Assembly (NCBI GenBank): GCA_022823185.1
Contig: JAJDXQ010000013.1
Span: 124,001-188,000, forward strand
Source: Caldilineaceae bacterium
Lineage (GTDB): Bacteria; Chloroflexota; Anaerolineae; Caldilineales; Caldilineaceae
Reading direction: 5' to 3'
DNA: 64,000 bases
The first letter of the stretch is position 1. Each line of letters opens with the position of its first letter. The translations under genes and the position numbers were made by a program. A model generated the notes under the pieces. The model made no database searches and was not told where the DNA came from. It was given only the letters and a program-made list of their open reading frames with translations. This document shows positions 1 through 64,000 of the stretch, piece after piece.

Positions 1-127
1 GTCAAAGGGGTTGGCCGGAAAAATCTGGTTGAGGGTAGTGGGAATCAGGATCTGGAGAAAAAACAGGGATTCTCAGGCGGGGGGCTGCGCAAGGGGGAAT
101 GGGTGCTGAATTGGAGTGGGGGTTGGG

Positions 128-544
128 TCAGGCGCTGGAGGCAAGAGGGGAGGCCTGGTTTCCGAGGGCGACGACAAAGGCGATGGCGCGGTCGTCGTCG
201 TGGCTGAGGCTGATTGACCACTGGCTGAGGCCGAGAGAATGGGCGCGGCGGGCGGCGGCGCCGTGGAGCTGGACGGAGGGAGCGCCGCGTGCGTCGGAGA
301 GGATTTCCAGGTCGATCCAGCGGATGCCTTCGCGCCAGGCGCCGGTTCCCAGGGCTTTGGCGATGGCCTCTTTGGCGGCGAAACGGGCGGCCAGGGATTC
401 CGGACGGCCGCGACAGTGCCGCAACTCCGCTTCAGTATAGAGACGGGACAGGAATCTTTTGCGCGCGGGCGCGGTGTTGTCGTAGCGGGCGACGGCGCGG
501 CGAATTCGTTCGATACTGACAATGTCGACACCTGTGCGCAGCAT
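128..544 (-). CDS. acpS: holo-[acyl-carrier-protein] synthase
   Basis: Transfers the 4'-phosphopantetheine arm of CoA to the serine of apo-acyl carrier protein, activating it for fatty acid synthesis. The 138-residue product has the family hallmarks: an N-terminal GVDIVSIERI segment carrying the Mg-binding Asp, and the central AARFAAKEAIAKALG block with the catalytic Glu/Lys, followed by a WSISLSHDDD segment close to the C-terminus. Length is normal for the family (120-140). An upstream in-frame ATG at 589 would add 15 residues; ATG 544 is preferred because the conserved strand begins three residues later. It lies 57 bp downstream of the GT2 gene on the same strand and may be co-transcribed with it. 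Confidence 0.93.
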   Translation of the reverse strand: MLRTGVDIVSIERIRRAVARYDNTAPARKRFLSRLYTEAELRHCRGRPESLAARFAAKEAIAKALGTGAWREGIRWIDLEILSDARGAPSVQLHGAAARRAHSLGLSQWSISLSHDDDRAIAFVVALGNQASPLASSA

Positions 545-601
545 TGCTCTATCCTCTGTGGGCTCCCTGTCGAATCCCGGTTGCGTCATTGCGCGTTTTG
601 T

Positions 602-1681
602 TCAGTCCGCCAGGGTGTGTGGTTCGTTCAGATTGACGGGCGTCGTGTGCGCGTTCGGGGCGTTTGCGAGATGGGCGAAGCCATAGGCCCTGGAGACGAC
701 GTAGAGCGGGCGGGCTTTGACGTCATCGTAGATGCGCGCCAGGTATTCGCCGATGACGCCCAGGAAGATCAGTTGAATGCCGCCGAGGAAGAGAACGGCG
801 ACCAAGGTGGATGCCTGGCCGAAGAACGCGTTGTTTCCTGACAGGCGCAGGATGGTGGTCACGACGATCCCCAGCAGGCTGAGGAATGCGAGAAAGAAGC
901 CGAAGTAGGTGCTGAGGCGAAGGGGGATATAGCTGAAACTGGTGATGGCATCCATCGTCAGGCGGAGCATTTTGCTGAGCGGATACTTGGTGTCGCCGGC
1001 AAAGCGTTCGGCGCGCTGGTACTCGATGCCGGTCTGGCGGAAGCCGACCCAGCTGCTGAGGCCGCGCATGAAGCGGTGTTTCTCGCGAAGGCGGCGCATC
1101 GTCAGGAGGACCTGGCGGTCGATGAGGCGGAAGTCGCCCGTATTCACGGGGATTTCGACATCGGTAATACGCCGGAGGAGGCGGTAGAAGGCTGTGGCCG
1201 TCCAGAGTTTGAAGCGGGATTCGCCCCGCCTGGTGGCGCGCACAGCGTAGACGACCTCAAAGCCTTCACGCCATTTGGCGAACATTTCCACGATCAGTTC
1301 GGGGGGATCCTGCAGATCGGCGTCGATGATCGCGATCGCGTCGCCTGTCGCGTAGTCCATGCCGGCGGTGATGGCGATCTGATGGCCGAAATTACGCGAG
1401 AAGTTGATAATTCTGACGCGCGGGTCCCGCTCTCGCAGAGAGAGCAGCAGCGTCAGAGAGGCGTCGCGGCTGCCGTCGTTGACGCAGATGAGTTCCCAAG
1501 GTTGACCGATGCCGCCAAGGACGGTTGTCATGCGCCGGTAGAGCTCGGGGATGACCTCCTCCTCGTTGAAGACGGGCACGATCACGGATATGACCGGACG
1601 CTGGCTGGGATCGGGCGCGCCGGGCTCGGCGGAGGGCCTGTGCGCTGTGTCGTGTGTCACGGTCTCGGTTTCAGGATTCAT
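602..1681 (-). CDS. GT2 glycosyltransferase, DPM1/GtrB/ArnC-like, with two C-terminal membrane helices
   Basis: Predicted to move a sugar from a nucleotide donor onto polyprenyl phosphate at the inner face of the membrane. Visible are [13 protein letters not shown] (start of the GT-A fold, about residue 30), the ICVNDGSRD segment, the DADLQDPPE metal/donor motif (about 120), and two hydrophobic helices near residues 250-280 and 290-320. This arrangement is typical of GtrB/ArnC-type enzymes rather than soluble GT2s. The longest reading frame begins at 1822, but the segment before ATG 1681 is Cys/Arg-rich and unlike the family; neither start has a convincing ribosome binding site. The sugar is not predictable. 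About 359 residues. Confidence 0.85.
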
Positions 1682-2054
1682 CGTCAGTTCAATGTTCGGG
1701 CGACGTTCCGCCAGAGAGTTGCGCTTGCATGGCTTGCGCAGGGGAATCGGCGCCGCAAACAGGCTGGTTGCGAAACCGGGCGGGAGCGTGCAACGGCAGT
1801 CACAATCGTACTGAAAACGCAAGATATGGTCAAGCGAAAGACGCGCGGCAGGGTTGAGGCGATGCGGGGTAGGGGCGCGGGGGGAGTGGGTCCTGGTTGC
1901 GTGTTCGGGGAAAATGGGCTACGATTTTCGGCGACGGGCCAGTTTCCGGACTGGCGACAAACCAAGCCAATTGCAGGTAAGGATGGGCGGGAGCCTGGGG
2001 GCAGGCCTCCTGTTCAAATCAGTTTCCTCTCCCCAGTGAAACGGAGCGCGCTTC

Positions 2055-3089
2055 ATGCCTTTATTTCAGCCGGTTCCCCTGGCAAGTTACGCCAGCCGCA
2101 TTTTTCAGGCGGCGGACACACCCAGGATGACGGCAGATCTTGTCGGACAGTCGCTGGTTTCCGCCAATCTGGCGGGCCATGATTCGCACGGAGTTATACG
2201 CATCCCGCAGTATCTGCGGCAGATCGAAGAGGGGGAGCTGCGACCGCAGGCGACGCCGGAAATCGAGCGCGAGACACCTGTGATGACGTTGTACAACGGT
2301 CATCGGTGTTTCGGACAGCTGGCGGCCAAGGTTGCCATCGAGAACGGTATCGGCAAAGCGAGGGGAAATGCGGTGGCGGTGGTGGGTTTGAAGCACTCCG
2401 GCCACGTGGGGCGCCTGGGGGAGTGGGTCGGGCTGGCGGCCGATGAAGGATTCATTGCGCTGGCCTTTGCCAATGGCGGCCGCGCGGGCGGCTTGGTGGC
2501 CCCGTTTGGGGGGGCTGAGAGGCGCCTGAGCACCAACCCGATCGCGACGGCGGTCCCATTGGAAGGCAGGCCGTCGATGCTGCTGGATTTTGCTACGAGC
2601 GCGGTGGCCGAGGGCAAGGTGCGGGTGGCCCTGAACAGCGGCAAATCGATGCCGGACGGATGGGCGCTGGACAAGAACGGCGAGGCCACTCATGATCCGG
2701 CCGACGTATATGATGACGGGATGCTGCTGCCGGCGGCCGGCCACAAGGGATACGGATTGGCCCTTTTGACCGACTACCTGGGGGGAATTCTGACAGGTTC
2801 GGGCGGCCCGGGCATACCGGGGTCGGTCCTGGGCAACGGTGTCCTGTTCGTCCTGTTGAACATCAGTTTCTTCCGCCCTATGGACGAGTTTTTCAGTGAC
2901 GGAGAGCGAATCGCCAGCCGGATCAAGGCGACGCGGCCGGCTCCCGGATTCGATGAGGTGCTGATACCGGGAGAGCCGGAGGCGCGTTCGGCTGAGAGCC
3001 GGCAGATGGATGGGATCCCGCTGGATGATACGACCTGGCGGGAGATCGTCGACGCGGCGGAGAAACTCGGCGTTGATCCGATCGTCTGA
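2055..3089 (+). CDS. Ldh_2 family NAD(P)-dependent oxidoreductase (malate/L-lactate/ureidoglycolate dehydrogenase type)
   Basis: Member of the Ldh_2/MDH2 family (ComC, AllD, YbiC, YlbC), which oxidises 2-hydroxyacids using a fold unrelated to classical LDH. The family blocks HDSHGVIRIPQY (about residue 48), LKHSGHVGRLGEW (about 112, active-site His) and LSTNPIATAVP (nicotinamide pocket) are all present, and the 344-residue length is normal. GGAG lies 9 nt before ATG 2055. The downstream gene, 136 bp away, is a sugar-isomerase-like TIM barrel, which fits a hydroxyacid or sugar-acid catabolic pair. Exact substrate (malate, lactate, gulonate, ureidoglycolate) cannot be assigned. Confidence 0.88.
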   Translation: MPLFQPVPLASYASRIFQAADTPRMTADLVGQSLVSANLAGHDSHGVIRIPQYLRQIEEGELRPQATPEIERETPVMTLYNGHRCFGQLAAKVAIENGIGKARGNAVAVVGLKHSGHVGRLGEWVGLAADEGFIALAFANGGRAGGLVAPFGGAERRLSTNPIATAVPLEGRPSMLLDFATSAVAEGKVRVALNSGKSMPDGWALDKNGEATHDPADVYDDGMLLPAAGHKGYGLALLTDYLGGILTGSGGPGIPGSVLGNGVLFVLLNISFFRPMDEFFSDGERIASRIKATRPAPGFDEVLIPGEPEARSAESRQMDGIPLDDTTWREIVDAAEKLGVDPIV

Positions 3090-3225
3090 AGCAAGCCGGG
3101 CTTCTTCCGACCAGAATCCGAGGGAGCAGACTGCCAACAAAGGTCCAAACGGCATCGATAAGCAAGTGACGAATCTTGTGGCGCGTTGATGGAAGATTCG
3201 TCGGGAAGCCAACCGGAGAGTGCGC

Positions 3226-4074
3226 ATGCCACGAATTTCCACATCATCCTGGAGTCTGCACAGGGCATTGGGGTCGCCGCCGCTCTATGGGCCGGGCGAC
3301 GCCGGACCGGGCCAGCCGTCGAACGGGGCGATCAGTTTGCTGGATTTGCCATCTGCGGCGGCGAAGGCCGATATCCACACATTGGAGATCGTCCATTTTC
3401 ATTTTCCCACGACGGACGGCGCATACGTGGACGAACTGAAGGAGGCGGTCGAAGAGGCCGGCATCGAGCTGTTCAGCGTTCTGATTGACGCCGGCGACGT
3501 TACCCACCCGGACGATGGCGCGCGGGCGGAGGAGATGGCCTGGATCCGCTCGTGGCTGGACGTGACCGCCCGGTGCGGCGCAAGTCATGCACGGGTTGTT
3601 GGCGGCTATCAGCCGGTGACGCGCGATGGTCGTCCGCTGCTTGACCATCCTGTGTTGCGGCGCAGCGCAGAGGGCCTGCGCAAACTGGCGGACTACGGCT
3701 CGTCGATCGGCGTTCGGGTGATCACGGAGAATTTCCGCGAGACCACGGACCGGGCCGACCAGGCGCTGGCGATTCTCACGTTGTGCGAGGGCCGTGTCGG
3801 GTTGTGCGCGGACTTTGGCAACTACAGGGGCGAGGACCGTTACGAAGAGCTGGCAGCGATCTTCCCCAAGGCCGATTCAGCGCATGTAAAGGCGGTGTAC
3901 GACGAAAGAGGCAGGCCGGATGAAGATGAGTTTCGCCATTCGCTTGGGATGCTGGCTGAAGCGGGGTTCGACGGACCGATGTCGCTGATTTTCGATACGC
4001 CATTACGCGGGAACGCAACTGAATGGGACAATCTGGCGCAGATGCGCGGGGTGGCTGCGCCCTTTTGTGCTTGA
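3226..4074 (+). CDS. sugar phosphate isomerase/epimerase-like TIM-barrel protein
   Basis: Xylose-isomerase-like (AP_endonuc_2 family) protein of 282 residues. The order of elements fits a metal-dependent TIM barrel: LEIVHFHFP early, an ARVVGGYQP strand, VRVITENF with the metal-binding Glu, VGLCADFGNY with Asp, and DSAHVKAVYDERG with the His near the C-terminal third. ATG 3226 is chosen over GTG 3220 because GGAGAG at 3215-3220 gives proper spacing only to the ATG. It probably isomerises or epimerises a keto-sugar or inositol derivative; substrate unknown. It follows the Ldh_2 gene and ends before the palindromic terminator at 4183. Confidence 0.82.
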   Translation: MPRISTSSWSLHRALGSPPLYGPGDAGPGQPSNGAISLLDLPSAAAKADIHTLEIVHFHFPTTDGAYVDELKEAVEEAGIELFSVLIDAGDVTHPDDGARAEEMAWIRSWLDVTARCGASHARVVGGYQPVTRDGRPLLDHPVLRRSAEGLRKLADYGSSIGVRVITENFRETTDRADQALAILTLCEGRVGLCADFGNYRGEDRYEELAAIFPKADSAHVKAVYDERGRPDEDEFRHSLGMLAEAGFDGPMSLIFDTPLRGNATEWDNLAQMRGVAAPFCA

Positions 4075-4182
4075 AATCCGGGCCGATAATCGGACTATCA
4101 AGGGGACGCGGATTGGGCTGTCTGTCTAGCCGGAGGCGTGTTCGCGCGGGGTCGCCTGTTAATTGAGAGTGAGGGAGATGAA

Positions 4183-4212
4183 AAACAGTCCATCGAATTC
4201 GATGGACTGTTT
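4183..4212. terminator. bidirectional palindromic terminator between convergent genes
   Basis: A perfect 30-nt palindrome centred on GAATTC; the arms contain CAGTCCATC and GATGGACTG, with A5 on the left and TTTGTTT on the right. It sits between the isomerase gene (plus, ends 4074) and osmC (minus, ends 4270), so it can act as a Rho-independent terminator in both directions. Confidence 0.8.
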
Positions 4213-4269
4213 GTTTGCTGCAGGGTCGCGTCGGCTGACAGACCGAAGCGGCGCTGGCGCGCCGAGGGG

Positions 4270-4692
4270 TTATTCAACCAGGGCGGCATCGAGAACGATT
4301 TCGTCGACAGCGGCCAGAGCCTTTGAAACGGGGCAGCCATCCTTGGCTTGGGCGGCGTACTCGGCGAACTTGTCGGCGGAAAGTCCCGGAACTTCAGCCC
4401 TGCATGTCAACTCAATTTTGCTGATTGCGGGGCCATCGGTCAAGTGGACAGCGGCGGTTGTGTTGACACTGGTGGGTGTGAAGCCGTCGCCGCTCATCAG
4501 AGCAGAGATAAACATGGAGTAGCAGCCGGCATGGGCGGCGCCGATCAGTTCTTCCGGGTTCGTACCGGAGCCGGATTCGAAGCGGGAGGCGAAGCTGAAA
4601 GGACCTTCGTAAAGGCCGCTGCCTAGTTTCATCGTGCCGGAGCCGTCATTCAGGTTGCCATTCCAAGTGGCAGAGGCGTTACGCACGGACAT
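4270..4692 (-). CDS. OsmC/Ohr family peroxiredoxin
   Basis: Thiol peroxidase of the OsmC class, reducing organic hydroperoxides in the cytoplasm. The 140-residue product carries the family motifs: ELIGAAHAGCYSM with the peroxidatic Cys (about residue 57), and DGCPVSKAL with the resolving Cys (about 119). The sequence closely follows the osmotically inducible OsmC type (start MSVRNASATWNG). A strong AGGAGG ribosome site precedes ATG 4692. It stands alone, convergent with the isomerase gene and divergent from the nucleotidyltransferase operon. Confidence 0.93.
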   Translation of the reverse strand: MSVRNASATWNGNLNDGSGTMKLGSGLYEGPFSFASRFESGSGTNPEELIGAAHAGCYSMFISALMSGDGFTPTSVNTTAAVHLTDGPAISKIELTCRAEVPGLSADKFAEYAAQAKDGCPVSKALAAVDEIVLDAALVE

Positions 4693-5044
4693 GGAGATTC
4701 CTCCTGATATTCAGTGCTGGTGTTCGAATTGGGAACAACCGAAATTGATTGAGAACTGGTTGGTAATTTGAGAATATTGGGTAACAGCAGGCAGAATCTT
4801 AGCACAGCAAGGCTGGCAAATCAAACATTCGGCGTGTCAAGGGATTGACCGGGAAACCTCGGCGGCCGCTGTCTGAATGAGGATTTGGGAGCAGGACAGA
4901 CGGGAAGGAAGGCCAATCGGGCAGACTCAAGAATGCGGGCGGCAACATTTCGGGGTTGCGCTGACGCACAGTTGATGAACTTCGCGCCAGTGACAATTGA
5001 AGGCTGCGTCAAGGTGCGAACGGGATTGGAGCGGAGAGTGGAAG
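4693..5044. other. divergent intergenic region, no gene seen
   Basis: The 352-bp gap between osmC (leftward) and the GalU-like gene (rightward) must hold both promoters. Its left half is AT-richer than the surroundings (tracts such as TTGAGAATATTGGG near 4770), but I find no pair of hexamers convincing enough to call, and no RNA fold. Confidence 0.4.
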
Positions 5045-5920
5045 ATGGAGATCACGAAGGCGGTCATCACCGCGGCGAGAAGCACGCAGAGAAGTCTGCC
5101 CCTGCAGACGATCATCGACAGTGACGGCGTGGAGAAGTCGGTCCTGCGCGTGCTGGTGGAAGAGGTGATCGATGCGGGGGTTGAGGAGATTTGCGTGATT
5201 GTGTACCCGGGCGACGAGGCAGCCTTTGCGGCGACGGTGGGGGAGCACGCGGGCCGCCTCCAGTTTGTGCAGCAGGCGGAGCAGCTAGGCTATGCGCATG
5301 CGGTGTACTGCGCGCGTGATTTTGTTGGCGGCGACTCCTTCTTGCACCTGGTCGGCGATCATCTGTATGTACGGCCGGATGGCGGGCGGTGCGCGGCGCA
5401 CGTGGTCGAGGCGGCGCGTGCGCATAGCTGTTCGGTGTCGGCGGTGCAGGCGACGCGAGAGACGCTGCTGCCCTATTTCGGCGCGGTGGGCGGCCACCGC
5501 ATGGCCGGGCAGACGGATTTGTATAAGGTGGAGACGGTGATTGAGAAGCCGACTCCGACAGAGGCGGAGCAGAGGCTGGCGGCGTCCGGGCTGCGGGCGG
5601 GCCACTATCTGTGTTTTTTTGGCATTCATGTGCTGACAGCAACCGTTATGGAGATTTTGGACGGGCTGCTTCCGGCTGCGAATGCGGCATGGGAGAATGG
5701 CCGCCAGGAGGCGGGTCTTTCTCTTTCGGCGGCTCTGCACGTTCTGGCCCGACGGGAGCAGTATCTGGCCCTGGAGCAGCGGGGCATGCGTCTTGACATT
5801 GGCGTCAAGTACGGTCTGCTCACGGCCCAGATCGCCCTGGCTCTGAACGGCCAGGACCGGGATGAAATGTTGACCCGGCTGCTGGAGCTGTTGATGAGCC
5901 GTTCGATGCAGGAAGGGTAG
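5045..5920 (+). CDS. divergent GalU-like sugar nucleotidyltransferase
   Basis: Resembles UTP-glucose-1-phosphate uridylyltransferase (GalU) along its length: KAVITAA start, [25 protein letters not shown] (position of the GDD-like metal motif), [17 protein letters not shown], and [18 protein letters not shown] near the end. The nucleotide-binding loop is altered: where GalU has GLGTR...PK, this protein reads [11 protein letters not shown] and lacks the glycines and the PKE lysine. It may therefore be a regulatory or specialised paralogue rather than a standard enzyme. ATG 5045 is chosen because the conserved strand begins there; the frame is open back to 4997. It lies 123 bp before the kinase-uridylyltransferase fusion, probably in one operon. 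291 residues. Confidence 0.75.
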
Positions 5921-6043
5921 AAGCAGCCCGGGTCATGGGAGAATACCGGACAGGACGGTGCGGCGCGCTGTGATCAGGCGGGATAGGGGGAATGCAGTGG
6001 GGTGCGTGCAGTGGGCGGATGCCAGGACGCAGAGAGTTCTGAG

Positions 6044-9000
6044 ATGAGCGCACTGGTCAGAATCATCACGGCGTCGGACGGGAATACCCGCAATCGTTCG
6101 CTGGAGGGGTTCGCGCGCGCCGCTTCGGCTGAGACGCTACTGCGGGAGTGCGCGGCGCTGGACCGGTTACGGCGGGAGAACGACAACCTGTATGAGCAGG
6201 TGCGCGCGCTCTTCTTTCTGCAAGCGATTCACCGGTTTCATCTGCCCGGCAAGTCAGGATTCGCTGCCAGGGGCGTCATTCCTTTCAGAGGCTACGAAGA
6301 TCTGCTGAACCGCCGCTTCGACGAAGCGATAGAGACGTTCCTGCGGCAGCAGTCCGTGGCTGGGCCGAACGAAGCGATTTCGAGTGGGTTGGCCGCGGCC
6401 TACCGGCAGCTCGGCTTTCAGACGCTGGCCGACCAGGTGCGGCGGAGTGTGCGGTCTGTGGCGGGCAATCAGTGGATGTTCCGGGTCGGGCACCCGAGCG
6501 ACCACCCATTGCGTGTGCGAAGGGAGCTCCTTCGCCCTCTTGGAAACGGACTATTCCCATTGCTACGCGAAACCACCCCTGTGCGGATGGATTTGACGCA
6601 TAGCGGGTGGAGCGACATTTTCTTTCTGGGAATGGACTATCCGGAAGGGGCGCGGGTGCTCAACGTTTCGATCGATTTGAGCATAGACGGCGGAGGCCGA
6701 TCCCGCGGCCGGGGGCCGCGGCCCCCGGTGGAGGGCTATTTCCGGGTTCTTGACCGGCCGGTATTGCGCCTGGTCAGTGTCGATTTGGAGACGAGCGCGG
6801 AGATAGCCACCTTCGCCGAAGTATTCGACTTTGCCCGCGACCATCTTGGTCTGTTGAAGGCCGCGCTGATTGCGGCCGGCATCGTGCCGCCGGGCATGGA
6901 GGGCGCGCACCAGCCTCTGGCCGATTTGCTGACGCAGCTGGTTGGCCCCGGGCAGGGGATCGAGCTGGTGAGCAAGGTGAATGACATTCCGAAGGGCTCG
7001 CGTTTGGCGGTGTCCACCAGTCTGCTGGCCTGTCTGATCACGGTTTGCATGCGGGCCACGGGCCAGGCCAGCTCGCTGACAGGCGGTTTGCGCGAAGAGG
7101 AGCGCCGGTTGGTGGCGGCGCGGGCCATACTGGGGGAATGGCTGGGCGGCTCGGGCGGGGGCTGGCAGGACTCGGGCGGCATCTGGCCGGGGATCAAGCT
7201 GATCGAAGGGAAGGCGAGCGCGGAAGGCGACCCGGAATTCGGAATCAGCCGGGGCAGGCTGTTGCCGGGCCACCATCCGCTTGGGCGGAACGAGATCAGC
7301 GAGGAGACGCGTCAGGCGCTGCAGGCCAGCCTGGTCCTGGTACACGGCGGCATGGCGCAGGATGTCGGGCCGATCCTGGAGATGGTAACGGAGAAGTATC
7401 TGCTGCGCAGCGAAGAGGCGTGGGCGGGGCGCCAGAGGGCAATCGGCGCCCTGGATGAGATATTGGGCCATCTGAAGGCGGGCGACGTGGAGGCGATTGG
7501 CAGGGCGACGGAGCGCAATTTCAGGGGGCCGATACAGACGATCATTCCCTGGGCGGGCAATCTGTACACTGACCGGTTGATCCAGCGGACGCGTGCGGCG
7601 TTCGGCGAGAATTTCTGGGGCTTCTGGATGTTGGGGGGGATGTCCGGCGGCGGAATGGGATTTATCTTTGATCCTCGCTACAAGGCGGCGGGGAAGGCCC
7701 GTCTGCAGGCGATCATGGACGAAACAAAGGAGAGCATGGATCGCGCGGCGCCGTTCGCGATGGAGCCGGTCGTGTACGACTTTGCGATCAATGAACGCGG
7801 CACATGGGCCGAACTGTCCGGGGAGGCGGATGCGGCGGCGGACCGGCTGGCCGGCGGCGGGGCTCTGATGCCTGCGGAATACTATCGGCTGACCGTTCCC
7901 GCCATGCTGCGGAAGGATCCCTGGCTGCTATCACCTGCGCAGCGAGCCGAGTTGGAACAGTTCGGAACGGCCCGGCTGGCGGACCCGGACCTGGCCGGTT
8001 TTCTGCCTTCACTGTTTCGGGGCATGCTGCCGGAGAAACAGGAGGAGGATCCGGCGGCTTCACTGGAGGCGCTGCTGGCTGCGAACGCCTTTGATCGCGC
8101 CCAGCATGAGCAGATCCGGGGCGACCTGCGCAGCGGGCGCATCGGGCTGGCGCAGAACCGGCTGCCCACACGCAGCCTGATCGAGGAGCCGGAGCCCGGG
8201 GCGGTCGCGGACGCGACGAAGGGGTTGCCTGCCCGGTTGGAGGAGATTGGAGCAGCCGCGCTCGAAGCTGGCGAGGTCGCGGTCGTTACACTTGCAGGGG
8301 GCGCGGGCAGCCGCTGGAGCCAGGGCGCGGGGGTGGTCAAGGCGCTGAACCCGTTTGCGCGCCTGGCGGGCAGGCACCGCAGCTTCATCGAGATACACCT
8401 GGCCAAGAGCAGACGCAGCGGCCGCCTGTGCGGCACACAGATACCCCACGCGATCACGACCAGCTTTCTTACGCACGATGCGATTGCCGAGGCGATCGGG
8501 AAGAGCTACAGCTATGAGGGTCCGCTGCTGCTGTCGCCGGGGCGGAGCATTGGGTTGCGGATGACGCCGATGGCGCGGGATCTGCGTTTTGCCTGGGAGG
8601 AGACGGCGCGGCAGGTGCTTGACGTGCAGGCGGAGAAGGTGCGGGAGAGCCTGCACAGCGCGCTGATCAGCTGGGCGCGTTCACAGGGGGAGGGCAGTGA
8701 CTACGTCGACAATCTGCCCGCCCAGTGCGTACACCCTGTGGGCCACTGGTATGAGCTGCCGAACCTGTTGCGCAACGGCGTTTTGCGCCGGCTGCTTGCG
8801 GAGCGCCCCCAACTACAATATCTGATGATGCACAACGTGGACACGGTGGGGGCGCACGTTGATCCCGGGTTGCTGGGCCTGCACATCAGCGCCGGGGAGA
8901 CGATGACGGCGGAGGTGATCCACCGGCGGCTGGAGGACCGGGGCGGCGGGTTGGCGCGTGTCGACGGCAGGACGCGCCTGGTGGAAGGGCTGGCGCTGCC

Positions 9001-9412
9001 GCGCGAGGAGATCGAGTTCCGTCTGAGCTATTACAACACGAACACGTTCTGGATTCACGTCGACCGTCTGCTGGCGACGTTGGGCCTGGATCGGGCGGCC
9101 TTGGCGGACGCGAGGGCGGTCGGGGAGGCGGTGGGGCGGATGGCGGCGCGCATGCCCACCTATGTGACGCTGAAAGAGGTGAAGAAGCGCTGGGGCCGCG
9201 GCCAGGAGGATGTCTTCCCGGTTGCGCAGTATGAGAAGCTGTGGGGGGATATGACGGCGTTGCCGGAGATGGTTTGCGGCTATGTCGTTGTGCCGCGCGT
9301 GCGGGGCCAGCAGCTTAAGGAGGTGGCGCAGTTGGACGGCTGGCTGCAGGACGGTTCGGCGGCGTATGTGGAAGGGTTGTGCGACTGGGCGGAGGACGAG
9401 GGAAGTGGATAG
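6044..9412 (+). CDS. fusion: fucokinase-like GHMP kinase + UDPGP-family sugar-1-phosphate uridylyltransferase
   Basis: Predicted 1122-residue bifunctional enzyme. The N-terminal half carries L-fucokinase/FKP-type GHMP motifs: [13 protein letters not shown] (about residue 180), [14 protein letters not shown] (about 315, the phosphate loop, where FKP has GSGLGTSS), [15 protein letters not shown] (about 372) and a glycine-rich [12 protein letters not shown] (about 527). The C-terminal half is UDPGP-like: [17 protein letters not shown] (about 747), [11 protein letters not shown] (about 927) and [14 protein letters not shown] (about 996), as in eukaryotic-type UGP/UAP. Together these would phosphorylate a sugar at C1 and activate it to a nucleotide sugar, a salvage route. 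Domain order is the reverse of FKP. ATG 6044 is preferred to GTG 6002. The stop codon lies inside a GTGGATAGTGGATAG repeat. Confidence 0.78.
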
Positions 9413-9748
9413 TGGATAGTTGTCGCCCCCGCCCTGGGGGTAGACGAAGCCCGCGGGACTGGAGGCGCGGCGGGCGCGGGGCGAGCGGGCGGCGCGGCGG
9501 GGGTCCGGGGGTGTCCCCCGGCCCGGCGGCAAAAACCCGCCGCCGGGGATCGGCGCAGGATAACCTGGTCCTGGCACTGCCCCGCCCCCTTGATCAGAGA
9601 TCAGGCGGCTGGCGGCGCCTGGTTGGATTGGAACATAGGCGGCGCGCGAGAAGGGCGGGGCGCGGAGGGGCCGCCGACAGATGGCATGGCGACCCGGTTG
9701 AAGGGCGGGGGTTGGGGGAGGCCCCAGCTGCAGGGGGGACTGCGGGGG
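9413..9748. other. convergent intergenic region with two GC hairpins, no gene seen
   Basis: 336 bp of very GC-rich DNA between two converging genes. It contains back-to-back perfect hairpins: CCGGGGG/CCCCCGG (9505-9521, loop TGT) and CCCGGCGGC/GCCGCCGGG (9522-9547, loop AAAAACCC). There is no T-tract, so these are not classical intrinsic terminators but may still block converging transcription. No coding frame shows protein-like composition. Confidence 0.55.
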
Positions 9749-10789
9749 TCAGGCGAGAACGGGGTTGGGCGCGTCGGGCAGGTGCTGGTAGCTGGGATCC
9801 TCACGCTGCTTTTCGAGGATGGCGGCGATTTCGCGCCAGGTGGCGACGATGCCGACCGGGACGGGCGGGAGGTCGCGCTCTATCGCCCGATGGAGCTTGC
9901 CCAGTTTGTAGCATGGCACGGCGGCGTACATGTGATGCTCGATGTGGTAGTTCATATGCCAGTAGAGAAACTGCACGAACGGGTTGACCCTGAAAGTGCG
10001 GGTGCAGAGACGGAAGTCGGGGATGTTGTCCATCAGGCCGACGTGCTGGGTGTTGTTGCAGAGGAAGAGCAGCCAGCCGCCGTAGAAGGGGGCCAGCGTA
10101 ACCAGGACGGGGAGGAGCCAGAGGCCGGGCAGCACGGTGAAATGCAGGGCCAGTGAAACGGCGGCCAGGAGTAGGTGCCCGACGAGAAGGACGCGCGCCC
10201 AGCCGAAGAGGCGGCGGCGCTTTTCTGTCGCCTCCGGCGGGAAGAGGATATGTTCCCAGTCACCTTCCTCGCCTTCCAGGCGCCCAAAGCTGAGCCGTAT
10301 CAGGCCTCTGAAGCGCTGGACCAGCCCCTTCGGGTTGATGAGAGCCGTCTGGTAAAAGGCTTTACGCGTGAAATCCACCGGCAGAACGACCTCGAGATCG
10401 TCGGGAGGGTGGAGGGTGTATTTGTGATGTTCCTGATGGCTCGTCCAGAAATAGACGTGATTGAACAGGCCCAGGAAACTGAAGACGCGCAAGAAGAACT
10501 CATTGAGACTCTTTGTGCGAAAGACGGTGCGGTGGCAGAGTTCATGGAAGCCGTTCAGGAGGAAGGCGTAAAAGGTGCCATGCAGGAAGAGGGCGATGAG
10601 AACTGCCCACCAGAGCCCCGCCTGCAGAGAAAACCAGGCAGCGGCGCCGGTAAGGGCCAGCAGGCCGAGGTGGCCGAGGGATTGGAGTAAGCCGAACAGA
10701 TCGCTGCGTTGATTGAGCTCGGCGAGTACGGCTCGATCGATGGGGGATCGGTACCAGTTGATTTTGGCTTGCGCGGGTCCGTAGGTCAT
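9749..10789 (-). CDS. membrane fatty acid desaturase
   Basis: Integral-membrane di-iron desaturase (FA_desaturase family), introducing a double bond into acyl chains or modifying a lipid/carotenoid. Three His boxes are visible: HELCH (about residue 100), HQEHH (about 140) and HIEHH (about 285), plus NTQHVG before the third. Hydrophobic helices flank the boxes (about 45-90 and 200-250). ATG 10789 has AAGGA 10-15 nt upstream; the in-frame extension to 10993 runs into the inverted repeat at 10951 and has no family similarity. 346 residues. Monocistronic; possibly driven by the outward TATAAT in the left repeat of the adjacent island. Confidence 0.9.
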   Translation of the reverse strand: MTYGPAQAKINWYRSPIDRAVLAELNQRSDLFGLLQSLGHLGLLALTGAAAWFSLQAGLWWAVLIALFLHGTFYAFLLNGFHELCHRTVFRTKSLNEFFLRVFSFLGLFNHVYFWTSHQEHHKYTLHPPDDLEVVLPVDFTRKAFYQTALINPKGLVQRFRGLIRLSFGRLEGEEGDWEHILFPPEATEKRRRLFGWARVLLVGHLLLAAVSLALHFTVLPGLWLLPVLVTLAPFYGGWLLFLCNNTQHVGLMDNIPDFRLCTRTFRVNPFVQFLYWHMNYHIEHHMYAAVPCYKLGKLHRAIERDLPPVPVGIVATWREIAAILEKQREDPSYQHLPDAPNPVLA

Positions 10790-10917
10790 GGCCGGCGGTC
10801 CTTTCCTTGCGGTACATCGGGGTATTGCGGCGGTCCTGGCAGGTGGGGGGAACCCGGGACGATTATGGGGGGAATTGTAACTGATTCCTGACGGCTGCGC
10901 AACCGAAAACAGGTGTA

Positions 10918-10950
10918 CGCCCTCGCGAAGTTGCGAGGGCGTTTTGTTTT
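10918..10950 (+). terminator. Rho-independent terminator-like hairpin (plus strand) at island edge
   Basis: CGCCCTCGC (10918-10926), loop GAAGTT, GCGAGGGCG (10933-10941), then TTTTGTTTT. The 9-bp perfect stem plus T-tract is a textbook intrinsic terminator on the plus strand, yet no plus-strand gene lies immediately upstream. Its T-tract directly abuts the left inverted repeat of the island. Confidence 0.8.
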
Positions 10951-10985
10951 GGGGATTATATACATTCGTTACATTGGAGAGGGAA
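10951..10985 (+). repeat. left terminal inverted repeat of the island
   Basis: Begins GGGGATTATAT and ends ACATTGGAGAGGGAA. It matches the reverse complement of 13031-13065 at 31 of 35 positions, the differences lying at repeat positions 12, 14, 17 and 20. On the minus strand it contains TATAAT (10960-10955) pointing outward, towards the desaturase gene. Confidence 0.75.
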
Positions 10986-10996
10986 GAATGCAACTC

Positions 10997-11025
10997 AAAA
11001 ATAGTTGGCCCCCTTTATTTGGGGC
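10997..11025 (-). terminator. terminator of the island's leftward unit
   Basis: On the minus strand GCCCC (11025-11021), loop, GGGGC (11012-11008), then a short spacer and T5 (11001-10997). It follows the stop codon of the 37-aa peptide gene by 9 nt and lies just inside the left inverted repeat. Confidence 0.55.
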
Positions 11026-11034
11026 AGTGCGAGG

Positions 11035-11148
11035 CTAACCGAAAAGAAAATCAAGAAGCAGGTGGCCAGGTGCCACTGCATAGACAACGAGTGCGAAGGC
11101 AAACAGCCAGCAGAAAGCGAAGATTGCGATGACCTTTATCGTTGCCAT
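11035..11148 (-). CDS. 37-residue hydrophobic membrane peptide
   Basis: Small protein starting MATIKVIAIFAFCWLFAF, almost wholly hydrophobic, predicted to span the membrane once. The start is supported by a strong AGGAG 8 nt upstream of ATG 11148; the frame stays open upstream to GTG 11241, which would add a second hydrophobic segment (68 residues total) but has no ribosome site. No family recognised. Such peptides occur in phages (holin-like or membrane stress) and as toxins of small TA systems, but nothing here decides between these. It lies downstream of the HNH gene in the same direction, in the AT-rich island. Confidence 0.5.
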   Translation of the reverse strand: MATIKVIAIFAFCWLFAFALVVYAVAPGHLLLDFLFG

Positions 11149-11315
11149 GTCCTTATCTCCTCTGCCGAAGGCAAAGAAGAATGGTGTCACGAGGCAGACA
11201 AGCGCAAGGATAAAGAGTAGTGAATCGACTGAAAGAAGCACGGCATGTTGTGTGGTGTTGTGGGGTGAGTGTTTTTTTGGGTTCTGTACGGACTATCAAT
11301 CCAGAACTCAAAACA

Positions 11316-12002
11316 TCAGAGCCGACCCCAGGTCGGATTTAGTCTTAGGATTTCCTCTCTCGCTCTTCTTTCCCTTTCCTGTAGGTCGATGCCGCCATCT
11401 GTTTCACGGATAAACCACCACAGGCTAGACCCGCGCACCGGCTGATAGCAGACCTCACAGAGCAAAGGTTCTCCTGCTGGGATGACGAAATTGCACTCGT
11501 GTACTGGCTCAGGGGCAAAACTGGTCTGCGTTTGCAGCGGTTCAAGCCAAACGTGAGGCGCGCACTCCCGGACTTGCCTATTCATCTTTTCAAAACCAAG
11601 TTTTGGCAGAAAGAAACTTTCTGTTTTGGCCTTTTTGTCATCGGCATTATCTTGTGGGGTACCGACATAAAGGTGAGAAGGTTGGACGCAACTACGCCGA
11701 TTGCACATGTGCAGAATGGATGTGTTTGGGGGAATCGATCCCCTGCTTAACCTATAGGTGACTCTGTGCGCCAGATGCAGGCGGCCGCCGTGTGTGAGAA
11801 TCCCGTAGCCACCGGCATTGAGTCCGTGCCGCCAGATCAGGCAGGGGCCATATATGGGCGCACTATTGTTTATTGGAGGCGTGTATACAGCTGCATAGCT
11901 GCTGGGGTGAATGGTGAGGCCTTGGTTGCCAGGTCTTCGTGAGGGTGCTGTTCTTGTGAGCCACAGCAGGAAGTCGCGTTCCTGGCGGTGTCGGTTTGGC
12001 AT
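11316..12002 (-). CDS. HNH endonuclease, phage/homing type
   Basis: Contains the C-rich HNH_3 signature typical of phage and intron-borne nucleases: a CLIWRHGLNAGGYG entry strand, HLAHRVTYRL with the metal/catalytic His, then HMCNRRSCVQPSHLYVGT and DNADD (the CxxxxCxxPxHL...GT..(D/E)N pattern). Residues after about 130 are unlike known HNH proteins and include a second Cys-containing stretch (LLCEVCYQP), perhaps a small target-recognition domain. ATG 12002 is the first start close to the conserved part; ATG 12035 is also possible; neither has a good ribosome site. 228 residues. Probable nicking or double-strand nuclease serving element mobility. Confidence 0.8.
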   Translation of the reverse strand: MPNRHRQERDFLLWLTRTAPSRRPGNQGLTIHPSSYAAVYTPPINNSAPIYGPCLIWRHGLNAGGYGILTHGGRLHLAHRVTYRLSRGSIPPNTSILHMCNRRSCVQPSHLYVGTPQDNADDKKAKTESFFLPKLGFEKMNRQVRECAPHVWLEPLQTQTSFAPEPVHECNFVIPAGEPLLCEVCYQPVRGSSLWWFIRETDGGIDLQERERRAREEILRLNPTWGRL

Positions 12003-12122
12003 ATTTATGGTGTATTGAACAATCGTGATGCCCATCCACAGGCTTGGTGAATTGCTCTATTATATACCTTTGCTTGTGGTCCAATTTTTGGGACCAAGCT
12101 CAGTACCCATTTGCGAAAACGA

Positions 12123-12151
12123 TTGACAATCGGATTTTGGTATGCTAGAGT
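12123..12151 (+). promoter_or_regulatory. sigma70-like promoter, possibly giving a leaderless mRNA
   Basis: Perfect TTGACA (12123-12128), a 17-bp spacer and TAGAGT (12146-12151). The expected start of transcription falls about 7 nt downstream, at or next to ATG 12158, so the heptad-repeat gene would have little or no 5' leader; no Shine-Dalgarno sequence is present. Confidence 0.6.
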
Positions 12152-12157
12152 GGGCCT

Positions 12158-12460
12158 ATGCTTAGAGTCGCCATTGCCGTTTTCTTTATATCTTTGTTTG
12201 GCGCGCCGGTCCACGCGCAATCAATCGCGGAAAATAGTGAGAGGGTTGCGCGCCTTGAAAGCGCATACGAGTATCTAGCCACCAAGGCTGATGTCGAATC
12301 AGTGCGTACCGAAGTTGAGTCAGTGCGTACCGAAGTTGAATCAGTACGTACCGAAATAGCTAATTTGCGGGGCGAAGTGAATGGCATAAAGTGGACTATG
12401 GGGGGCGGATTCCTCATCCTTGTCGGCATCACTCTGTGGACACATAGAAAACCCCAATAA
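12158..12460 (+). CDS. signal-peptide, heptad-repeat coiled-coil protein with C-terminal membrane anchor
   Basis: 100 residues. A signal peptide (VAIAVFFISLFGAPVHAQ, about 4-21), a coiled coil with near-perfect heptads of ESVRTEV (about 45-70), then a hydrophobic helix WTMGGGFLILVGITLW and a short HRKPQ tail. The DNA behind the heptads is a 21-bp tandem repeat. The coiled coil plus C-terminal helix resembles DUF1640/Bdr-like phage-associated proteins, a resemblance of architecture only. It opens the rightward unit of the island and is followed by a terminator, so its neighbour is probably expressed separately or by readthrough. Confidence 0.7.
   Translation: MLRVAIAVFFISLFGAPVHAQSIAENSERVARLESAYEYLATKADVESVRTEVESVRTEVESVRTEIANLRGEVNGIKWTMGGGFLILVGITLWTHRKPQ
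12293..12357 (+). repeat. 21-bp tandem repeat, three copies, coding heptads
   Basis: Three consecutive 21-bp units reading (G)TCAGTGCGTACCGAAGTTGA with few differences, each encoding one ESVRTE(V/I) heptad. The near-identity at DNA level suggests recent slippage expansion of the coiled coil. Confidence 0.75.
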
Positions 12461-12513
12461 ACCCAAAACACCACTACTTAACTCGCGACACGATTCGACA
12501 TAAGTTCCACTTC

Positions 12514-12541
12514 GCCACCCCATGGGGTGGCACTTTTTTTT
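12514..12541 (+). terminator. intrinsic terminator inside the island
   Basis: Perfect 18-bp palindrome GCCACCCCATGGGGTGGC (12514-12531) followed by AC and T8. It lies 53 bp after the heptad-repeat gene and 45 bp before the GIY-YIG-like gene. Confidence 0.85.
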
Positions 12542-12586
12542 GAGGACTTACATCGGATTTTACCCCAACCCCACAAGGAGAACATC

Positions 12587-12946
12587 ATGCCAAGAGGATT
12601 CAGTAAGGGCAGAGGATCCAGGAGAGGACGGTCATCCACTGGTGGCAATCGTTCAAATCGACGAAGAGGCCAAGTCAGAAACGGTAAATCCGTTCAGTAT
12701 TCCATTAAGGGAGCCAATGGAAAAACCAAGTACATCGGCGCCACCAATAATCCCACTCGCCGGGCGGCTCAACACAAAAAAACAGGTAAACTGGGGACTG
12801 AAGACCGTTTGGTAGTGGAAACACGTCCCACGTCCCGCTCTAAAGCTGAGGGCGTGGAAAGAGCAAAGTTGAAGACATTCCGTCAGAACAGTGGACGGAA
12901 TCCGCAGCACAACAGAACGAATGACGGCAAGTACCACCCTCGCTAA
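12587..12946 (+). CDS. small GIY-YIG-like protein with basic N-terminus
   Basis: 119 residues. A Gly/Arg/Ser-rich tail of about 35 residues (PRGFSKGRGSRRGR) precedes a GIY-YIG-like core: VQYSIKG...KYIGATNNPTRRAAQH, matching the Y-x(n)-YIG-T-nnp-xR-xxxH pattern with the first GIY degenerate (QYSI). The invariant downstream Glu may be the E of KAEGVERAK. Start ATG 12587 has AAGGAG at ideal spacing; the upstream frame is not needed. Predicted DNA nicking or binding protein, possibly the partner of the HNH nuclease in the same island. Activity is uncertain because the first motif is degraded. Confidence 0.65.
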   Translation: MPRGFSKGRGSRRGRSSTGGNRSNRRRGQVRNGKSVQYSIKGANGKTKYIGATNNPTRRAAQHKKTGKLGTEDRLVVETRPTSRSKAEGVERAKLKTFRQNSGRNPQHNRTNDGKYHPR

Positions 12947-13030
12947 TCAATGTGTGCCTTTCTTGCTCATAGGGGCAAAGGTAATAAGACGGCCTGATTC
13001 CCTTGTTTTGAATTCCGCTCGTTTTTCTCT

Positions 13031-13065
13031 TTCCCTCTCCAATGTGACTAAAGCATATAATCCCC
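13031..13065 (-). repeat. right terminal inverted repeat of the island
   Basis: Reverse-complement partner of 10951-10985 (31/35). Reads TTCCCTCTCCAATGT ... ATATAATCCCC on the plus strand. It contains TATAAT (13056-13061) pointing outward. A nested stem-loop downstream of clpB begins 5 bp outside it. Confidence 0.75.
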
Positions 13066-13069
13066 TTCG

Positions 13070-13102
13070 TTTCGCGGAACGCACGACAGAGCGTTGGCGA
13101 AA
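13070..13102 (-). terminator. stem-loop downstream of clpB
   Basis: TTTCGC/GCGAAA outer stem and AACGC/GCGTT inner stem, with small bulges. It lies 26 bp after the clpB stop codon. No T-tract follows on the minus strand, so it may be a Rho-assisted or mRNA-stabilising end. It sits directly outside the island's right repeat. Confidence 0.45.
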
Positions 13103-13128
13103 GGGGGCGGCCCGCCGCGGCGCGGGGG

Positions 13129-15750
<2,622 letters not shown>

Positions 15751-16039
15751 TGAATTCTCCTTTTCAGAACCCTTTCCCGTTCCGCGCCCGGCGCTCCAGG
15801 GCGCTACGGGGAGCGGGAATGGCGGTACGTTTCTGCATTCAGTTTAGCCAGCGTTCATCGCAGCTGCATTTGCGGAGTGTAAGAGAATGATTTGAGGGCC
15901 GGAAAAGAGGCATGCCTGCTCTCGCGGGGACACGCAGCGCAGTGGCAGAAAGGCTGGATGGCGGCGGTGGGCGGGCAGAAGTCGTGTTCTTGCGGCGCTG
16001 AAAATGGGGGGCCTCGACGAGGCGGGCAGGGCCGGGCCG

Positions 16040-18211
16040 CTACGCGAAGGCGAGCAGGGCGAGCATCGCGCCGCCGAGGAAGAAGAGGAGGGCGGCCATT
16101 GTCAGGACGAGATAGAGTGGCCTGCTGGTCCGCAGCAGGGGGTGCCGCCAGAGAAGCGGCACAAGCGACAAGGCGATGAGCAGCGCGCCGACGACCGCTT
16201 CCGCCGGCAGCCGGGGAACCGGGTTGCGCCAGGGGGAGCGGGAAAACTGTTGCACTGACTCGGGGGAGGGGACGGGGACGGCGATATCGGCCAATACGTC
16301 GTCCATACCCCTGCGGCGCACGTAGACGGACAGATTCCATTCGCCATCGCGGTTGAGGAAAGCGCCTTCGGCGGCAAAGGCGTCCTCGCCCAGGTCGTCC
16401 AGATCGAGGCGCGCCTGTCCCATTTCCCCCGATTGGTGGGAGAAGAAAAGACGGACCAGCTGGACCTCACCGATGTCGGAGGAGTCGGGATGGGAAAGGT
16501 GAACCCAGTAGCGGTTGTGGCCGACCTGATTGGGGTCTACCTGGAGATGGATAGCCAAGTCGCCATCGTACGCCATTTCGTTGAAGGGCAGTGAGGGGGC
16601 CGCGGACGCTGACTGTGGTGAGAGGTTAGGTGTGGGCGTCTGCACAAGCACTGCTACGGAGATGAACAGCACGGCGGCCATGCCGGCTTCCATTGCCACC
16701 CGGCGGGTGAATTGGCCCAAAGTGGATTGGCGAGCGACGGTATCTTGCGCACGTTGTACCGCACGATTGTTGAAGTAGGCGAGCGCGAGGATTGCGGCGA
16801 CGATCGCCAGTTTGATGATGAGGACTTGACCATAGGTAGTAGTGAAGAGGCTGGCGGCGGTAGGCAGCTGCACGAAGCTACTGAAGAGGCCGGTCACGGC
16901 CAGCACGAATACGGCTATCTGTGCGGCCAGGGAGTAGCGCTTCAACAGGGGGACCATCCGATCGGGGTCCAGTTCTGCCTGCCGCCGATGCAGCCGCAGG
17001 AGGAGAAGCGCCAGAAAGATGAGACCGCCCGCCCAGACCGCTGCAGCAACAAGATGGGCGAAGTCAGCGGCGATGGCCCAGCCGCTGCCCGGGGCGGCGG
17101 CGGCATGGCTGCTGGCGGCATAGGTAAAGAGCGCTGCGGCGGTCAGCAGGGCGGTCCAGGTACGCTGGGGGAAGGATCTGTGCCACGCTGGTTCGCCGCC
17201 GAAAAGCAGCTCGGTGCATGCACTGCTCACGAACATGATCGCGGCCACGAAGATCCACAGGTTGGGGCCGTAGATCAGCGCGCCGCCGAACGCAAACAGA
17301 ATGAGCAGCGTATGGAGTAGAAAGGAGACAGACCCCAGACGGGGGGCCAAGCCGGATGGAATGGACCGACGGAAGAGAATTCTGGCCCAGCCATTGGGGT
17401 GAAGGAGGGGGACTGCGGCTGTCAACAGCGTCTGCCTTATCAGCAGGAGGCGGCCCGGGCGGGTGGCGAGCAGGAGTTCCGGGATATCGCCCACTCCGCC
17501 GAGTCGCATCGACTGGACCAGGAACTGCAGCCAACCGGAGGCGATCAGGAGGATTACGCCGACAGTTGCAGTGGAGCTGATCAGGATGTCGACGGGAGTA
17601 GGGGTATGGTCATCTGCTCGCGACTGCGCGAGCAGCCAACGCATCGCCAGAGGTCCGGCCAAGAGGGCGGCTCCGAGCAGGGAGAGCCAGCGGAGGAGGG
17701 AATCGGCGAGGGGCGGAAGCCCCTCCTTGCGGTGAACGGTGACCTCGACGGCGGTACCTGCGGGACGAGTGCCGTCGGGATTCAGGATTGTGAGGGGGAA
17801 AGAGCCGACCCACTCATGACCGTCCACGCTGGAGAGGGTCTGCCAGACTACGGTATAGACGCCCGGCTCGATGCTCTCCAGCGGCAGGGTGAGGTGGGTG
17901 GGGTCGGCGGGGTCGATTTGGGGCGCGCCGGTTGGAATTTCGGTTGCGGCGGCGCTGAGGATGCGGGCGCCGGTGAAGGCCTCTTCGAGCGGTTCGCTGA
18001 ACCAGAAATGCAGGGAGTCGGGAGGCTGCGTGAGTTCTGCGTTCGGCTGGGGGTCGGCGCGTACGAGCAACGCGTGGGCCAGGGCGCGCTGGGACGACAG
18101 CAGCAGGGCCACCGCCGCGGCGAACCCCGCCAACGGCAGGGCCGCCGCTATCGTCTTCCGGACGACCGCCCCTATCGACTTGGCCGCGCCATTCCGAGGA
18201 GCCTTCGACAT
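16040..18211 (-). CDS. CopC-CopD fusion, copper uptake/resistance membrane protein
   Basis: 723 residues. After a signal peptide the mature N-terminus would be HALLVRADP, giving the Cu-binding His1 of CopC; the second ligand pair is DGH in SSVDGHEWVGSF (about 130). This CopC domain is followed by a CopD-type bundle of about eight membrane helices (about 190-520), an extracytoplasmic beta-rich domain resembling YtkA/FixH-type modules (about 550-660), and two terminal helices. Predicted to bind Cu(II) outside and pass copper across the membrane. Its ATG lies about 7 nt after the stop of the upstream CopC-like gene, indicating co-translation. Confidence 0.85.
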   Translation of the reverse strand: MSKAPRNGAAKSIGAVVRKTIAAALPLAGFAAAVALLLSSQRALAHALLVRADPQPNAELTQPPDSLHFWFSEPLEEAFTGARILSAAATEIPTGAPQIDPADPTHLTLPLESIEPGVYTVVWQTLSSVDGHEWVGSFPLTILNPDGTRPAGTAVEVTVHRKEGLPPLADSLLRWLSLLGAALLAGPLAMRWLLAQSRADDHTPTPVDILISSTATVGVILLIASGWLQFLVQSMRLGGVGDIPELLLATRPGRLLLIRQTLLTAAVPLLHPNGWARILFRRSIPSGLAPRLGSVSFLLHTLLILFAFGGALIYGPNLWIFVAAIMFVSSACTELLFGGEPAWHRSFPQRTWTALLTAAALFTYAASSHAAAAPGSGWAIAADFAHLVAAAVWAGGLIFLALLLLRLHRRQAELDPDRMVPLLKRYSLAAQIAVFVLAVTGLFSSFVQLPTAASLFTTTYGQVLIIKLAIVAAILALAYFNNRAVQRAQDTVARQSTLGQFTRRVAMEAGMAAVLFISVAVLVQTPTPNLSPQSASAAPSLPFNEMAYDGDLAIHLQVDPNQVGHNRYWVHLSHPDSSDIGEVQLVRLFFSHQSGEMGQARLDLDDLGEDAFAAEGAFLNRDGEWNLSVYVRRRGMDDVLADIAVPVPSPESVQQFSRSPWRNPVPRLPAEAVVGALLIALSLVPLLWRHPLLRTSRPLYLVLTMAALLFFLGGAMLALLAFA

Positions 18212-18218
18212 TGGGCTG

Positions 18219-18998
18219 CTAACTGCTCTTTGCGTTCAAGCTGTGCGAGGCGCCGTCAGATTGGCGTTCTCCTATCTTTCTGCGCCTTCTGGTCAGCAGA
18301 AACGTGCCGAGCAGCAACAGAAGCGGCGCGGAACTACCCATGCAAGGTATCCCAGGTCCCTGGTCTGCCTGACCGGCTGGTGTTTCGGCGTCTTCTGAAG
18401 CCTGGTCGGGAGCGGGGGGCGTTGACAGCGGCTCCGTACTTTCCGCCTGCGCTGTGCTTGTGGGGGATGGTTGTTCACTCTCCGTCGCTTCTGTAGGCGT
18501 TACTGTTGGCGCTCCTGTTGGCACGGCTGTGGGCACGGCTGTGGGCGCGGCTGTGGGCGCGGCTGTTGGCGCGGCCTCCGCCTCGGGCTCGTCGGCCTGG
18601 ATTGTGAACTGGAAGTCGCCATCGGCATCATCGCCGTCATCTGCGGAGAAAGTGCGCCAGCGAACGGTGTAAACGCCGTTGGCCAGATCCGATTGGAGCG
18701 AGACGGTCATCAGCTCGCGGTTGTCATCGTCGATGGCGGCGTCGTCCAGATCAACTCTCTGGTCATCGGGTCCGTAAACTTCGAGGCTGTTCAAGCCTTC
18801 ACGGCGAAAGAGGTCCTGGGTGAACCAGACCTGCACCTGCTGTGGCGCCTGGGAGACGACTTCGTCAGCGGCGGGCACGGAACGATCGTAGTCGGCATGG
18901 GCCAGAACAGCAGCGGTCAGTGGATAGTGGATGGCGGCCAGTAAGACCACTACGCATAGCAGCTTGGCCAAAGATCTAGGCAGTTGGGTCACGAACAC
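18219..18998 (-). CDS. CopC-domain protein with Pro/Thr-repeat stalk and C-terminal anchor
   Basis: 259 residues. Signal peptide, then a CopC domain whose mature start is HADYDRSVP (His1 kept) but whose usual DGH loop reads DDGDDADGDF, so the distal His ligand is missing. From about residue 130 there is a low-complexity stalk of PTAAPTAV units, coded by 12-bp repeats, and an Ala/Glu/Pro-rich segment. The end is GIPCMGSSAPLLLLLGTFLL plus an RRRRK tail, a sorting-signal-like or simple membrane anchor. GTG 18998 has GGGAGG at proper spacing. First of two overlapping metal genes. Confidence 0.82.
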   Translation of the reverse strand: MFVTQLPRSLAKLLCVVVLLAAIHYPLTAAVLAHADYDRSVPAADEVVSQAPQQVQVWFTQDLFRREGLNSLEVYGPDDQRVDLDDAAIDDDNRELMTVSLQSDLANGVYTVRWRTFSADDGDDADGDFQFTIQADEPEAEAAPTAAPTAAPTAVPTAVPTGAPTVTPTEATESEQPSPTSTAQAESTEPLSTPPAPDQASEDAETPAGQADQGPGIPCMGSSAPLLLLLGTFLLTRRRRKIGERQSDGASHSLNAKSS

Positions 18999-19025
18999 TG
19001 GTTAGCCTCCCTGGCTGTGACTATG

Positions 19026-19760
19026 TCATTCGTCCTGTGTTTCATTGGATTCGTCGGTATCGCAGTTGCTGGTCGCGCTGTCGTGGCTGCCGTCATCGTC
19101 ACTGGTTTCGTCGTCGTCGTGGCTATGACCGTGGCCGTCATCTGCGCTGTCAGATTCTTCGCCATGCTCTTGATCCTCCGCTTCCATTTCTTCCTCGGGC
19201 AGGAGCAGGCAGGCAAACCAGTCGGCGACGCTGCCGGAAAAGTGGTGTTGCTCTTCATGAGCGGCCGAGGCAAGGGGTACGGCGGTTTCCAGATTGTCGT
19301 CGGCAAGCGCTTCGGCGAGTTGGGTGAGCGTTTCCACCAACTTCGTCCCTTCTTCCGCCAGTTCGGGCGGCCAGTTGACTGCGGCGAGCAGGGGAATAAG
19401 GCGCTTTATCTGTCCGGAATCGCCCGGCATGATCCCGTCACCGTCATGCAGCTGATCATAGAGTGCATGGATGTCGATTTGGTCGACCAGATAGACGGCG
19501 GCTATGGCGTCGAAAACGGGGTAGGCCAGTACCTGCTCGGTCGTTTCCTTTTTGTAGAGTTCCAGCTCCGCTACCTGGTTCTCGAGACCGGCGATTCGCT
19601 CGGCAAGGGATTCGAGAGTGGGGGCTTCATCCTCGTGGCTGTGGTCGTCTCCTTCGCTGGCAAGTAGTGAGGGGATCCCGGTGGCGGCGATGAAGAGAGC
19701 AAAAATGGCTGCCAGGCAAAGCAGCAGGAAGGAGAGGCGATTTGACTTGGTGAATGGCAT
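19026..19760 (-). CDS. exported His/Asp-rich putative metal-binding protein
   Basis: 244 residues with an N-terminal hydrophobic signal (LSFLLLCLAAIFALFIAATG), HSHEDE shortly after it, a predicted coiled coil (LESLAERIAGLENQVAELEL), a helical middle part, and a C-terminal tail packed with His, Asp, Glu and Ser (for example DDGHGHSHDDDETSDDDG). The tail is a likely low-affinity metal sponge (Cu, Zn or Ni). It stands immediately upstream of the CopC genes on the same strand, supporting a role in copper/metal handling. ATG 19760 is chosen over the longer frame because GAGGT precedes it and the signal peptide begins there. No named family recognised. Confidence 0.7.
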   Translation of the reverse strand: MPFTKSNRLSFLLLCLAAIFALFIAATGIPSLLASEGDDHSHEDEAPTLESLAERIAGLENQVAELELYKKETTEQVLAYPVFDAIAAVYLVDQIDIHALYDQLHDGDGIMPGDSGQIKRLIPLLAAVNWPPELAEEGTKLVETLTQLAEALADDNLETAVPLASAAHEEQHHFSGSVADWFACLLLPEEEMEAEDQEHGEESDSADDGHGHSHDDDETSDDDGSHDSATSNCDTDESNETQDE

Positions 19761-19921
19761 GGTAACCTCGTTTTCACTTGGGCAGCCGGCCATCTGCCGG
19801 CGGCGACCGGACTCCGGACCTTGGGGTGTCACTCAAGTATACCATTTGAAGCAGGGCGTGAAACACTGTTTTGGAAGAGGCGGATTGGCTGCCGGTTTGC
19901 AGGGGTTCAGGGCGGGCGGCC

Positions 19922-21766
19922 CTATTCACAGAACGGCAGTCCCAGGTTGTCCAGGTCGTTGTGCGCGATTTGCCGCAGGCTCGCTGGCAGACATCCCGTC
20001 AGGCGATTGCCGGCGAGGTAGAGGGTCGACAGGTTGGCAAGGTTGCTCAGCTCCGGCGGGATAGCCCCGGAGAGATCATTGTCGGAGAGGTCCAGTTCCT
20101 GCAGGTGGATGAGGGCCCCAATGCGGGCTGGGAGCGTGCCGGCCAGTTGGTTGCGGGGAAGATTGATCGCTGTCACGCGGCCGTCGTTGTCTGTGGTGAT
20201 GCCGAACCATTGTGAAAGGGGTGTATCGGAGCGCCAGTTGTCATCGCGCTCCCATTGCGACCCGCCGAGGGCAAAATAGAAGGCTCGGAGAGCCTCCCTG
20301 CAGGTCGGGAGGCGCAGGCTGTCGAGATCATCGATCCAGATGCGCAGCAACTCCGCCGGCATGCATCCGGTGAACTGGTTGCCTGAGGCATGGAGGATCA
20401 TGAGTTCATCAAGCTCCTTGAGCCACCATGGGAATATCCCGGTCAGGCTGTTCTCTGACAGTTCGAGCACCGTGAGACCGGTGAGCGCGCGAAGCTCGGT
20501 CGGGATAGGGCCGGTCAGATTGTTCGCAGAGAGATCCAGCCACACCAGATTTGGGAGGTTGCCGAGTTGGGGCGGGATGGGGCCGTCGAGCTGGTTGTCA
20601 TTCAACTCGAGGTTTGTCAGAGCGGCGAGGTTGGCCAGCGCGACCGGGATCGGTCCGGCCAGGCCGTTGCCGGACATGCGCAGGATCTCCAGGTTTGACA
20701 GGCTTGCCAGGGCTGGGGGAAGGTGGCCGTTGAGCAGATTGCGATTGAGGTTAATTTCAGTTACGCCGCCGTTCTCATCTGTGGTGACGCCATACCAGGT
20801 CCCAATTGGCTCCTCGCTCAACCAGTTGGCGTTACGGGCCCAGTTCACGCCACCGGTTGCATGGTAGAGCGCGACCAGCGCGTCCGTTTGCGAGAGCGGG
20901 ATCGGGGTCGGCAGGGCCTGCAAGGGCGCCTGGGGCAGCGCGGGCTGGGGGGATGGCGTCACACTCGACGCGGCTGTGGACGCTGCAGGGGGAACGGGCT
21001 GCGACGCTGGCGCGGGTAAAGCTGTGGGCGGCGCGGCAAATTGCGGCGGCGCGGCGGGCGTGTCCGCGTCGACATACGCGAAGCCTGAACCGGGTACGCC
21101 ACTGTTTAGCGCCAGGACGCGGTAGGTATATTGGCGGCCCGGCAGCACAGTGCTGTCCACGTGGCTGGTATCGGGACTGCCGGTATCCTGCACAAGGACG
21201 GAGAACTGGCCGGTTGGATCGGCTGCGCGGTCGCGACGCAGGACCTGATAGCCGCTGACGGCGTTGTTGTCCGCCGGCGCGGACCAGATTAGGCGTACGC
21301 TGTCGTGCGCCGCTTCTGCCTGCAGGTTGCGCGGCGGCCCCGGCGGCGCGGCTGCGGGCGCGACGACCGCTTCCGCGGGGGCAGTCCAGTCGCTTTCAGA
21401 ACCCTGGTAGCGGGCGCGCACACGCACCTGGTAGCGAACGCCCTGATCGAGGCCGGCAATGAGATAGGAGGCGGTGGTTGGGAAGGCGTTTCCGGGGTCG
21501 TTGCGGGCTGTGAGGAAGCGTTCGCCCGCGTGCGCCCAGTTCAGATGATAGTCGAGAGGCGCGTCGGCGGGAGCATCCCAGGAAACTTCAAGGGCGCCGG
21601 GTTGGGGGCTGGTCACGCGCACGGCGCCGATCGATCTGCTATCCTGCGGCGCGAATGCGGGACCCAGGAGGGTGGAAAGCGAGGGCAGAAGCGCCACCAG
21701 GGCTGCAAGGGCCAACCCGACGGCCAGCACGGTCAGGGCAAGTTTGACCTGGTTCTTTTTCGTCAT
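19922..21766 (-). CDS. membrane-anchored Fn3 + leucine-rich-repeat surface protein
   Basis: 614 residues. A single N-terminal membrane helix (LALTVLAVGLALAALVALLP), two fibronectin type III domains (about 45-135 and 140-240), a Pro/Ala/Ser-rich linker (about 240-300), then LRRs of the plant-specific type, with the repeat core LxxLxLxxNxLxGxIPxxL running from about 340, interrupted around 480-530 by a second cap-like segment, and a final TGCLPASL repeat. The segments TGGVNWARNANWLS and LGGSQWERDDNWRS are duplicated cap regions typical of bacterial plant-type LRR proteins. Likely exposed on the cell surface for protein or glycan binding. Partner unknown. Confidence 0.85.
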   Translation of the reverse strand: MTKKNQVKLALTVLAVGLALAALVALLPSLSTLLGPAFAPQDSRSIGAVRVTSPQPGALEVSWDAPADAPLDYHLNWAHAGERFLTARNDPGNAFPTTASYLIAGLDQGVRYQVRVRARYQGSESDWTAPAEAVVAPAAAPPGPPRNLQAEAAHDSVRLIWSAPADNNAVSGYQVLRRDRAADPTGQFSVLVQDTGSPDTSHVDSTVLPGRQYTYRVLALNSGVPGSGFAYVDADTPAAPPQFAAPPTALPAPASQPVPPAASTAASSVTPSPQPALPQAPLQALPTPIPLSQTDALVALYHATGGVNWARNANWLSEEPIGTWYGVTTDENGGVTEINLNRNLLNGHLPPALASLSNLEILRMSGNGLAGPIPVALANLAALTNLELNDNQLDGPIPPQLGNLPNLVWLDLSANNLTGPIPTELRALTGLTVLELSENSLTGIFPWWLKELDELMILHASGNQFTGCMPAELLRIWIDDLDSLRLPTCREALRAFYFALGGSQWERDDNWRSDTPLSQWFGITTDNDGRVTAINLPRNQLAGTLPARIGALIHLQELDLSDNDLSGAIPPELSNLANLSTLYLAGNRLTGCLPASLRQIAHNDLDNLGLPFCE

Positions 21767-21937
21767 CGGTTCGAAGCGCCCGTTCCAGGAACAGGAGCGG
21801 CAATCAGGTGTTGGTCGAGACAGGAGGCTTGCAGGGGGCCAGGCTGCGACAGCTTTGCAGCGACAAGCGCGGATCTGACATCCCTGCAGATTTTCGGGTC
21901 ACTGCTCGTTCGGTCAAGTCCAGGGGCAGGAGGAAGC

Positions 21938-21993
21938 AAAAAAGGGGGCGACATCCTTTGCAGCGCGGATGGGATGCCGACTCCCCCTTTTTT
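21938..21993. terminator. bidirectional terminator after tRNA-Pro
   Basis: A6G5 at 21938-21948 pairs with C5T6 at 21983-21993, with additional pairing inside (CGACATCC against GGATG...). On the minus strand it follows the tRNA-Pro gene by about 8 nt and ends in CCCCCTTTTTT. Confidence 0.8.
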
Positions 21994-21998
21994 ATGCA

Positions 21999-22074
<76 letters not shown>

Positions 22075-22140
22075 ACACAGGCAGGAGTATACCATGCGGG
22101 GGAGAGAGCTGGCAAATGCGGCGGAACTGCAGTGGAACTG

Positions 22141-22220
22141 CAGTGGTTAGTGGTCAGTGGTCAGTGGGTGGCGGGAGTGCAGTGGCTAGGGGTTAGGGCG
22201 CCCACGAGGGGCGCCCCTAC
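22141..22220. repeat. GTGGTCAGTGG tandem plus GGGCGCCC hairpin, intergenic repeat
   Basis: Contains TTAGTGGTCAGTGGTCAGTG units (22146-22166) followed by a hairpin of two GGGCGCCC arms (22196-22203 and 22209-22216, loop ACGAG) and TACAGGGGG. Similar pieces recur at 9404, 18918, 61459 and 61619, indicating a dispersed family. Confidence 0.6.
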
Positions 22221-22238
22221 AGGGGGCGGCGGGGCCGG

Positions 22239-23261
22239 TCAGACGCCGAGATGGGAGCCGATGAAGTCGGGGGCGCCGTTGAGAAATGAGGTAACTGTCA
22301 TCTGCCTTTTGCCGGCAGGCTGTACGACCTGGAGGGCGAGGAGACCGTCACCGGTACCGACGGCGACTATGTTCGCGGCAGAGAGGACCAGGCCGGGGGC
22401 TGCGGAACCGGGGATGACGCGGCCTTTCCACAGTTTGAAATTCTGATTTTTCCAGGTGGTGAAGGCGGCCGGCCAGGGGGCGTAGGCGCGAATCATCCTT
22501 TCAATGCGGGCCGCGGGCAAGGACCAGTCGACCTGGCCGTCCTGTTTTTTGACCAGGCGGCAGACCGACGGTTCGCCGGGCAGGTCGGCCTGCGCGATAG
22601 GCGCGACATCTCCGGCCAGCCAGCTGGGTATCGTTTCGGCAAGCAACCCTGCCCCGCGGTCGGCCAGCCGTTCGCTGAGGGAGGCGGTCGTATCGTCGGA
22701 TTGGATGGGAAGCCGGGCCTGGGCGAGCGCAGGGCCGGTATCCATGCCGGCGTCCATCAGCATGATGGTAACGCCGGACTCTGTCAGGCCATCGAGAAGC
22801 GCGGCGGTGATGGGTGAGGCGCCGCGATACGCGGGCAGCAGGCTTGCATGGACATTGAGACAGCCGAATGTCGGGATCTCCAGCAGGCGGGGCGGGAGGA
22901 TCTGACCGTAGGCGGCGACAACGATCAGGTCGGGGGATCGCATGCGGAGCCAGGCGAGCGGGTCCGGTCGGTCGGCGGCGGGCGGGGCGCCGCTCTGTCG
23001 AAGGCGTACCGGTTGCAGCACGGGCAGGTTCTGGTGCAGGGCGAAGGTTTTGACCGGCCCGGCGAGCAGTCTTTTGCCGCGGCCGGCCCTTCGATCCGGC
23101 TGCGTGACGACGCCGACGAGCTGCCAGCCAGCCTGCGCGGCCATACTGTGCAAGAGGGACAGGGAGGGCAGAGCGAATTCGGGCGTCCCCATGAAAACGA
23201 TGCGAATCGGTTCCGATATTTGGGACAGGGGAGCTGAAGGCTGCGCGACCATAGCGGTCAT
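22239..23261 (-). CDS. fmt: methionyl-tRNA formyltransferase
   Basis: Formylates Met-tRNAfMet for translation initiation. The 340-residue product shows RIVFMGTPEFALPSL at the start, the catalytic region GCLNVHASLLPAYRGASPI (about 133-151, with the Asn/His pair), DAGMDTGPAL further on (about 171), and a C-terminal OB-like tRNA-binding domain containing AYAPWPAAFTTW. An insertion (about 75-95, Pro/Ala/Arg rich) makes it slightly longer than E. coli Fmt (315). ATG 23261 or ATG 23252 may be used. The expected partner def (peptide deformylase) is not adjacent here. Confidence 0.96.
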   Translation of the reverse strand: MTAMVAQPSAPLSQISEPIRIVFMGTPEFALPSLSLLHSMAAQAGWQLVGVVTQPDRRAGRGKRLLAGPVKTFALHQNLPVLQPVRLRQSGAPPAADRPDPLAWLRMRSPDLIVVAAYGQILPPRLLEIPTFGCLNVHASLLPAYRGASPITAALLDGLTESGVTIMLMDAGMDTGPALAQARLPIQSDDTTASLSERLADRGAGLLAETIPSWLAGDVAPIAQADLPGEPSVCRLVKKQDGQVDWSLPAARIERMIRAYAPWPAAFTTWKNQNFKLWKGRVIPGSAAPGLVLSAANIVAVGTGDGLLALQVVQPAGKRQMTVTSFLNGAPDFIGSHLGV

Positions 23262-23506
23262 TGTAGCACAGTTTCGGGGGCCGATTGGAAACTTTCAGTG
23301 GGACCTTGCGTAGAGTAGTAAAGACGGCATTCAGGCACTGTGAAGATTTCCTGATCGCAGTTTTTGCCATTACAGGGCATACGCAGGAAATCGTCGATTC
23401 CCCCGATGTCTGGATGACGGGGAAGGGCAAAATGGTTCGCGGCAGGGAGAGAGTGGGGTAAGGTTTTGAGGCATGTTCTGCCGCACGTAGCCGACGGAGA
23501 AGAAGC

Positions 23507-24181
23507 GTGGAGAACAGGAAAGACGAGGAGCAGTGGGAAGAGGAATCTCCGGAACCGGAACCTGGCGAAGGCGGGCCGGAGGATGCGGAGACACCGCAGT
23601 CGACGCCGGTCGCAGGATCGGTCAACGCGCGGGAGGAGGCGGTTTCGGGCGCGGCTGATGGATCTGACGGGGCCGGCTTTAACGAGGGCCCTGAACCATC
23701 CCCCGCGGAGCAGTTTGCTGATTCGGCCCGGACGCAGGCCGGCGCGGCTGCGGATGCGCTGCGCCGCGGCGAATTCATGCACAACGCGGCGGTGGACATA
23801 AACGCTGACGGCGATGACCGATTGATCGCGTTGCTGTGTTATGTTACGCAGATGCTGATTCCGCTGGTGATGCCTATCCTGGTCCTGTTGAGCGCCAGCA
23901 GCAAGAAGCGCCCGTTTCAGCGTTTCCATGCAATTCAGAGCCTGGCGCTGATGACAACCTTCATCGTGTTCGGTTTGCTCCTGGCAGTCAGTTTGACGAT
24001 TGTGACTTTTGTCCCGGTCCTTGGGTGGCTGGTCACTGTCCTCACTGTAAGTTGCCTCATCCCGCTTCTGGCCTTGATGGGATACCTGGCCCTGGCCTAC
24101 TATGGCTATCAGGCCTACCAAGGCAAGCGGTTCGCGATCCCAGGGTTGACGAGCTTTTTGCAGGACCAGGGCTGGATCTAG
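23507..24181 (+). CDS. DUF4870/Tic20-like membrane protein with acidic N-terminal tail
   Basis: 224 residues. The first about 95 are acidic, Pro/Glu/Ala-rich and probably disordered. From DDRLIALLCYVTQMLIPLVM on there are three to four membrane helices with RPFQRFHAIQSLALM between the first two, the pattern of DUF4870 (Tic20-like) proteins; the function of bacterial members is unknown. GTG 23507 is preceded by GGAGAAGAAGC, a good ribosome site. It is divergent from fmt and is followed by two hairpins. Confidence 0.75.
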   Translation: MENRKDEEQWEEESPEPEPGEGGPEDAETPQSTPVAGSVNAREEAVSGAADGSDGAGFNEGPEPSPAEQFADSARTQAGAAADALRRGEFMHNAAVDINADGDDRLIALLCYVTQMLIPLVMPILVLLSASSKKRPFQRFHAIQSLALMTTFIVFGLLLAVSLTIVTFVPVLGWLVTVLTVSCLIPLLALMGYLALAYYGYQAYQGKRFAIPGLTSFLQDQGWI

Positions 24182-24206
24182 CGGGAAGATGCGTTGGACG
24201 TGAAAA

Positions 24207-24287
24207 GGGGGCGTCCCTTTCCGACCGGAACAGGACGCCCGTTCAAATTGAGAGGCCGGGCCGGCGATGACGCTGGCCCGGCCTTTT
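24207..24287 (+). terminator. tandem hairpins ending the DUF4870 gene
   Basis: First hairpin GGGCGTCC/GGACGCCC (about 24207-24240), second AGGCCGGGCC/GGCCCGGCCT (24253-24284) followed by TTTT. The second is a good intrinsic terminator. Confidence 0.75.
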
Positions 24288-24334
24288 CATATTGTGAGAG
24301 GTCAGGTTCCCGTCGGCTGAACGTCAGCCACCTG

Positions 24335-24364
24335 TTAGGAAACGGCATATAGTTCGCGTATACT
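24335..24364 (+). promoter_or_regulatory. candidate promoter for the nfeD-stomatin operon
   Basis: TTAGGA (24335-24340), 18-bp spacer, TATACT (24359-24364). It lies 123 bp before the GTG of nfeD in an otherwise gene-free 305-bp gap that also holds the preceding terminator. Hexamer match is moderate. Confidence 0.4.
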
Positions 24365-24487
24365 GATGGCGAGGTTGGAATCCAGGAATTGCGCTCCGAA
24401 TGGGCGCAAGAGTGCCCGGCAGGAACGGGGAACGGATAGACGGGGCACTGGGATAACGTCCTTCCCTCAGAACTCGCGGAGGAAACC

Positions 24488-24982
24488 GTGTTTACCGAGA
24501 ACATTGATGAGTTGATGCGCTGGGGATGGGTTGTCTTGGCCGTCTTCTTCTTCCTGGTGGAGATATTTACTGCCGGATTCGTGCTGCTGTGTTTTGGTAT
24601 CGGCGCGCTGGGCGCGGCGCTGGCCGCGTTTCTGGGGGCGGGCGTGGCATGGCAGCTTGTTGTATTCATCGCCGCAACGATCGCTGCCGTAGTGCTGGCG
24701 CGACCGTTCGCGGACCGCATTTCACGGCCCGGCGTACAGCAGATCGCGGGTGACCGGATGATCGGCAAGTGGGGGGTCGTTCTGCAGACTGTGGACCCGA
24801 TGGAGGGTACGGGCATGGTCCGGGTGGAAAGCGAGAGATGGCGGGCAGAGTCGACGGTCAATGTTCAGTTGGAGGTTGGCGAGGTTGTCAGAGTTGTAGG
24901 CGTAGACGGCGTTCGTCTACAGGTTGAGGCAACAGAGAGTGAAGAACCGAATACAGACAAGCAGGCCGAGTCTGCCGCATAG
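24488..24982 (+). CDS. NfeD family membrane protein (short, OB-fold type)
   Basis: 164 residues: two to three helices (about 12-75) followed by a C-terminal OB-fold domain containing [14 protein letters not shown] and [12 protein letters not shown], the standard NfeD1b layout without the serine-protease domain. NfeD1b proteins pair with SPFH proteins and are thought to assist membrane microdomain or quality-control functions. GTG 24488 is preceded by GGAGGAAACC. The SPFH partner follows 26 bp downstream, confirming the assignment. Confidence 0.9.
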
Positions 24983-25008
24983 AGCGGCATAGTAAAAGGA
25001 GAAGGGAA

Positions 25009-25926
25009 ATGTTTTCGGTAATAGGGCCGATCTTGCTTTTGGTGGTCATTGCAGTCGCTGTGATCGTCGTTGCCTTTGCGACGATCCGCATCGTGCAGCC
25101 ATATCAGAAGGGTGTGGTCGAGCGGTTGGGCCGCTATCAGCGCACGGTTCAGCCAGGTCTTACGTTGATCATTCCGTTCGTGGACGCCATTCAGAAGGTA
25201 GACATGCGGGAGCAGGTGGTTGACGTGCCGCCCCAGGAGGTGATCACGAAGGACAATGTCGTGGTCACGGTGGACGCGATTGTCTACTTTGAGGCCACAG
25301 ACCCTGTCAAGCTGGTCTACAATGTGGCGGATTTCTACAACGCGGCGACCAAACTGGCGCAGACGAACCTGCGTAATGTGGTCGGCGAAATGGAGCTGGA
25401 TGCGGCGCTGACGAGCCGCGATCACATCAATGCGAAGCTGCGCGAGGTGCTGGACGACGCGACGGACAAGTGGGGCGTACGCGTGGTGCGGGTGGAGATC
25501 AAGCGCATCGATCCGCCGGCCGACGTGACAGAGGCGATGCACCGGCAGATGAAGGCTGAGCGGGAGAAGCGGGCGGCGATTCTTGACGCCGACGGGTTGC
25601 GCCAGGCCCAGGTTCTGAAGGCAGAAGGCGAGGCTGAAGCGGTGAAACGGGTGGCCGACGCGGAGCGGTACAAACTGGAGGTCGAGGCCACAGGCCAGGG
25701 CAACGCCATCACGACGGTGTTCAACGCCATCAAGGACGCGGAGCCCGATGACAAGCTGATCGCCATTCAGTACCTGGAGGCGCTGAAGGTCATAGCTGAC
25801 GGAGACGCGTCCAAGGTATTTCTGCCATACGAGGCGAGCGGCGTCCTGGGCGCGCTGGGCGGCGTGAAAGAGATCTTCAACGAACAGAATAACGGCAGCG
25901 CCGGCAGCAACGGCACACGGCCGTAA
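25009..25926 (+). CDS. SPFH/band-7 (stomatin/QmcA-like) protein
   Basis: 305 residues. One N-terminal membrane helix ([19 protein letters not shown]), then the PHB domain (about 30-190) with the stomatin signature [33 protein letters not shown] and [25 protein letters not shown] (written here in parts), and an Ala/Glu-rich coiled coil with [14 protein letters not shown]. It forms membrane-associated oligomers and is predicted to act with the upstream NfeD protein. Ribosome site AAAAGGAGAAGGGAA precedes ATG 25009. Confidence 0.94.
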
Positions 25927-26003
25927 GCGACGGCGAGGAGTGAGAAGCAGGCGCGTTCTCACTCCTCGTTCCCAACACCTCTGAATTTCCCTCTTACAAC
26001 CAA

Positions 26004-28841
26004 TCAGGCCTGGCCGACGCGCATGACTTCGAAGATGCGGCGTTGGGTTGCCTGCGCGGTGGCGGCGACGATGACCAGCACCATTACGATGATGAAGATG
26101 ATGGTGAGCTGGGTAATCTCGCCCTCGGCGATGACGGGCAGCATCGGCGGCAGGATCGCCTTTTCGTCGGCTGCGCTGCGGAAGTATGGGGTGAAGAGGA
26201 CGGAGACCCAGACGCCGATTGCCGCGCCGGCGGCGGTGCCGTAGATGACGAGCACGGCATATTCGATGGCGAGCTGGGTGATCAACTGGCGGCGGAACGC
26301 GCCGATGGCGCGCAGGACGCCGAACTGGTAGAACCGTTCGCGGAGCGAGGCGTAGCTGTGAATGAGGAAGGCCATCACGGCCATCAGCGCCGCGGCCAGG
26401 AAGCCGACGTTGAGCGCGCCGAAGACGCCGACCCGCTCCAGCTGAGATTTTTCTCTGATCAGCGACCCGACCACGTCGTGCCAGCGCAGCGTTTCAATGC
26501 CGCCGATTCGCAGCCTGCGGCGCACCTCCTCTCCCTGGCTGTTCTCCGGAGACCGCAGCCAGATCTCATAGGGGTAGATGGCGCCGCCGATCAGGTGCAG
26601 ATAGTCCAGGTTGGTGATGATTACGATCTCTTCCTGCTCGACAGTTGGGAAATAGTCGTAGACGCCGCTGACGACGAAATCAGTGCGCACGCTGACCCCC
26701 GGTTCCAGGATCACCCACAGATCGATGCGGTCGCCGATGCGCAGGAGGTGTTCGGCCAGAAACTCGCGCGAGACCAGCGCAGCCTCGGGCGCGGCGGCGA
26801 GCCGGTTCATGAGGCCGCCGAGCGAGTCGTCGGCGAAATCCGAGCGGAACCAGGAGACCGAGGCGAATTCGGCGCGGTCCACGCCCATCATGCGTTTGCC
26901 CTTTCTGCGGTCGGTTGAGAGCCCCTCGATGCGCATGCCGTAGCTGCCGACGCGAATGGCGCGGTCGGCGTCGAACCTCTCGGTAAACCAGGAGAGTTCA
27001 GGGGTAAAGTCGGCAACGGTTTCGTCGGCGCCAACGGTGACGGGCAGGAAGCGGAAGTCTCCGCCGGCCTGGTATTTGATGCGATCGACCAGCCACTTAT
27101 CCATGCTGGCGGCGAGAGAGTGGGTATAGATGCCCAGACCGAGGCAGATGATCACAAGGAGGAGAGGATTCAGATAGCTGTGCCCTTGCCGGCCGAGCTG
27201 GCGCAGGGCGAGATGGAAGACGGTGCCCGGCAACAGGCCGGCGAGTTTGTCGAGCAGATTCATGAGGGGCGAGAAGAAGCGCATGATGAGGAGCGAGGCG
27301 GTGAGGATGACCAGCGCGGGGGCCAGGATCAGGAGGGGGTCGCTGTACAGTTCGGACGCCTCCTCCTGCGCGAGGAGCGCGAACGCCTCTTGTTGACCCA
27401 GCTGTTGATAGGCGTAAACGGTTGGCACGATCAGGAGGAAATCGAGATAGGCGCGGCGCCAGAAGGGGCCGCGATCGGGCCGGGCGTAGGCGGTTTCAAA
27501 ATCGATGATACTGGCGCGTGCCGCGCTGATCGCCGGCAGCACGCGGGCGATGAAGGCCAGCGCCAGCGCGGCAACGATGAGCCAGACATCGACGCCCTGC
27601 AGGGAAACGGGCAGTGGATCGCGCAGGGTGAAATCAAGGAAGCTGTCGGTATAGCCCATGCCGCGGGCGATGATCATGCCGAGACCGAGGCCAAGGGGCA
27701 CACCCAGGACAAAGAGGAGCCACTCTTCGACCAGCACGAGCCAGAGGACGCGCATGGTGCCGGCGCCGCGGCTGACGAGGACGGATGTCTCTCTCTGTTG
27801 GGAGCGGGCGATAATGCCGGAGATCAGCACCAGGAAGTAGAGAAGGAAACCGATTGCGGGCACGTTCATGCTCAGCAGGAGAACGGTGAGGGTCGTCTGC
27901 CGCTGGACGAAATCTTTGAGCGGGTCCAATGGTGAGACATCCAGTTCGGCGCCGGGCAGGTATTTGCCGATGATGGTCATGCCCCTTTCGAAGCCGCGGG
28001 CGTAGGCGGCGGCGAAAGCGGGATTGAGGGTGGTGTCGTCGAGAGAGATGCGCCAGCTGGCGAAGCGGGAGCCGCCGGCCACCATCGGCTGCACCCGCTG
28101 CAGGTAGTCAGCCCGCCGGACGAAGAGCGCCTCCTTCATCGAGATATCCGGGGGGCGGAACCAGAAGGTGTCGTTCGGGTCGCGGGCGCGCCAGATGCCG
28201 ACGATTTCCACTTCGGTGCCGGGCAGGGCCGCGGTGGGCGCGACGCGAAACTTTTCGCCCGGCCGGACGCCCATTTCGGAAGCGAGATTATCGTGCATGA
28301 GCACGGAGAGGGGCCCGGTGGAGACACCTTCGTCGGATGGGTCTGCCCAGGTGGAACCGGCGGTGATTTCGAGTTCGGGCGCGACACCTGCCAGGTAGAC
28401 GAGATCGACCTGGGTGAGGAATTTGCTTTCGCCGCCGTAGCGTTCGTCGCCTTCGGGGCTGAGCAACATCATGCTGCCGCTCTCGAGGTGGACGCCGACG
28501 TCGTCGATGGGGAGCCCGATTTCGGAGGAGAGCGTGTCGGCGACGCTGCGCCCGGCCCGTTCGGCTGCGGGCACGTCCATCGGTTTGCGGGAGGAAGGGA
28601 AGAAGTAGACGCGCGTCGAGAAAGGGGGCCGCCCGGTGCGGGCGCTGAGCGCGTCAAGTTCTTCGTTCAGAATCACCCTGTCGACGGCCTGCGCGAAGAA
28701 ACCGGCGCTGCTGAGGAGGCCGACAGTCAGCACGATCTGGAAGAGCGCCAGCAGAGTCAAACCCAGGTTGCCGGCAAGACGCTTGTATGTAAGGAGTGTC
28801 AGCCCGCCGACCAGGCGAGGGAAGGTGAAAAGTATGCGCAC
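26004..28841 (-). CDS. giant FtsX/MacB-like permease without adjacent ATPase
   Basis: 945 residues. An N-terminal helix (about 25-50), a large extracytoplasmic domain (about 50-310), a first FtsX core of several helices (about 315-470), a YLDFLLIVPTVYAYQQL segment and further helices (to about 590), a second large outer domain (to about 790), and a terminal FtsX core of three helices ending in TQRRIFEVMRVGQA. This 'two-core' plan matches LolC/MacB-type ABC permeases acting in lipoprotein or lipid mechanics. No ABC ATPase lies within the window beside it. GTG 28841 is the only start near the first helix, without a clear ribosome site. It is paralogous to the gene at 48171. Confidence 0.82.
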   Translation of the reverse strand: MRILFTFPRLVGGLTLLTYKRLAGNLGLTLLALFQIVLTVGLLSSAGFFAQAVDRVILNEELDALSARTGRPPFSTRVYFFPSSRKPMDVPAAERAGRSVADTLSSEIGLPIDDVGVHLESGSMMLLSPEGDERYGGESKFLTQVDLVYLAGVAPELEITAGSTWADPSDEGVSTGPLSVLMHDNLASEMGVRPGEKFRVAPTAALPGTEVEIVGIWRARDPNDTFWFRPPDISMKEALFVRRADYLQRVQPMVAGGSRFASWRISLDDTTLNPAFAAAYARGFERGMTIIGKYLPGAELDVSPLDPLKDFVQRQTTLTVLLLSMNVPAIGFLLYFLVLISGIIARSQQRETSVLVSRGAGTMRVLWLVLVEEWLLFVLGVPLGLGLGMIIARGMGYTDSFLDFTLRDPLPVSLQGVDVWLIVAALALAFIARVLPAISAARASIIDFETAYARPDRGPFWRRAYLDFLLIVPTVYAYQQLGQQEAFALLAQEEASELYSDPLLILAPALVILTASLLIMRFFSPLMNLLDKLAGLLPGTVFHLALRQLGRQGHSYLNPLLLVIICLGLGIYTHSLAASMDKWLVDRIKYQAGGDFRFLPVTVGADETVADFTPELSWFTERFDADRAIRVGSYGMRIEGLSTDRRKGKRMMGVDRAEFASVSWFRSDFADDSLGGLMNRLAAAPEAALVSREFLAEHLLRIGDRIDLWVILEPGVSVRTDFVVSGVYDYFPTVEQEEIVIITNLDYLHLIGGAIYPYEIWLRSPENSQGEEVRRRLRIGGIETLRWHDVVGSLIREKSQLERVGVFGALNVGFLAAALMAVMAFLIHSYASLRERFYQFGVLRAIGAFRRQLITQLAIEYAVLVIYGTAAGAAIGVWVSVLFTPYFRSAADEKAILPPMLPVIAEGEITQLTIIFIIVMVLVIVAATAQATQRRIFEVMRVGQA

Positions 28842-28859
28842 GGAATTATGTTAGAGAAA

Positions 28860-28898
28860 GCGCATGGGACTTTGCCGTCAAGGTCGCGTCCCATGCGC
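28860..28898 (-). terminator. stem-loop between the GH4 gene and the FtsX gene
   Basis: Perfect 11-bp stem GCGCATGGGAC/GTCCCATGCGC with a 17-nt loop, in the 74-bp gap downstream of GH4. No T-tract, so either a factor-assisted terminator or a processing/stability element. Confidence 0.5.
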
Positions 28899-28915
28899 AG
28901 CGCGGCACGACCGGG

Positions 28916-30316
28916 TCAGGCCGGTTCCTTGGCGCGTACGGGCTGGCGCAGCAGGTCCTGGCCGGGGCCCCACATGAAGTGTTCGTTGAGTTTCTCGTTG
29001 CCGTCCATCTCCATGAGCTCCTCAAAGACGGAGAGCCCCTGGTTATAGGAATGTGTCTGTTCGCATTCGAGCGCGTCCAGGAAGAGGAGTGAGCGGTCCC
29101 CGGTCTCGAAGGCGAGCAGCTCCCGTTCCATTTCGAGGACTTCGGGCAGGATTTGCGTGTACAGGATCTTCTTTGGCAGAGGGTCGACGCGGATGGGCTG
29201 GATGCCTTTTTTGTTGACGATGGCGGGCACTTCAACGACAACGTCGTCGGGCACACCGGCCAAGGCGCCGTGGTTGGGCACGTTTACCTGGAATTGGCCT
29301 TCGTTGTCGTTGACGAGGCCGTCGATGATCGGCACCTGCTGCTCATGGGTCTTTTCCGAGCCGAATGCTTCGACCAGGCTGGTAGAAGGGTCGCTGGTGA
29401 GTTTGGTCATCTGGGCGACGCGTTTTTCCAGGTTTTCGACAAAATAGGGGCGTGCGAGGTGCGTGTCCGGTCCGCCCCAGGGTTGGGGGAACCACCACAT
29501 TTTCGTATCGATGTCAGTGTGGTACCACCAGGCGCCGCGGCGGGGTGTATCGCCGATGGGCATGAGACCGAACATACGGTACATGTGGATCGTGCCGCGG
29601 CTCATCTGGATGTCGTGGGTACGCTCGGCGACATGGGACTCCCAGTAGTTTTCCCCTTCCTCCTCAATCCACTTTTCCAGAATCGGGTAGGCGTCTTCGC
29701 CCTTGTAGTAGAAGTGGGTGAGCCAGATGTTGTGATTGAGGCCGGGCGCCTGCCAGGTGAGGTCGGCAAGGTCGGTGAAGCCGAGTGTTCTGGCGATCTC
29801 ATGTACGCCGTAATGGCCGTGGCAGAGGCCGCAGACCTTGATACTGGAGGCGCGCGTCATGAGGGTGCAGCCCTGGTAGACGGGATTTCCCGACTGGATC
29901 AACCAGGCATCGGGGCAGATTTCCTCCATATCGCCGGTCACGCCGAGCATCAGGTCGAGATTGACGAAGCTGTTCTGACGCATGCGCCCGCCGTGATAGT
30001 AGCCGTGCTTTTCCATCAGCTCACGTCCGTCCCGCTGCTTCTGGTGGCTGCTGGCGGAGGCGGTGTTGATGACGAAATCGGCGTCCTGCAGGGCATCCCG
30101 CCGGTCGGTGGCGCTCTCGAAGCGAAGGTCGGCGCCAAGTTCGTCGGCGTAGCGCGCCCCGAGTCTATGGATCATCTGGAGCCTGTCGGCGTCAATATCC
30201 ATGAAGGAGATGAGACTGCCGCTGAGAGATTCAGTCAGGCAGATGTCTTTGACCAGGCCGAGTGAAAATTGGGCGCTGCCGGCGCCGATGACGGTCAGTT
30301 TGATTGGGGTGGACAT
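28916..30316 (-). CDS. GH4 family NAD-dependent alpha-galactosidase/glucosidase/glucuronidase-type hydrolase
   Basis: Family 4 glycosidase using NAD and a divalent metal in a redox-elimination mechanism, acting in the cytoplasm. The 466-residue product has IKLTVIGAGSAQFS (Rossmann loop), SFMDIDADRL, TASASSHQKQRDG, QSGNPVYQG (the N.P loop) and KVCGLCHGHYGVHEI with the metal-binding Cys and His. The GLCHG form occurs in the alpha-galactosidase/glucuronidase branch. ATG 30316 has AAGGAG upstream; the longer frame to 30406 is not needed. With the PhyH gene 160 bp upstream it is part of a leftward glycan catabolism group. Confidence 0.9.
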   Translation of the reverse strand: MSTPIKLTVIGAGSAQFSLGLVKDICLTESLSGSLISFMDIDADRLQMIHRLGARYADELGADLRFESATDRRDALQDADFVINTASASSHQKQRDGRELMEKHGYYHGGRMRQNSFVNLDLMLGVTGDMEEICPDAWLIQSGNPVYQGCTLMTRASSIKVCGLCHGHYGVHEIARTLGFTDLADLTWQAPGLNHNIWLTHFYYKGEDAYPILEKWIEEEGENYWESHVAERTHDIQMSRGTIHMYRMFGLMPIGDTPRRGAWWYHTDIDTKMWWFPQPWGGPDTHLARPYFVENLEKRVAQMTKLTSDPSTSLVEAFGSEKTHEQQVPIIDGLVNDNEGQFQVNVPNHGALAGVPDDVVVEVPAIVNKKGIQPIRVDPLPKKILYTQILPEVLEMERELLAFETGDRSLLFLDALECEQTHSYNQGLSVFEELMEMDGNEKLNEHFMWGPGQDLLRQPVRAKEPA

Positions 30317-30476
30317 AGAGGCTCCTTGAGAGAATTCTTTTCGTTTTAGCGGTGGGCGTGCAGAGATTCCAAATGGCTGGCGGACAGTTACAGCGGGACG
30401 GCACATGCGGCCTGCCGCGCGTAAGGCGGACTGCGCTGCGGTGAGGCGGCGCGCTTGGGCCGCCTATAGGGAGAGG

Positions 30477-31313
30477 TCAGAATTTCTTGGCTGCCGCGAT
30501 CTCGGCGTGCTCCGGCAAGTAGGGCACGTCTTTCCGGTCCCAGGAGGCGCGGCCTTCGACGGCATGGATCCCCATCAGCTGGCGCCGGTGCGGCGTATCC
30601 GCCCAGTCGATTATGTGCCGGGGCGGCGGCGCGCTGCCCCACTTCTTCACCCAGAAGGGCATGTAGCCGTAGATGAGAATACGGCGGTCGCGCGGGCTGG
30701 TGTTGGCGAGGCCGGTATGCCAGCAGAGAACATTCCAGATGATGGCGGAGCCGGCCTTGCCGACAATCTTCCTGAGGCCCGGCATCTGCTCCAGCGTTTC
30801 GCCGACGAACTCCGTGCGGGATGGGTGCGGGTCCCGCTTGTGGCTGCCGGGAACGAGGCTGAAGCAGCCCATGTCGGGCGCCTGATCATCGAGGAAATAG
30901 AAGACTTTTGCCTTGAGCATGAACTGGGGATGGCGCCAGGCCGGCCAGTCGCGGTGCCAGCCGGTGTGGGCATTTGTGCCGGAGTGATGGCAGTGGGCGA
31001 CCATCTCCATTGTCTGTACGTCCGGTCCGACGACCTCTTTCAGGATAGGCAGCACGCGGGGATTCTCGGCGATGTCGAGGAAGAGAGAGTCGTACTTGTG
31101 AATGTCGCCCATCGTGTGCGCGTCGGGCCCGTTCCCGTAGCCGCCTTTGAAGTCGCCGTTGCGGACAGATTCGGCCCAGGCCGGTTCGGTCTGACGCTGG
31201 ATTTCCTCGTACGCTGCCCGGACGCGATCCAGTCCGAAGGGCTCAAGCGCGTTTTCGACGATCAGAAAGCCCTGCTCGTCAATCTGTTCCCGTTGTTCTG
31301 GTGTGAGCACCAT
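30477..31313 (-). CDS. PhyH family Fe(II)/2-oxoglutarate dioxygenase
   Basis: 278 residues, phytanoyl-CoA dioxygenase family. The metal facial triad is visible as HRD in TGWHRDWPAW (about residue 118) and the distal His in NVLCWHTGLANTS (about 200), with PGSHKRDPH and a downstream Arg for 2-oxoglutarate. Such enzymes hydroxylate small molecules; in marine Chloroflexota they form large expansions of uncertain substrates. AAGGAGG lies so close to ATG 31313 that the following GTG (31310) may be used instead. Downstream is GH4, suggesting a sugar- or lipid-like substrate. Confidence 0.88.
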   Translation of the reverse strand: MVLTPEQREQIDEQGFLIVENALEPFGLDRVRAAYEEIQRQTEPAWAESVRNGDFKGGYGNGPDAHTMGDIHKYDSLFLDIAENPRVLPILKEVVGPDVQTMEMVAHCHHSGTNAHTGWHRDWPAWRHPQFMLKAKVFYFLDDQAPDMGCFSLVPGSHKRDPHPSRTEFVGETLEQMPGLRKIVGKAGSAIIWNVLCWHTGLANTSPRDRRILIYGYMPFWVKKWGSAPPPRHIIDWADTPHRRQLMGIHAVEGRASWDRKDVPYLPEHAEIAAAKKF

Positions 31314-31417
31314 TTCCTCCTTACGAGAATGGCGTATAGTCAGTGAAGCGATAGCGGCGATTGCGCTGAATGTGATGTTCTGCGCAAACTGCCGCGGGCG
31401 GCAGGGGGCACAGTCGG

Positions 31418-32668
31418 TCAGACCGTGCGCAGGTAGTCGCGGATCAGCAGGGCAGCGGTTGCGCCCTCGCCGGCGGCTGAAGCGACCTGCTTGGTGCTAT
31501 CGGCGCGCGCGTCTCCGGCGGCAAAGAGGCCGGGGACGCTCGACTCCAGCGCGACTGGATCCCGGTCAACATAGAGAGGGGGGCGCTCATGCGATTCGTG
31601 GGTAAGGTTGTGCCCGGTTTCGATGAAGCCCCACTTGTTAAGGCGCACACCGGTCCCCTCCAGGAATCCCGTATTTGGCTGGAGACCGATAAAGACGAAG
31701 GCGCCATCGACAGACATGTGGGACTCGGCTTCGGCCTGGTTATTCCAAAGCCGGAGGCCGTTGAGTTGCGCCCTGGCGCCGAGGAATTCATGGACTTCGG
31801 TGTTCCAGCGCACGTCGATTTTCGAATTGCCTGACACCGACTCCTGAATGACCTGACTGGCGTGCAACGTAGCGCCGCGGACGAGTAGTGTAACCTGTTC
31901 GGCGAATTTGGTCAGCAACAGGCTTTCTTCTGCAGCGCTGTTGCCGCCGCCAATCACGGCCACCTGTTTGTCTCTGTAGAAGGGGCCGTCGCAGGTGGCG
32001 CAGAAGTGAACGCCGGCGCCCAGGTAATCGTTTTCGCCGGGTACATTGAGGCGGCGGTAGCGGCTGCCGGTGGCGATCAGGACGGCCTGGGCACTGTACT
32101 GATCCCCAGCGGCGGTTTCGATGCGGTGGTAGTTGTCCTGGCGCTGAATTGTCGCGACATCCTGGGCCTGCAGCAGTTCGACGCCGAAGCGTTCGGCCTG
32201 AGCGCGCAGCCGCTGGGCGAAGTCATAGCCATCGACGCCGTCGGGGAAGCCGGGCAGGTTATCCAGTTTCTCGGTGGTCGCGGCCTGACCGCCAAAGGCG
32301 GAGCGCTCGATGATGAGGATGTCGATACCTTCACGGGCGAGGTAGAGGGCCGCGGTCAGGCCGGCAGGGCCGCCGCCAATAACGATCACCGGATAGTGCT
32401 GGCGGCTGGCGGTGGTTTTGAGACCCAGTTTCGAGGCCAGCTCTGAGTTGCTTGGTTCGACGAGGCGGGAACCGTCGGCGAAGACGATGGTGGGTATGAT
32501 GCGTTTGCCATCGTTCATCTCGATGACGCGCTGTTCAGCGTCGGCGTCCTCTTCGATGTTGACCCACTGATATGGGATCTGGTGTTCGCCGAGGAACTGT
32601 TTGCTGCGGCGGCAGTCCGGGCACCAGAAGGCGCCGTAGACGACGATGTCGGATGAAGGGTCGGGCAT
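31418..32668 (-). CDS. glutaredoxin-thioredoxin reductase fusion
   Basis: 416 residues. An N-terminal glutaredoxin-like domain (1-85) with active site FWCPDCRRSK and the cis-Pro in IIPTIVF, fused to a full NADPH-thioredoxin reductase domain: FAD motif VIVIGGGPAGLTAA (about 98), GGQAATTEKLDNLPGFPDG, the redox centre CATCDGPF (about 225), NADPH motif VAVIGGGNSAAEE, and PGLFAAGDAR near the end. The fusion probably delivers electrons from NADPH to the fused CPDC centre. ATG 32668 begins the glutaredoxin domain; the frame extends to 32815 with no similarity. Confidence 0.92.
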   Translation of the reverse strand: MPDPSSDIVVYGAFWCPDCRRSKQFLGEHQIPYQWVNIEEDADAEQRVIEMNDGKRIIPTIVFADGSRLVEPSNSELASKLGLKTTASRQHYPVIVIGGGPAGLTAALYLAREGIDILIIERSAFGGQAATTEKLDNLPGFPDGVDGYDFAQRLRAQAERFGVELLQAQDVATIQRQDNYHRIETAAGDQYSAQAVLIATGSRYRRLNVPGENDYLGAGVHFCATCDGPFYRDKQVAVIGGGNSAAEESLLLTKFAEQVTLLVRGATLHASQVIQESVSGNSKIDVRWNTEVHEFLGARAQLNGLRLWNNQAEAESHMSVDGAFVFIGLQPNTGFLEGTGVRLNKWGFIETGHNLTHESHERPPLYVDRDPVALESSVPGLFAAGDARADSTKQVASAAGEGATAALLIRDYLRTV

Positions 32669-33029
32669 GGATTTAAGTCTCTCCGTTGTGAACCTAATCG
32701 CCCGCAACCTGCTCCGTTCTTGAGTAGGGAGCGCTGTACCGGCCAGAAATCTTGCTACGCTCCTGTTCGCTGCGGCGGCGGTCGGCGCTGAGGCGATGCG
32801 TATTGCTGTCCGCATTGTAGCAGCAGGCTGGCTTATGGGTCAATCGAAACGCCGGTTGCCGCTGAACCCGGCAGCTCGGAAACTTTGCGGCAGGCTGACC
32901 ATTGCAGAAAGTTCAGACAGGTCTCTTCTCCACTTTCTGTATGTCTGCAGCATGGGCTAGTAAAGCAAAAGGCTTGGCCACAAGTAAAGCATTTTGCTAT
33001 AGTGAATTCCATGCGGTGAATTCCGTGCG
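32669..33029. other. divergent regulatory region, no gene seen
   Basis: 360 bp between the reductase (leftward) and the RelE-like toxin (rightward). Its right end carries the toxin promoter and two of three 14-bp repeats (annotated separately). No other signal is recognised. Confidence 0.5.
32974..33003 (+). promoter_or_regulatory. promoter of the RelE/XRE toxin-antitoxin operon
   Basis: TTGGCC (32974-32979), 18-bp spacer, TATAGT (32998-33003). Transcription should begin near 33010, inside the 14-bp repeat array. Confidence 0.55.
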
Positions 33030-33043
33030 GTGAATTCTGTGTA
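33002..33043 (+). repeat. three 14-bp tandem repeats at the TA promoter, likely operator
   Basis: GTGAATTCCATGCG, GTGAATTCCGTGCG and GTGAATTCTGTGTA directly follow each other. Each holds the palindrome GAATTC. The first overlaps the -10 element and the third overlaps the toxin start codon, the position expected for an autorepression operator bound by the XRE antitoxin. Confidence 0.65.
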
Positions 33044-33299
33044 CCGACTGACGATGAAGAAGCAGGCCATAAGGGCCCTTCAGAAGACGCCTCGGCAGAA
33101 TGCCCTGCGTATTCGCCGGGCATTGGACAGATTGGCCGAGGACCCCGACCGCCGAGATGTTGATATTGCCCCTTTGGAGGGTAGACCGGCTTTTCGTCTG
33201 CGTGTTGGCGGAAGTTATGTCAATTTTGAGAGAGTCGACAGAGCGTGCGCGATTGATGTATTGCGCATCGCGCCGCGTGGTCAGGCTTACAGGCAGTAG
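33030..33299 (+). CDS. RelE/ParE-superfamily toxin
   Basis: 89 residues with the RelE fold signature: VYRLTMKKQAIRALQKTP start (helix 1), IRRALDRLAEDP (helix 2), then AFRLRVGGSYVNFERVD and IDVLRIAPRGQAYRQ strands, with the RLRVG...R basic residues typical of ribosome-dependent mRNA interferases. GTG 33030 or GTG 33039 may start it; both overlap the third operator repeat, and neither has a Shine-Dalgarno site. The antitoxin gene follows by 13 bp. Toxin-first order resembles HigBA/RelE-XRE modules. Confidence 0.85.
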   Translation: MNSVYRLTMKKQAIRALQKTPRQNALRIRRALDRLAEDPDRRDVDIAPLEGRPAFRLRVGGSYVNFERVDRACAIDVLRIAPRGQAYRQ

Positions 33300-33312
33300 G
33301 AGAACAGTTCTC

Positions 33313-33687
33313 ATGGGCAATTTGCAAATCATTCACGATGAAACCGGACAGCCGGTGTTCGCTGTGATTCCCTGGCGCGAGTATATGCGCTTGTCGAAGG
33401 GCGGGGCCTCTGAAGCAGATCTGAGTGATGAAGAGATCTATGATCTCGCAAAAGATGAAGGGGGCGAGTCTTTTCCGATTGAGGTGGTCGACCGTCTCTT
33501 GTCCGGTGTAAACCCGATAAAAGTATATCGAGAGTACCGCGGCATGAGTCAGAAGGCGCTGGCAGCGACGATCAGTATCAGCCCGATTTACCTCTCCCAG
33601 ATCGAGACGGGCAGGCGCGTGGGCTCCGCCAAGACATTGGCTTCGATTGCAAAGGCGCTTGGAGTCAGCCTGGACGATCTCGTGTGA
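33313..33687 (+). CDS. XRE-type HTH antitoxin
   Basis: 124 residues. The N-terminal about 60 form an acidic domain presumably wrapping the toxin (LQIIHDETGQPVFAVIPW); the C-terminal domain is a Cro/CI helix-turn-helix: YREYRGMSQKALAATISISP, then YLSQIETGRRVGSAKTLASI, and LGVSLDDLV. Ribosome site AGGAGAAC overlaps the end of the toxin gene. It neutralises the RelE-like toxin and probably represses the operon at the 14-bp repeats. Confidence 0.88.
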   Translation: MGNLQIIHDETGQPVFAVIPWREYMRLSKGGASEADLSDEEIYDLAKDEGGESFPIEVVDRLLSGVNPIKVYREYRGMSQKALAATISISPIYLSQIETGRRVGSAKTLASIAKALGVSLDDLV

Positions 33688-33743
33688 ACTGTCAGGAGGT
33701 CTGAGGCAGACGAATGTCTGGGAGGAGCGGTCCTTCACTTTGG

Positions 33744-34664
33744 TCAGTTGATCCGGAGCTCTGCCAGCGCGAGGCCGCTCTCTCCGGCGACCGAGTAGAG
33801 GAGATAGACGCGGCCGCCTTCCTGGTAGATGCCGGGATCGCGGAGTTGGCGAGCAGGTTCGTGGATCGCGCCGCGTTGCGATGGCTCCAGGGGCAGGTTG
33901 ACACCCTCGTATTCGGTTTCCGGTTCCAGGATGGAGAATGGGGCGGAGGCTTTCCACTCCCTCCAGTCCGGGCGGAGGTCGACGGTGGCGCAGAGGATAT
34001 GCTCCGGGCAGTCGCCGGCGCGGGAATAGAAGACGTAGAGGATGTCGTCGCGTATGAGCAGGGCGGCATGGCGCTGGTCGCGGTCGAAGAGGACGGGCCC
34101 CGGTTCGAAGTTGGCGCGCCCGTCGCGGCTGCGAAAGAGGATGCCGGGCATCGCCAGGGCGTAGTGCCAGCCTGCGGCGGTGTCGGGGTAGCGGAAGACG
34201 CGGAAATAGCTGGGTCCGAGGATCTCGGAATCGGAAGTAAAGTTGACGCCGTCCTCTGAGACGGCAAGCAGCGACCGCTGGCCTTCCAGAAAGGGATAGA
34301 TTCGCTTCAGCGGGTCGGAATCGAGCTCTTGCGGACGTACAAAGGGTCCGTGATAGTACATCAGGATGCGCCGGTTTTCTTCATCGATGTGCAGATCGGG
34401 GCTGGCGATATGGTTGTAACAGGGGGTCTGCTCCAGCCGCAGTGTGCCTGGCGTGTATACGGTCCAGGGCCCGCCGAGTTCGTCGGCATAGGCCAGGCGG
34501 ATGGTTTCGCCCTGATGGTGGGCAAAGTAAAGGTAGTAGTTGCCCAACGGATTGGGCAGCCAGTCTGGCACGCGCAGGAGTGAGGGCCCGTTGATATTGG
34601 CGCCGATGGCATCGTCCAGGTCAGGCGTGATGATGGGATTGGCAGAGAAACGCTTTGCCTGCAT
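33744..34664 (-). CDS. five-bladed beta-propeller glycosidase-like protein (GH43/GH32/GH130-like)
   Basis: 306 residues with repeated beta-blade motifs: ANPIITPD at the start, NYYLYFAHHQGETIRLAYAD, a DLHIDEENRRILMYYHGP blade, VFRYPDTAAGWHYALAM, DDILYVFYSRAGDCPEHI, and a DPGIYQEGGRVYLLYSVAGE blade at the end. The pattern of aromatic-rich 'xLYYxG' strands fits the furanosidase superfamily. No signal peptide, so it is probably cytoplasmic. Which family and substrate cannot be decided by eye. AGGAG precedes ATG 34664 at 8 nt. It is in line with the PL26-like gene upstream. Confidence 0.7.
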   Translation of the reverse strand: MQAKRFSANPIITPDLDDAIGANINGPSLLRVPDWLPNPLGNYYLYFAHHQGETIRLAYADELGGPWTVYTPGTLRLEQTPCYNHIASPDLHIDEENRRILMYYHGPFVRPQELDSDPLKRIYPFLEGQRSLLAVSEDGVNFTSDSEILGPSYFRVFRYPDTAAGWHYALAMPGILFRSRDGRANFEPGPVLFDRDQRHAALLIRDDILYVFYSRAGDCPEHILCATVDLRPDWREWKASAPFSILEPETEYEGVNLPLEPSQRGAIHEPARQLRDPGIYQEGGRVYLLYSVAGESGLALAELRIN

Positions 34665-34783
34665 GGATCGTCTCCTGAAGGGCGATGCAGCCGGTTGCCG
34701 ACTCCGGTTGTACGGATTGCGTGCAACGGGCGGACTGCGCCGCCGGCAAGGATGTATCGGTTAGGCGGAACGCCCGGCGCGTG

Positions 34784-37030
34784 TCAGGCGGCTCCGGGAA
34801 AGGGATACTCGTACCAGTCCAGCAGGCCGAGGGGCGCGGCGGCGCCGGCGTAGAGGATCAGCGAGGTGTATTTGTCGGCGAAGATGCGGCCGCCGCCGAC
34901 TCCGTCGATGACCGCGCCGGAGGGATCGGCAAATTTGGGGCCGCTTTCCTTGCCTTCAAGATTGGCCGTCAGCGCAGCAAAGGTGTTCGCTCCGATTTTC
35001 AGGTAGCGCTCGTCGCCGGTGACGCGCCAGGCGTAGGTGAGCGCTTCAAAGGCATGGGGCGTGGGCGCGGTCCGCTGGAGGGACGGGAGCTCTTTGTAGT
35101 AGAAGACCCCGTCCGGCCCGAGACAGTGTTCGATGAGATCATCCATTACCGATACGATCAGCCGCTTCACCCTCTCGTCGTCTTCGATCAGCAGATAGCG
35201 GGCAAAGGAGTTGACGGTCAGGGAGATCATGAAGGGCACGCGGGGCATGGTGTGGCTGGTGTACGGGGCCAGGAGCGCGCCGTACTCGTCGTGCCAGTCA
35301 AGGAACATGTCGATCAGCCGCCGGGCCTCGTCGCGCCAGCGCTGTTCACCGGTGCCGAGCCAGAGGCCGACATAGGCGCGCAGGGCCCATCCTCCTTCCC
35401 GCACCGATGCCTCGCCCAACTGCCGCATGGATGGCAGCGCCATATGGCGAAGTATGTTTTCGCCGATGGAGTTTGCCGCGTCCAGGCCCTCCTTGCGACC
35501 GGTGAGGAAATAGTAGTCGAGAAAGCCTTCGGTCCACTCGTGGGAAGGTGTGCATCGTCCGGTGGCGTGGTAGCGGGTGTGGATGCGCAGGCCGCCGTCG
35601 ATCAGCGGGTCCGGGTGATGGTGGCAGAAGTCGACGTCGAGCCAGTGCCGGGCGCTGACCAGGGCGGAATCGAGGGCGCGGCGCTGTCCGGTGAGGGCGT
35701 AGTAAAGGGTACATGCATGGGGGCGGTCATACTCGTTGTTGACCCAGACGTTTTCGCCGCCGCCGCGGCCCTGGTTGGTGTAGCCGGAATCGGGCGCGTC
35801 GCCGAAATGCATCATGCCGAGCGCTTTGGGGCGTCCGTCGTGCAGGTTATTGAGATCGGTAAAGAGTCGGCGGGGCAGATTCTCTGGAAAATAGGTCTCG
35901 ATCCAGGGATTGTTGGCGCGGTACCACTCCACTGGCAGCGAGGGTCGATCCGGCAACTGGAACTGGAGGCTGCGCTGGCTCAGGGTATCGAGGGATGTCT
36001 CGGGCCCGTGGAAGTGGAGTTGGATGCGGTGGGTCTTTGCCATGCCCTGCAGGATGGGGGCAGGTGGTTCGCCGGCGGGGTAGAGCCAGCAGGCGATGCC
36101 CTGTTTGCGGCCGTGCAGTCTTTTGGGGAAGTTCTGGTGGGCCTGGTGAATGGAGAGGCAGAGGCCGCCGCGAGCGTCGCGCCAGTCAGTCCAGAAGTCA
36201 CCGTAGTAGGAATCGATGAAGTGTTCATTGGACTGATAGAGCATGGTCTCAGTATCCAAGGTCTGTGAGACTTCTCTGTTGCTCTCAGTTATGGAGGTTC
36301 GATACCAGCCTTCGCCGAGAGCGAGTTGGGGCGGCTTCCCGTTTTGTGGGGCGGCGAAGTCGAGACGAAGGCTTTCCAGCGTCACCTGGGGCAGATCCAG
36401 GGTATGCAGGAACTGGTGCTCCACTTCGATGTATGGCTTGCCGGCGTAGGCGGTGATGCGGCCGCGCAACGCCAGAAACCCGTCGCCATCAGGTTTCAGG
36501 TGGCGGCCGCGAACGAGAATGACGGCGCGAAGCGGGCCGGCCTCTTCGATCTCCAGTTCGACGGCGCCGCTGCCGCTGCCGGCCGCGGCGGCGTCGGTCT
36601 CCATTGTGAAGCCGGCAAAGGGCGCGGGCCATTCGGGACCCTCCGCCAGGGCTACGTCCCGCACGGGGAGGAAACCCTCCCGCGGCACACGGAAGCGCAG
36701 CGGCCCCGTGTCCACCAGCAGGCCGCCGTCATCCTCGGTCACGTGAACCTGCTGCCGCGGCTGCGGCGCCGGGTCAGAGCCGATATGAAAGTTGAGCGTC
36801 TTGGAAAGGTTGCCGGGCAGATCCGGCTGAAGGTGGACCAGCAGCCATTTGACGCTGCCGTCGGACCAGCGGGCCAGGGCGCGCTGTTGAGACGGCAGCG
36901 CTTCGCCGCCGTCTTCGATAACCAGGTGGGCTGCGTCGGTCAGTTTGCCCTGGTCGAAGGGAATGCTGACGGTGACCGGTTCGGCGACGCGCTCGAACTG
37001 GGAGAGCTTTTCGAAATAGAGGGTGCTCAC
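34784..37030 (-). CDS. YetA/PL26-like exo-rhamnogalacturonan-lyase-family protein
   Basis: About 748 residues. The N-terminal beta-sandwich shows VTVSIPFDQGKL, ALARWSDGSVKWLLVHLQPD, and LVDTGPLRFRVPREGF, the signature of PcRGLX/YetA-type proteins. The middle holds further beta domains (about 190-400), and the C-terminal half (about 420-720) is an alpha/alpha barrel with Trp- and His-rich repeats such as HPDPLIDGGLRIHTRYH and HEWTEGFLDYYFLTGR. No signal peptide. Predicted cytoplasmic lyase or hydrolase for pectin-like or other acidic oligosaccharides. GTG 37030 is chosen because AAGGAG lies 10 nt before it; the frame continues to a TTG at 37105. Confidence 0.72.
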   Translation of the reverse strand: MSTLYFEKLSQFERVAEPVTVSIPFDQGKLTDAAHLVIEDGGEALPSQQRALARWSDGSVKWLLVHLQPDLPGNLSKTLNFHIGSDPAPQPRQQVHVTEDDGGLLVDTGPLRFRVPREGFLPVRDVALAEGPEWPAPFAGFTMETDAAAAGSGSGAVELEIEEAGPLRAVILVRGRHLKPDGDGFLALRGRITAYAGKPYIEVEHQFLHTLDLPQVTLESLRLDFAAPQNGKPPQLALGEGWYRTSITESNREVSQTLDTETMLYQSNEHFIDSYYGDFWTDWRDARGGLCLSIHQAHQNFPKRLHGRKQGIACWLYPAGEPPAPILQGMAKTHRIQLHFHGPETSLDTLSQRSLQFQLPDRPSLPVEWYRANNPWIETYFPENLPRRLFTDLNNLHDGRPKALGMMHFGDAPDSGYTNQGRGGGENVWVNNEYDRPHACTLYYALTGQRRALDSALVSARHWLDVDFCHHHPDPLIDGGLRIHTRYHATGRCTPSHEWTEGFLDYYFLTGRKEGLDAANSIGENILRHMALPSMRQLGEASVREGGWALRAYVGLWLGTGEQRWRDEARRLIDMFLDWHDEYGALLAPYTSHTMPRVPFMISLTVNSFARYLLIEDDERVKRLIVSVMDDLIEHCLGPDGVFYYKELPSLQRTAPTPHAFEALTYAWRVTGDERYLKIGANTFAALTANLEGKESGPKFADPSGAVIDGVGGGRIFADKYTSLILYAGAAAPLGLLDWYEYPFPGAA

Positions 37031-37231
37031 GAGGCCTGTTCTCCTTGTTTGCGCGTCCAAGTAGGGAATGCCGGCGCGAGGTCGGTCATTTTCAGTTTCC
37101 GGCAATCAGGGAGCGCACTTGTCCGCGTACTTGCGTCAGGATAGTGGGTATAGGGCAGGAGGTATGGGCAGGATCGTACCAGCAGTGTAGTCGCATTGCA
37201 AGGTTGACGTAGATGGGCTTCGGGCAGGTCG

Positions 37232-37261
37232 TTGGGTTGGGCCGGGGAGACGTGATAGAAT
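37232..37261 (+). promoter_or_regulatory. candidate promoter of the Uma2 gene
   Basis: TTGGGT (37232-37237), 18-bp spacer, TAGAAT (37256-37261), 58 bp before ATG 37320. The 289-bp gap is divergent between the PL26-like gene and Uma2. Confidence 0.4.
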
Positions 37262-37319
37262 GACCGCAGAACAGTTGTATTACGCGCGAACGAGCGTTTA
37301 AGGGGCCGGAGGAGGAAAC

Positions 37320-38306
37320 ATGGAACCCGCAGGACTGGCGTCCGACGTTTCTGAGACGAAAACTGAGGCATCGCAGCCGAACGGGTCTGCAACGGCGACT
37401 GATGAGGCGGTGCCTGAAACGCAGGCGAATCCCTGGGCGCCGGATGAAGGGCGCTACGTCACCCTGGAGGAGTACTGGGCCAAGTGGTATGAGAATCCTT
37501 ACCCTGACATGGATGTCAGTTACGAATGGAATAACGGCAGACTGGAGGCCAAACCCTTGCCCAATGCCCCGCAGCTTGAACTTTACAATTGGTTCCTGGA
37601 TCTTTTGCGCCGCTATCTCAGCACGTACGACATAGCAAGGCTGATCAATTTGGAGACCGGTTTTGTTTTGACCGTGGCGGATACGAAGGAAGCGTCCGGG
37701 GAACGAGTGCAGGTACGTAAACCTGACGTCGGCGTCATCCTGAACAGCAACCCGACGCCATGGGGCGAAATTGAGCAGCGACATTTTAGCGGCGTGTGCG
37801 ACTTCGTTATCGAAGCGGTTTCCGATTCCACACGGGCGGAGGTGTTGCGCGATACGGAGGAAAAAAAGCGGGACTACGCTTTGGGCGGGGTGAAGGAGTA
37901 CTATATTCTCGACCCCAGCGGGGAGCATATGCATTTCTTTCGTCGCACACCGGCACTTGAATATGAGGAGATTCCGCCGGATGGGGAGGGCGTGATCCGA
38001 TCGGAGACGCTGCCGGGTCTGCAGTTTCGGTTGGAGGACCTGCAGCGGTTGCCGCAGCTATTGGAACTGGCTCTGGACGACGTGTATTCCGGATATGTCA
38101 TTCCCGACCATAAGGTGGCCGTGACCAGGGCCGAGGAAGCAGAGGTACAGGCCGAAGCTGAAGCGCGGAGAGCTGATGCGGAAGCGCGTCGGGCCGATGC
38201 GGAAGCGCGGCGGGCCGATGCCGAGAATGCCGCCCGGCAGCAGGCACTGGAACGGGTGGAGGAATTGGAGGCCGAGCTGGCCCGCCTACGCCGCCGGAGT
38301 TCCTGA
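37320..38306 (+). CDS. Uma2 family PD-(D/E)xK nuclease-fold protein with C-terminal coiled coil
   Basis: 328 residues. The Uma2/DUF820 core runs about 45-250: YVTLEEYWAKW, SYEWNNGRLEAKP, KPDVGVIL (the Asp of the PD motif), CDFVIEAVSDST (Glu) and KRDYALGGVKEYYILDPSG (Lys). These are abundant restriction-fold proteins of unknown role, expanded in cyanobacteria and Chloroflexota. The C-terminus carries an Ala/Arg/Glu coiled coil made of near-identical RRADAEA units from 21-bp DNA repeats at about 38163-38225. Ribosome site GGAGGAAAC precedes ATG 37320. Confidence 0.9.
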   Translation: MEPAGLASDVSETKTEASQPNGSATATDEAVPETQANPWAPDEGRYVTLEEYWAKWYENPYPDMDVSYEWNNGRLEAKPLPNAPQLELYNWFLDLLRRYLSTYDIARLINLETGFVLTVADTKEASGERVQVRKPDVGVILNSNPTPWGEIEQRHFSGVCDFVIEAVSDSTRAEVLRDTEEKKRDYALGGVKEYYILDPSGEHMHFFRRTPALEYEEIPPDGEGVIRSETLPGLQFRLEDLQRLPQLLELALDDVYSGYVIPDHKVAVTRAEEAEVQAEAEARRADAEARRADAEARRADAENAARQQALERVEELEAELARLRRRSS

Positions 38307-38561
38307 ACGCGTCCTGGCGCAGTAGACCCCTGACCCAAATAGAGCATACGCTCCCCCGGCTCGGCATCTGGCTGTTGGCGCATGCGCGGGCAGCCGGCGC
38401 CGTGTCAGGCTGAAGGTTGTTGTGTCCCCCTGCGTGTCGGGGGTAGCAGTTCCACCGAATCGGTAAGTGAAGCGGACCAGGATACATTGCGGTCCGGCGC
38501 AGGAGAGGGCGCCAGGGCAGGCCGCTCCGCACTTCATCCTCTTTACGCAGGAGTCGTCGAT

Positions 38562-39929
38562 ATGCCACCCAATGTTCTGTTCCTAATGAGCGACGAGCAC
38601 CGCGCGGACTTCACCGGCTACGAGGGCGACCCGGTGGCGCGTACGCCTACGCTGGACATGCTGGCGCGGACCGGCGCGGTCTTCAGGAATGCCTACGCGG
38701 CTTCGCCGATCTGTATACCGGGCCGACAGGCGATGATGTCGGGGCAGTTCCCGCGCACGTGCGGCTGCGAAGTGTTTGCCCAGGATTTGCCGTTGGGCCA
38801 CATGACGTTTGCCCGCCGTTTCAGTCAGTACGCTTATCACACGGTCGCGGCGGGCAAGCTGCACCATACGGGCCCCGACCAGATGCAGGGGTGGAGTCAG
38901 CGCATTGGGTCGGCGATGCAGGTGGGCCCCCACTTTATCGAGGGGCGGGACGAGGATTCGTTTGCCCGATACACGAGAGAGCTGTCTGCGGTGAAGTGGA
39001 GCGATACCAAGGAGGTACTACGGGCGGGCGTGGGCCGCTCGCCCCACATTGTTCAGGACGAGTACGCGCTGGGCGGGGCGCTGGACTTCATCGAGCAGTA
39101 CTTCACCGACCCGTACTACGACCGGCAACAGCCGGACCGCCCCCTGCTGCTGAAAGTAAGCCTGAATCAACCGCACTACCCCTATTTCACGAGCGAAGAG
39201 AAGCTCACCTACTATCTGAACCGGGTGGAGCCCTTCCTTGACGAACCGGTTTTCGACCATCCGTTTTTGAGCCAGCGGCAGGTCCGGCCGGGCGTTGACG
39301 CCTCGCCGCGGGAGCTGCGCCGCGCGGTTGCCGGGTACTACGGCATGATTGAGCGGATCGACGAGATGTACGGCTCGCTCCTGAACGCGTTGGAGCATGT
39401 GGGCCAGGACCTTGACGACTGGATCATCGTCTATACCAGCGACCACGGCGAGATGCTGGGCGAGCACGGTATCTGGGAAAAGCAGAAGTTCTTCGAGGCC
39501 AGCGCGCGTGTGCCGCTGATCATTCGCTGGCCCAGGTCGATCGGCGGCGGCAAAGTCGTCGAGGAGAACGTGAACCTGTGCGACCTGTTCGCCACCCTGT
39601 GCGAGCTGTGTGAGATCCCGGTTCCGGAGGGGCTGGACAGCCGCAGTATGGCGCCGCTTCTGCGGGGCCATGGGGGGGACTGGCGCAACGAGAGCGTCAG
39701 CCAGTTCGCGGCGCGCAATTTGATGATCAAGTGGGATGATCTGAAGTACCAGTATTACGGCGAAGAGATGCCGGAGGTGCTGTTCGATTTGAAGCGGGAT
39801 CCATCCGAGCGGGAGAATTTCATCTCCGAGGACCAGTATGCGGGCGTGATGGAGGAGTTCCGGCAGAGAAGATTTGAGCTGGGGTTCGGGCCGGGGGCGC
39901 GGGAGGGATACGTAAATGCAGGGTATTGA
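38562..39929 (+). CDS. type I sulfatase (Cys-type, formylglycine-dependent)
   Basis: 455 residues. The start PNVLFLMSDEHRADFTG holds the metal-binding Asp, and PICIPGRQAMMSG (about residue 50) is the C-x-P-x-R site whose Cys is converted to formylglycine. VYTSDHGEMLGEHG with Asp/His ligands lies about 290. No signal peptide is seen, so it acts in the cytoplasm, or is exported by an unrecognised route. Ribosome site CAGGAG lies 10 nt before ATG 38562; the frame extends to 38382 with no family match. It removes sulfate from a sugar or other ester. A second sulfatase lies at 60065. Confidence 0.92.
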   Translation: MPPNVLFLMSDEHRADFTGYEGDPVARTPTLDMLARTGAVFRNAYAASPICIPGRQAMMSGQFPRTCGCEVFAQDLPLGHMTFARRFSQYAYHTVAAGKLHHTGPDQMQGWSQRIGSAMQVGPHFIEGRDEDSFARYTRELSAVKWSDTKEVLRAGVGRSPHIVQDEYALGGALDFIEQYFTDPYYDRQQPDRPLLLKVSLNQPHYPYFTSEEKLTYYLNRVEPFLDEPVFDHPFLSQRQVRPGVDASPRELRRAVAGYYGMIERIDEMYGSLLNALEHVGQDLDDWIIVYTSDHGEMLGEHGIWEKQKFFEASARVPLIIRWPRSIGGGKVVEENVNLCDLFATLCELCEIPVPEGLDSRSMAPLLRGHGGDWRNESVSQFAARNLMIKWDDLKYQYYGEEMPEVLFDLKRDPSERENFISEDQYAGVMEEFRQRRFELGFGPGAREGYVNAGY

Positions 39930-39938
39930 GCCTAAGCA

Positions 39939-41102
39939 TTGACCATAGGGGAGGCAGCTCAGGCCGTACAGAACGGTGAGAAGACGCACGCCGCGTTCAT
40001 GCCGGCCGCGGCGCGTCCCATGAGGCTGGCTGAAGTGTTCGTCTCTTTTCTGAACACAGAGGGCGGGGCGCTCTGGTTGGGCATCGAAGACGACGGCACG
40101 GTCTCAGGCGTGACCAATGCAGATGCCGCCCGGCAGCGGATCGACCAGGCACTGGCAAATGACGTTACGCCGCGCGCCGCGGCTTTTGTTGAACAGGTTG
40201 ACGTCGGAGGAAAGCAGGTCCTGAAGATCACGCTGCCGCGCGGGCTTGACCGACCGTACTACACACAGCGCGGCCAGTGTTATGTTCGTCAGAACTCGGG
40301 GAAGCGACTGGCCTCACGCGAAGAGATTCGCCGCATGTATATGGCAGTGCGCGCCTTCTATTATGACGAAACTGCGCTCAGCGGGACCGGCTTGGCGGAT
40401 GTCGATTTACCGGTCCTCAACGCCTTTCTGCGCGCGGCCTACGGCTTGGCCGAGGAGAGCGAAAGGCCCGACGAGGAGCTGGCGCGTTTGCTTCGAAATC
40501 TGAAATGTATGGCAGGCGACGAGCTCACGGTTGCGGGGGCGCTGCTGTTCGGGCGACGGCCACAGGGCATGCTGCCAACGGCGCGAGTGGAGTTCGCTCA
40601 CTTCGCAGGCACGGAGGCAGGAGAAACCATCCTCGACCGCAAAACGGTTGACGGTCGTTTGCCGCAGCAGTTGGAGCAGGCGGAGACTTTGCTGCGACTG
40701 CATCTGCTCAATGCCGGCGTTATTCGAAGATTTGAGCCAGAGGCGCAGATGGAACTGCCGCTGGAAATGCTGCGCGAGGCGCTGACCAATGCCCTTGTCC
40801 ACCGGGACTATTCTCTGTCATCTCCGGTGCGTGTTTTCCTCTTTGAAGACCGTTTGGAGATTCGCAGCCCCGGACCGTTGCCCAATGGTGTAACGGTGGA
40901 AAACGCGCGCGCCGGCATTCACGTGGAGCGCAACCCGATCATACTCTCACTGATGTCCAAACTGGGGCTGATGACCAGGCTGGGAACGGGAATTCTGCGC
41001 ATCTTTCGCCTGGCGGCTGAGAGGGGGCTGCCAGAGCCGGAGCTGGACGAGCGCGACGCTGAATTCGTTGTCATCCTGTACCGGATGCCAAGGACGGCAT
41101 GA
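39939..41102 (+). CDS. AlbA_2/Schlafen-type DNA-binding plus RecG-like C-terminal domain protein
   Basis: 387 residues. The N-terminal AlbA_2 (Schlafen-like divergent AAA_4) domain has FVSFLNTEGGALWLGIEDDG (about 35), VTNADAARQRID and GQCYVRQNSGKR. The C-terminal part contains LREALTNALVHRDYSLSSPV and LEIRSPGPLPNGV, the 'putative transcriptional regulator/HATPase_c_4' region found in such proteins. Likely nucleic-acid-binding, possibly regulator or defence-linked; no helicase motifs. TTG 39939 starts 9 nt after the sulfatase stop; no better start is close. It overlaps the next gene by ATGA, so three genes form an operon. Confidence 0.8.
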   Translation: MTIGEAAQAVQNGEKTHAAFMPAAARPMRLAEVFVSFLNTEGGALWLGIEDDGTVSGVTNADAARQRIDQALANDVTPRAAAFVEQVDVGGKQVLKITLPRGLDRPYYTQRGQCYVRQNSGKRLASREEIRRMYMAVRAFYYDETALSGTGLADVDLPVLNAFLRAAYGLAEESERPDEELARLLRNLKCMAGDELTVAGALLFGRRPQGMLPTARVEFAHFAGTEAGETILDRKTVDGRLPQQLEQAETLLRLHLLNAGVIRRFEPEAQMELPLEMLREALTNALVHRDYSLSSPVRVFLFEDRLEIRSPGPLPNGVTVENARAGIHVERNPIILSLMSKLGLMTRLGTGILRIFRLAAERGLPEPELDERDAEFVVILYRMPRTA

Positions 41103-41878
41103 AGTGTGGAGAATGCGCCATGCTGGAACGGAGAACCCAGGACGAATGTATACTCGAATCCCCGGCGGCGGAGGGAAAGCCTTTCACCGACAGCGACCCC
41201 TGGCGCGTGTTTCGCATCATGGGCGAGTTCGTCGAGGGCTTTGACACGCTGGCGGGGCTGGGCGCCGCGATCTCGATCTTCGGGTCGGCGCGCACGCGGC
41301 CGGACGATCCCAATTACGCGGCGGCTGTCGAGACGGCGCGCCTGCTGGCGGCCTCGGGACTTACGGTCATCACCGGGGGCGGGCCGGGCATTATGGAGGC
41401 CGGCAATCGGGGGGCGCAACCGGAGAAAGGCGCCTCGGTCGGTCTGGGCATTGAGCTGCCTTTCGAGCAGGGCGTGAACGGATACGTCGACGTTGGGCTC
41501 GAATTTCGCTACTTTTTTGTGCGCAAGATGAACTTCGTCAAGTATTCGCAGGGATTCGTCATTTTCCCCGGCGGGTTTGGCACGCTGGACGAACTGTTCG
41601 AGGCGTTGACGCTGATCCAGACGGGAAAGGTCAGGAAATTTCCGGTGGTTCTCTACAACTCCGACTATTGGGGAGGCCTGCTGGACTGGCTGGGCGGCAC
41701 GATGCTGGCGGCGGGGAATATCTCCGCCCCTGATCTGGAACTGATGCGGCTGGCCGATTCACCGGAGGAGGTTCACCAGTTGATTCTGGATGGTCTGACG
41801 CGGCAGGCGAGCTGGTGCGAGAAGTCGGCAGAAGCCGCCCGCGCGGCAACGCGGCTGGCCCTGGAGGCGAGGAGATAG
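41099..41878 (+). CDS. LOG-family protein (TIGR00730, cytokinin-riboside monophosphate phosphoribohydrolase type)
   Basis: 259 residues, Rossmann-like LOG family that hydrolyses AMP-like nucleotides. Visible are ISIFGSARTRPDDPNYAA, VITGGGPGIMEAGNRGA (nucleotide site), EFRYFFVRKMNF and the active-site block VIFPGGFGTLDELFEAL (PGGxGTxxE). ATG 41099 overlaps the previous stop codon (ATGA) and has AAGGA nearby; an internal ATG 41120 with GGAG at 8 nt is also possible. The 3' end abuts the next gene without a gap (TAG ATG). Confidence 0.9.
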   Translation: MKCGECAMLERRTQDECILESPAAEGKPFTDSDPWRVFRIMGEFVEGFDTLAGLGAAISIFGSARTRPDDPNYAAAVETARLLAASGLTVITGGGPGIMEAGNRGAQPEKGASVGLGIELPFEQGVNGYVDVGLEFRYFFVRKMNFVKYSQGFVIFPGGFGTLDELFEALTLIQTGKVRKFPVVLYNSDYWGGLLDWLGGTMLAAGNISAPDLELMRLADSPEEVHQLILDGLTRQASWCEKSAEAARAATRLALEARR

Positions 41879-42436
41879 ATGGCGCGCAGAAGAAAGGGGC
41901 TGAACCGCCATCAGAAGGCGGCTTTCAAGGGCGGGGAACACAGAGTGCGGGGAGAGGCGATCCCGCGTCTGATCGAGATGGCTTACAGCGCGGACCCTGC
42001 CGAGCGGCTGCATGCGGCCGAGAATCTCTGCCCCTGCCACGTGCGCAAGCGGGTCGAGGACGCTTGGGAAGCGCTCTACAGACTGATGCAGGACGAGGAT
42101 GTGCGGGTGCGGCGGGCGGCCTGGCATACCTTGGAGGACGGCGGCTGCCCGGACGACCCGGCGCTTCTGCCGATCTTTGAGCGGGCGGTCGCCAGCGAGA
42201 CCGACAGCCAGGTGCGGCGCTTCGTGGAGCTGTTTGCAGTCCCGGAACTGTCGGAGCGTAGCCGGCAGGAGGCGCAACGGGCAGCCTATTCACCATTCCG
42301 GGAGTACGGCCGGTGCGACTTTTGCGGTGAGAATGGGCTGCGTGTGCGCAGGGACTACGAGACGGAAGTTACAGGCGGTGATGGCGTTGGACGTCTTGCC
42401 CAGATCTGTCAGGAGTGTGACGGACAGGCGTCTTAA
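41879..42436 (+). CDS. HEAT-repeat-like protein with C-terminal zinc-ribbon
   Basis: 185 residues. A basic N-terminus (ARRRKGLNRHQKAAFKGG), two or three alpha hairpins resembling HEAT repeats (AIPRLIEMAYSADPAERLHAAENL; VRVRRAAWHTLEDGG...), and a C-terminal CDFCGEN...ICQECDG that could bind zinc through four Cys. Immediately after the LOG gene stop with an overlapping ribosome site (GAGGAG), so translationally coupled. No named family; may be an adaptor for nucleic acid or protein. The HEAT + zinc-ribbon combination is unusual. Confidence 0.7.
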   Translation: MARRRKGLNRHQKAAFKGGEHRVRGEAIPRLIEMAYSADPAERLHAAENLCPCHVRKRVEDAWEALYRLMQDEDVRVRRAAWHTLEDGGCPDDPALLPIFERAVASETDSQVRRFVELFAVPELSERSRQEAQRAAYSPFREYGRCDFCGENGLRVRRDYETEVTGGDGVGRLAQICQECDGQAS

Positions 42437-42474
42437 CTTTAGCTCCTGATGCCCAATCCTCGGCGACACGGTTC

Positions 42475-42831
42475 TCAGTTTTCTTCCTTCGCCAGGAGTG
42501 TTCCCACTCTATCCAATACGGCATCGATGACATGCGCGGGCAGAGCCGCCAGGAATGTTGCGTCTCTGGCTCGCCAGTCCACGCTCTTGACCTGATCGGC
42601 GAGGACTACTCCGGTCAACCTTAGCCCTGAAGGAATCGCAACTTCGAAGGGGTATCCCTTTACCTGACTGGTGATTGGACAGAGAATCGCCAGACCTGTT
42701 ATCCCGTTGTATGATCCTGGTGACAGTACAACAGCGGGCCGACGGCCCGCTTGTTCATGCCCGCTCTGTGGTGTGAAGTTAAGCCAGACGGCGTCGCCGC
42801 GCTGGGGGACGTAGTCGCGGGGCGTCACCAT
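42475..42831 (-). CDS. mazF: MazF/PemK toxin
   Basis: 118-residue mRNA interferase. PQRGDAVWLNFTPQSGHEQAGRRPAV carries the family start GDVV/IWxx, with the Arg of GRRPAV; LAILCPITSQVKGYPFEV and GVVLADQVKSVDWRARD show the conserved C-P-I-T and D-Q-x-R/K-S segments. Its ATG 42831 lies 7 nt within the end of mazE (stop at 42825-42827 region), so the two are translationally coupled. Convergent with the HEAT/zinc protein gene. Confidence 0.93.
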   Translation of the reverse strand: MVTPRDYVPQRGDAVWLNFTPQSGHEQAGRRPAVVLSPGSYNGITGLAILCPITSQVKGYPFEVAIPSGLRLTGVVLADQVKSVDWRARDATFLAALPAHVIDAVLDRVGTLLAKEEN

Positions 42832-43067
42832 GATTCACGCCCCACCTCCGGCCCGGTGTCCACTTCACCGTGCAGGTTGTGTTCGGTCACCTGCGCCAGG
42901 AGGTCTGACAATTTCAGAGGGGGCGGCGCCACGGGCACGATGACTAACTCTTCGCCTCGCAGAGTCAAACTGACCGGCGAGTTCTCATCGATTCCAACCT
43001 GGTTGGCAAGGGGCTTGGGAATGCGCAGGGCAAGACTGTTGCCCCACTTCTGTACTCGAGTTTCCAT
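42825..43067 (-). CDS. mazE: MazE/AbrB-domain antitoxin
   Basis: 80 residues: the SpoVT/AbrB swapped-hairpin domain ETRVQKWGNSLALRIPKPLA with GIDENSPVSLTLRGEELVIVP, and a short acidic C-terminal tail that binds MazF. Start ATG 43067 is taken because GGAG lies 10 nt upstream; ATG 43076, three codons earlier, overlaps that site. Binds its own promoter and neutralises MazF. Confidence 0.92.
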   Translation of the reverse strand: METRVQKWGNSLALRIPKPLANQVGIDENSPVSLTLRGEELVIVPVAPPPLKLSDLLAQVTEHNLHGEVDTGPEVGRESW

Positions 43068-43681
43068 CGTTCTCATTCTCCAGAATTATTTACTCAATGA
43101 CAGAGGCGAATGCGCATGCGGTTTGGTAGATACAATGACTATACACAAGTTGTTGCAGACCTGCAAAGGTAAGAATCCTGCAGCGCCAAGCCGGACTGCA
43201 AAAAATCGCGGCTGACCTAATCCGTAGCAAGTGATCCAATAGCTTTCAGTTCTTGGAAAAGGCCTGTAGGCCCAAGAAGCGTTGCAGACTGGAACTGCTG
43301 CGGTAAAGGCAAGGCCGCTGGAGAACTGCAGGAACAGGTTTATGATTTGCCTATGCGCATTATTTTCTTATAATAGCAGTTGGCGCAGAAACTGAAGGGC
43401 AATGCGTTGGCGTGTCCTTCCCCCCGAACCGAGGTATTGATAGAGACGCCCTGCTTCCTGCCAATGTAGTAGCGGAGCGTTGCGCCAAAGAAGCGCCTAT
43501 CCTCATTCTTGGTCACTGCCGACGTTCATCATCGGGTCCCGGAGATTTGCTTTTCGTCTGCAGAAGGGTCTGACTCTCCTGGGCCAGGCTTGGCCGAATG
43601 TTCACAATTCTGAATCGTTTAATGGCAAAGGCTGCCGGAACAAGGCACAGTTAGCATGTAGGTGAACCGTGGAGAACAGGC
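43068..43681. other. gene-free gap with one candidate promoter
   Basis: 614 bp separating mazEF from the catabolic run. A possible promoter TTGCCT (43347-43352), 16-bp spacer, TATAAT (43369-43374) points right, 308 bp before the cyclase gene. Short tracts TTGCAGAC/CCTGCAG recur, but no RNA gene or fold is identified. A 61-codon ORF at 43480 has no coding character. Confidence 0.45.
43347..43374 (+). promoter_or_regulatory. candidate sigma70 promoter for the rightward catabolic run
   Basis: TTGCCT, 16-bp spacer and a perfect TATAAT. If used, it would give a leader of about 300 nt before the cyclase gene. Confidence 0.4.
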
Positions 43682-44404
43682 ATGGGGCGCACCGTCATTG
43701 ACTTGAGTATGCCAGTTCACAACGACATGGTGGTCTTCCCGCGGGTGACCCGTCCGACGTTGTTGATGTATGAGGATTGGGAGGGTTTTGCGGAAGGCAT
43801 CGGCGCGGCGGAGCATGGCGTGACGTCGCTGACGGCCCATTACCTGACGATTTTGGGGGACCATGTCGGGACGCACATAGACGCGTTGAAACACCTTGTT
43901 CCCGGCAAGCCGGGGCCGGAGGGGATCCCGCTGGAGTACTGCTACGGTGACGGTGTCCTTCTGGATTTTCGGCACAAGGAAAACGGCGCAGGCATCACGG
44001 CAGCCGATATTGAAGAGGCTCTGCGAAAGATTGAGTACGAGATCAAGCCGCTTGACCTTGTGCTGATCTGGACGGGAGCGGGCAGTTACAACGATGAGGA
44101 TAGATACCTGAGCGAGCACAGCGGCATGACCCGCGAAGCGACGCTTTGGCTGATCGAGCGCGGGGTGAAGGTGATGGGGATCGACGCGGTCACATTTGAC
44201 CCGCCGGTGTGGGCGATGTTTGAGCGCAAGCAGTTTTGGGAAGCCCATCGCGTCATGAACGAGCATGAGTACTATCATGTAGAGAACCTCTGCAATCTGG
44301 AGCAGATCCCGCGGCCGCACGGCTTCACGCTCTCGATGCTGCCGGTGAAGTGGGTCGGGTCGACCGGCGCGCCGGTGAGGGCGGTGGCGATTGTGGAGGA
44401 TTGA
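43682..44404 (+). CDS. cyclase-family metal-dependent hydrolase (kynurenine formamidase-like)
   Basis: 240 residues of the Cyclase/KynB family, binuclear metal hydrolases acting on N-formyl, cyclic imide or lactone substrates. HVGTHIDALKH (the HxGTHxDxxxH motif, about 58) and GIDAVTFDPP (about 160) hold the metal ligands, with an HEYYHVENLCNLEQI C-terminal block typical of the family. It opens the plus-strand catabolic run and precedes a sugar-type ABC transporter, so it could open a cyclic substrate or lactone rather than act in tryptophan metabolism. Confidence 0.88.
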   Translation: MGRTVIDLSMPVHNDMVVFPRVTRPTLLMYEDWEGFAEGIGAAEHGVTSLTAHYLTILGDHVGTHIDALKHLVPGKPGPEGIPLEYCYGDGVLLDFRHKENGAGITAADIEEALRKIEYEIKPLDLVLIWTGAGSYNDEDRYLSEHSGMTREATLWLIERGVKVMGIDAVTFDPPVWAMFERKQFWEAHRVMNEHEYYHVENLCNLEQIPRPHGFTLSMLPVKWVGSTGAPVRAVAIVED

Positions 44405-44583
44405 GCAGATTGCATTTCAGCGGATGCGAGGTCGGTAACGAAGGAGGGTTCGGTCCGCCTTGTTTGGCGACGTGATTTCAGTCCATGCCGGACTCATATG
44501 GAAGGCAAGTTCGAGTTGCAAGATGATTGCGCACTACGCTGAAGTCTGTGTTTCACTTTAACCTTCATTTCAAGGAGAGAAGC

Positions 44584-46053
44584 ATGAAAAAGCTCAGCAG
44601 ACGTTCATTCCTTCAGACTATGGGTATGGCCGGCGCCGGCGTCGCGCTGGCGGCCTGCGCCGCGCCCGCTGCGCCAGCGGCCCAGGATGCGGCTGGAGAC
44701 GAGATGAGCGGGGAATCCGGCATGGCCGGCAACCTGCAGATCTATGTCCAGCACTATACGCCGACTGAGAGCATGGAACAGGGTCCGAACAACCCTCTGC
44801 CCCACAACATGATCCAGGTCATATCTGATGAGTACATGGCCGATAATCCTGGGGCCACGGTCGAGATCATCAGGAAGCCGAGCAATCTGGCCGACCATGA
44901 GTGGATCGTTACGAACCAGGCTGGCGGCACGATTCCGCACATCGTATGGACACACTCCTTCTGGGTGCAGGATGAGATCGACAAGAACTGGTGGATTCCC
45001 CTGGATCCGTTCTTCGAACAGCCGAATCCTTACGTGGGCGCGGGTGACCCGGGCAGCGAACGCTGGCTGGACCAGTTCTACGAAGTTCCGACCGAGGCGA
45101 AGCGCGGGCCGGATGGAAAGCACTATGTGGTTCCGATCGACCTGGTAACGACCTTCTTCTTCTACAACAAGACCGTTTTTGAAGAGGTGGGGGTTGCGGC
45201 GCCGTCCACGTACGGCGAATGGATTGAGATTCAGGAAGCGCTGATGGACACGATCATCCCCAACGCGCGGTTGGCCTGGTACCAGTCCCAGATTGGGGCA
45301 ATGGTCTACGCGCGGAAGGATGAGCTGATCAACCTTGACGGCGGCGTTGCCTCGTTGGAGGAGGTGGCCTGCGCCATGCAGAGCGGGCTGTACAGGGCAA
45401 CCAACGACGAGTACGGTGAATGGTTCCGCTTGGTCAAGCAGTTGATCCCCTATCTGGCGCCGGACTGGGCAGCAGAGGGCGCGGACTTCAACCGCAAGTT
45501 CCTCAATAAAGATGTGGCAGTGTTTGAGGACGGCAGCTGGCGCTTTGGCTACCTGAAGGCCGACCCGCTGGTTGACTTCGAGTGGGGCAGCTTCTATGCG
45601 CCCACAGTGACCGAGGCGGATTCGCCGTTTGCGATTGGCGAACCGGCGCCCCCGATCGGCGGCGCGACCGCGGCCCAGTGGGCAATATCGACAAAGACGG
45701 AACAGGATGGAATTGTTCCTCTGGCGGTGGACTTCCTGCGCTATGTAACTGCGCCGCAGAACGCCGGTCGAATGATCTCGGAGACAGGCACGTTCCTGCC
45801 CAACATCAAGGGCGTTGACGTCAATCCTGATCTGAAGGAGCCGTTGCGCGCCATCACCGAGGGTTTGGGCGAAGCAGGCATGGTCACCTACCCGGACAAG
45901 ATCGGCACAGAGCAACGCGAGAAGATCGCCAACATCTGGACCGACTTCAAGCTGGACGTATTGACACAGGAAGAGGCGGCGGCCCAGATCGACGAGCTGC
46001 TGCTTGAGTACGCTGAAGATGCCATTGCCAAGAATGAATGGCAGTGCAGTTAG
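44584..46053 (+). CDS. Tat-exported solute-binding lipoprotein of a CUT1-type ABC transporter
   Basis: 489 residues. The N-terminus KKLSRRSFLQTMGMAGAGV carries a twin-arginine motif, followed by a lipobox ALAAC, so it is a Tat-exported lipoprotein tethered by a Cys (about 25). The mature protein has the fold and spacing of extracellular substrate-binding proteins (family 1): TNQAGGTIPHIVWTHSFW, ADGKHYVVPIDLVTTFFFYNK-like segments (here GPDGKHYVVPID), and ALRAITEGLG near the end. AAGGAGAGAAGC precedes ATG 44584. With the two permeases downstream it forms a sugar (probably oligosaccharide) importer; substrate unknown. Confidence 0.92.
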   Translation: MKKLSRRSFLQTMGMAGAGVALAACAAPAAPAAQDAAGDEMSGESGMAGNLQIYVQHYTPTESMEQGPNNPLPHNMIQVISDEYMADNPGATVEIIRKPSNLADHEWIVTNQAGGTIPHIVWTHSFWVQDEIDKNWWIPLDPFFEQPNPYVGAGDPGSERWLDQFYEVPTEAKRGPDGKHYVVPIDLVTTFFFYNKTVFEEVGVAAPSTYGEWIEIQEALMDTIIPNARLAWYQSQIGAMVYARKDELINLDGGVASLEEVACAMQSGLYRATNDEYGEWFRLVKQLIPYLAPDWAAEGADFNRKFLNKDVAVFEDGSWRFGYLKADPLVDFEWGSFYAPTVTEADSPFAIGEPAPPIGGATAAQWAISTKTEQDGIVPLAVDFLRYVTAPQNAGRMISETGTFLPNIKGVDVNPDLKEPLRAITEGLGEAGMVTYPDKIGTEQREKIANIWTDFKLDVLTQEEAAAQIDELLLEYAEDAIAKNEWQCS

Positions 46054-46197
46054 TCGTTGCGCGTCCGTCCACGGCACAACCCGCCTGGTTGTGACTGGAA
46101 AATTGCGCTGAGATCGGTTTGTTCGACTGGAAGCGGGTGGGCTCCGCGGTGAAGGATCTGTGGGGCCCGCCCGCACAGTGGAAACGGGTAAAACGCC

Positions 46198-47163
46198 ATG
46201 ACAACAGAAGAGATTCGGGCGCCTGCGTCACACGCGACGATGGCAGACCTGCGTGTGCCGCGCGAGAGGGAAAGCACGCTCGGGCAGCGCATTTACCGCT
46301 ACCGATTTGTTTATTTGATGCTGGTTCCAACCTTCGCGCTGCTGCTCACGTTCAACTACTACCCGGCCTTCATGGGTCTGTACAGGGCCTTTTTCCAGTG
46401 GGATATCGGTCTGCAGCCGGAGTTCCTGGGGTTGGGCAATTTCGAAAAGCTCTTCATCAGGGATGACGTCTTCATCAAGTCGCTGCGGCATGTGAGCCTG
46501 CTCACTTCCTGGCGGGTGATTAGCGCTGTGACGTTTCCGTTCATCGTTGCCGAACTGATTTTCAATCTGCGCAGTCACGTACACAAGTATACTTATCGCG
46601 TCCTGACGATTTTGCCTGCGGTGGTTCCCGGCATCGTCAACCTGTTGTTGTGGCAGTTTATCTATGACGGCACGCACGGGCTGTTGAATGCGTTTCTGGA
46701 AAGCGTTGGGCTGGGAGACTGGCAGCAGCCGTGGTTGGGGAGCCCGAAGACCGCTCTCTACGCAGTTACGTTTATGGGCTTCCCGTGGGTGGGGGGCGTG
46801 ACCGTGCTTATCTATCTGGCGGGCCTGCAGGGCATATCGGATGAGGTGATAGACAGTTCACTAGTAGACGGATGCTCTGGGCTGCGGCGTCTGTTCGCGA
46901 TCGACATTCCTCTCATTCTTGGACAGTTCAAGTTGATCATTGTGCTGGCAGTCATCGGCGGCCTGCAGGGCTGGGTCGCGGTATTCGTGATGACGGCGGG
47001 GGGGCCTGGCACTGCGAGCATGGTTCCCGGGCTATGGATGTACAACAACGCGTTTTTGTGGAACAAGATGGGATACGCATCCGCGATCGGGATGTTCCTG
47101 TTTGTGCTGATCATGGGTCTGACGATCTTGAACGTTAAGTTCGTCAAGACAGGGGAATACTAG
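46198..47163 (+). CDS. sugar ABC transporter permease 1 (MalF/UgpA-like)
   Basis: 321-residue inner-membrane protein with six predicted helices; first helix LMLVPTFALLLTFNYYPAFM. The EAA-loop analogue that docks the ATPase reads DGCSGLRRLFAIDIPLI near residue 222. Start ATG 46198 is weakly supported by a GGAAACGGG tract. Lies between the binding protein and permease 2, as in CUT1 operons. Confidence 0.92.
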   Translation: MTTEEIRAPASHATMADLRVPRERESTLGQRIYRYRFVYLMLVPTFALLLTFNYYPAFMGLYRAFFQWDIGLQPEFLGLGNFEKLFIRDDVFIKSLRHVSLLTSWRVISAVTFPFIVAELIFNLRSHVHKYTYRVLTILPAVVPGIVNLLLWQFIYDGTHGLLNAFLESVGLGDWQQPWLGSPKTALYAVTFMGFPWVGGVTVLIYLAGLQGISDEVIDSSLVDGCSGLRRLFAIDIPLILGQFKLIIVLAVIGGLQGWVAVFVMTAGGPGTASMVPGLWMYNNAFLWNKMGYASAIGMFLFVLIMGLTILNVKFVKTGEY

Positions 47164-47250
47164 GCGGACGGTGGTTGGAGAGAGATGATTGCCGGCGTAT
47201 AGGCCGCGAGCAGGAGTCGCTTCAGTCTGACGCGACGGGAGAATAGAACG

Positions 47251-48132
47251 ATGACTGTACTGGAAGGACAACCGCAACCGATCCAACGGATGACGATGGG
47301 CGATAGCTGGCGTCGCGCGTGGCGTACAGGGGATTGGTGGCGTCATCTGGGATTGCTCGGCTTCCTGTTCTTCATGTTTCTGCCATTCATCATCACGATC
47401 ATCATCTCGTTCAAGGATATTCCCCAGTTCGACCACTTCCCGTTTACTGTTACGTTTCCGCTGCACCCGGAAAACTACTCTGATGCATGGCGCATCGTCT
47501 CGCGCTACATCTATAACAGTCTGATCGCCAGCGGCACGTCGGTCGCGGGTATGGTTGTACTGGCGGCGATTGCGGCCTGGGCGTTTGCCCGCTATCCTTT
47601 CCCGGGGCGGGAGATTTTCTTTTTCGGCGTACTGGCCCTGTTAATGGTTCCTGGTGAGCTCACATTGATCCCGGCTTTTCTGCTGGTCAAGGATCTTGGC
47701 CTGCTGAATACGCGCTGGGTTCTGATTGCCCCCTACATCGCGGGCGGGCAGGTCTTCGCCATCTTCATTTTGCGGCAGTTCTTTGAAGCGCTGCCGGGCG
47801 AGATGTTCGAAGCGGCGCGAATCGACGGCGCCAACGAGCTGCAGGTATTCCGCCATATTGGCATCCCGCTGTCACAGTCGATTCTTGGCGTTGTCGCAAT
47901 TATGCACGTGCTGAGCACGTGGAATGATGTCATCTGGCCCCTGGTTACACTCCGTAGCGATGAACTGATGACCCTGACCATTGGACTCTATGCATTTCGA
48001 ACCGCCTGGTACACAATCTGGGGTCCTCTGATGGCGGGTTATGTAATCGCTTCGATTCCTCTCATCATCCTGTTCGCCTTTACCAGCCGACTCTTCGTCG
48101 AAGGGCTTAGCTCCGGCGCCATCAAGATGTAA
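47251..48132 (+). CDS. sugar ABC transporter permease 2 (MalG/UgpE-like)
   Basis: 293 residues, six helices. The EAA motif EMFEAARIDGANELQVFRH (about 185) matches the consensus E-A-A-x-x-D-G-A closely. GGGAG lies 9 nt before ATG 47251. The gene ends FTSRLFVEGLSSGAIKM, a typical MalG-like terminus. No ABC ATPase follows, so the transporter presumably uses a shared MsmX/UgpC-type ATPase encoded elsewhere. Confidence 0.93.
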   Translation: MTVLEGQPQPIQRMTMGDSWRRAWRTGDWWRHLGLLGFLFFMFLPFIITIIISFKDIPQFDHFPFTVTFPLHPENYSDAWRIVSRYIYNSLIASGTSVAGMVVLAAIAAWAFARYPFPGREIFFFGVLALLMVPGELTLIPAFLLVKDLGLLNTRWVLIAPYIAGGQVFAIFILRQFFEALPGEMFEAARIDGANELQVFRHIGIPLSQSILGVVAIMHVLSTWNDVIWPLVTLRSDELMTLTIGLYAFRTAWYTIWGPLMAGYVIASIPLIILFAFTSRLFVEGLSSGAIKM

Positions 48133-48170
48133 GCTGCTTGGGAGCGCTGCGGTCTCTCCAGTTCATTGCA

Positions 48171-51047
48171 ATGCGTTCCATTTACAGCTATCTTGGCCTA
48201 TGGAGAATCGCTCTCCGTCGCTTCAGTTCTGAACCGGTTCTGACACTTTGTCTGTTGCTGGGTTGGAGCGTTGTGGTGGCGCTTGCATCGGCGCCGCCGA
48301 TGTACTCGGACGCGGCCAACCGTTCACTGCTGCAACATGAACTTCAGACGGTCCCCAATCGGTCGGCATTTTCCTTCTTTTACCACTATGTGAAAGGATC
48401 CAGCGTCGAAGGCGCGACCTGGCAGGACTATTCGTCCCTGAATCAGTATATGGAGACCCGCTACAACCAGGATCTGGGCCTTCCCTACCGGTCGGACATG
48501 CACTATGTAAAGAGCGATCTTTTCCAAGTGTTTCCATTGCGGGACGGGACATACGAACAGCAGGACAAGCCGTTGCTGCGCGGCTATCTGGGGTTCATCG
48601 ACAGGATGGAGGCGTTCGTTGCCGTCGCCGAGGGGGCCTTTCCGGCAGAGGACGGCTTGGATGCAGGCGGGGAAGAGATCGTTGACGTCCTAGTCAGTGA
48701 GTTTTTCGCGGTAGAGGCCGGACTGCAGGTGGGGGAGAGGTATACGCTCTTCGATCCGAGCGCCCGGACAGCCAACGGCGCGATCCAGAGGTTGGAGGTG
48801 CCGGTGCGCATCGCAGGGATCTGGATTCCGCGCGCAGAAGGCGGCGCCGAGTGGCATCTGCCGCCGGCGTCCTTTGCCAACGTCTTCCTGGTCCCTGAAA
48901 GCGCCTACATCAGAGACATTGGGGCGAGGGTTCCACATGCCCTGACTGACGTCGGCTGGTACAGGGTGGTGAGCGGCAATTCGGTCCGCGCGGAGGATGT
49001 GGACAGGTTCCTGGGCAGGGTGAATTACGTTGACCGGCAGATCAAGAACCTGATATCGACTACCTATCTTGAGTTATCGCCTGTCTCAGCGCTCCGGCGC
49101 TACCAGCGGGTCGCGGCAGCGCAGGCGATCCTGCTGCTCCTGTTCAGCATTCCGATCCTTGGGCTCGTTCTCTACTTTATCGTCCTTGTCGCCGACAGTA
49201 CGGTGAAGCGTCAGCAGATAGAGATTTCGATCCTGAAGAGCCGGGGGGCGACCACCGGCCAGGTCTTCTCCATCTATCTGCTGCAGGGCGCTTCGCTTGG
49301 GATCGTCGCGCTGGCAGTTGGGCCGGCATTGGGGCGAGTTGTGGCGCAGTTCATTGGCGGGACCCGCTATTTCATGACTTTTGACACTCAAACGCCCCTG
49401 CAGATCGAAACGACGACGACCAGCATGACCTATACGTTCTTCGCGATTGCGGGCGCGCTGCTCGCGACAGTGCTGCCGGCTATGGGCGCGGCGCGACTGG
49501 CCATCGTCGAGGCCAAACAGGAGGTAAGCCGGCGGCAGCGTCGCTCCTTCTGGGAGCGTTCGTATCTCGACTTCCTGCTCCTGGTCGTTGCGAGTTACGG
49601 ATACTATCTTCTCAAGACGCAGGGGCGGATCGCCTTTCTACAGTCCGACGTACCCAGCGATCCCCTGGACAATCCGCTGCTCTTTCTGGCGCCGGCGCTC
49701 TTTATTCTGTCCGTCGCGCTCGTTGCCGTCCGTTTCTTCCCGCTGATCGCGGCGCTGCTGAGCTGGTTGTGGGCACGCATGGGCGGGGTATCGATGTTGT
49801 TGGCGTTCTACAATCTCGCCCGAACGGGCAGGGTTTACACCAGCTTGCTTCTGCTGCTCATACTGACCACAAGCCTGGGAACGTTCACGGCGTCGATGGC
49901 GCGAACGCTTGACGCCAACCTGGTGGCGCGCATCTTCTACGAGGTTGGGGCCGACGTCACCCTTACCGAAGGGGCGGCCCTGCGTATGCTCCCTCCGGAT
50001 GAAAACAGGACAGGGGAGGAGCAGGAGGAGGAATTCGTCTGGATCAATCTGCCGGTCGAGGAACACCGGCAGGCGCCGGGGGTGAGAGCGGCGACCCGGA
50101 TAGGTGAGTTTCCTGTGGCCACGCGTATTGGCGGCAGACTTGTCAACGGGCGGTTGTTCGGGATTGACCGCAGCCAGTTCCCGGAGGTCGCCTATTTTCG
50201 GCCGGATTTTGCGGACGACTCTCTTGGCGCTCTGATGAACGCGCTGGCGCTGGAGCAAAGCGGCGTCATTGTAAGCCAGTCGATGCTGGAGGAGCTTGGT
50301 CTGCAGATCGGCGATACGATCGCGTTGAGCGGCCTCGTCCCGACGAGCAATGCGACGTTCGATTTTCAGATTGTTGGGGCAATGGCGTTCTTCCCTACGG
50401 TATATCCGCAGGACGGCGAGTTCTTTGTCGCCAATCTGAACTATGTTTTCTCGCTTTTGGGGCACGAGACGCCTTACCGTGTTTGGCTGGCCACGGAGGA
50501 GGCGATCGATCCGGAGTTATTGGCAAGCTCACTGGACGAGCTGGGCTACAGGATTCTTGCCATGGAAGACGCGCACACGGAGTTGGCGGAGGCGCAGGCA
50601 AGACCATCGCGGGTTGGTCTGTTCGGATTCTTGTCGGTAGGCTTCATTGCGGTCGCGGTGTTGAGCATGTTGGCCCTGGTGATTTATTCAGCGCTGTCGT
50701 TTCGCCAGCGCTTTATTCAGCTGGGCATCTTGCGGGCGATGGGGCTGTCGACGAGTCAGCTTGTTCTTTCACTCGGCAGCGAACAGATAACGGTTACGAC
50801 GGCGGGAATCGCCGCCGGCAGCTACCTGGGGCTGCTGAGCAGCTACCTGTTCATTCCCTTTTACCAGATAGGGTACGAACAGGCCGATCTGATCCCGCCC
50901 TTTGTTGTGCAGATCGCATGGGACGATGTGGCGCAGCTGGTGCTGGCGATGCTATTCATGGTGCTGGCGGCCGCGGTGGGCACGCTATGGCTGCTGGTGC
51001 GAATGAAGACGTTCCAGGCGGTAAAGATGGGCGAAGCGCTGGCCTGA
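48171..51047 (+). CDS. giant FtsX/MacB-like permease, no ATPase
   Basis: About 958 residues with the same two-core plan as the gene at 26004: N-terminal helix, large outer domain, FtsX core with IEISILKSRGATTGQVFSIY, a YLDFLLLVVASYGYYLLKT stretch, second outer domain with GVDRSQFPEV-like GIDRSQFPEVAYFRPDFADD, and a C-terminal core with GILRAMGLSTSQLVLSL and FQAVKMGEALA. Start uncertain: TTG 48138 has no ribosome site and ATG 48171 is weak; ATG chosen for being next to the first helix. Follows permease 2 by 38 bp, so probably the same transcript. Role unclear (lipid or lipoprotein extraction?). Confidence 0.8.
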   Translation: MRSIYSYLGLWRIALRRFSSEPVLTLCLLLGWSVVVALASAPPMYSDAANRSLLQHELQTVPNRSAFSFFYHYVKGSSVEGATWQDYSSLNQYMETRYNQDLGLPYRSDMHYVKSDLFQVFPLRDGTYEQQDKPLLRGYLGFIDRMEAFVAVAEGAFPAEDGLDAGGEEIVDVLVSEFFAVEAGLQVGERYTLFDPSARTANGAIQRLEVPVRIAGIWIPRAEGGAEWHLPPASFANVFLVPESAYIRDIGARVPHALTDVGWYRVVSGNSVRAEDVDRFLGRVNYVDRQIKNLISTTYLELSPVSALRRYQRVAAAQAILLLLFSIPILGLVLYFIVLVADSTVKRQQIEISILKSRGATTGQVFSIYLLQGASLGIVALAVGPALGRVVAQFIGGTRYFMTFDTQTPLQIETTTTSMTYTFFAIAGALLATVLPAMGAARLAIVEAKQEVSRRQRRSFWERSYLDFLLLVVASYGYYLLKTQGRIAFLQSDVPSDPLDNPLLFLAPALFILSVALVAVRFFPLIAALLSWLWARMGGVSMLLAFYNLARTGRVYTSLLLLLILTTSLGTFTASMARTLDANLVARIFYEVGADVTLTEGAALRMLPPDENRTGEEQEEEFVWINLPVEEHRQAPGVRAATRIGEFPVATRIGGRLVNGRLFGIDRSQFPEVAYFRPDFADDSLGALMNALALEQSGVIVSQSMLEELGLQIGDTIALSGLVPTSNATFDFQIVGAMAFFPTVYPQDGEFFVANLNYVFSLLGHETPYRVWLATEEAIDPELLASSLDELGYRILAMEDAHTELAEAQARPSRVGLFGFLSVGFIAVAVLSMLALVIYSALSFRQRFIQLGILRAMGLSTSQLVLSLGSEQITVTTAGIAAGSYLGLLSSYLFIPFYQIGYEQADLIPPFVVQIAWDDVAQLVLAMLFMVLAAAVGTLWLLVRMKTFQAVKMGEALA

Positions 51048-51122
51048 CCGAGGCGGCTGGGAGACGAAAAATTGCCGGCTGCCGGCAAATTCGGTTACCG
51101 GCCACCAAGGATTGGAGGCGTA

Positions 51123-52130
51123 ATGAAGGTCGGACTTGACGCATTGACACTGAAAGCGGTTAGCCTCGACCCACTGGAGCTACTGGAACTGACCAGAGCG
51201 CACAGTTTGGAGGGTCTGCACTTCTCGGCCCGTTTGTTGGAGGGTTGCGACGATGCCTATGTGGAGAGGCTGGCGGCGGAGGCACAGGCACACGGGCTCT
51301 ATCTGGAACTGGCCGGAGGCGGCGTCAACCCGCGGCAGAGCGGCCGGACCGCGGCCGAAATGGCGGCGGAGTGGAAGCCTCTCTTTACGCTGGCCAGGAA
51401 GCTGAATGCGCCGATCCTGAATTCCTGTTTTGGCCTGCTCAGGGAGCGGACTTTCGCCTCGCCCACCCTGGCGGAACAGATTGAGCTGACCACACAGGCA
51501 CTGCGCGAGCTGAGCCTGATCGCGGCGGACTATGACGTGACGATCACGATGGAGCTCCATGTCGATTTGACGTCGCTTGAACTCGTCCGGATCATTGAGG
51601 ATGTAGACTCGAAACACGTGCGCGTCAATCTGGACACGGCCAACGCCTTGGGGCTGCTCGAAGATCCCGTCGACGCGGCGCGAGCGCTCGCTCCTTACGT
51701 CCACACGACCCACTTCAAGGACACGTGCATCTACCCGACGGATGAGGGTTATAACTGGCAGGGGGGCGCGCCCCTGGGCCGCGGGCTGGTCGATCTGCCC
51801 GCTGTCGTCGAGATACTTTACCAGGCCAATCCAGACGTTCATCTGAACATTGAAGACAGCGGGGGGTTTATCCCGATTCCCATGTATGACGAGGCATTTC
51901 TCAACAGCTTCACCGATCTGACGCCGACCCGGATGGCCCGCTTTGTGCGCCACCTGTGGCGCGGCGAGCGGCAGGTGCGGGCCGGCCTTCATCCGCGCCC
52001 GGAGGAAAGCAAGGATATCGATTGGGCCGCGGTCATTCCGGCCCGGCTACCGTACAATGTCGACTTCGCGCGGCGTCTGCGAGACGAGACGGTGGCGCGC
52101 GTCGCGGACAGCGAAGAGCAGAACCTGTGA
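51123..52130 (+). CDS. TIM-barrel sugar isomerase/epimerase-like protein
   Basis: 335 residues, AP_endonuc_2/xylose-isomerase-like. Segments in barrel order: VGLDALTLKAVS, LYLELAGGGVNPR, TITMELHVDLTS (Glu ligand), VRVNLDTANALGL (Asp), YVHTTHFKDTCIYPTDEG (His) and VHLNIEDSGGFIP (Glu), which together form the divalent-metal site. GGAGGCGTA precedes ATG 51123. Longer than the similar proteins at 3226 and 54182. Probably isomerises or dehydrates a sugar or cyclitol imported by the preceding transporter. Confidence 0.8.
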   Translation: MKVGLDALTLKAVSLDPLELLELTRAHSLEGLHFSARLLEGCDDAYVERLAAEAQAHGLYLELAGGGVNPRQSGRTAAEMAAEWKPLFTLARKLNAPILNSCFGLLRERTFASPTLAEQIELTTQALRELSLIAADYDVTITMELHVDLTSLELVRIIEDVDSKHVRVNLDTANALGLLEDPVDAARALAPYVHTTHFKDTCIYPTDEGYNWQGGAPLGRGLVDLPAVVEILYQANPDVHLNIEDSGGFIPIPMYDEAFLNSFTDLTPTRMARFVRHLWRGERQVRAGLHPRPEESKDIDWAAVIPARLPYNVDFARRLRDETVARVADSEEQNL

Positions 52131-52173
52131 TTGGGATGGCGAGTAAGTTTTAATTCCACCAGAGGAACCTAAG

Positions 52174-53364
52174 ATGACAGATTACAGAGCGGCTGTGATC
52201 GGGTGCGGACGAATGGCCCGGGGACATATGAGGGCGTACGAGGAGCTGGCTGTTCCGATCATAGCGGGAGCGGATATCTCTGAAGATGCCCTGAATGCTT
52301 TCGCCGAAGAGACAGATGCTAAAGCATTGTTTACCGACTACAGGAAGATGCTGGCTGAGATTAAGCCGGAGCTGGTATCGGTCGTGACACATGATGCATT
52401 GCATTGTGAGATGGTGGTGGCCGCGGCGGAAGCGGGAACGAAGGGCATTGTGTGCGAGAAGCCGATGGCCATGAATTTGGCTGAGGCTGACGAGATGCTT
52501 GCGGCCTGCCAGGCGTCCGGCTCGCGGCTGACGGTCAGCCACCAGCGCTATTATATGCCGCAGTACACACGCGCGCGGGAGCTGATTGCCGGCGGTGCAA
52601 TCGGAAACGTCATATCGGCTGAGGCCTCGCTCAAGGCCGGCTGCCTGATGACGGACGGGACGCACACGATCCATATGTTACTGGCGCTGTTGGGAGAGCC
52701 GGAAGTCGATCACCTGTTGGGACAGGTGGACGGGCATGAAGGCTATGAGTATTACGGGCACCGCTGTGAAAACGCGGGGATTGCCTTTTTGGCGTTTACA
52801 AACGGGTTAAGAGCCAGCATGGTCTGGGGCTGGATGGCGCGCGAGGCCGCGCGCGAGGGGGGAATCAGGCGGCAGAAGTCGTTGGATCCCAGTTGGAACG
52901 ACGAGCGCCATCGTTACCACCATTTCATCATTCACGGCAGCGAGGGCAGGCTGGAACTCTACGGCGACGTATTCAAGATGGCTGATCTCGAGTCGACGCC
53001 TGCGTTGCGCATCTTCCGGGGCAGCGAATTCGAGGACATAGAGATTGAATGGCCGGCGCCTGTCAGTGCAATTGGGCTTGAGGTCCAGGATCTGATCTAC
53101 TCCATTGAAACTGGGGCGCCCCATCCACTGGACGGGGAAAACGGCCGCAAGGTCACTGAAGTGATGATCGGAATTTATGAGTCGGCGCGGCGCCGAACAG
53201 TCATCAAATTCCCGGTCGAGGCGCGGGACAATCCGTTCCTGGCGATGTGCGAAACAGGGGATTTTCCGCCGCAAGGGGATGAGACGGGGAGGCATGTTTC
53301 CCCGAACGAGCGCGAAAGGTGGCGTGTCCGATCTGAAACCGAAAAGGGGAAAGGAGCATCGTGA
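52174..53364 (+). CDS. Gfo/Idh/MocA family NAD(P)-dependent sugar/cyclitol dehydrogenase
   Basis: 396 residues. N-terminal Rossmann fold AAVIGCGRMARGHMRAYE (dinucleotide loop GCGRMA), VSVVTHDALHCEM, then GIVCEKPMAMNLAEAD (the conserved E-K-P), and a C-terminal alpha/beta domain with KAGCLMTDGTHTIHMLLALL (Gx2-D-x-G-x-H catalytic His region). Typical of enzymes oxidising sugar, inositol or amino-sugar hydroxyls. AGAGGAACC precedes ATG 52174. Its stop codon overlaps the next gene's start (TGATG), so translation is coupled to the SDR. Confidence 0.93.
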   Translation: MTDYRAAVIGCGRMARGHMRAYEELAVPIIAGADISEDALNAFAEETDAKALFTDYRKMLAEIKPELVSVVTHDALHCEMVVAAAEAGTKGIVCEKPMAMNLAEADEMLAACQASGSRLTVSHQRYYMPQYTRARELIAGGAIGNVISAEASLKAGCLMTDGTHTIHMLLALLGEPEVDHLLGQVDGHEGYEYYGHRCENAGIAFLAFTNGLRASMVWGWMAREAAREGGIRRQKSLDPSWNDERHRYHHFIIHGSEGRLELYGDVFKMADLESTPALRIFRGSEFEDIEIEWPAPVSAIGLEVQDLIYSIETGAPHPLDGENGRKVTEVMIGIYESARRRTVIKFPVEARDNPFLAMCETGDFPPQGDETGRHVSPNERERWRVRSETEKGKGAS

Positions 53365-54122
53365 TGGGTATTCTACAGGGTAAGGTTGCGCTGATAACGG
53401 GCGCGCGCCGAGGGATTGGACGCGGCATCTGCCTGGCGATGGCCGCGGAGGGCGCTGACGTGGCCGTCAATGATGTGGAGGGCGCGGAGCAGGCTGAGGC
53501 GGTGGCGCAGGAGGTGCGCGATTTGGGCGGCCGCGCGCTGGTCGCGATGGCTGATGTTGCCGATCCGGAGCAGGTGCAGGCAATGGTGGACTGTGTGGTG
53601 GGAGAGCTGGGCGGGCTGGACATTTTGGTGAACAATGCCGGTGTGGAGTCGATCGTTCCTTTTCTGGAAATCACGCCGGAGGAGTGGGAGCGGGTGACGA
53701 ACATCAATCTGCGCGGCGAGTTTCTGTGCGCGCAGGCGGCGACGCGACAGATGATCGCCGGCGGGAAGGGCGGCGCAATCGTCAACATTGGCTCGGTGCA
53801 GGCGGGCATGGTGCTGCCCGGGCGGGCGCACTATGCGCCGAGTAAGCGGGGCGTTGAAGCGCTGACCGCAAACCTTGCGGTCGAGCTGGCGGAGCACAAC
53901 ATACGCGTCAACTGCATCAACCCGGGTCTGATCGATACGGATATGACGAGCTGGGTGATGAAGGATCCTGAGATTCTGCCGGTTGTCCTGGAGAGCATCG
54001 CGCTGAAACGCGCGGGCGCACCGGACGAGATCGGGCAGGTGGCGGCATTTCTGGCTTCGGACAAGGCAAGCTACGTAACGGGCCAGTCGCTGTACGTGGA
54101 CGGTGGATTCCGCATCATGTAG
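53364..54122 (+). CDS. short-chain dehydrogenase/reductase (SDR)
   Basis: 252 residues with the full classical SDR set: VALITGARRGIGRGI (TGxxxGxG), DVAVNDVEG, LDILVNNAGVES (NNAG), IVNIGSVQAGM (catalytic Ser region), HYAPSKRGVEALT (YxxxK) and INPGLIDTDM. AAGGAG lies 8 nt before ATG 53364; the GTG three nt earlier is less likely. It overlaps the Gfo/Idh/MocA gene by one base. Likely oxidises or reduces a hydroxyl on the same substrate. Confidence 0.95.
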   Translation: MGILQGKVALITGARRGIGRGICLAMAAEGADVAVNDVEGAEQAEAVAQEVRDLGGRALVAMADVADPEQVQAMVDCVVGELGGLDILVNNAGVESIVPFLEITPEEWERVTNINLRGEFLCAQAATRQMIAGGKGGAIVNIGSVQAGMVLPGRAHYAPSKRGVEALTANLAVELAEHNIRVNCINPGLIDTDMTSWVMKDPEILPVVLESIALKRAGAPDEIGQVAAFLASDKASYVTGQSLYVDGGFRIM

Positions 54123-54181
54123 ATGGCGGCGATTGCCGGCTGCAGGATATTCGGCTGGGGGCATCGACTGAGGAGAGGAAA

Positions 54182-55036
54182 ATGAAGATCGGTCATACTG
54201 GAATCACCTGGGGCATTCCGGGTGATGTTGAGCAGGCGTACCGGGAAACTGCCGAACTCGGGTACCAGGGCTTTGAGACGTTTGCGTTCAAGATTCTTGA
54301 ACTCAACGAGAGCCTGCCGGGAGGATATCGCGGTCTGGTTGAAAGCGTTGGCATCCCAACGGGAGCAGCTTACTGTTACAAGGAGTGGATCAACCCGGAG
54401 ACGGCGGCCGCCGATCTGGAGGAGGCCCGCCGGGAGGCCGATGGGCTTCGTGCGCTGCCTGGCGGGGAGACGCTGGTACTGCAGGGCGGTCCGCGCCCTG
54501 CGGACGGCTATACCCCGGACCAGTTTCGGCGGCTGGCCGACGCGCTGAACCGGATCGGAGAGTATTGCCATCAGAACGGCCTCGCGGCAGGTTTGCATCC
54601 CCACACGGGGACGGCTATCGAGACCCGTGAGGACATCGACACGATTCTGGGGCTGGTCGATGCATCGCTAATCGGATTCGCGCCCGATACCGGGCAGATC
54701 GCCAAGGGGGGCAGCGATATTCTGGAGGTGATGCGCACCTACCGCGACCGCATCGTCCACGTGCATCTGAAGGACTGGAATGGAAACTACGAGCGCGATG
54801 CGGACGGCAAGGAGATCGACCGCAGCGGCTACGTGAACTACGAGCCGATCGGCAGCGGCATCCTGCCAATGCCGGAGATTTTTGACATTCTTGCTGAGGA
54901 CGGCGGCTTTGGCGGTTGGGTCAACGTCGAACTGGATGGAACGCCGCGAGCGCCGAGGCCGGCGCGGGAGGCGGCCAGAATGAGCCGCCAGTATCTTGAA
55001 TCGGCGCTCGGCGACAGCGCCGCATGGACCGCGTGA
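54182..55036 (+). CDS. TIM-barrel sugar isomerase (inosose dehydratase/IolE-like)
   Basis: 284 residues. KIGHTGITWGIPG start, GLAAGLHPHTGTAIETREDID with a metal-binding His/Glu set, LIGFAPDTGQIAKGG and DRIVHVHLKDWNGNYE, then GWVNVELDGTPRAPRPAREA, the order seen in IolE-type and related keto-sugar isomerases. GAGGAGAGGAAA precedes ATG 54182. Third barrel enzyme of the window in this catabolic setting; an inositol-like or keto-sugar substrate is plausible but not shown. Confidence 0.85.
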   Translation: MKIGHTGITWGIPGDVEQAYRETAELGYQGFETFAFKILELNESLPGGYRGLVESVGIPTGAAYCYKEWINPETAAADLEEARREADGLRALPGGETLVLQGGPRPADGYTPDQFRRLADALNRIGEYCHQNGLAAGLHPHTGTAIETREDIDTILGLVDASLIGFAPDTGQIAKGGSDILEVMRTYRDRIVHVHLKDWNGNYERDADGKEIDRSGYVNYEPIGSGILPMPEIFDILAEDGGFGGWVNVELDGTPRAPRPAREAARMSRQYLESALGDSAAWTA

Positions 55037-55102
55037 GGCGCGAAGAAGCCCCCTGCAAATGAGCTTTTGACAGGAGAAAAATCAGCAAAAAAGTAACACA
55101 GC

Positions 55103-56053
55103 ATGACGATCAGTTTCGTAGACGCGCTCAAAGAAGATGACCGGGCTGCTTTGCGGGCCGCCCCCAAGGTAGACCTGCACTGCCATGCCTTTTTCAGTAC
55201 ACGGCGCCGCAATCTGGAGAGACGGCTGGGATGCAGCCTTGAGCCTCCTCCAGCCAGGATGAATAAGCTGGGGGGGATGATCGTGTACGCGATGGATGTA
55301 CTGGACCCCCACTTGCGAAACCGGGAGACCATCGAGTTCGTGGTGGAGTCTGCGGTGCGCGACGCGATCAAGGATGGCGTGGTTGTCCTGGAGATGAGTT
55401 TGGATATCCGGCGCGCTGCCTACTATGCAGACGGTCTGGTCGGCGTCGAGAACCATATCCGCGCCCTGGCCGACCAGTACAGGCCGCAGATTGATCTGCG
55501 GCCGGAGCTGGGCATTCCCCGCCAGGCCGCATCCGACCCTGAACTGATGCCGCTTGCACATGAGGCGCTCGAGTCGGGTTTTTTTCAGTCGATAGACCTG
55601 TACGACCATCAGGAGGCGTGCGAGCCCGAGGCGGTCGAGGACCTGTATGCGAAGGCTGGCGCCGCGGGGATGAAGCGGAAGGCGCACGTGGGGGAGTTCG
55701 GGGGCGCGGAGGAGGTGCGGCGGACGGTCGAGCTCCTTGGCCTGGACGAGGTTCAGCACGGCATTGGCGCAGCCGAGTCGGTGGAGGTGATGCGCTGGCT
55801 GGCAGAGAACCGGATTCGGCTGAATGTATGCCCGACGAGCAACGTGATGCTGGATGCGGCGCCTGACCTGGCGCGCCACCCGATCCGCGCTCTTTTCGAC
55901 AACGGTGTTCCGGTCACAATCAACACGGACGATCCAATGATCTTTGATCAGAGCGTCTCTGACGAGTACCGCAACCTCTACCAGGCAGGCATTTTCAGCG
56001 CTGAAGAGCTGGATGGGATCCGGCGGGCATCGCTTGCGGACACCGCGGTTTGA
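55103..56053 (+). CDS. adenosine-deaminase-family amidohydrolase
   Basis: 316 residues. KVDLHCHAFF supplies the first HxH zinc pair; LRPELGIPR and KRKAHVGEFGG (third His) lie in the middle, with VQHGIGAAES further on (catalytic His), and VTINTDDPMIF (Asp-Asp) near the end. These are the zinc ligands and catalytic residues of the ADA family. It may deaminate adenosine or another purine or pterin, or act on an unrelated amidine. The ribosome site AGGAG is 28 nt upstream of ATG 55103, so the start is weak. Shorter than typical ADA (330-360), lacking part of the last helices. Confidence 0.78.
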   Translation: MTISFVDALKEDDRAALRAAPKVDLHCHAFFSTRRRNLERRLGCSLEPPPARMNKLGGMIVYAMDVLDPHLRNRETIEFVVESAVRDAIKDGVVVLEMSLDIRRAAYYADGLVGVENHIRALADQYRPQIDLRPELGIPRQAASDPELMPLAHEALESGFFQSIDLYDHQEACEPEAVEDLYAKAGAAGMKRKAHVGEFGGAEEVRRTVELLGLDEVQHGIGAAESVEVMRWLAENRIRLNVCPTSNVMLDAAPDLARHPIRALFDNGVPVTINTDDPMIFDQSVSDEYRNLYQAGIFSAEELDGIRRASLADTAV

Positions 56054-56169
56054 ATCGCACTCTGCTGCAGATTGTGATAGGCTACCATATTGAAATGCCA
56101 GCCCCCTTCCTCAGGCAGTCAACCAACAGTTGTATCAGTCCCCAAATCGTAAAGAGGAGAAAGACTCAC

Positions 56170-56490
56170 ATGTATGTCATCATCGCCCCCTTAGTCATCA
56201 AAGAGGAGTTCACTGACCGGTTCATCGAAGAGATTACCCTGGACGCCCAGGGATCGATGAAGAATGAGCCCGGATGTCTGCGGTTTGATGTGATCCGGGA
56301 TGGCGACGATCCAAACAAAATCTGGCTATATGAGGTCTATGTCGACGAGGCAGCGTTCCAGGCGCATATGCAGACGCCCCATTTCATCAGGTGGCGGGAT
56401 ACAACCGAAGATTGGGTCGCAGAGCGGCCGGAAGGCAGGGCCATCGGCGCGTCGATCATCTGGCCGCCCGCCGAAGACTGGGAAAAGTAG
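56170..56490 (+). CDS. ABM-domain (antibiotic biosynthesis/quinol monooxygenase-like) protein
   Basis: 106-residue ferredoxin-like protein: MYVIIAPLVIKEEFTDRFIE, NEPGCLRFDVIRDGDDPNKI, WLYEVYVDEAAFQAHMQTPHF, the order of the ABM/YgiN family (dimeric, cofactor-free oxygenases and lyases). AGAGGAG lies 13-15 nt before ATG 56170. Small accessory proteins of this type accompany degradative pathways. Confidence 0.85.
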   Translation: MYVIIAPLVIKEEFTDRFIEEITLDAQGSMKNEPGCLRFDVIRDGDDPNKIWLYEVYVDEAAFQAHMQTPHFIRWRDTTEDWVAERPEGRAIGASIIWPPAEDWEK

Positions 56491-56546
56491 CGCTCTACGG
56501 AATCGAACAGTAGCGGGCCGCTGGCCTGAGCATGGGGAGCAGATCG

Positions 56547-58283
56547 ATGTCCTTTACAACACGTCCGGTTTTCATGGGCCGCCATGGGGTCGTATCAGCT
56601 GGGCACTACCTGGCGGCGACGGCTGGCTCCCGCATGTTTGAGAAGGGTGGCAACGCGATCGATGCGGGCGTGGCAGCCGGATTCGCGCTCAACGTCCTGG
56701 AGCCGCATGCCAATGGCATTGGCGGCGAGGTACCGATTCTCATCTATTGCGCAAAGCAGAGGCGGGTCTATGCAATTAACGGGCAGGGATATGCGCCCAA
56801 GGCCGCCACAATTGCCTGGTTCCGCTCCCAGGGGATCGATATTATCCCAGGGGACGGTTTTCTGCCGGCGACTGTGCCGGGCGCGTTCGGGTCGTGGACG
56901 ACGGCGCTGCAGCAGTTTGGGCGATTGCGGCTGCAGGATGTGCTGGAGCCGGCGATAGAAATGATGGAAGAAGGTTTTCCGGTGTACCCTGATCTGCGCC
57001 GGGCGATCGCCCGGTTGCAGGGGAAATTCGAGGACGAATGGCCAAGCTCGGCGCGCGTTTATCTGCCGAACGGACGGCCGCCGGAAGTGGGCGAGTTCCT
57101 GGCCAACCCCGACTGGGCGAATACGTTCAAGGCAACTGTTGACGCCGAAATCCGGAGCGGGCATTTAGGCAGAGAGGCGGCGATTGCCGCGGCCCGCGAC
57201 GAGTTCTACAAGGGCCCGGTCGGCGAAAAGATCGTGGCGTTCCAGCGCGACACGAAGGTGCTGGATGCCAGCGGAAAGCGCAATGCCGGACTCCTGTCAG
57301 AAGCCGACTTCCGCGAATATGTCACGAAGGTGGAGACGGCGGTCACGTTTAACTATCGCGGGTATGATGTGTACAAGTGCAATACGTGGTGCCAGGGACC
57401 GGTCTTTTTGCAGCAGCTGGCGCTGCTGGAAGGATTCGACCTGGCCGGGCTGGGACACAACTCCGTTGAATATATCCACACTGTTATTGAGGCGTCCAAG
57501 CTGGCCTTTGCCGACCGTGAGCAGTACTACGGTGATCCGGATTTCGTCAAAGTTCCGCTGGACCGCCTGCTGTCAAAGGCGTATGCATCCGAGCGGCGGG
57601 CGTTGATCGATGCCGGCAGGGCGTCTTTGGCGCTGCGGCCTGGTGACGCCCCCGCGAGCGCGCCCGCCTATGCGGAAGCGGATCCAAACGTATACACGGG
57701 CGATACGACGCACGTTGACGCGGTTGACCGCGAGGGCAACCTGTTTGCGGCAACGCCCAGCGGCGGCTGGATCCCGTCGTCGCCGGTGATCGAGGGGCTG
57801 GGCTTCCCGCTGGGGACGCGGGGGCAGATGTTCTACCTGGACCCGGATCACGCCAATGCGCTGGCGCCGCGCAAGCGGCCGCGCACGACGCTTACGCCGT
57901 CACTGGCAATGAGGTACGGCAAGCCGTATATGGCATTCGGCACACCGGGGGGCGACTGCCAGGACCAGTGGACGCTGCAGTTCTTTCTGAACGTGATCGA
58001 CTTCGGCATGAACCTGCAAGAGGCGATCGATGCGCCCAGCTTCCACACGCACCATTTTCCCAACTCCTTCTATCCGCACAACGCAAAGCCGGGCAGCCTC
58101 ACCCTGGAGGCGCGCATACCCGCAACTGTGCGAGAGGCGCTGAGCGAGCGGGGACACGAGGTGACGGTGGGCGGTGAGTGGAGCCATGGGAAGGTCCTTG
58201 CGATCACATTTGACTCTGCGAGCGGTCTGATCGCGGGCGGGGCTTCGCCGCGCGGGCAGATTGCCTATGCGATGGGGCGGTAA
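56547..58283 (+). CDS. gamma-glutamyltransferase-family Ntn hydrolase (first copy)
   Basis: 578 residues. The precursor of a heterodimeric Ntn hydrolase: RHGVVSAGHYLAATAGSRMF at the start, GNAIDAGVAAGFALNVLEPH (substrate region), and the autoprocessing site GDTTHVDAVDREGNL (about 395) whose second Thr becomes the N-terminal nucleophile; PRTTLTPSLAM follows. GGT proteins hydrolyse or transfer the gamma-glutamyl group, or cleave cyclic N-acyl amides. ATG 56547 has GGGGAG 8 nt before it. No signal peptide seen. A second, different GGT follows. Confidence 0.9.
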   Translation: MSFTTRPVFMGRHGVVSAGHYLAATAGSRMFEKGGNAIDAGVAAGFALNVLEPHANGIGGEVPILIYCAKQRRVYAINGQGYAPKAATIAWFRSQGIDIIPGDGFLPATVPGAFGSWTTALQQFGRLRLQDVLEPAIEMMEEGFPVYPDLRRAIARLQGKFEDEWPSSARVYLPNGRPPEVGEFLANPDWANTFKATVDAEIRSGHLGREAAIAAARDEFYKGPVGEKIVAFQRDTKVLDASGKRNAGLLSEADFREYVTKVETAVTFNYRGYDVYKCNTWCQGPVFLQQLALLEGFDLAGLGHNSVEYIHTVIEASKLAFADREQYYGDPDFVKVPLDRLLSKAYASERRALIDAGRASLALRPGDAPASAPAYAEADPNVYTGDTTHVDAVDREGNLFAATPSGGWIPSSPVIEGLGFPLGTRGQMFYLDPDHANALAPRKRPRTTLTPSLAMRYGKPYMAFGTPGGDCQDQWTLQFFLNVIDFGMNLQEAIDAPSFHTHHFPNSFYPHNAKPGSLTLEARIPATVREALSERGHEVTVGGEWSHGKVLAITFDSASGLIAGGASPRGQIAYAMGR

Positions 58284-58373
58284 ACAGCAGTTGCCCGTAG
58301 ATCGCGGCTGGAAATATAGCGGCCAATCGTTGCATTGAACAACCAGTGAGCAACAGAAAGACGGAGGCGCAGA

Positions 58374-60011
58374 ATGCGATCGCCACACGGAGTCACCGCT
58401 TCGGCGTTTCGGCCGTCGGTGATGGGCAGGAACGGGATGGTTACATCAGGGCACGCGCTCGCATCGCAGGCGGGGATTCGCACGCTGATGGGCGGGGGCA
58501 ATGCAGTGGACGCGGCGATAGCTACGGCAGCCGCGCTGGGCGTGGTAGAGCCGGCCGGTTCCGGCGTGGGCGGAGACGGCTTTATTCTGATCTATTGGGC
58601 GGAGACCGGGGAGGTCAGCGCGGTGAACGCGACGGGACCCGCTCCTGCCGCCGCCACGCGCGAACGCTATCTGCAGGATGGCGGCATCCCGATGAAGGGG
58701 ATTCGCAGCGTATCGGCGCCGGGGCTGGTTGATGGGTGGCTGCTGGCGCATGAACGGTACGGCGGTCTGCCGCTGGAGGAGGTATTTCGTCCCGCGATTT
58801 CGCTGTGTGAAGACGGATTCCCGGTCAGCCATCTGCTGGCAGGCGCCATGCAGGGGGAACGCGAGCGTTTTGCGTCCGACCCGCACACGCGGGCCATCTA
58901 TACAAACGACGGCGCCCCGATCGCGGCGGGCGGGATTCTCTGCAACGCGAACCTGGGCGAGACCCTGCGCAAAATTGCCCGGGACGGCAGAAAGAGCTTC
59001 TATGAGGGCGAAATCGCCCGGGAAATCGCTGCCTTCAGCCGGGCGCGCGACGGCTTGCTGACCGAGGAGGACCTTGGCAACTTCCACGCCCACTGGGCAG
59101 AGCCAATCCACGTCAACTATCGCGGCTACGAGGTCTACGAGATGCCGCCGAATTCGAGCGGGCATATCCTGTTGCAGGAGTTGAATATCGTGGAATTGTT
59201 CGATCTGCAACGTTCAGGATGCAATACAGCCGAAACTATCCATCTGATGGTTGAGGCGAAGAAGCTTGCTTTCGCCGACCGGGAGAAGTTTATGGCCGAC
59301 CCGGAGTGGGTCGATATTCCGCTGGCGGGCATGTTGTCGAAAGAGTATGCGGCTGAGCAGGCCGAACGAATCGACATGGAGCGGGCGGCGTATGACGTGC
59401 CGGCAGGGGCGCCGGAAGCGCACGAAGACACGACCTGCTTCTGTACGGCGGACCGGGCGGGCAACCTGGTCTGTATACTGCAGAGCATTCAATCGGGTTT
59501 CGGGTCCAGCTTGATCGCAGGCGAAACGGGCATCCTGTTGAACAACCGGATGACATACTGGCATCTGGAGGAGGGGCATCCGAACTGCCTGATGCCGGGC
59601 AAGCGAGTGCGGCATACGATGAACCCGGTGATCATAACGAAGGATGGAAGGCCGGTCTTGACGTGCGGGACGCCGGGCGCGGATACGCAGGTGCAGACGA
59701 ACCTGCAGCTGGTGACGCACATGCTTGATTTCGGCATGACGCCGCAGGAGGCGGTCTCAGCGCCGCGCTGGCGTAGTTTGCAGAACCCGATGGAGTCGAC
59801 GATCCCGCACGTCTGCAGCGACAACCTGCAGTTGGAAGACCGGTTTGCGTCAGATGTGCAGGAGGGGCTGGCGCAGAAAGGGCACGAACTCGAAATGGTC
59901 GGAGACTGGGGCGGCCCAGGCAGCGCGCAGGCGATCATGGTCCATCCGGAATCAGGCGCCTTGATCGGTGGCTCGGACCCGCGGCGGGACGGCTATGCAG
60001 TCGGCTATTAG
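58374..60011 (+). CDS. gamma-glutamyltransferase-family Ntn hydrolase (second copy)
   Basis: 545 residues. GGGNAVDAAIATAAALGVVEPAGS, VGGDGFILIYWAETG, then the processing block HEDTTCFCTADRAGNLVC (about 340) with the nucleophile Thr, LLNNRMTYW and HTMNPVIITKDGRPVLTCGTPG with the Gly-rich site. It shares the family plan but clearly differs from the copy at 56547. GGAGGCGCAG precedes ATG 58374. Two diverged copies suggest two distinct substrates, or subunits of a joint activity. Confidence 0.92.
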   Translation: MRSPHGVTASAFRPSVMGRNGMVTSGHALASQAGIRTLMGGGNAVDAAIATAAALGVVEPAGSGVGGDGFILIYWAETGEVSAVNATGPAPAAATRERYLQDGGIPMKGIRSVSAPGLVDGWLLAHERYGGLPLEEVFRPAISLCEDGFPVSHLLAGAMQGERERFASDPHTRAIYTNDGAPIAAGGILCNANLGETLRKIARDGRKSFYEGEIAREIAAFSRARDGLLTEEDLGNFHAHWAEPIHVNYRGYEVYEMPPNSSGHILLQELNIVELFDLQRSGCNTAETIHLMVEAKKLAFADREKFMADPEWVDIPLAGMLSKEYAAEQAERIDMERAAYDVPAGAPEAHEDTTCFCTADRAGNLVCILQSIQSGFGSSLIAGETGILLNNRMTYWHLEEGHPNCLMPGKRVRHTMNPVIITKDGRPVLTCGTPGADTQVQTNLQLVTHMLDFGMTPQEAVSAPRWRSLQNPMESTIPHVCSDNLQLEDRFASDVQEGLAQKGHELEMVGDWGGPGSAQAIMVHPESGALIGGSDPRRDGYAVGY

Positions 60012-60064
60012 GGGCGCGTTGCAGGCGTGCGCACGCATCTTCTTGAACACAAGGTAAACAGGTA

Positions 60065-61495
60065 ATGCCATCTCCCAACATACTTTTTTTGATGACGGAC
60101 CAGATGCAGGGTCGCGTGTTGGAGCCGGACAACCCGTGCCAGACCCCGAACCTGGACAGGCTGGCGGCCAGGGGCGTGCGTTTTCGCCGGGCGTATACGC
60201 CGAACGCGGTGTGTTCGCCGGCGCGTGCGAGCCTGATGACCGGTCTGCTGCCCCACAACCACGGTGTCCTCTATGTTGTACACACGGTTGACGACGATCA
60301 GGCGGCATTGCGCACGCAACATCCGCATTGGGCGGAGCGGCTGACGGAGGCTGGATACCTGACCGGCTACTTTGGCAAGTGGCATGTGGAACGTTCGAAT
60401 GAACTGGCCCGGTTTGGCTGGCAGCAGCAGGGCGAGCTGGGCGGCTACCCGCACTGGAGCGATGTCAATTTCTCATTGGAGCGCTATCTGGACAGCCCGT
60501 CCGGTTACATGCCAAACCGCTTCTACGGCGTCTGTGATCAACCGGCCAGCACACGTCCGATGGGGCAGAAGACGGATGCGGCGCTCGCGTTTCTGGATTC
60601 GAACGTGGAAGGCGATACGCCGTGGTGTTGTTTTGTCAGTTTCACCGAGCCGCACGACCCCTTCTACTGCCACGAGGACGCGTTCGCGCAGTATGACGTG
60701 GACTCGATTCCGCTGCAGCCGAACGTCCATAACAGTTTGGAGGGCCAGCCGAATCTCTACAAGCGGACGGCGCAGGTGTGGAGCGACTGGACGGACCGGG
60801 AACATCGGGAGGCTGCGGCCTGCTACTATGCCTCGATCAGCGAGATCGACGAGCAGTTCGGGCGTCTGCTGGACCGGGTGGAGCGCGCCGGGCAACTTGA
60901 GAACACGATAGTCGTGCTGACATCGGATCACGGCGATCTTCTGGGCGCGCACGGGTTGTATTGCAAGAATGTCGGCGCGTTTGAAGAGGCGTATAACATC
61001 CCCATGGTTGTAGCTGGCCCGGGCGTAGCCGACGCGGCGGTGAGCGACGCACGCGTGGGGCTGCAGGATGTCGGTGAGACGCTCCTGGAAATGGCCGGGG
61101 CGCAGCCGCTGGGCGAGATCGACGGCCGGTCATTTGCCCCTGTTCTGGCCAGACCGCATGAGACGGCGGACTACCAGGAGGGCTTTGCCGAATACTATGG
61201 CGGGCGGTATATCGTCAGCCAGCGCTTGCTGTGGGACGGGGACTGGAAGTTCGTCCACAACGGCTTTGATTATGACGAGCTTTACAATCTGGCTGAAGAT
61301 CCCTACGAGATGAACAACCTGGCGCAGAATCCGGCACATGCCCACAAGACGGAAGAAATGACGAGGCGAATGTGGCAGATCGTGGTTGAATCCGGGGATC
61401 ACAGTCTTTACAATACGCACTATCCCACAATGCGGATCGCAACCGGCGGACCGAACTACAGTGGTCAGTGGCCAGGGCCAGGAGTCAGCGGTTAA
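60065..61495 (+). CDS. type I sulfatase (second copy)
   Basis: 476 residues with PNILFLMTDQMQGRVL (Asp ligand), AVCSPARASLMTGLLPHNHG (C-S-P-A-R site, Cys converted to formylglycine), GKWHVERS, and VLTSDHGDLLGAHG (Asp/His ligands) further on. No signal peptide. The C-terminal tail (NYSGQWPGPGVSG) is coded by a GTGGTCAGTGG-type repeat and is probably not functional. Sits between the second GGT and a PhyH gene in the catabolic run. Confidence 0.93.
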   Translation: MPSPNILFLMTDQMQGRVLEPDNPCQTPNLDRLAARGVRFRRAYTPNAVCSPARASLMTGLLPHNHGVLYVVHTVDDDQAALRTQHPHWAERLTEAGYLTGYFGKWHVERSNELARFGWQQQGELGGYPHWSDVNFSLERYLDSPSGYMPNRFYGVCDQPASTRPMGQKTDAALAFLDSNVEGDTPWCCFVSFTEPHDPFYCHEDAFAQYDVDSIPLQPNVHNSLEGQPNLYKRTAQVWSDWTDREHREAAACYYASISEIDEQFGRLLDRVERAGQLENTIVVLTSDHGDLLGAHGLYCKNVGAFEEAYNIPMVVAGPGVADAAVSDARVGLQDVGETLLEMAGAQPLGEIDGRSFAPVLARPHETADYQEGFAEYYGGRYIVSQRLLWDGDWKFVHNGFDYDELYNLAEDPYEMNNLAQNPAHAHKTEEMTRRMWQIVVESGDHSLYNTHYPTMRIATGGPNYSGQWPGPGVSG

Positions 61496-61618
61496 CGTCT
61501 CGTTGTAGCTGGCGGCGTGTAGCGGAATGAGAGACCCATTGGACTGCGCCCCTCCGGGAAGGCAGCGAGGTGGGAGCACGGTTGGCGCTGGGGCCCGGCT
61601 GGTGTCAGGGGGGCGTTG

Positions 61619-61635
61619 CGGGGGGAATCCCCCCG
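61619..61635. repeat. GC hairpin of the dispersed intergenic repeat family
   Basis: GGGGGG-AAT-CCCCCC preceded by GGGGGGCGTTGC and followed by GTACAAGGG; the same flanks occur with variation at 22196-22225. A second small hairpin GCCCGC/GCGGGC follows at about 61645-61658. Confidence 0.55.
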
Positions 61636-61722
61636 TACAAGGGAGCCCGCTTGCGGGCGGCCGCACCAGAAGAAGAACGAAAAGAGAGTGACTTGGAACA
61701 GGGAGAGAAGGCAAGGGTGGAA

Positions 61723-62487
61723 ATGAAACAGGCATTGACGGTGGAACAGGTAGATTTCTTTCGGGACAATGGGTACCTGGTGTTGCGCGACATACTGGAA
61801 CCCGATTTGATGGCGCAGACACGGGACGCGTGGTGGGATGCGGCGCCGAAGACGTTGAAACGTGACGACCCGGATTCGTGGGTGGGCGCGTTTGCGGACT
61901 CACGCTTTACGTGGAAGTACCGTGACCGTAGTTTTGAGCCGTGGATGGTCGAGCTGCTTTATGGCAATCCAGAGCTACAGGCGGTCGCAAAGCAGCTGCT
62001 CGGTCCTGAGCTGAAGGTTCCAGAGCGAATTCGCGGCATCTACTGTGTATTCCCGGATACGGACAAGGCGCCGAGGCCAGCTCATTTTCACGTTGACGCG
62101 CACGCATTCCATTTGGGCGTGGTGGGCTATGTTGGCGATGTACCGCCCGACGGCGGGGGGTTCACGGTCTGGCCCGGCAGCCACAAGCACTTTTATCGTT
62201 CGTTCAAAACGGCCTATACGTTCAACCCGCTGGTAGAGAAAGAGGAGCTGTGGGATACGGAAGCGTTTCGAACCGTGCGGCAGATCGACCCGGTGCATAC
62301 TTACGGTTCCGCCGGCGATGTGGTGCTGTGGCACCACCGCATGGGACACGGCGCGGGCCACAACCGGTCAAGTCAGGTGCGACAGGCGGTGCTGTACGAC
62401 TTCTGCCGGGCCGATCTGGAGAAGGTCCAGGACGAGCCGCCGCCGGCTGACATGTGGCGGGACTGGCCCGGAATCAACGGAGGATAG
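61723..62487 (+). CDS. PhyH family Fe(II)/2-oxoglutarate dioxygenase (second copy)
   Basis: 254 residues. AHFHVDAHAF gives the HxD pair (about 125), and VLWHHRMGHGAGHNRSS the distal His with the 2-oxoglutarate-binding Arg/Ser downstream. GGFTVWPGSHKHFYRSF is the typical loop after the first motif. Distinct from the copy at 30477. Start ATG 61723 follows a GGTGG tract. Placed between a sulfatase and an enolase-superfamily gene, suggesting action on a sugar or lipid-like intermediate. Confidence 0.88.
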   Translation: MKQALTVEQVDFFRDNGYLVLRDILEPDLMAQTRDAWWDAAPKTLKRDDPDSWVGAFADSRFTWKYRDRSFEPWMVELLYGNPELQAVAKQLLGPELKVPERIRGIYCVFPDTDKAPRPAHFHVDAHAFHLGVVGYVGDVPPDGGGFTVWPGSHKHFYRSFKTAYTFNPLVEKEELWDTEAFRTVRQIDPVHTYGSAGDVVLWHHRMGHGAGHNRSSQVRQAVLYDFCRADLEKVQDEPPPADMWRDWPGINGG

Positions 62488-62499
62488 GGCAGACAGACG

Positions 62500-63636
62500 A
62501 TGAGAATCAGTGACATCAAGACCTACTTAATGCACGCCGGTGTACCGGGCGGTGGATGGACGAAGCGAAACTGGCTGTTCGTCAAGGTATTCACCGATGA
62601 GGGGATTTACGGCGTCGGCGAAGCATCCGGTTGGCCGCGTGTGGTGGAGACGGCAGTTCAGGATCTGCGCGAGATCCTGATTGGCGAGGACCCGTTTCTG
62701 ATCGAGCGCATCTGGCAGAAGATGTATCTGGCGATGATGGGTCATGGAATGACCGGAATCGTTGGCGGGGGCGCGCTGACCGGCATCGAGATGGCGCTGT
62801 GGGACATCAAGGGGAAGGCGCTGGGCGTGCCGGTGTGGAATCTGCTGGGCGGCAACATCCGGGACCGCATCCGGCTCTATGCGCATGCGCAGACGGCGGA
62901 AAGAGCGCAGGAGCTGGTAGAACGGGGCTTCAGCGGCCTTAAAACAGGAGGCGTTGAGAACCCGATCGCCAAGATCCGCTCCTTGCGCGAGGCGGTTGGA
63001 TCGGAGATCGATCTGATGGCCGACGTGCACGGGCCGCCGTGGTTCAGCGTGCGGGACGCCATTCGCGTTGGCCAGGCGCTGGAGGAGTTCGATCTGCTTT
63101 TCTATGAGGATCCGGTGCCGCCCGAGCATATCGAGAACCTGGCCAAAGTTGCCCGTCATGTCAATCTGCCAATCGCGGCAGGCGAGCGCCACTCGCACAT
63201 TTACGGTGTGCGGGAGTTGATTGAGCGGGAGATTGTAGACGTGATCCAGCCGGACACGGGGCGGGCCGGGGGCTTGATGCAGATGAAGAAGATGGCGGCG
63301 ATGGCGGAAGCCCACGGGATTGGGTTTGCGCCGCACGACGGCTCTTTGGGGCCGGTGGCGGAGATGGCCGCTGTCCATCTGTTGGCCACCTTGCCAAACT
63401 TCCTGATCCTGGAACATCTGGAGGACGATGCGCCGCAGCGGTACGAGGTGATGCAGCCGCAGCCGGAGATCGTGGATGGGTCGATTGTGGTGCCGGATGC
63501 GCCGGGGCTTGGTGTGGATATCGTGGAAGATGCGATCGCCCGCTATCCGTCGACTGGCAACGTCGCCACGCCGCGGCAGGATGAGTATGTTTACTTTCAG
63601 GCCAAATATGGCCGGGCCAAGTGGCTAGAGCAGTAA
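62500..63636 (+). CDS. enolase-superfamily dehydratase (mandelate racemase/galactonate dehydratase-like)
   Basis: 378 residues. The metal triad is seen as DVHG (about 177, D), FYEDPV (E) and AAGERHSH (E), with the acid/base PHDGSLG (His/Asp, about 295) in the C-terminal barrel. Overall order matches mandelate racemase-like sugar-acid dehydratases of the galactonate dehydratase type, which turn an aldonate into a 2-keto-3-deoxy acid. Lys of the KxK motif is not obvious; GLKTGG is a candidate. Followed by RraA, consistent with dehydration then retro-aldol cleavage. Confidence 0.92.
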   Translation: MRISDIKTYLMHAGVPGGGWTKRNWLFVKVFTDEGIYGVGEASGWPRVVETAVQDLREILIGEDPFLIERIWQKMYLAMMGHGMTGIVGGGALTGIEMALWDIKGKALGVPVWNLLGGNIRDRIRLYAHAQTAERAQELVERGFSGLKTGGVENPIAKIRSLREAVGSEIDLMADVHGPPWFSVRDAIRVGQALEEFDLLFYEDPVPPEHIENLAKVARHVNLPIAAGERHSHIYGVRELIEREIVDVIQPDTGRAGGLMQMKKMAAMAEAHGIGFAPHDGSLGPVAEMAAVHLLATLPNFLILEHLEDDAPQRYEVMQPQPEIVDGSIVVPDAPGLGVDIVEDAIARYPSTGNVATPRQDEYVYFQAKYGRAKWLEQ

Positions 63637-63735
63637 GGGCGAACGACAAGCAGATCTTGCTTAAGCGGTGAGTCCAGTGGGGCAGGCAGCTTGGCATTAG
63701 CGGACAGCGAAAAGACAGGCAAACTGGGAGAGGGA

Positions 63736-64000
63736 TGACGACGAAATCAGTCCGAACACATGAGATTTCAGCGGACGCCAAGAGGAAGTTGCGTTCGGTT
63801 TCGACGGCCACGCTTACGAGCCAACTGCAGAATCACGGCTTACGCAACACATTTTTGGCCGGTCTGTACCCGCTGCGGCCCGACCTGCCCATGGTGGGCT
63901 ACGCCTTCACATTGCGCTATATTCCGGCGCGTGAAGATCTGGCGGATGAACGCTATGACAACACGAAGAACGTGCAGCGTTTGGCAGTGGAGGCTGTGGG
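63736..64000 (+). CDS. RraA-family protein (HMG aldolase/oxaloacetate-decarboxylase-like), cut by window end
   Basis: N-terminal 88 residues only. STATLTSQLQNHGLRNTFL and LYPLRPDLPMVGYAFTLRYI match the RraA/4-hydroxy-4-methyl-2-oxoglutarate aldolase start; the active-site GxGD region would lie beyond the window. GGGAGAGGG precedes ATG 63736. Following a dehydratase, it likely cleaves a 2-keto acid. Confidence 0.75.

Follow-up and report, generated by a model that had tools for sequence, protein, structure and literature searches.

A transposase-free 2.1-kb unit with IS1595-type ends carries two nuclease genes in a Caldilineaceae bacterium

What kind of element is the small repeat-bounded island that separates two housekeeping genes, clpB and one for a fatty-acid desaturase, in the genome of a Caldilineaceae bacterium, and how did it come to be there? 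The island occupies positions 10951–13065 (exactly 2115 bp) of the window, the 64,000-nucleotide stretch of DNA that was analysed. A first-pass annotation, made from the sequence alone, had described a mobile unit of an unrecognised kind, bounded by 35-bp inverted repeats, AT-richer than its surroundings and without a recognisable transposase. The analysis presented here points, with a probability of about 90%, to a non-autonomous cassette resembling a mobile insertion cassette (MIC), derived from an IS1595-family transporter element and moved in trans, the genes of which would be passengers. Features of the locus are collected in Table 1.

Table 1. Features of the repeat-bounded unit and its borders (positions in the window)
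Feature	Position	Strand	Observation
Left 8-bp target duplication copy, TTTGTTTT	10943–10950		In the T-tract of the flanking terminator; equals the right copy in G009
Left terminal inverted repeat (TIR)	10951–10985	+	31/35 to right TIR; family core common to IS1595 elements
68-aa hydrophobic membrane peptide, presumed cargo	11035–11241	-	From ORF list; no significant family match
HNH endonuclease gene, presumed cargo	11316–12002	-	PF13392, 4.6e-8, above cut-off; PHROG HNH families to 3e-20
IS3-family left end, relic, 84 bp	12019–12102	-	Up to about 90% identical to many genus copies
Putative sigma-70-like promoter for coiled-coil gene	12123–12151	+	TTGACA-17-TAGAGT, extended TG; consensus match only
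100-aa coiled-coil protein, presumed cargo	12158–12460	+	DUF2730, 5e-6; N-terminal signal/membrane and C-terminal membrane segments
Terminator-like hairpin with T-tract	12514–12531	+	
GIY-YIG nuclease-like protein, 119 aa, presumed cargo	12587–12946	+	PF01541, 3.2e-5, above cut-off
Right TIR	13031–13065	-	Matches at 28–29/30 the ends of two further G013 units with target duplications
Right 8-bp target duplication copy, TTCGTTTC	13066–13073		Two substitutions; TTTGTTTT in G009

The two TIRs differ at four of 35 positions. When the 5-kb region was shuffled 20 times (first order), the best inverted pair of 35-mers reached 22–25 matches, far below the 31 observed, and no further copy of the repeat was detected in the 5.17-Mb genome with up to three mismatches allowed. 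G+C content is 0.50 within the unit and 0.65 in its flanks. No transposase or convincing transposase remnant was detected in the unit, both subterminal regions included, the best relaxed match having an E-value of 0.18 over 10 amino acids. The boundaries, the base composition and the missing transposase were thus as first described. The unit gave no Rfam match, and an RNA element was rejected on that ground. Phage origin was also rejected: in the phage collection the flanks matched through clpB only, relatives of the HNH protein were distant (27–37%) and the GIY-YIG protein had none.

The desaturase–clpB junction was found without the unit in four genomes of the same genus (G010, G001, G015 and G013), and a search for such an empty site, suggested by the first-pass annotation, thereby succeeded. 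When the G010 junction was aligned to the window, from which the island and one duplication copy had been removed by script, G010 proved to be an exact empty site with one 8-bp target, present as the single copy CTTATTTT. The junction in G010 reads GGGCGT-CTTATTTT-GCGGAACGC, and the corresponding sequence in the window reads GGGCGT-TTTGTTTT-island-TTCGTTTC-GCGGAACGC. The right side of the insertion in G009 reads CCCC-TTTGTTTT-GCGG and is identical at all eight positions to the left copy in the window, the own two copies of which agree at six of eight positions. With the left copy in the window identical to the right copy in G009, and a single copy in G010, the target duplication that had also been suggested as a check can be read as 8 bp of TTTGTTTT made on insertion; by this comparison, the right copy in the window has changed at two positions since. 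The simplest history is that the unit inserted once, in an ancestor that the window genome shares with G009. The target itself is the T-tract of a flanking terminator at 10917–10942, which had been overlooked. Terminator targeting as a general rule was rejected, a strong hairpin being present beside the target in 2 of 18 elements (11%) as against 5–8% of 300 T-rich controls.

The duplication bears directly on the earlier proposal of a self-mobilising or homing element. In a homing mechanism, the HNH or the GIY-YIG nuclease would cut the empty allele and repair would copy the unit in. Two nuclease domains are indeed present and the HNH protein is related to phage homing-type HNH proteins, but a homing event would neither duplicate its target nor require inverted termini, and here both an 8-bp duplication and transposon-family ends are found. 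Neither an intron location nor a free-standing position at a homologous site in relatives was seen, relatives of the HNH gene occurring in unrelated contexts, and no Rfam intron family reached its gathering score in the window. In addition, the HNH gene is gone in G009 while the remainder of the unit persists there. Homing is therefore strongly disfavoured by the target duplication and the context, and is regarded as very improbable.

The cargo genes were largely as first read. The nuclease genes are carried on opposite strands (HNH on the minus strand and GIY-YIG on the plus strand), and the hydrophobic peptide and the heptad protein were both recovered, the latter as a predicted coiled coil whose gene contains three 21-nt repeats and which has relatives in the same genome (63% over 59 amino acids) and elsewhere. 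Of two proposed terminators, the plus-strand hairpin downstream of the coiled-coil gene was confirmed; the other, near 11008–11025, reads on the minus strand. The HNH open reading frame is open from 12035, but translation probably begins natively near 12002, with MPNRHRQ, like that of its L017 relative. The closest relative of the HNH protein (60% amino acid identity) is encoded in L017, a contig labelled Halieaceae, and others (42–48%) were found in G003 and G012. None of these placed relatives lies within a detectable unit of this kind, and for this reason the nucleases look like cargo; no result indicates that they bring about the movement. A short HNH fragment in G012:C160 lies close to a motif that resembles a degenerate end. 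The GIY-YIG gene was confined to this insertion, in the window genome and G009, when 46 genomes of the family were searched.

When 17 genomes of the genus were searched at the DNA level, the repeats proved to belong to a genus-wide family of termini. The terminus core GGGG[A/C]TTATAT[A/G]C…AGT was present in 16 of the 17, often as inverted pairs, with ∼70 matches genus-wide compared with a handful for the reversed control, and close copies of the right end of the window unit were observed in other genomes of the genus. Such a repeat search had been proposed at the outset. Elements of this family span 1.2–9.5 kb. The 18 elements tabulated comprise the window unit, 16 others with paired termini and perfect 8-bp duplications, and G013_5083, which was left uncounted because a tandem copy starting 3 bp after it confounds its duplication. 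Perfect duplications include AAAGAGAA, TTTCTAAT, CAAATTAT, TTTGCTTA and AATTCTTT, and the target duplications have a mean A+T content of 81%, a value that includes G013_5083 and, for the window, TTTGTTTT. An intact IS1595 transposase is encoded by 12 of the 16 clean elements. A fragment remains in G013_184991, and none was found in G013_4457730, G009_C39 and G014_C11, all four being bounded by duplications. The transposases of complete members combine PF12762 and PF12760 (DDE_Tnp_IS1595 and a zinc ribbon) and are called IS1595 by the NCBIfam model NF033547 with E-values of 1e-51 to 1e-59. Eight-bp duplications, a DDE_Tnp_IS1595 domain and a zinc finger are traits of the IS1595 family (PMC8101967).

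Several further arrangements of these termini were noted. L150:3672-8662 (G013:C1) holds a direct tandem of two IS1595 elements, each 2494 bp long, which are 3 bp apart and have identical ends and identical transposases. Termini doubled head to tail (GGGG..TATATAC..TTTAGT twice) occur in L095:991-1030, L104:1064-1105 and L059:333-409, and look as if a transposase site had been repeated. A 6.3-kb transposase-less unit with a perfect duplication, L097:1041-7325 (G014:C11), encodes a 1498-aa leucine-rich-repeat-like protein.

The end sequence of the window unit itself (28–29/30) is shared by two units in G013, both with perfect duplications: one of 3548 bp, flanked by TTTTCTTT, has no transposase, and one of 3219 bp, flanked by CAAAAAAA, retains an IS1595 transposase fragment. 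The idea that the ends belong to an IS982 transposase found in one G013 unit was rejected, since that transposase is nested in a unit that also has an IS1595 fragment and complete units carry IS1595. Among elements with an intact transposase, the best end matches are 23/30, in G002:C164 and G011:C3. The window genome encodes two intact IS1595 transposases and a broken one; the ends of the elements that carry the intact genes match those of the window unit at only 14 and 16 of 30 positions, so that no cognate source is now visible in the same genome.

In terms of classification, the unit shares with the IS1595 family TIRs that start with GG and match the family elements of the genus, together with the 8-bp target duplication. 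It encodes no transposase with DDE_Tnp_IS1595 and the usual zinc ribbon. With neither a transposase gene nor a fragment of one present, the family is assigned from the ends, the duplication and the relatives, and this assignment is firm. Besides the missing transposase, three points weigh against the cassette reading: no cognate source is visible in the same genome, the two duplication copies in the window differ at 2 of 8 positions, and the two ends differ at 4 of 35. Since the defining transposase gene was sought and not found, the unit is filed as a derivative and not as an IS1595 insertion sequence. As expected of a MIC, it is a discrete insertion with a target duplication, in which IS-type inverted ends surround passenger genes and no transposase. 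The first-pass reading of a mobile unit with repeats at its borders was right, but its kind is a recognisable one after all, the ends and the 8-bp duplication being those of IS1595-family elements of the same genus, which carry a DDE transposase.

The interior of the unit has been rearranged. An IS3-family relic, not noticed in the first-pass annotation, abuts the 5′ side of the HNH gene. An intact copy of this element in the genus encodes a transposase (NF033516, 4e-75), and in the relic the start codon of its own orfA is altered. The 84-bp repeat was also considered as an att site or an intron piece, which was rejected on its identity as an IS3-family end. As the HNH gene begins right behind the relic, the latter may supply its promoter and thus drive its expression. 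L017, which encodes the closest HNH relative, also carries an IS3 end 84% identical to that in the window; the presence of both in a contig labelled Halieaceae may reflect horizontal transfer or a binning error. The insertion in G009 (L006 / G009:C17:102093-103213) lacks the sequence corresponding to 10912–12106, which includes the left TIR, the membrane peptide, the HNH gene and the site that the IS3 relic occupies in the window. In G009 the sequence breaks off 4 bp from where the IS3 end lies in the window, and that position holds no copy of IS3 in G009.

This rearrangement raises a variant within the same family, namely that the unit is a degraded autonomous IS1595 transporter element whose own transposase was lost later, by an IS3-linked deletion. 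The relic in mid-unit is consistent with such a course, as is the position of the transposase gene just inside one end in several complete relatives, where later deletions could reach it. Neither subterminal region, however, retains any transposase trace, and the four other duplication-bounded units without an intact transposase indicate that this state is not peculiar to the window. Later loss is therefore viewed as a credible but less probable course than a cassette already moved in trans.

For the preferred cassette, the following minimal sequence of events can be proposed. A DDE transposase of the IS1595 type, provided in trans, would bind both inverted ends and cut out or copy the unit, which would then be inserted at the AT-rich 8-bp target TTTGTTTT in the terminator T-tract between the desaturase gene and clpB, with duplication of the target. 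The passengers would be the genes for the two nuclease-like proteins, the coiled-coil protein and the small membrane peptide. Later, an IS3-family element would have inserted and decayed, leaving its 84-bp end beside the HNH gene and, in G009, a deletion would have taken the left half with its end. The discrete insertion, its ends, the duplication, the termini common to transposase-bearing IS1595 elements and the lack of a transposase inside were observed; the movement in trans, the source of the transposase and the function of the cargo are what we infer from these comparisons.

The unit can be compared with known systems. As cited in PMC3129680, transporter insertion sequences (tIS) of the IS1595 family were reportedly described by Siguier et al. 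(2009), and mobile insertion cassettes such as MIC231 of the IS231/IS4 family by De Palmenaer et al. (2004). Like the tIS, the window unit has ends starting with GG, an AT-rich 8-bp duplication, passengers and the terminus core of the genus; unlike them, it lacks a transposase, is only 2.1 kb long and carries two different nuclease domains. With MIC231 it has in common IS-type inverted ends, passenger genes, a target duplication and the lack of a transposase, but its ends are of the IS1595 and not the IS4 type, and its movement in trans is deduced. Within the genus, one end matches at 28/30 the transposase-less, TTTTCTTT-flanked G013:C1:4457730-4461277 (L042:5731-9278). The coiled-coil membrane protein of that unit bears a weak similarity to the one described here (46% over 24 amino acids), and the unit differs in its length of 3.5 kb, its other small membrane-protein cargo and its lack of HNH and GIY-YIG genes. 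The IS1595 element of G002:C164 (L151:3025-5771), with an end at 23/30 and the perfect duplication CTTTTTTT, differs in carrying its own transposase. Both the transporter IS and the mobile insertion cassette are established concepts (PMC3129680), and no open-access title or abstract was found that describes an IS1595 unit carrying an HNH or a GIY-YIG gene. The present unit is ordinary in mechanism and somewhat unusual in cargo.

Nuclease or restriction–modification genes are carried by several of the 16 duplication-bounded family elements. The IS1595-family element G011_C45 (L091:1069-5619) encodes a fusion of an N6/N4 methylase with an HNH domain. G011_C3 (L092:1022-3781), with a perfect 8-bp duplication, combines a methylase gene with that of a type II restriction-like enzyme (PADLOC) and is apparently a mobile restriction-modification unit. 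G011_C36 (L093:1034-10497), 9.5 kb in length with a perfect duplication, contains about a dozen cargo ORFs, among them a staphylococcal-type nuclease; one of its proteins is nearly identical to one in L041 (1023-2384). The recurrence of nuclease, methylase and restriction genes could be taken to mean that nucleases aid the movement or maintenance of such units, for example through restoration of the donor copy once the unit has been excised. The gene families in the cargo vary between units, however, and complete units have no gene in common but that of the transposase, with no shared nuclease seen, which makes such a role improbable.

A broader idea, which we consider speculative and on balance unlikely, is that an IS1595 lineage has turned, in this genus, into a general vehicle for genes of nucleases, methylases and restriction enzymes, with cassettes lacking a transposase, such as the present one, as its satellites, and that the HNH and GIY-YIG genes are a new two-nuclease cargo directed against phages or rival elements. 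If this is true, mobile defence-like genes would be moved and re-assorted through cross-recognised ends. With the present analysis, an unexplained repeat-bounded island becomes an insertion placed on the genus tree and made by known chemistry. IS1595 units form a large family in this genus, with members that vary in size, some of them transposase-less, and that carry nuclease and restriction-modification genes; cross-mobilisation and the choice of cargo within it become directly testable.
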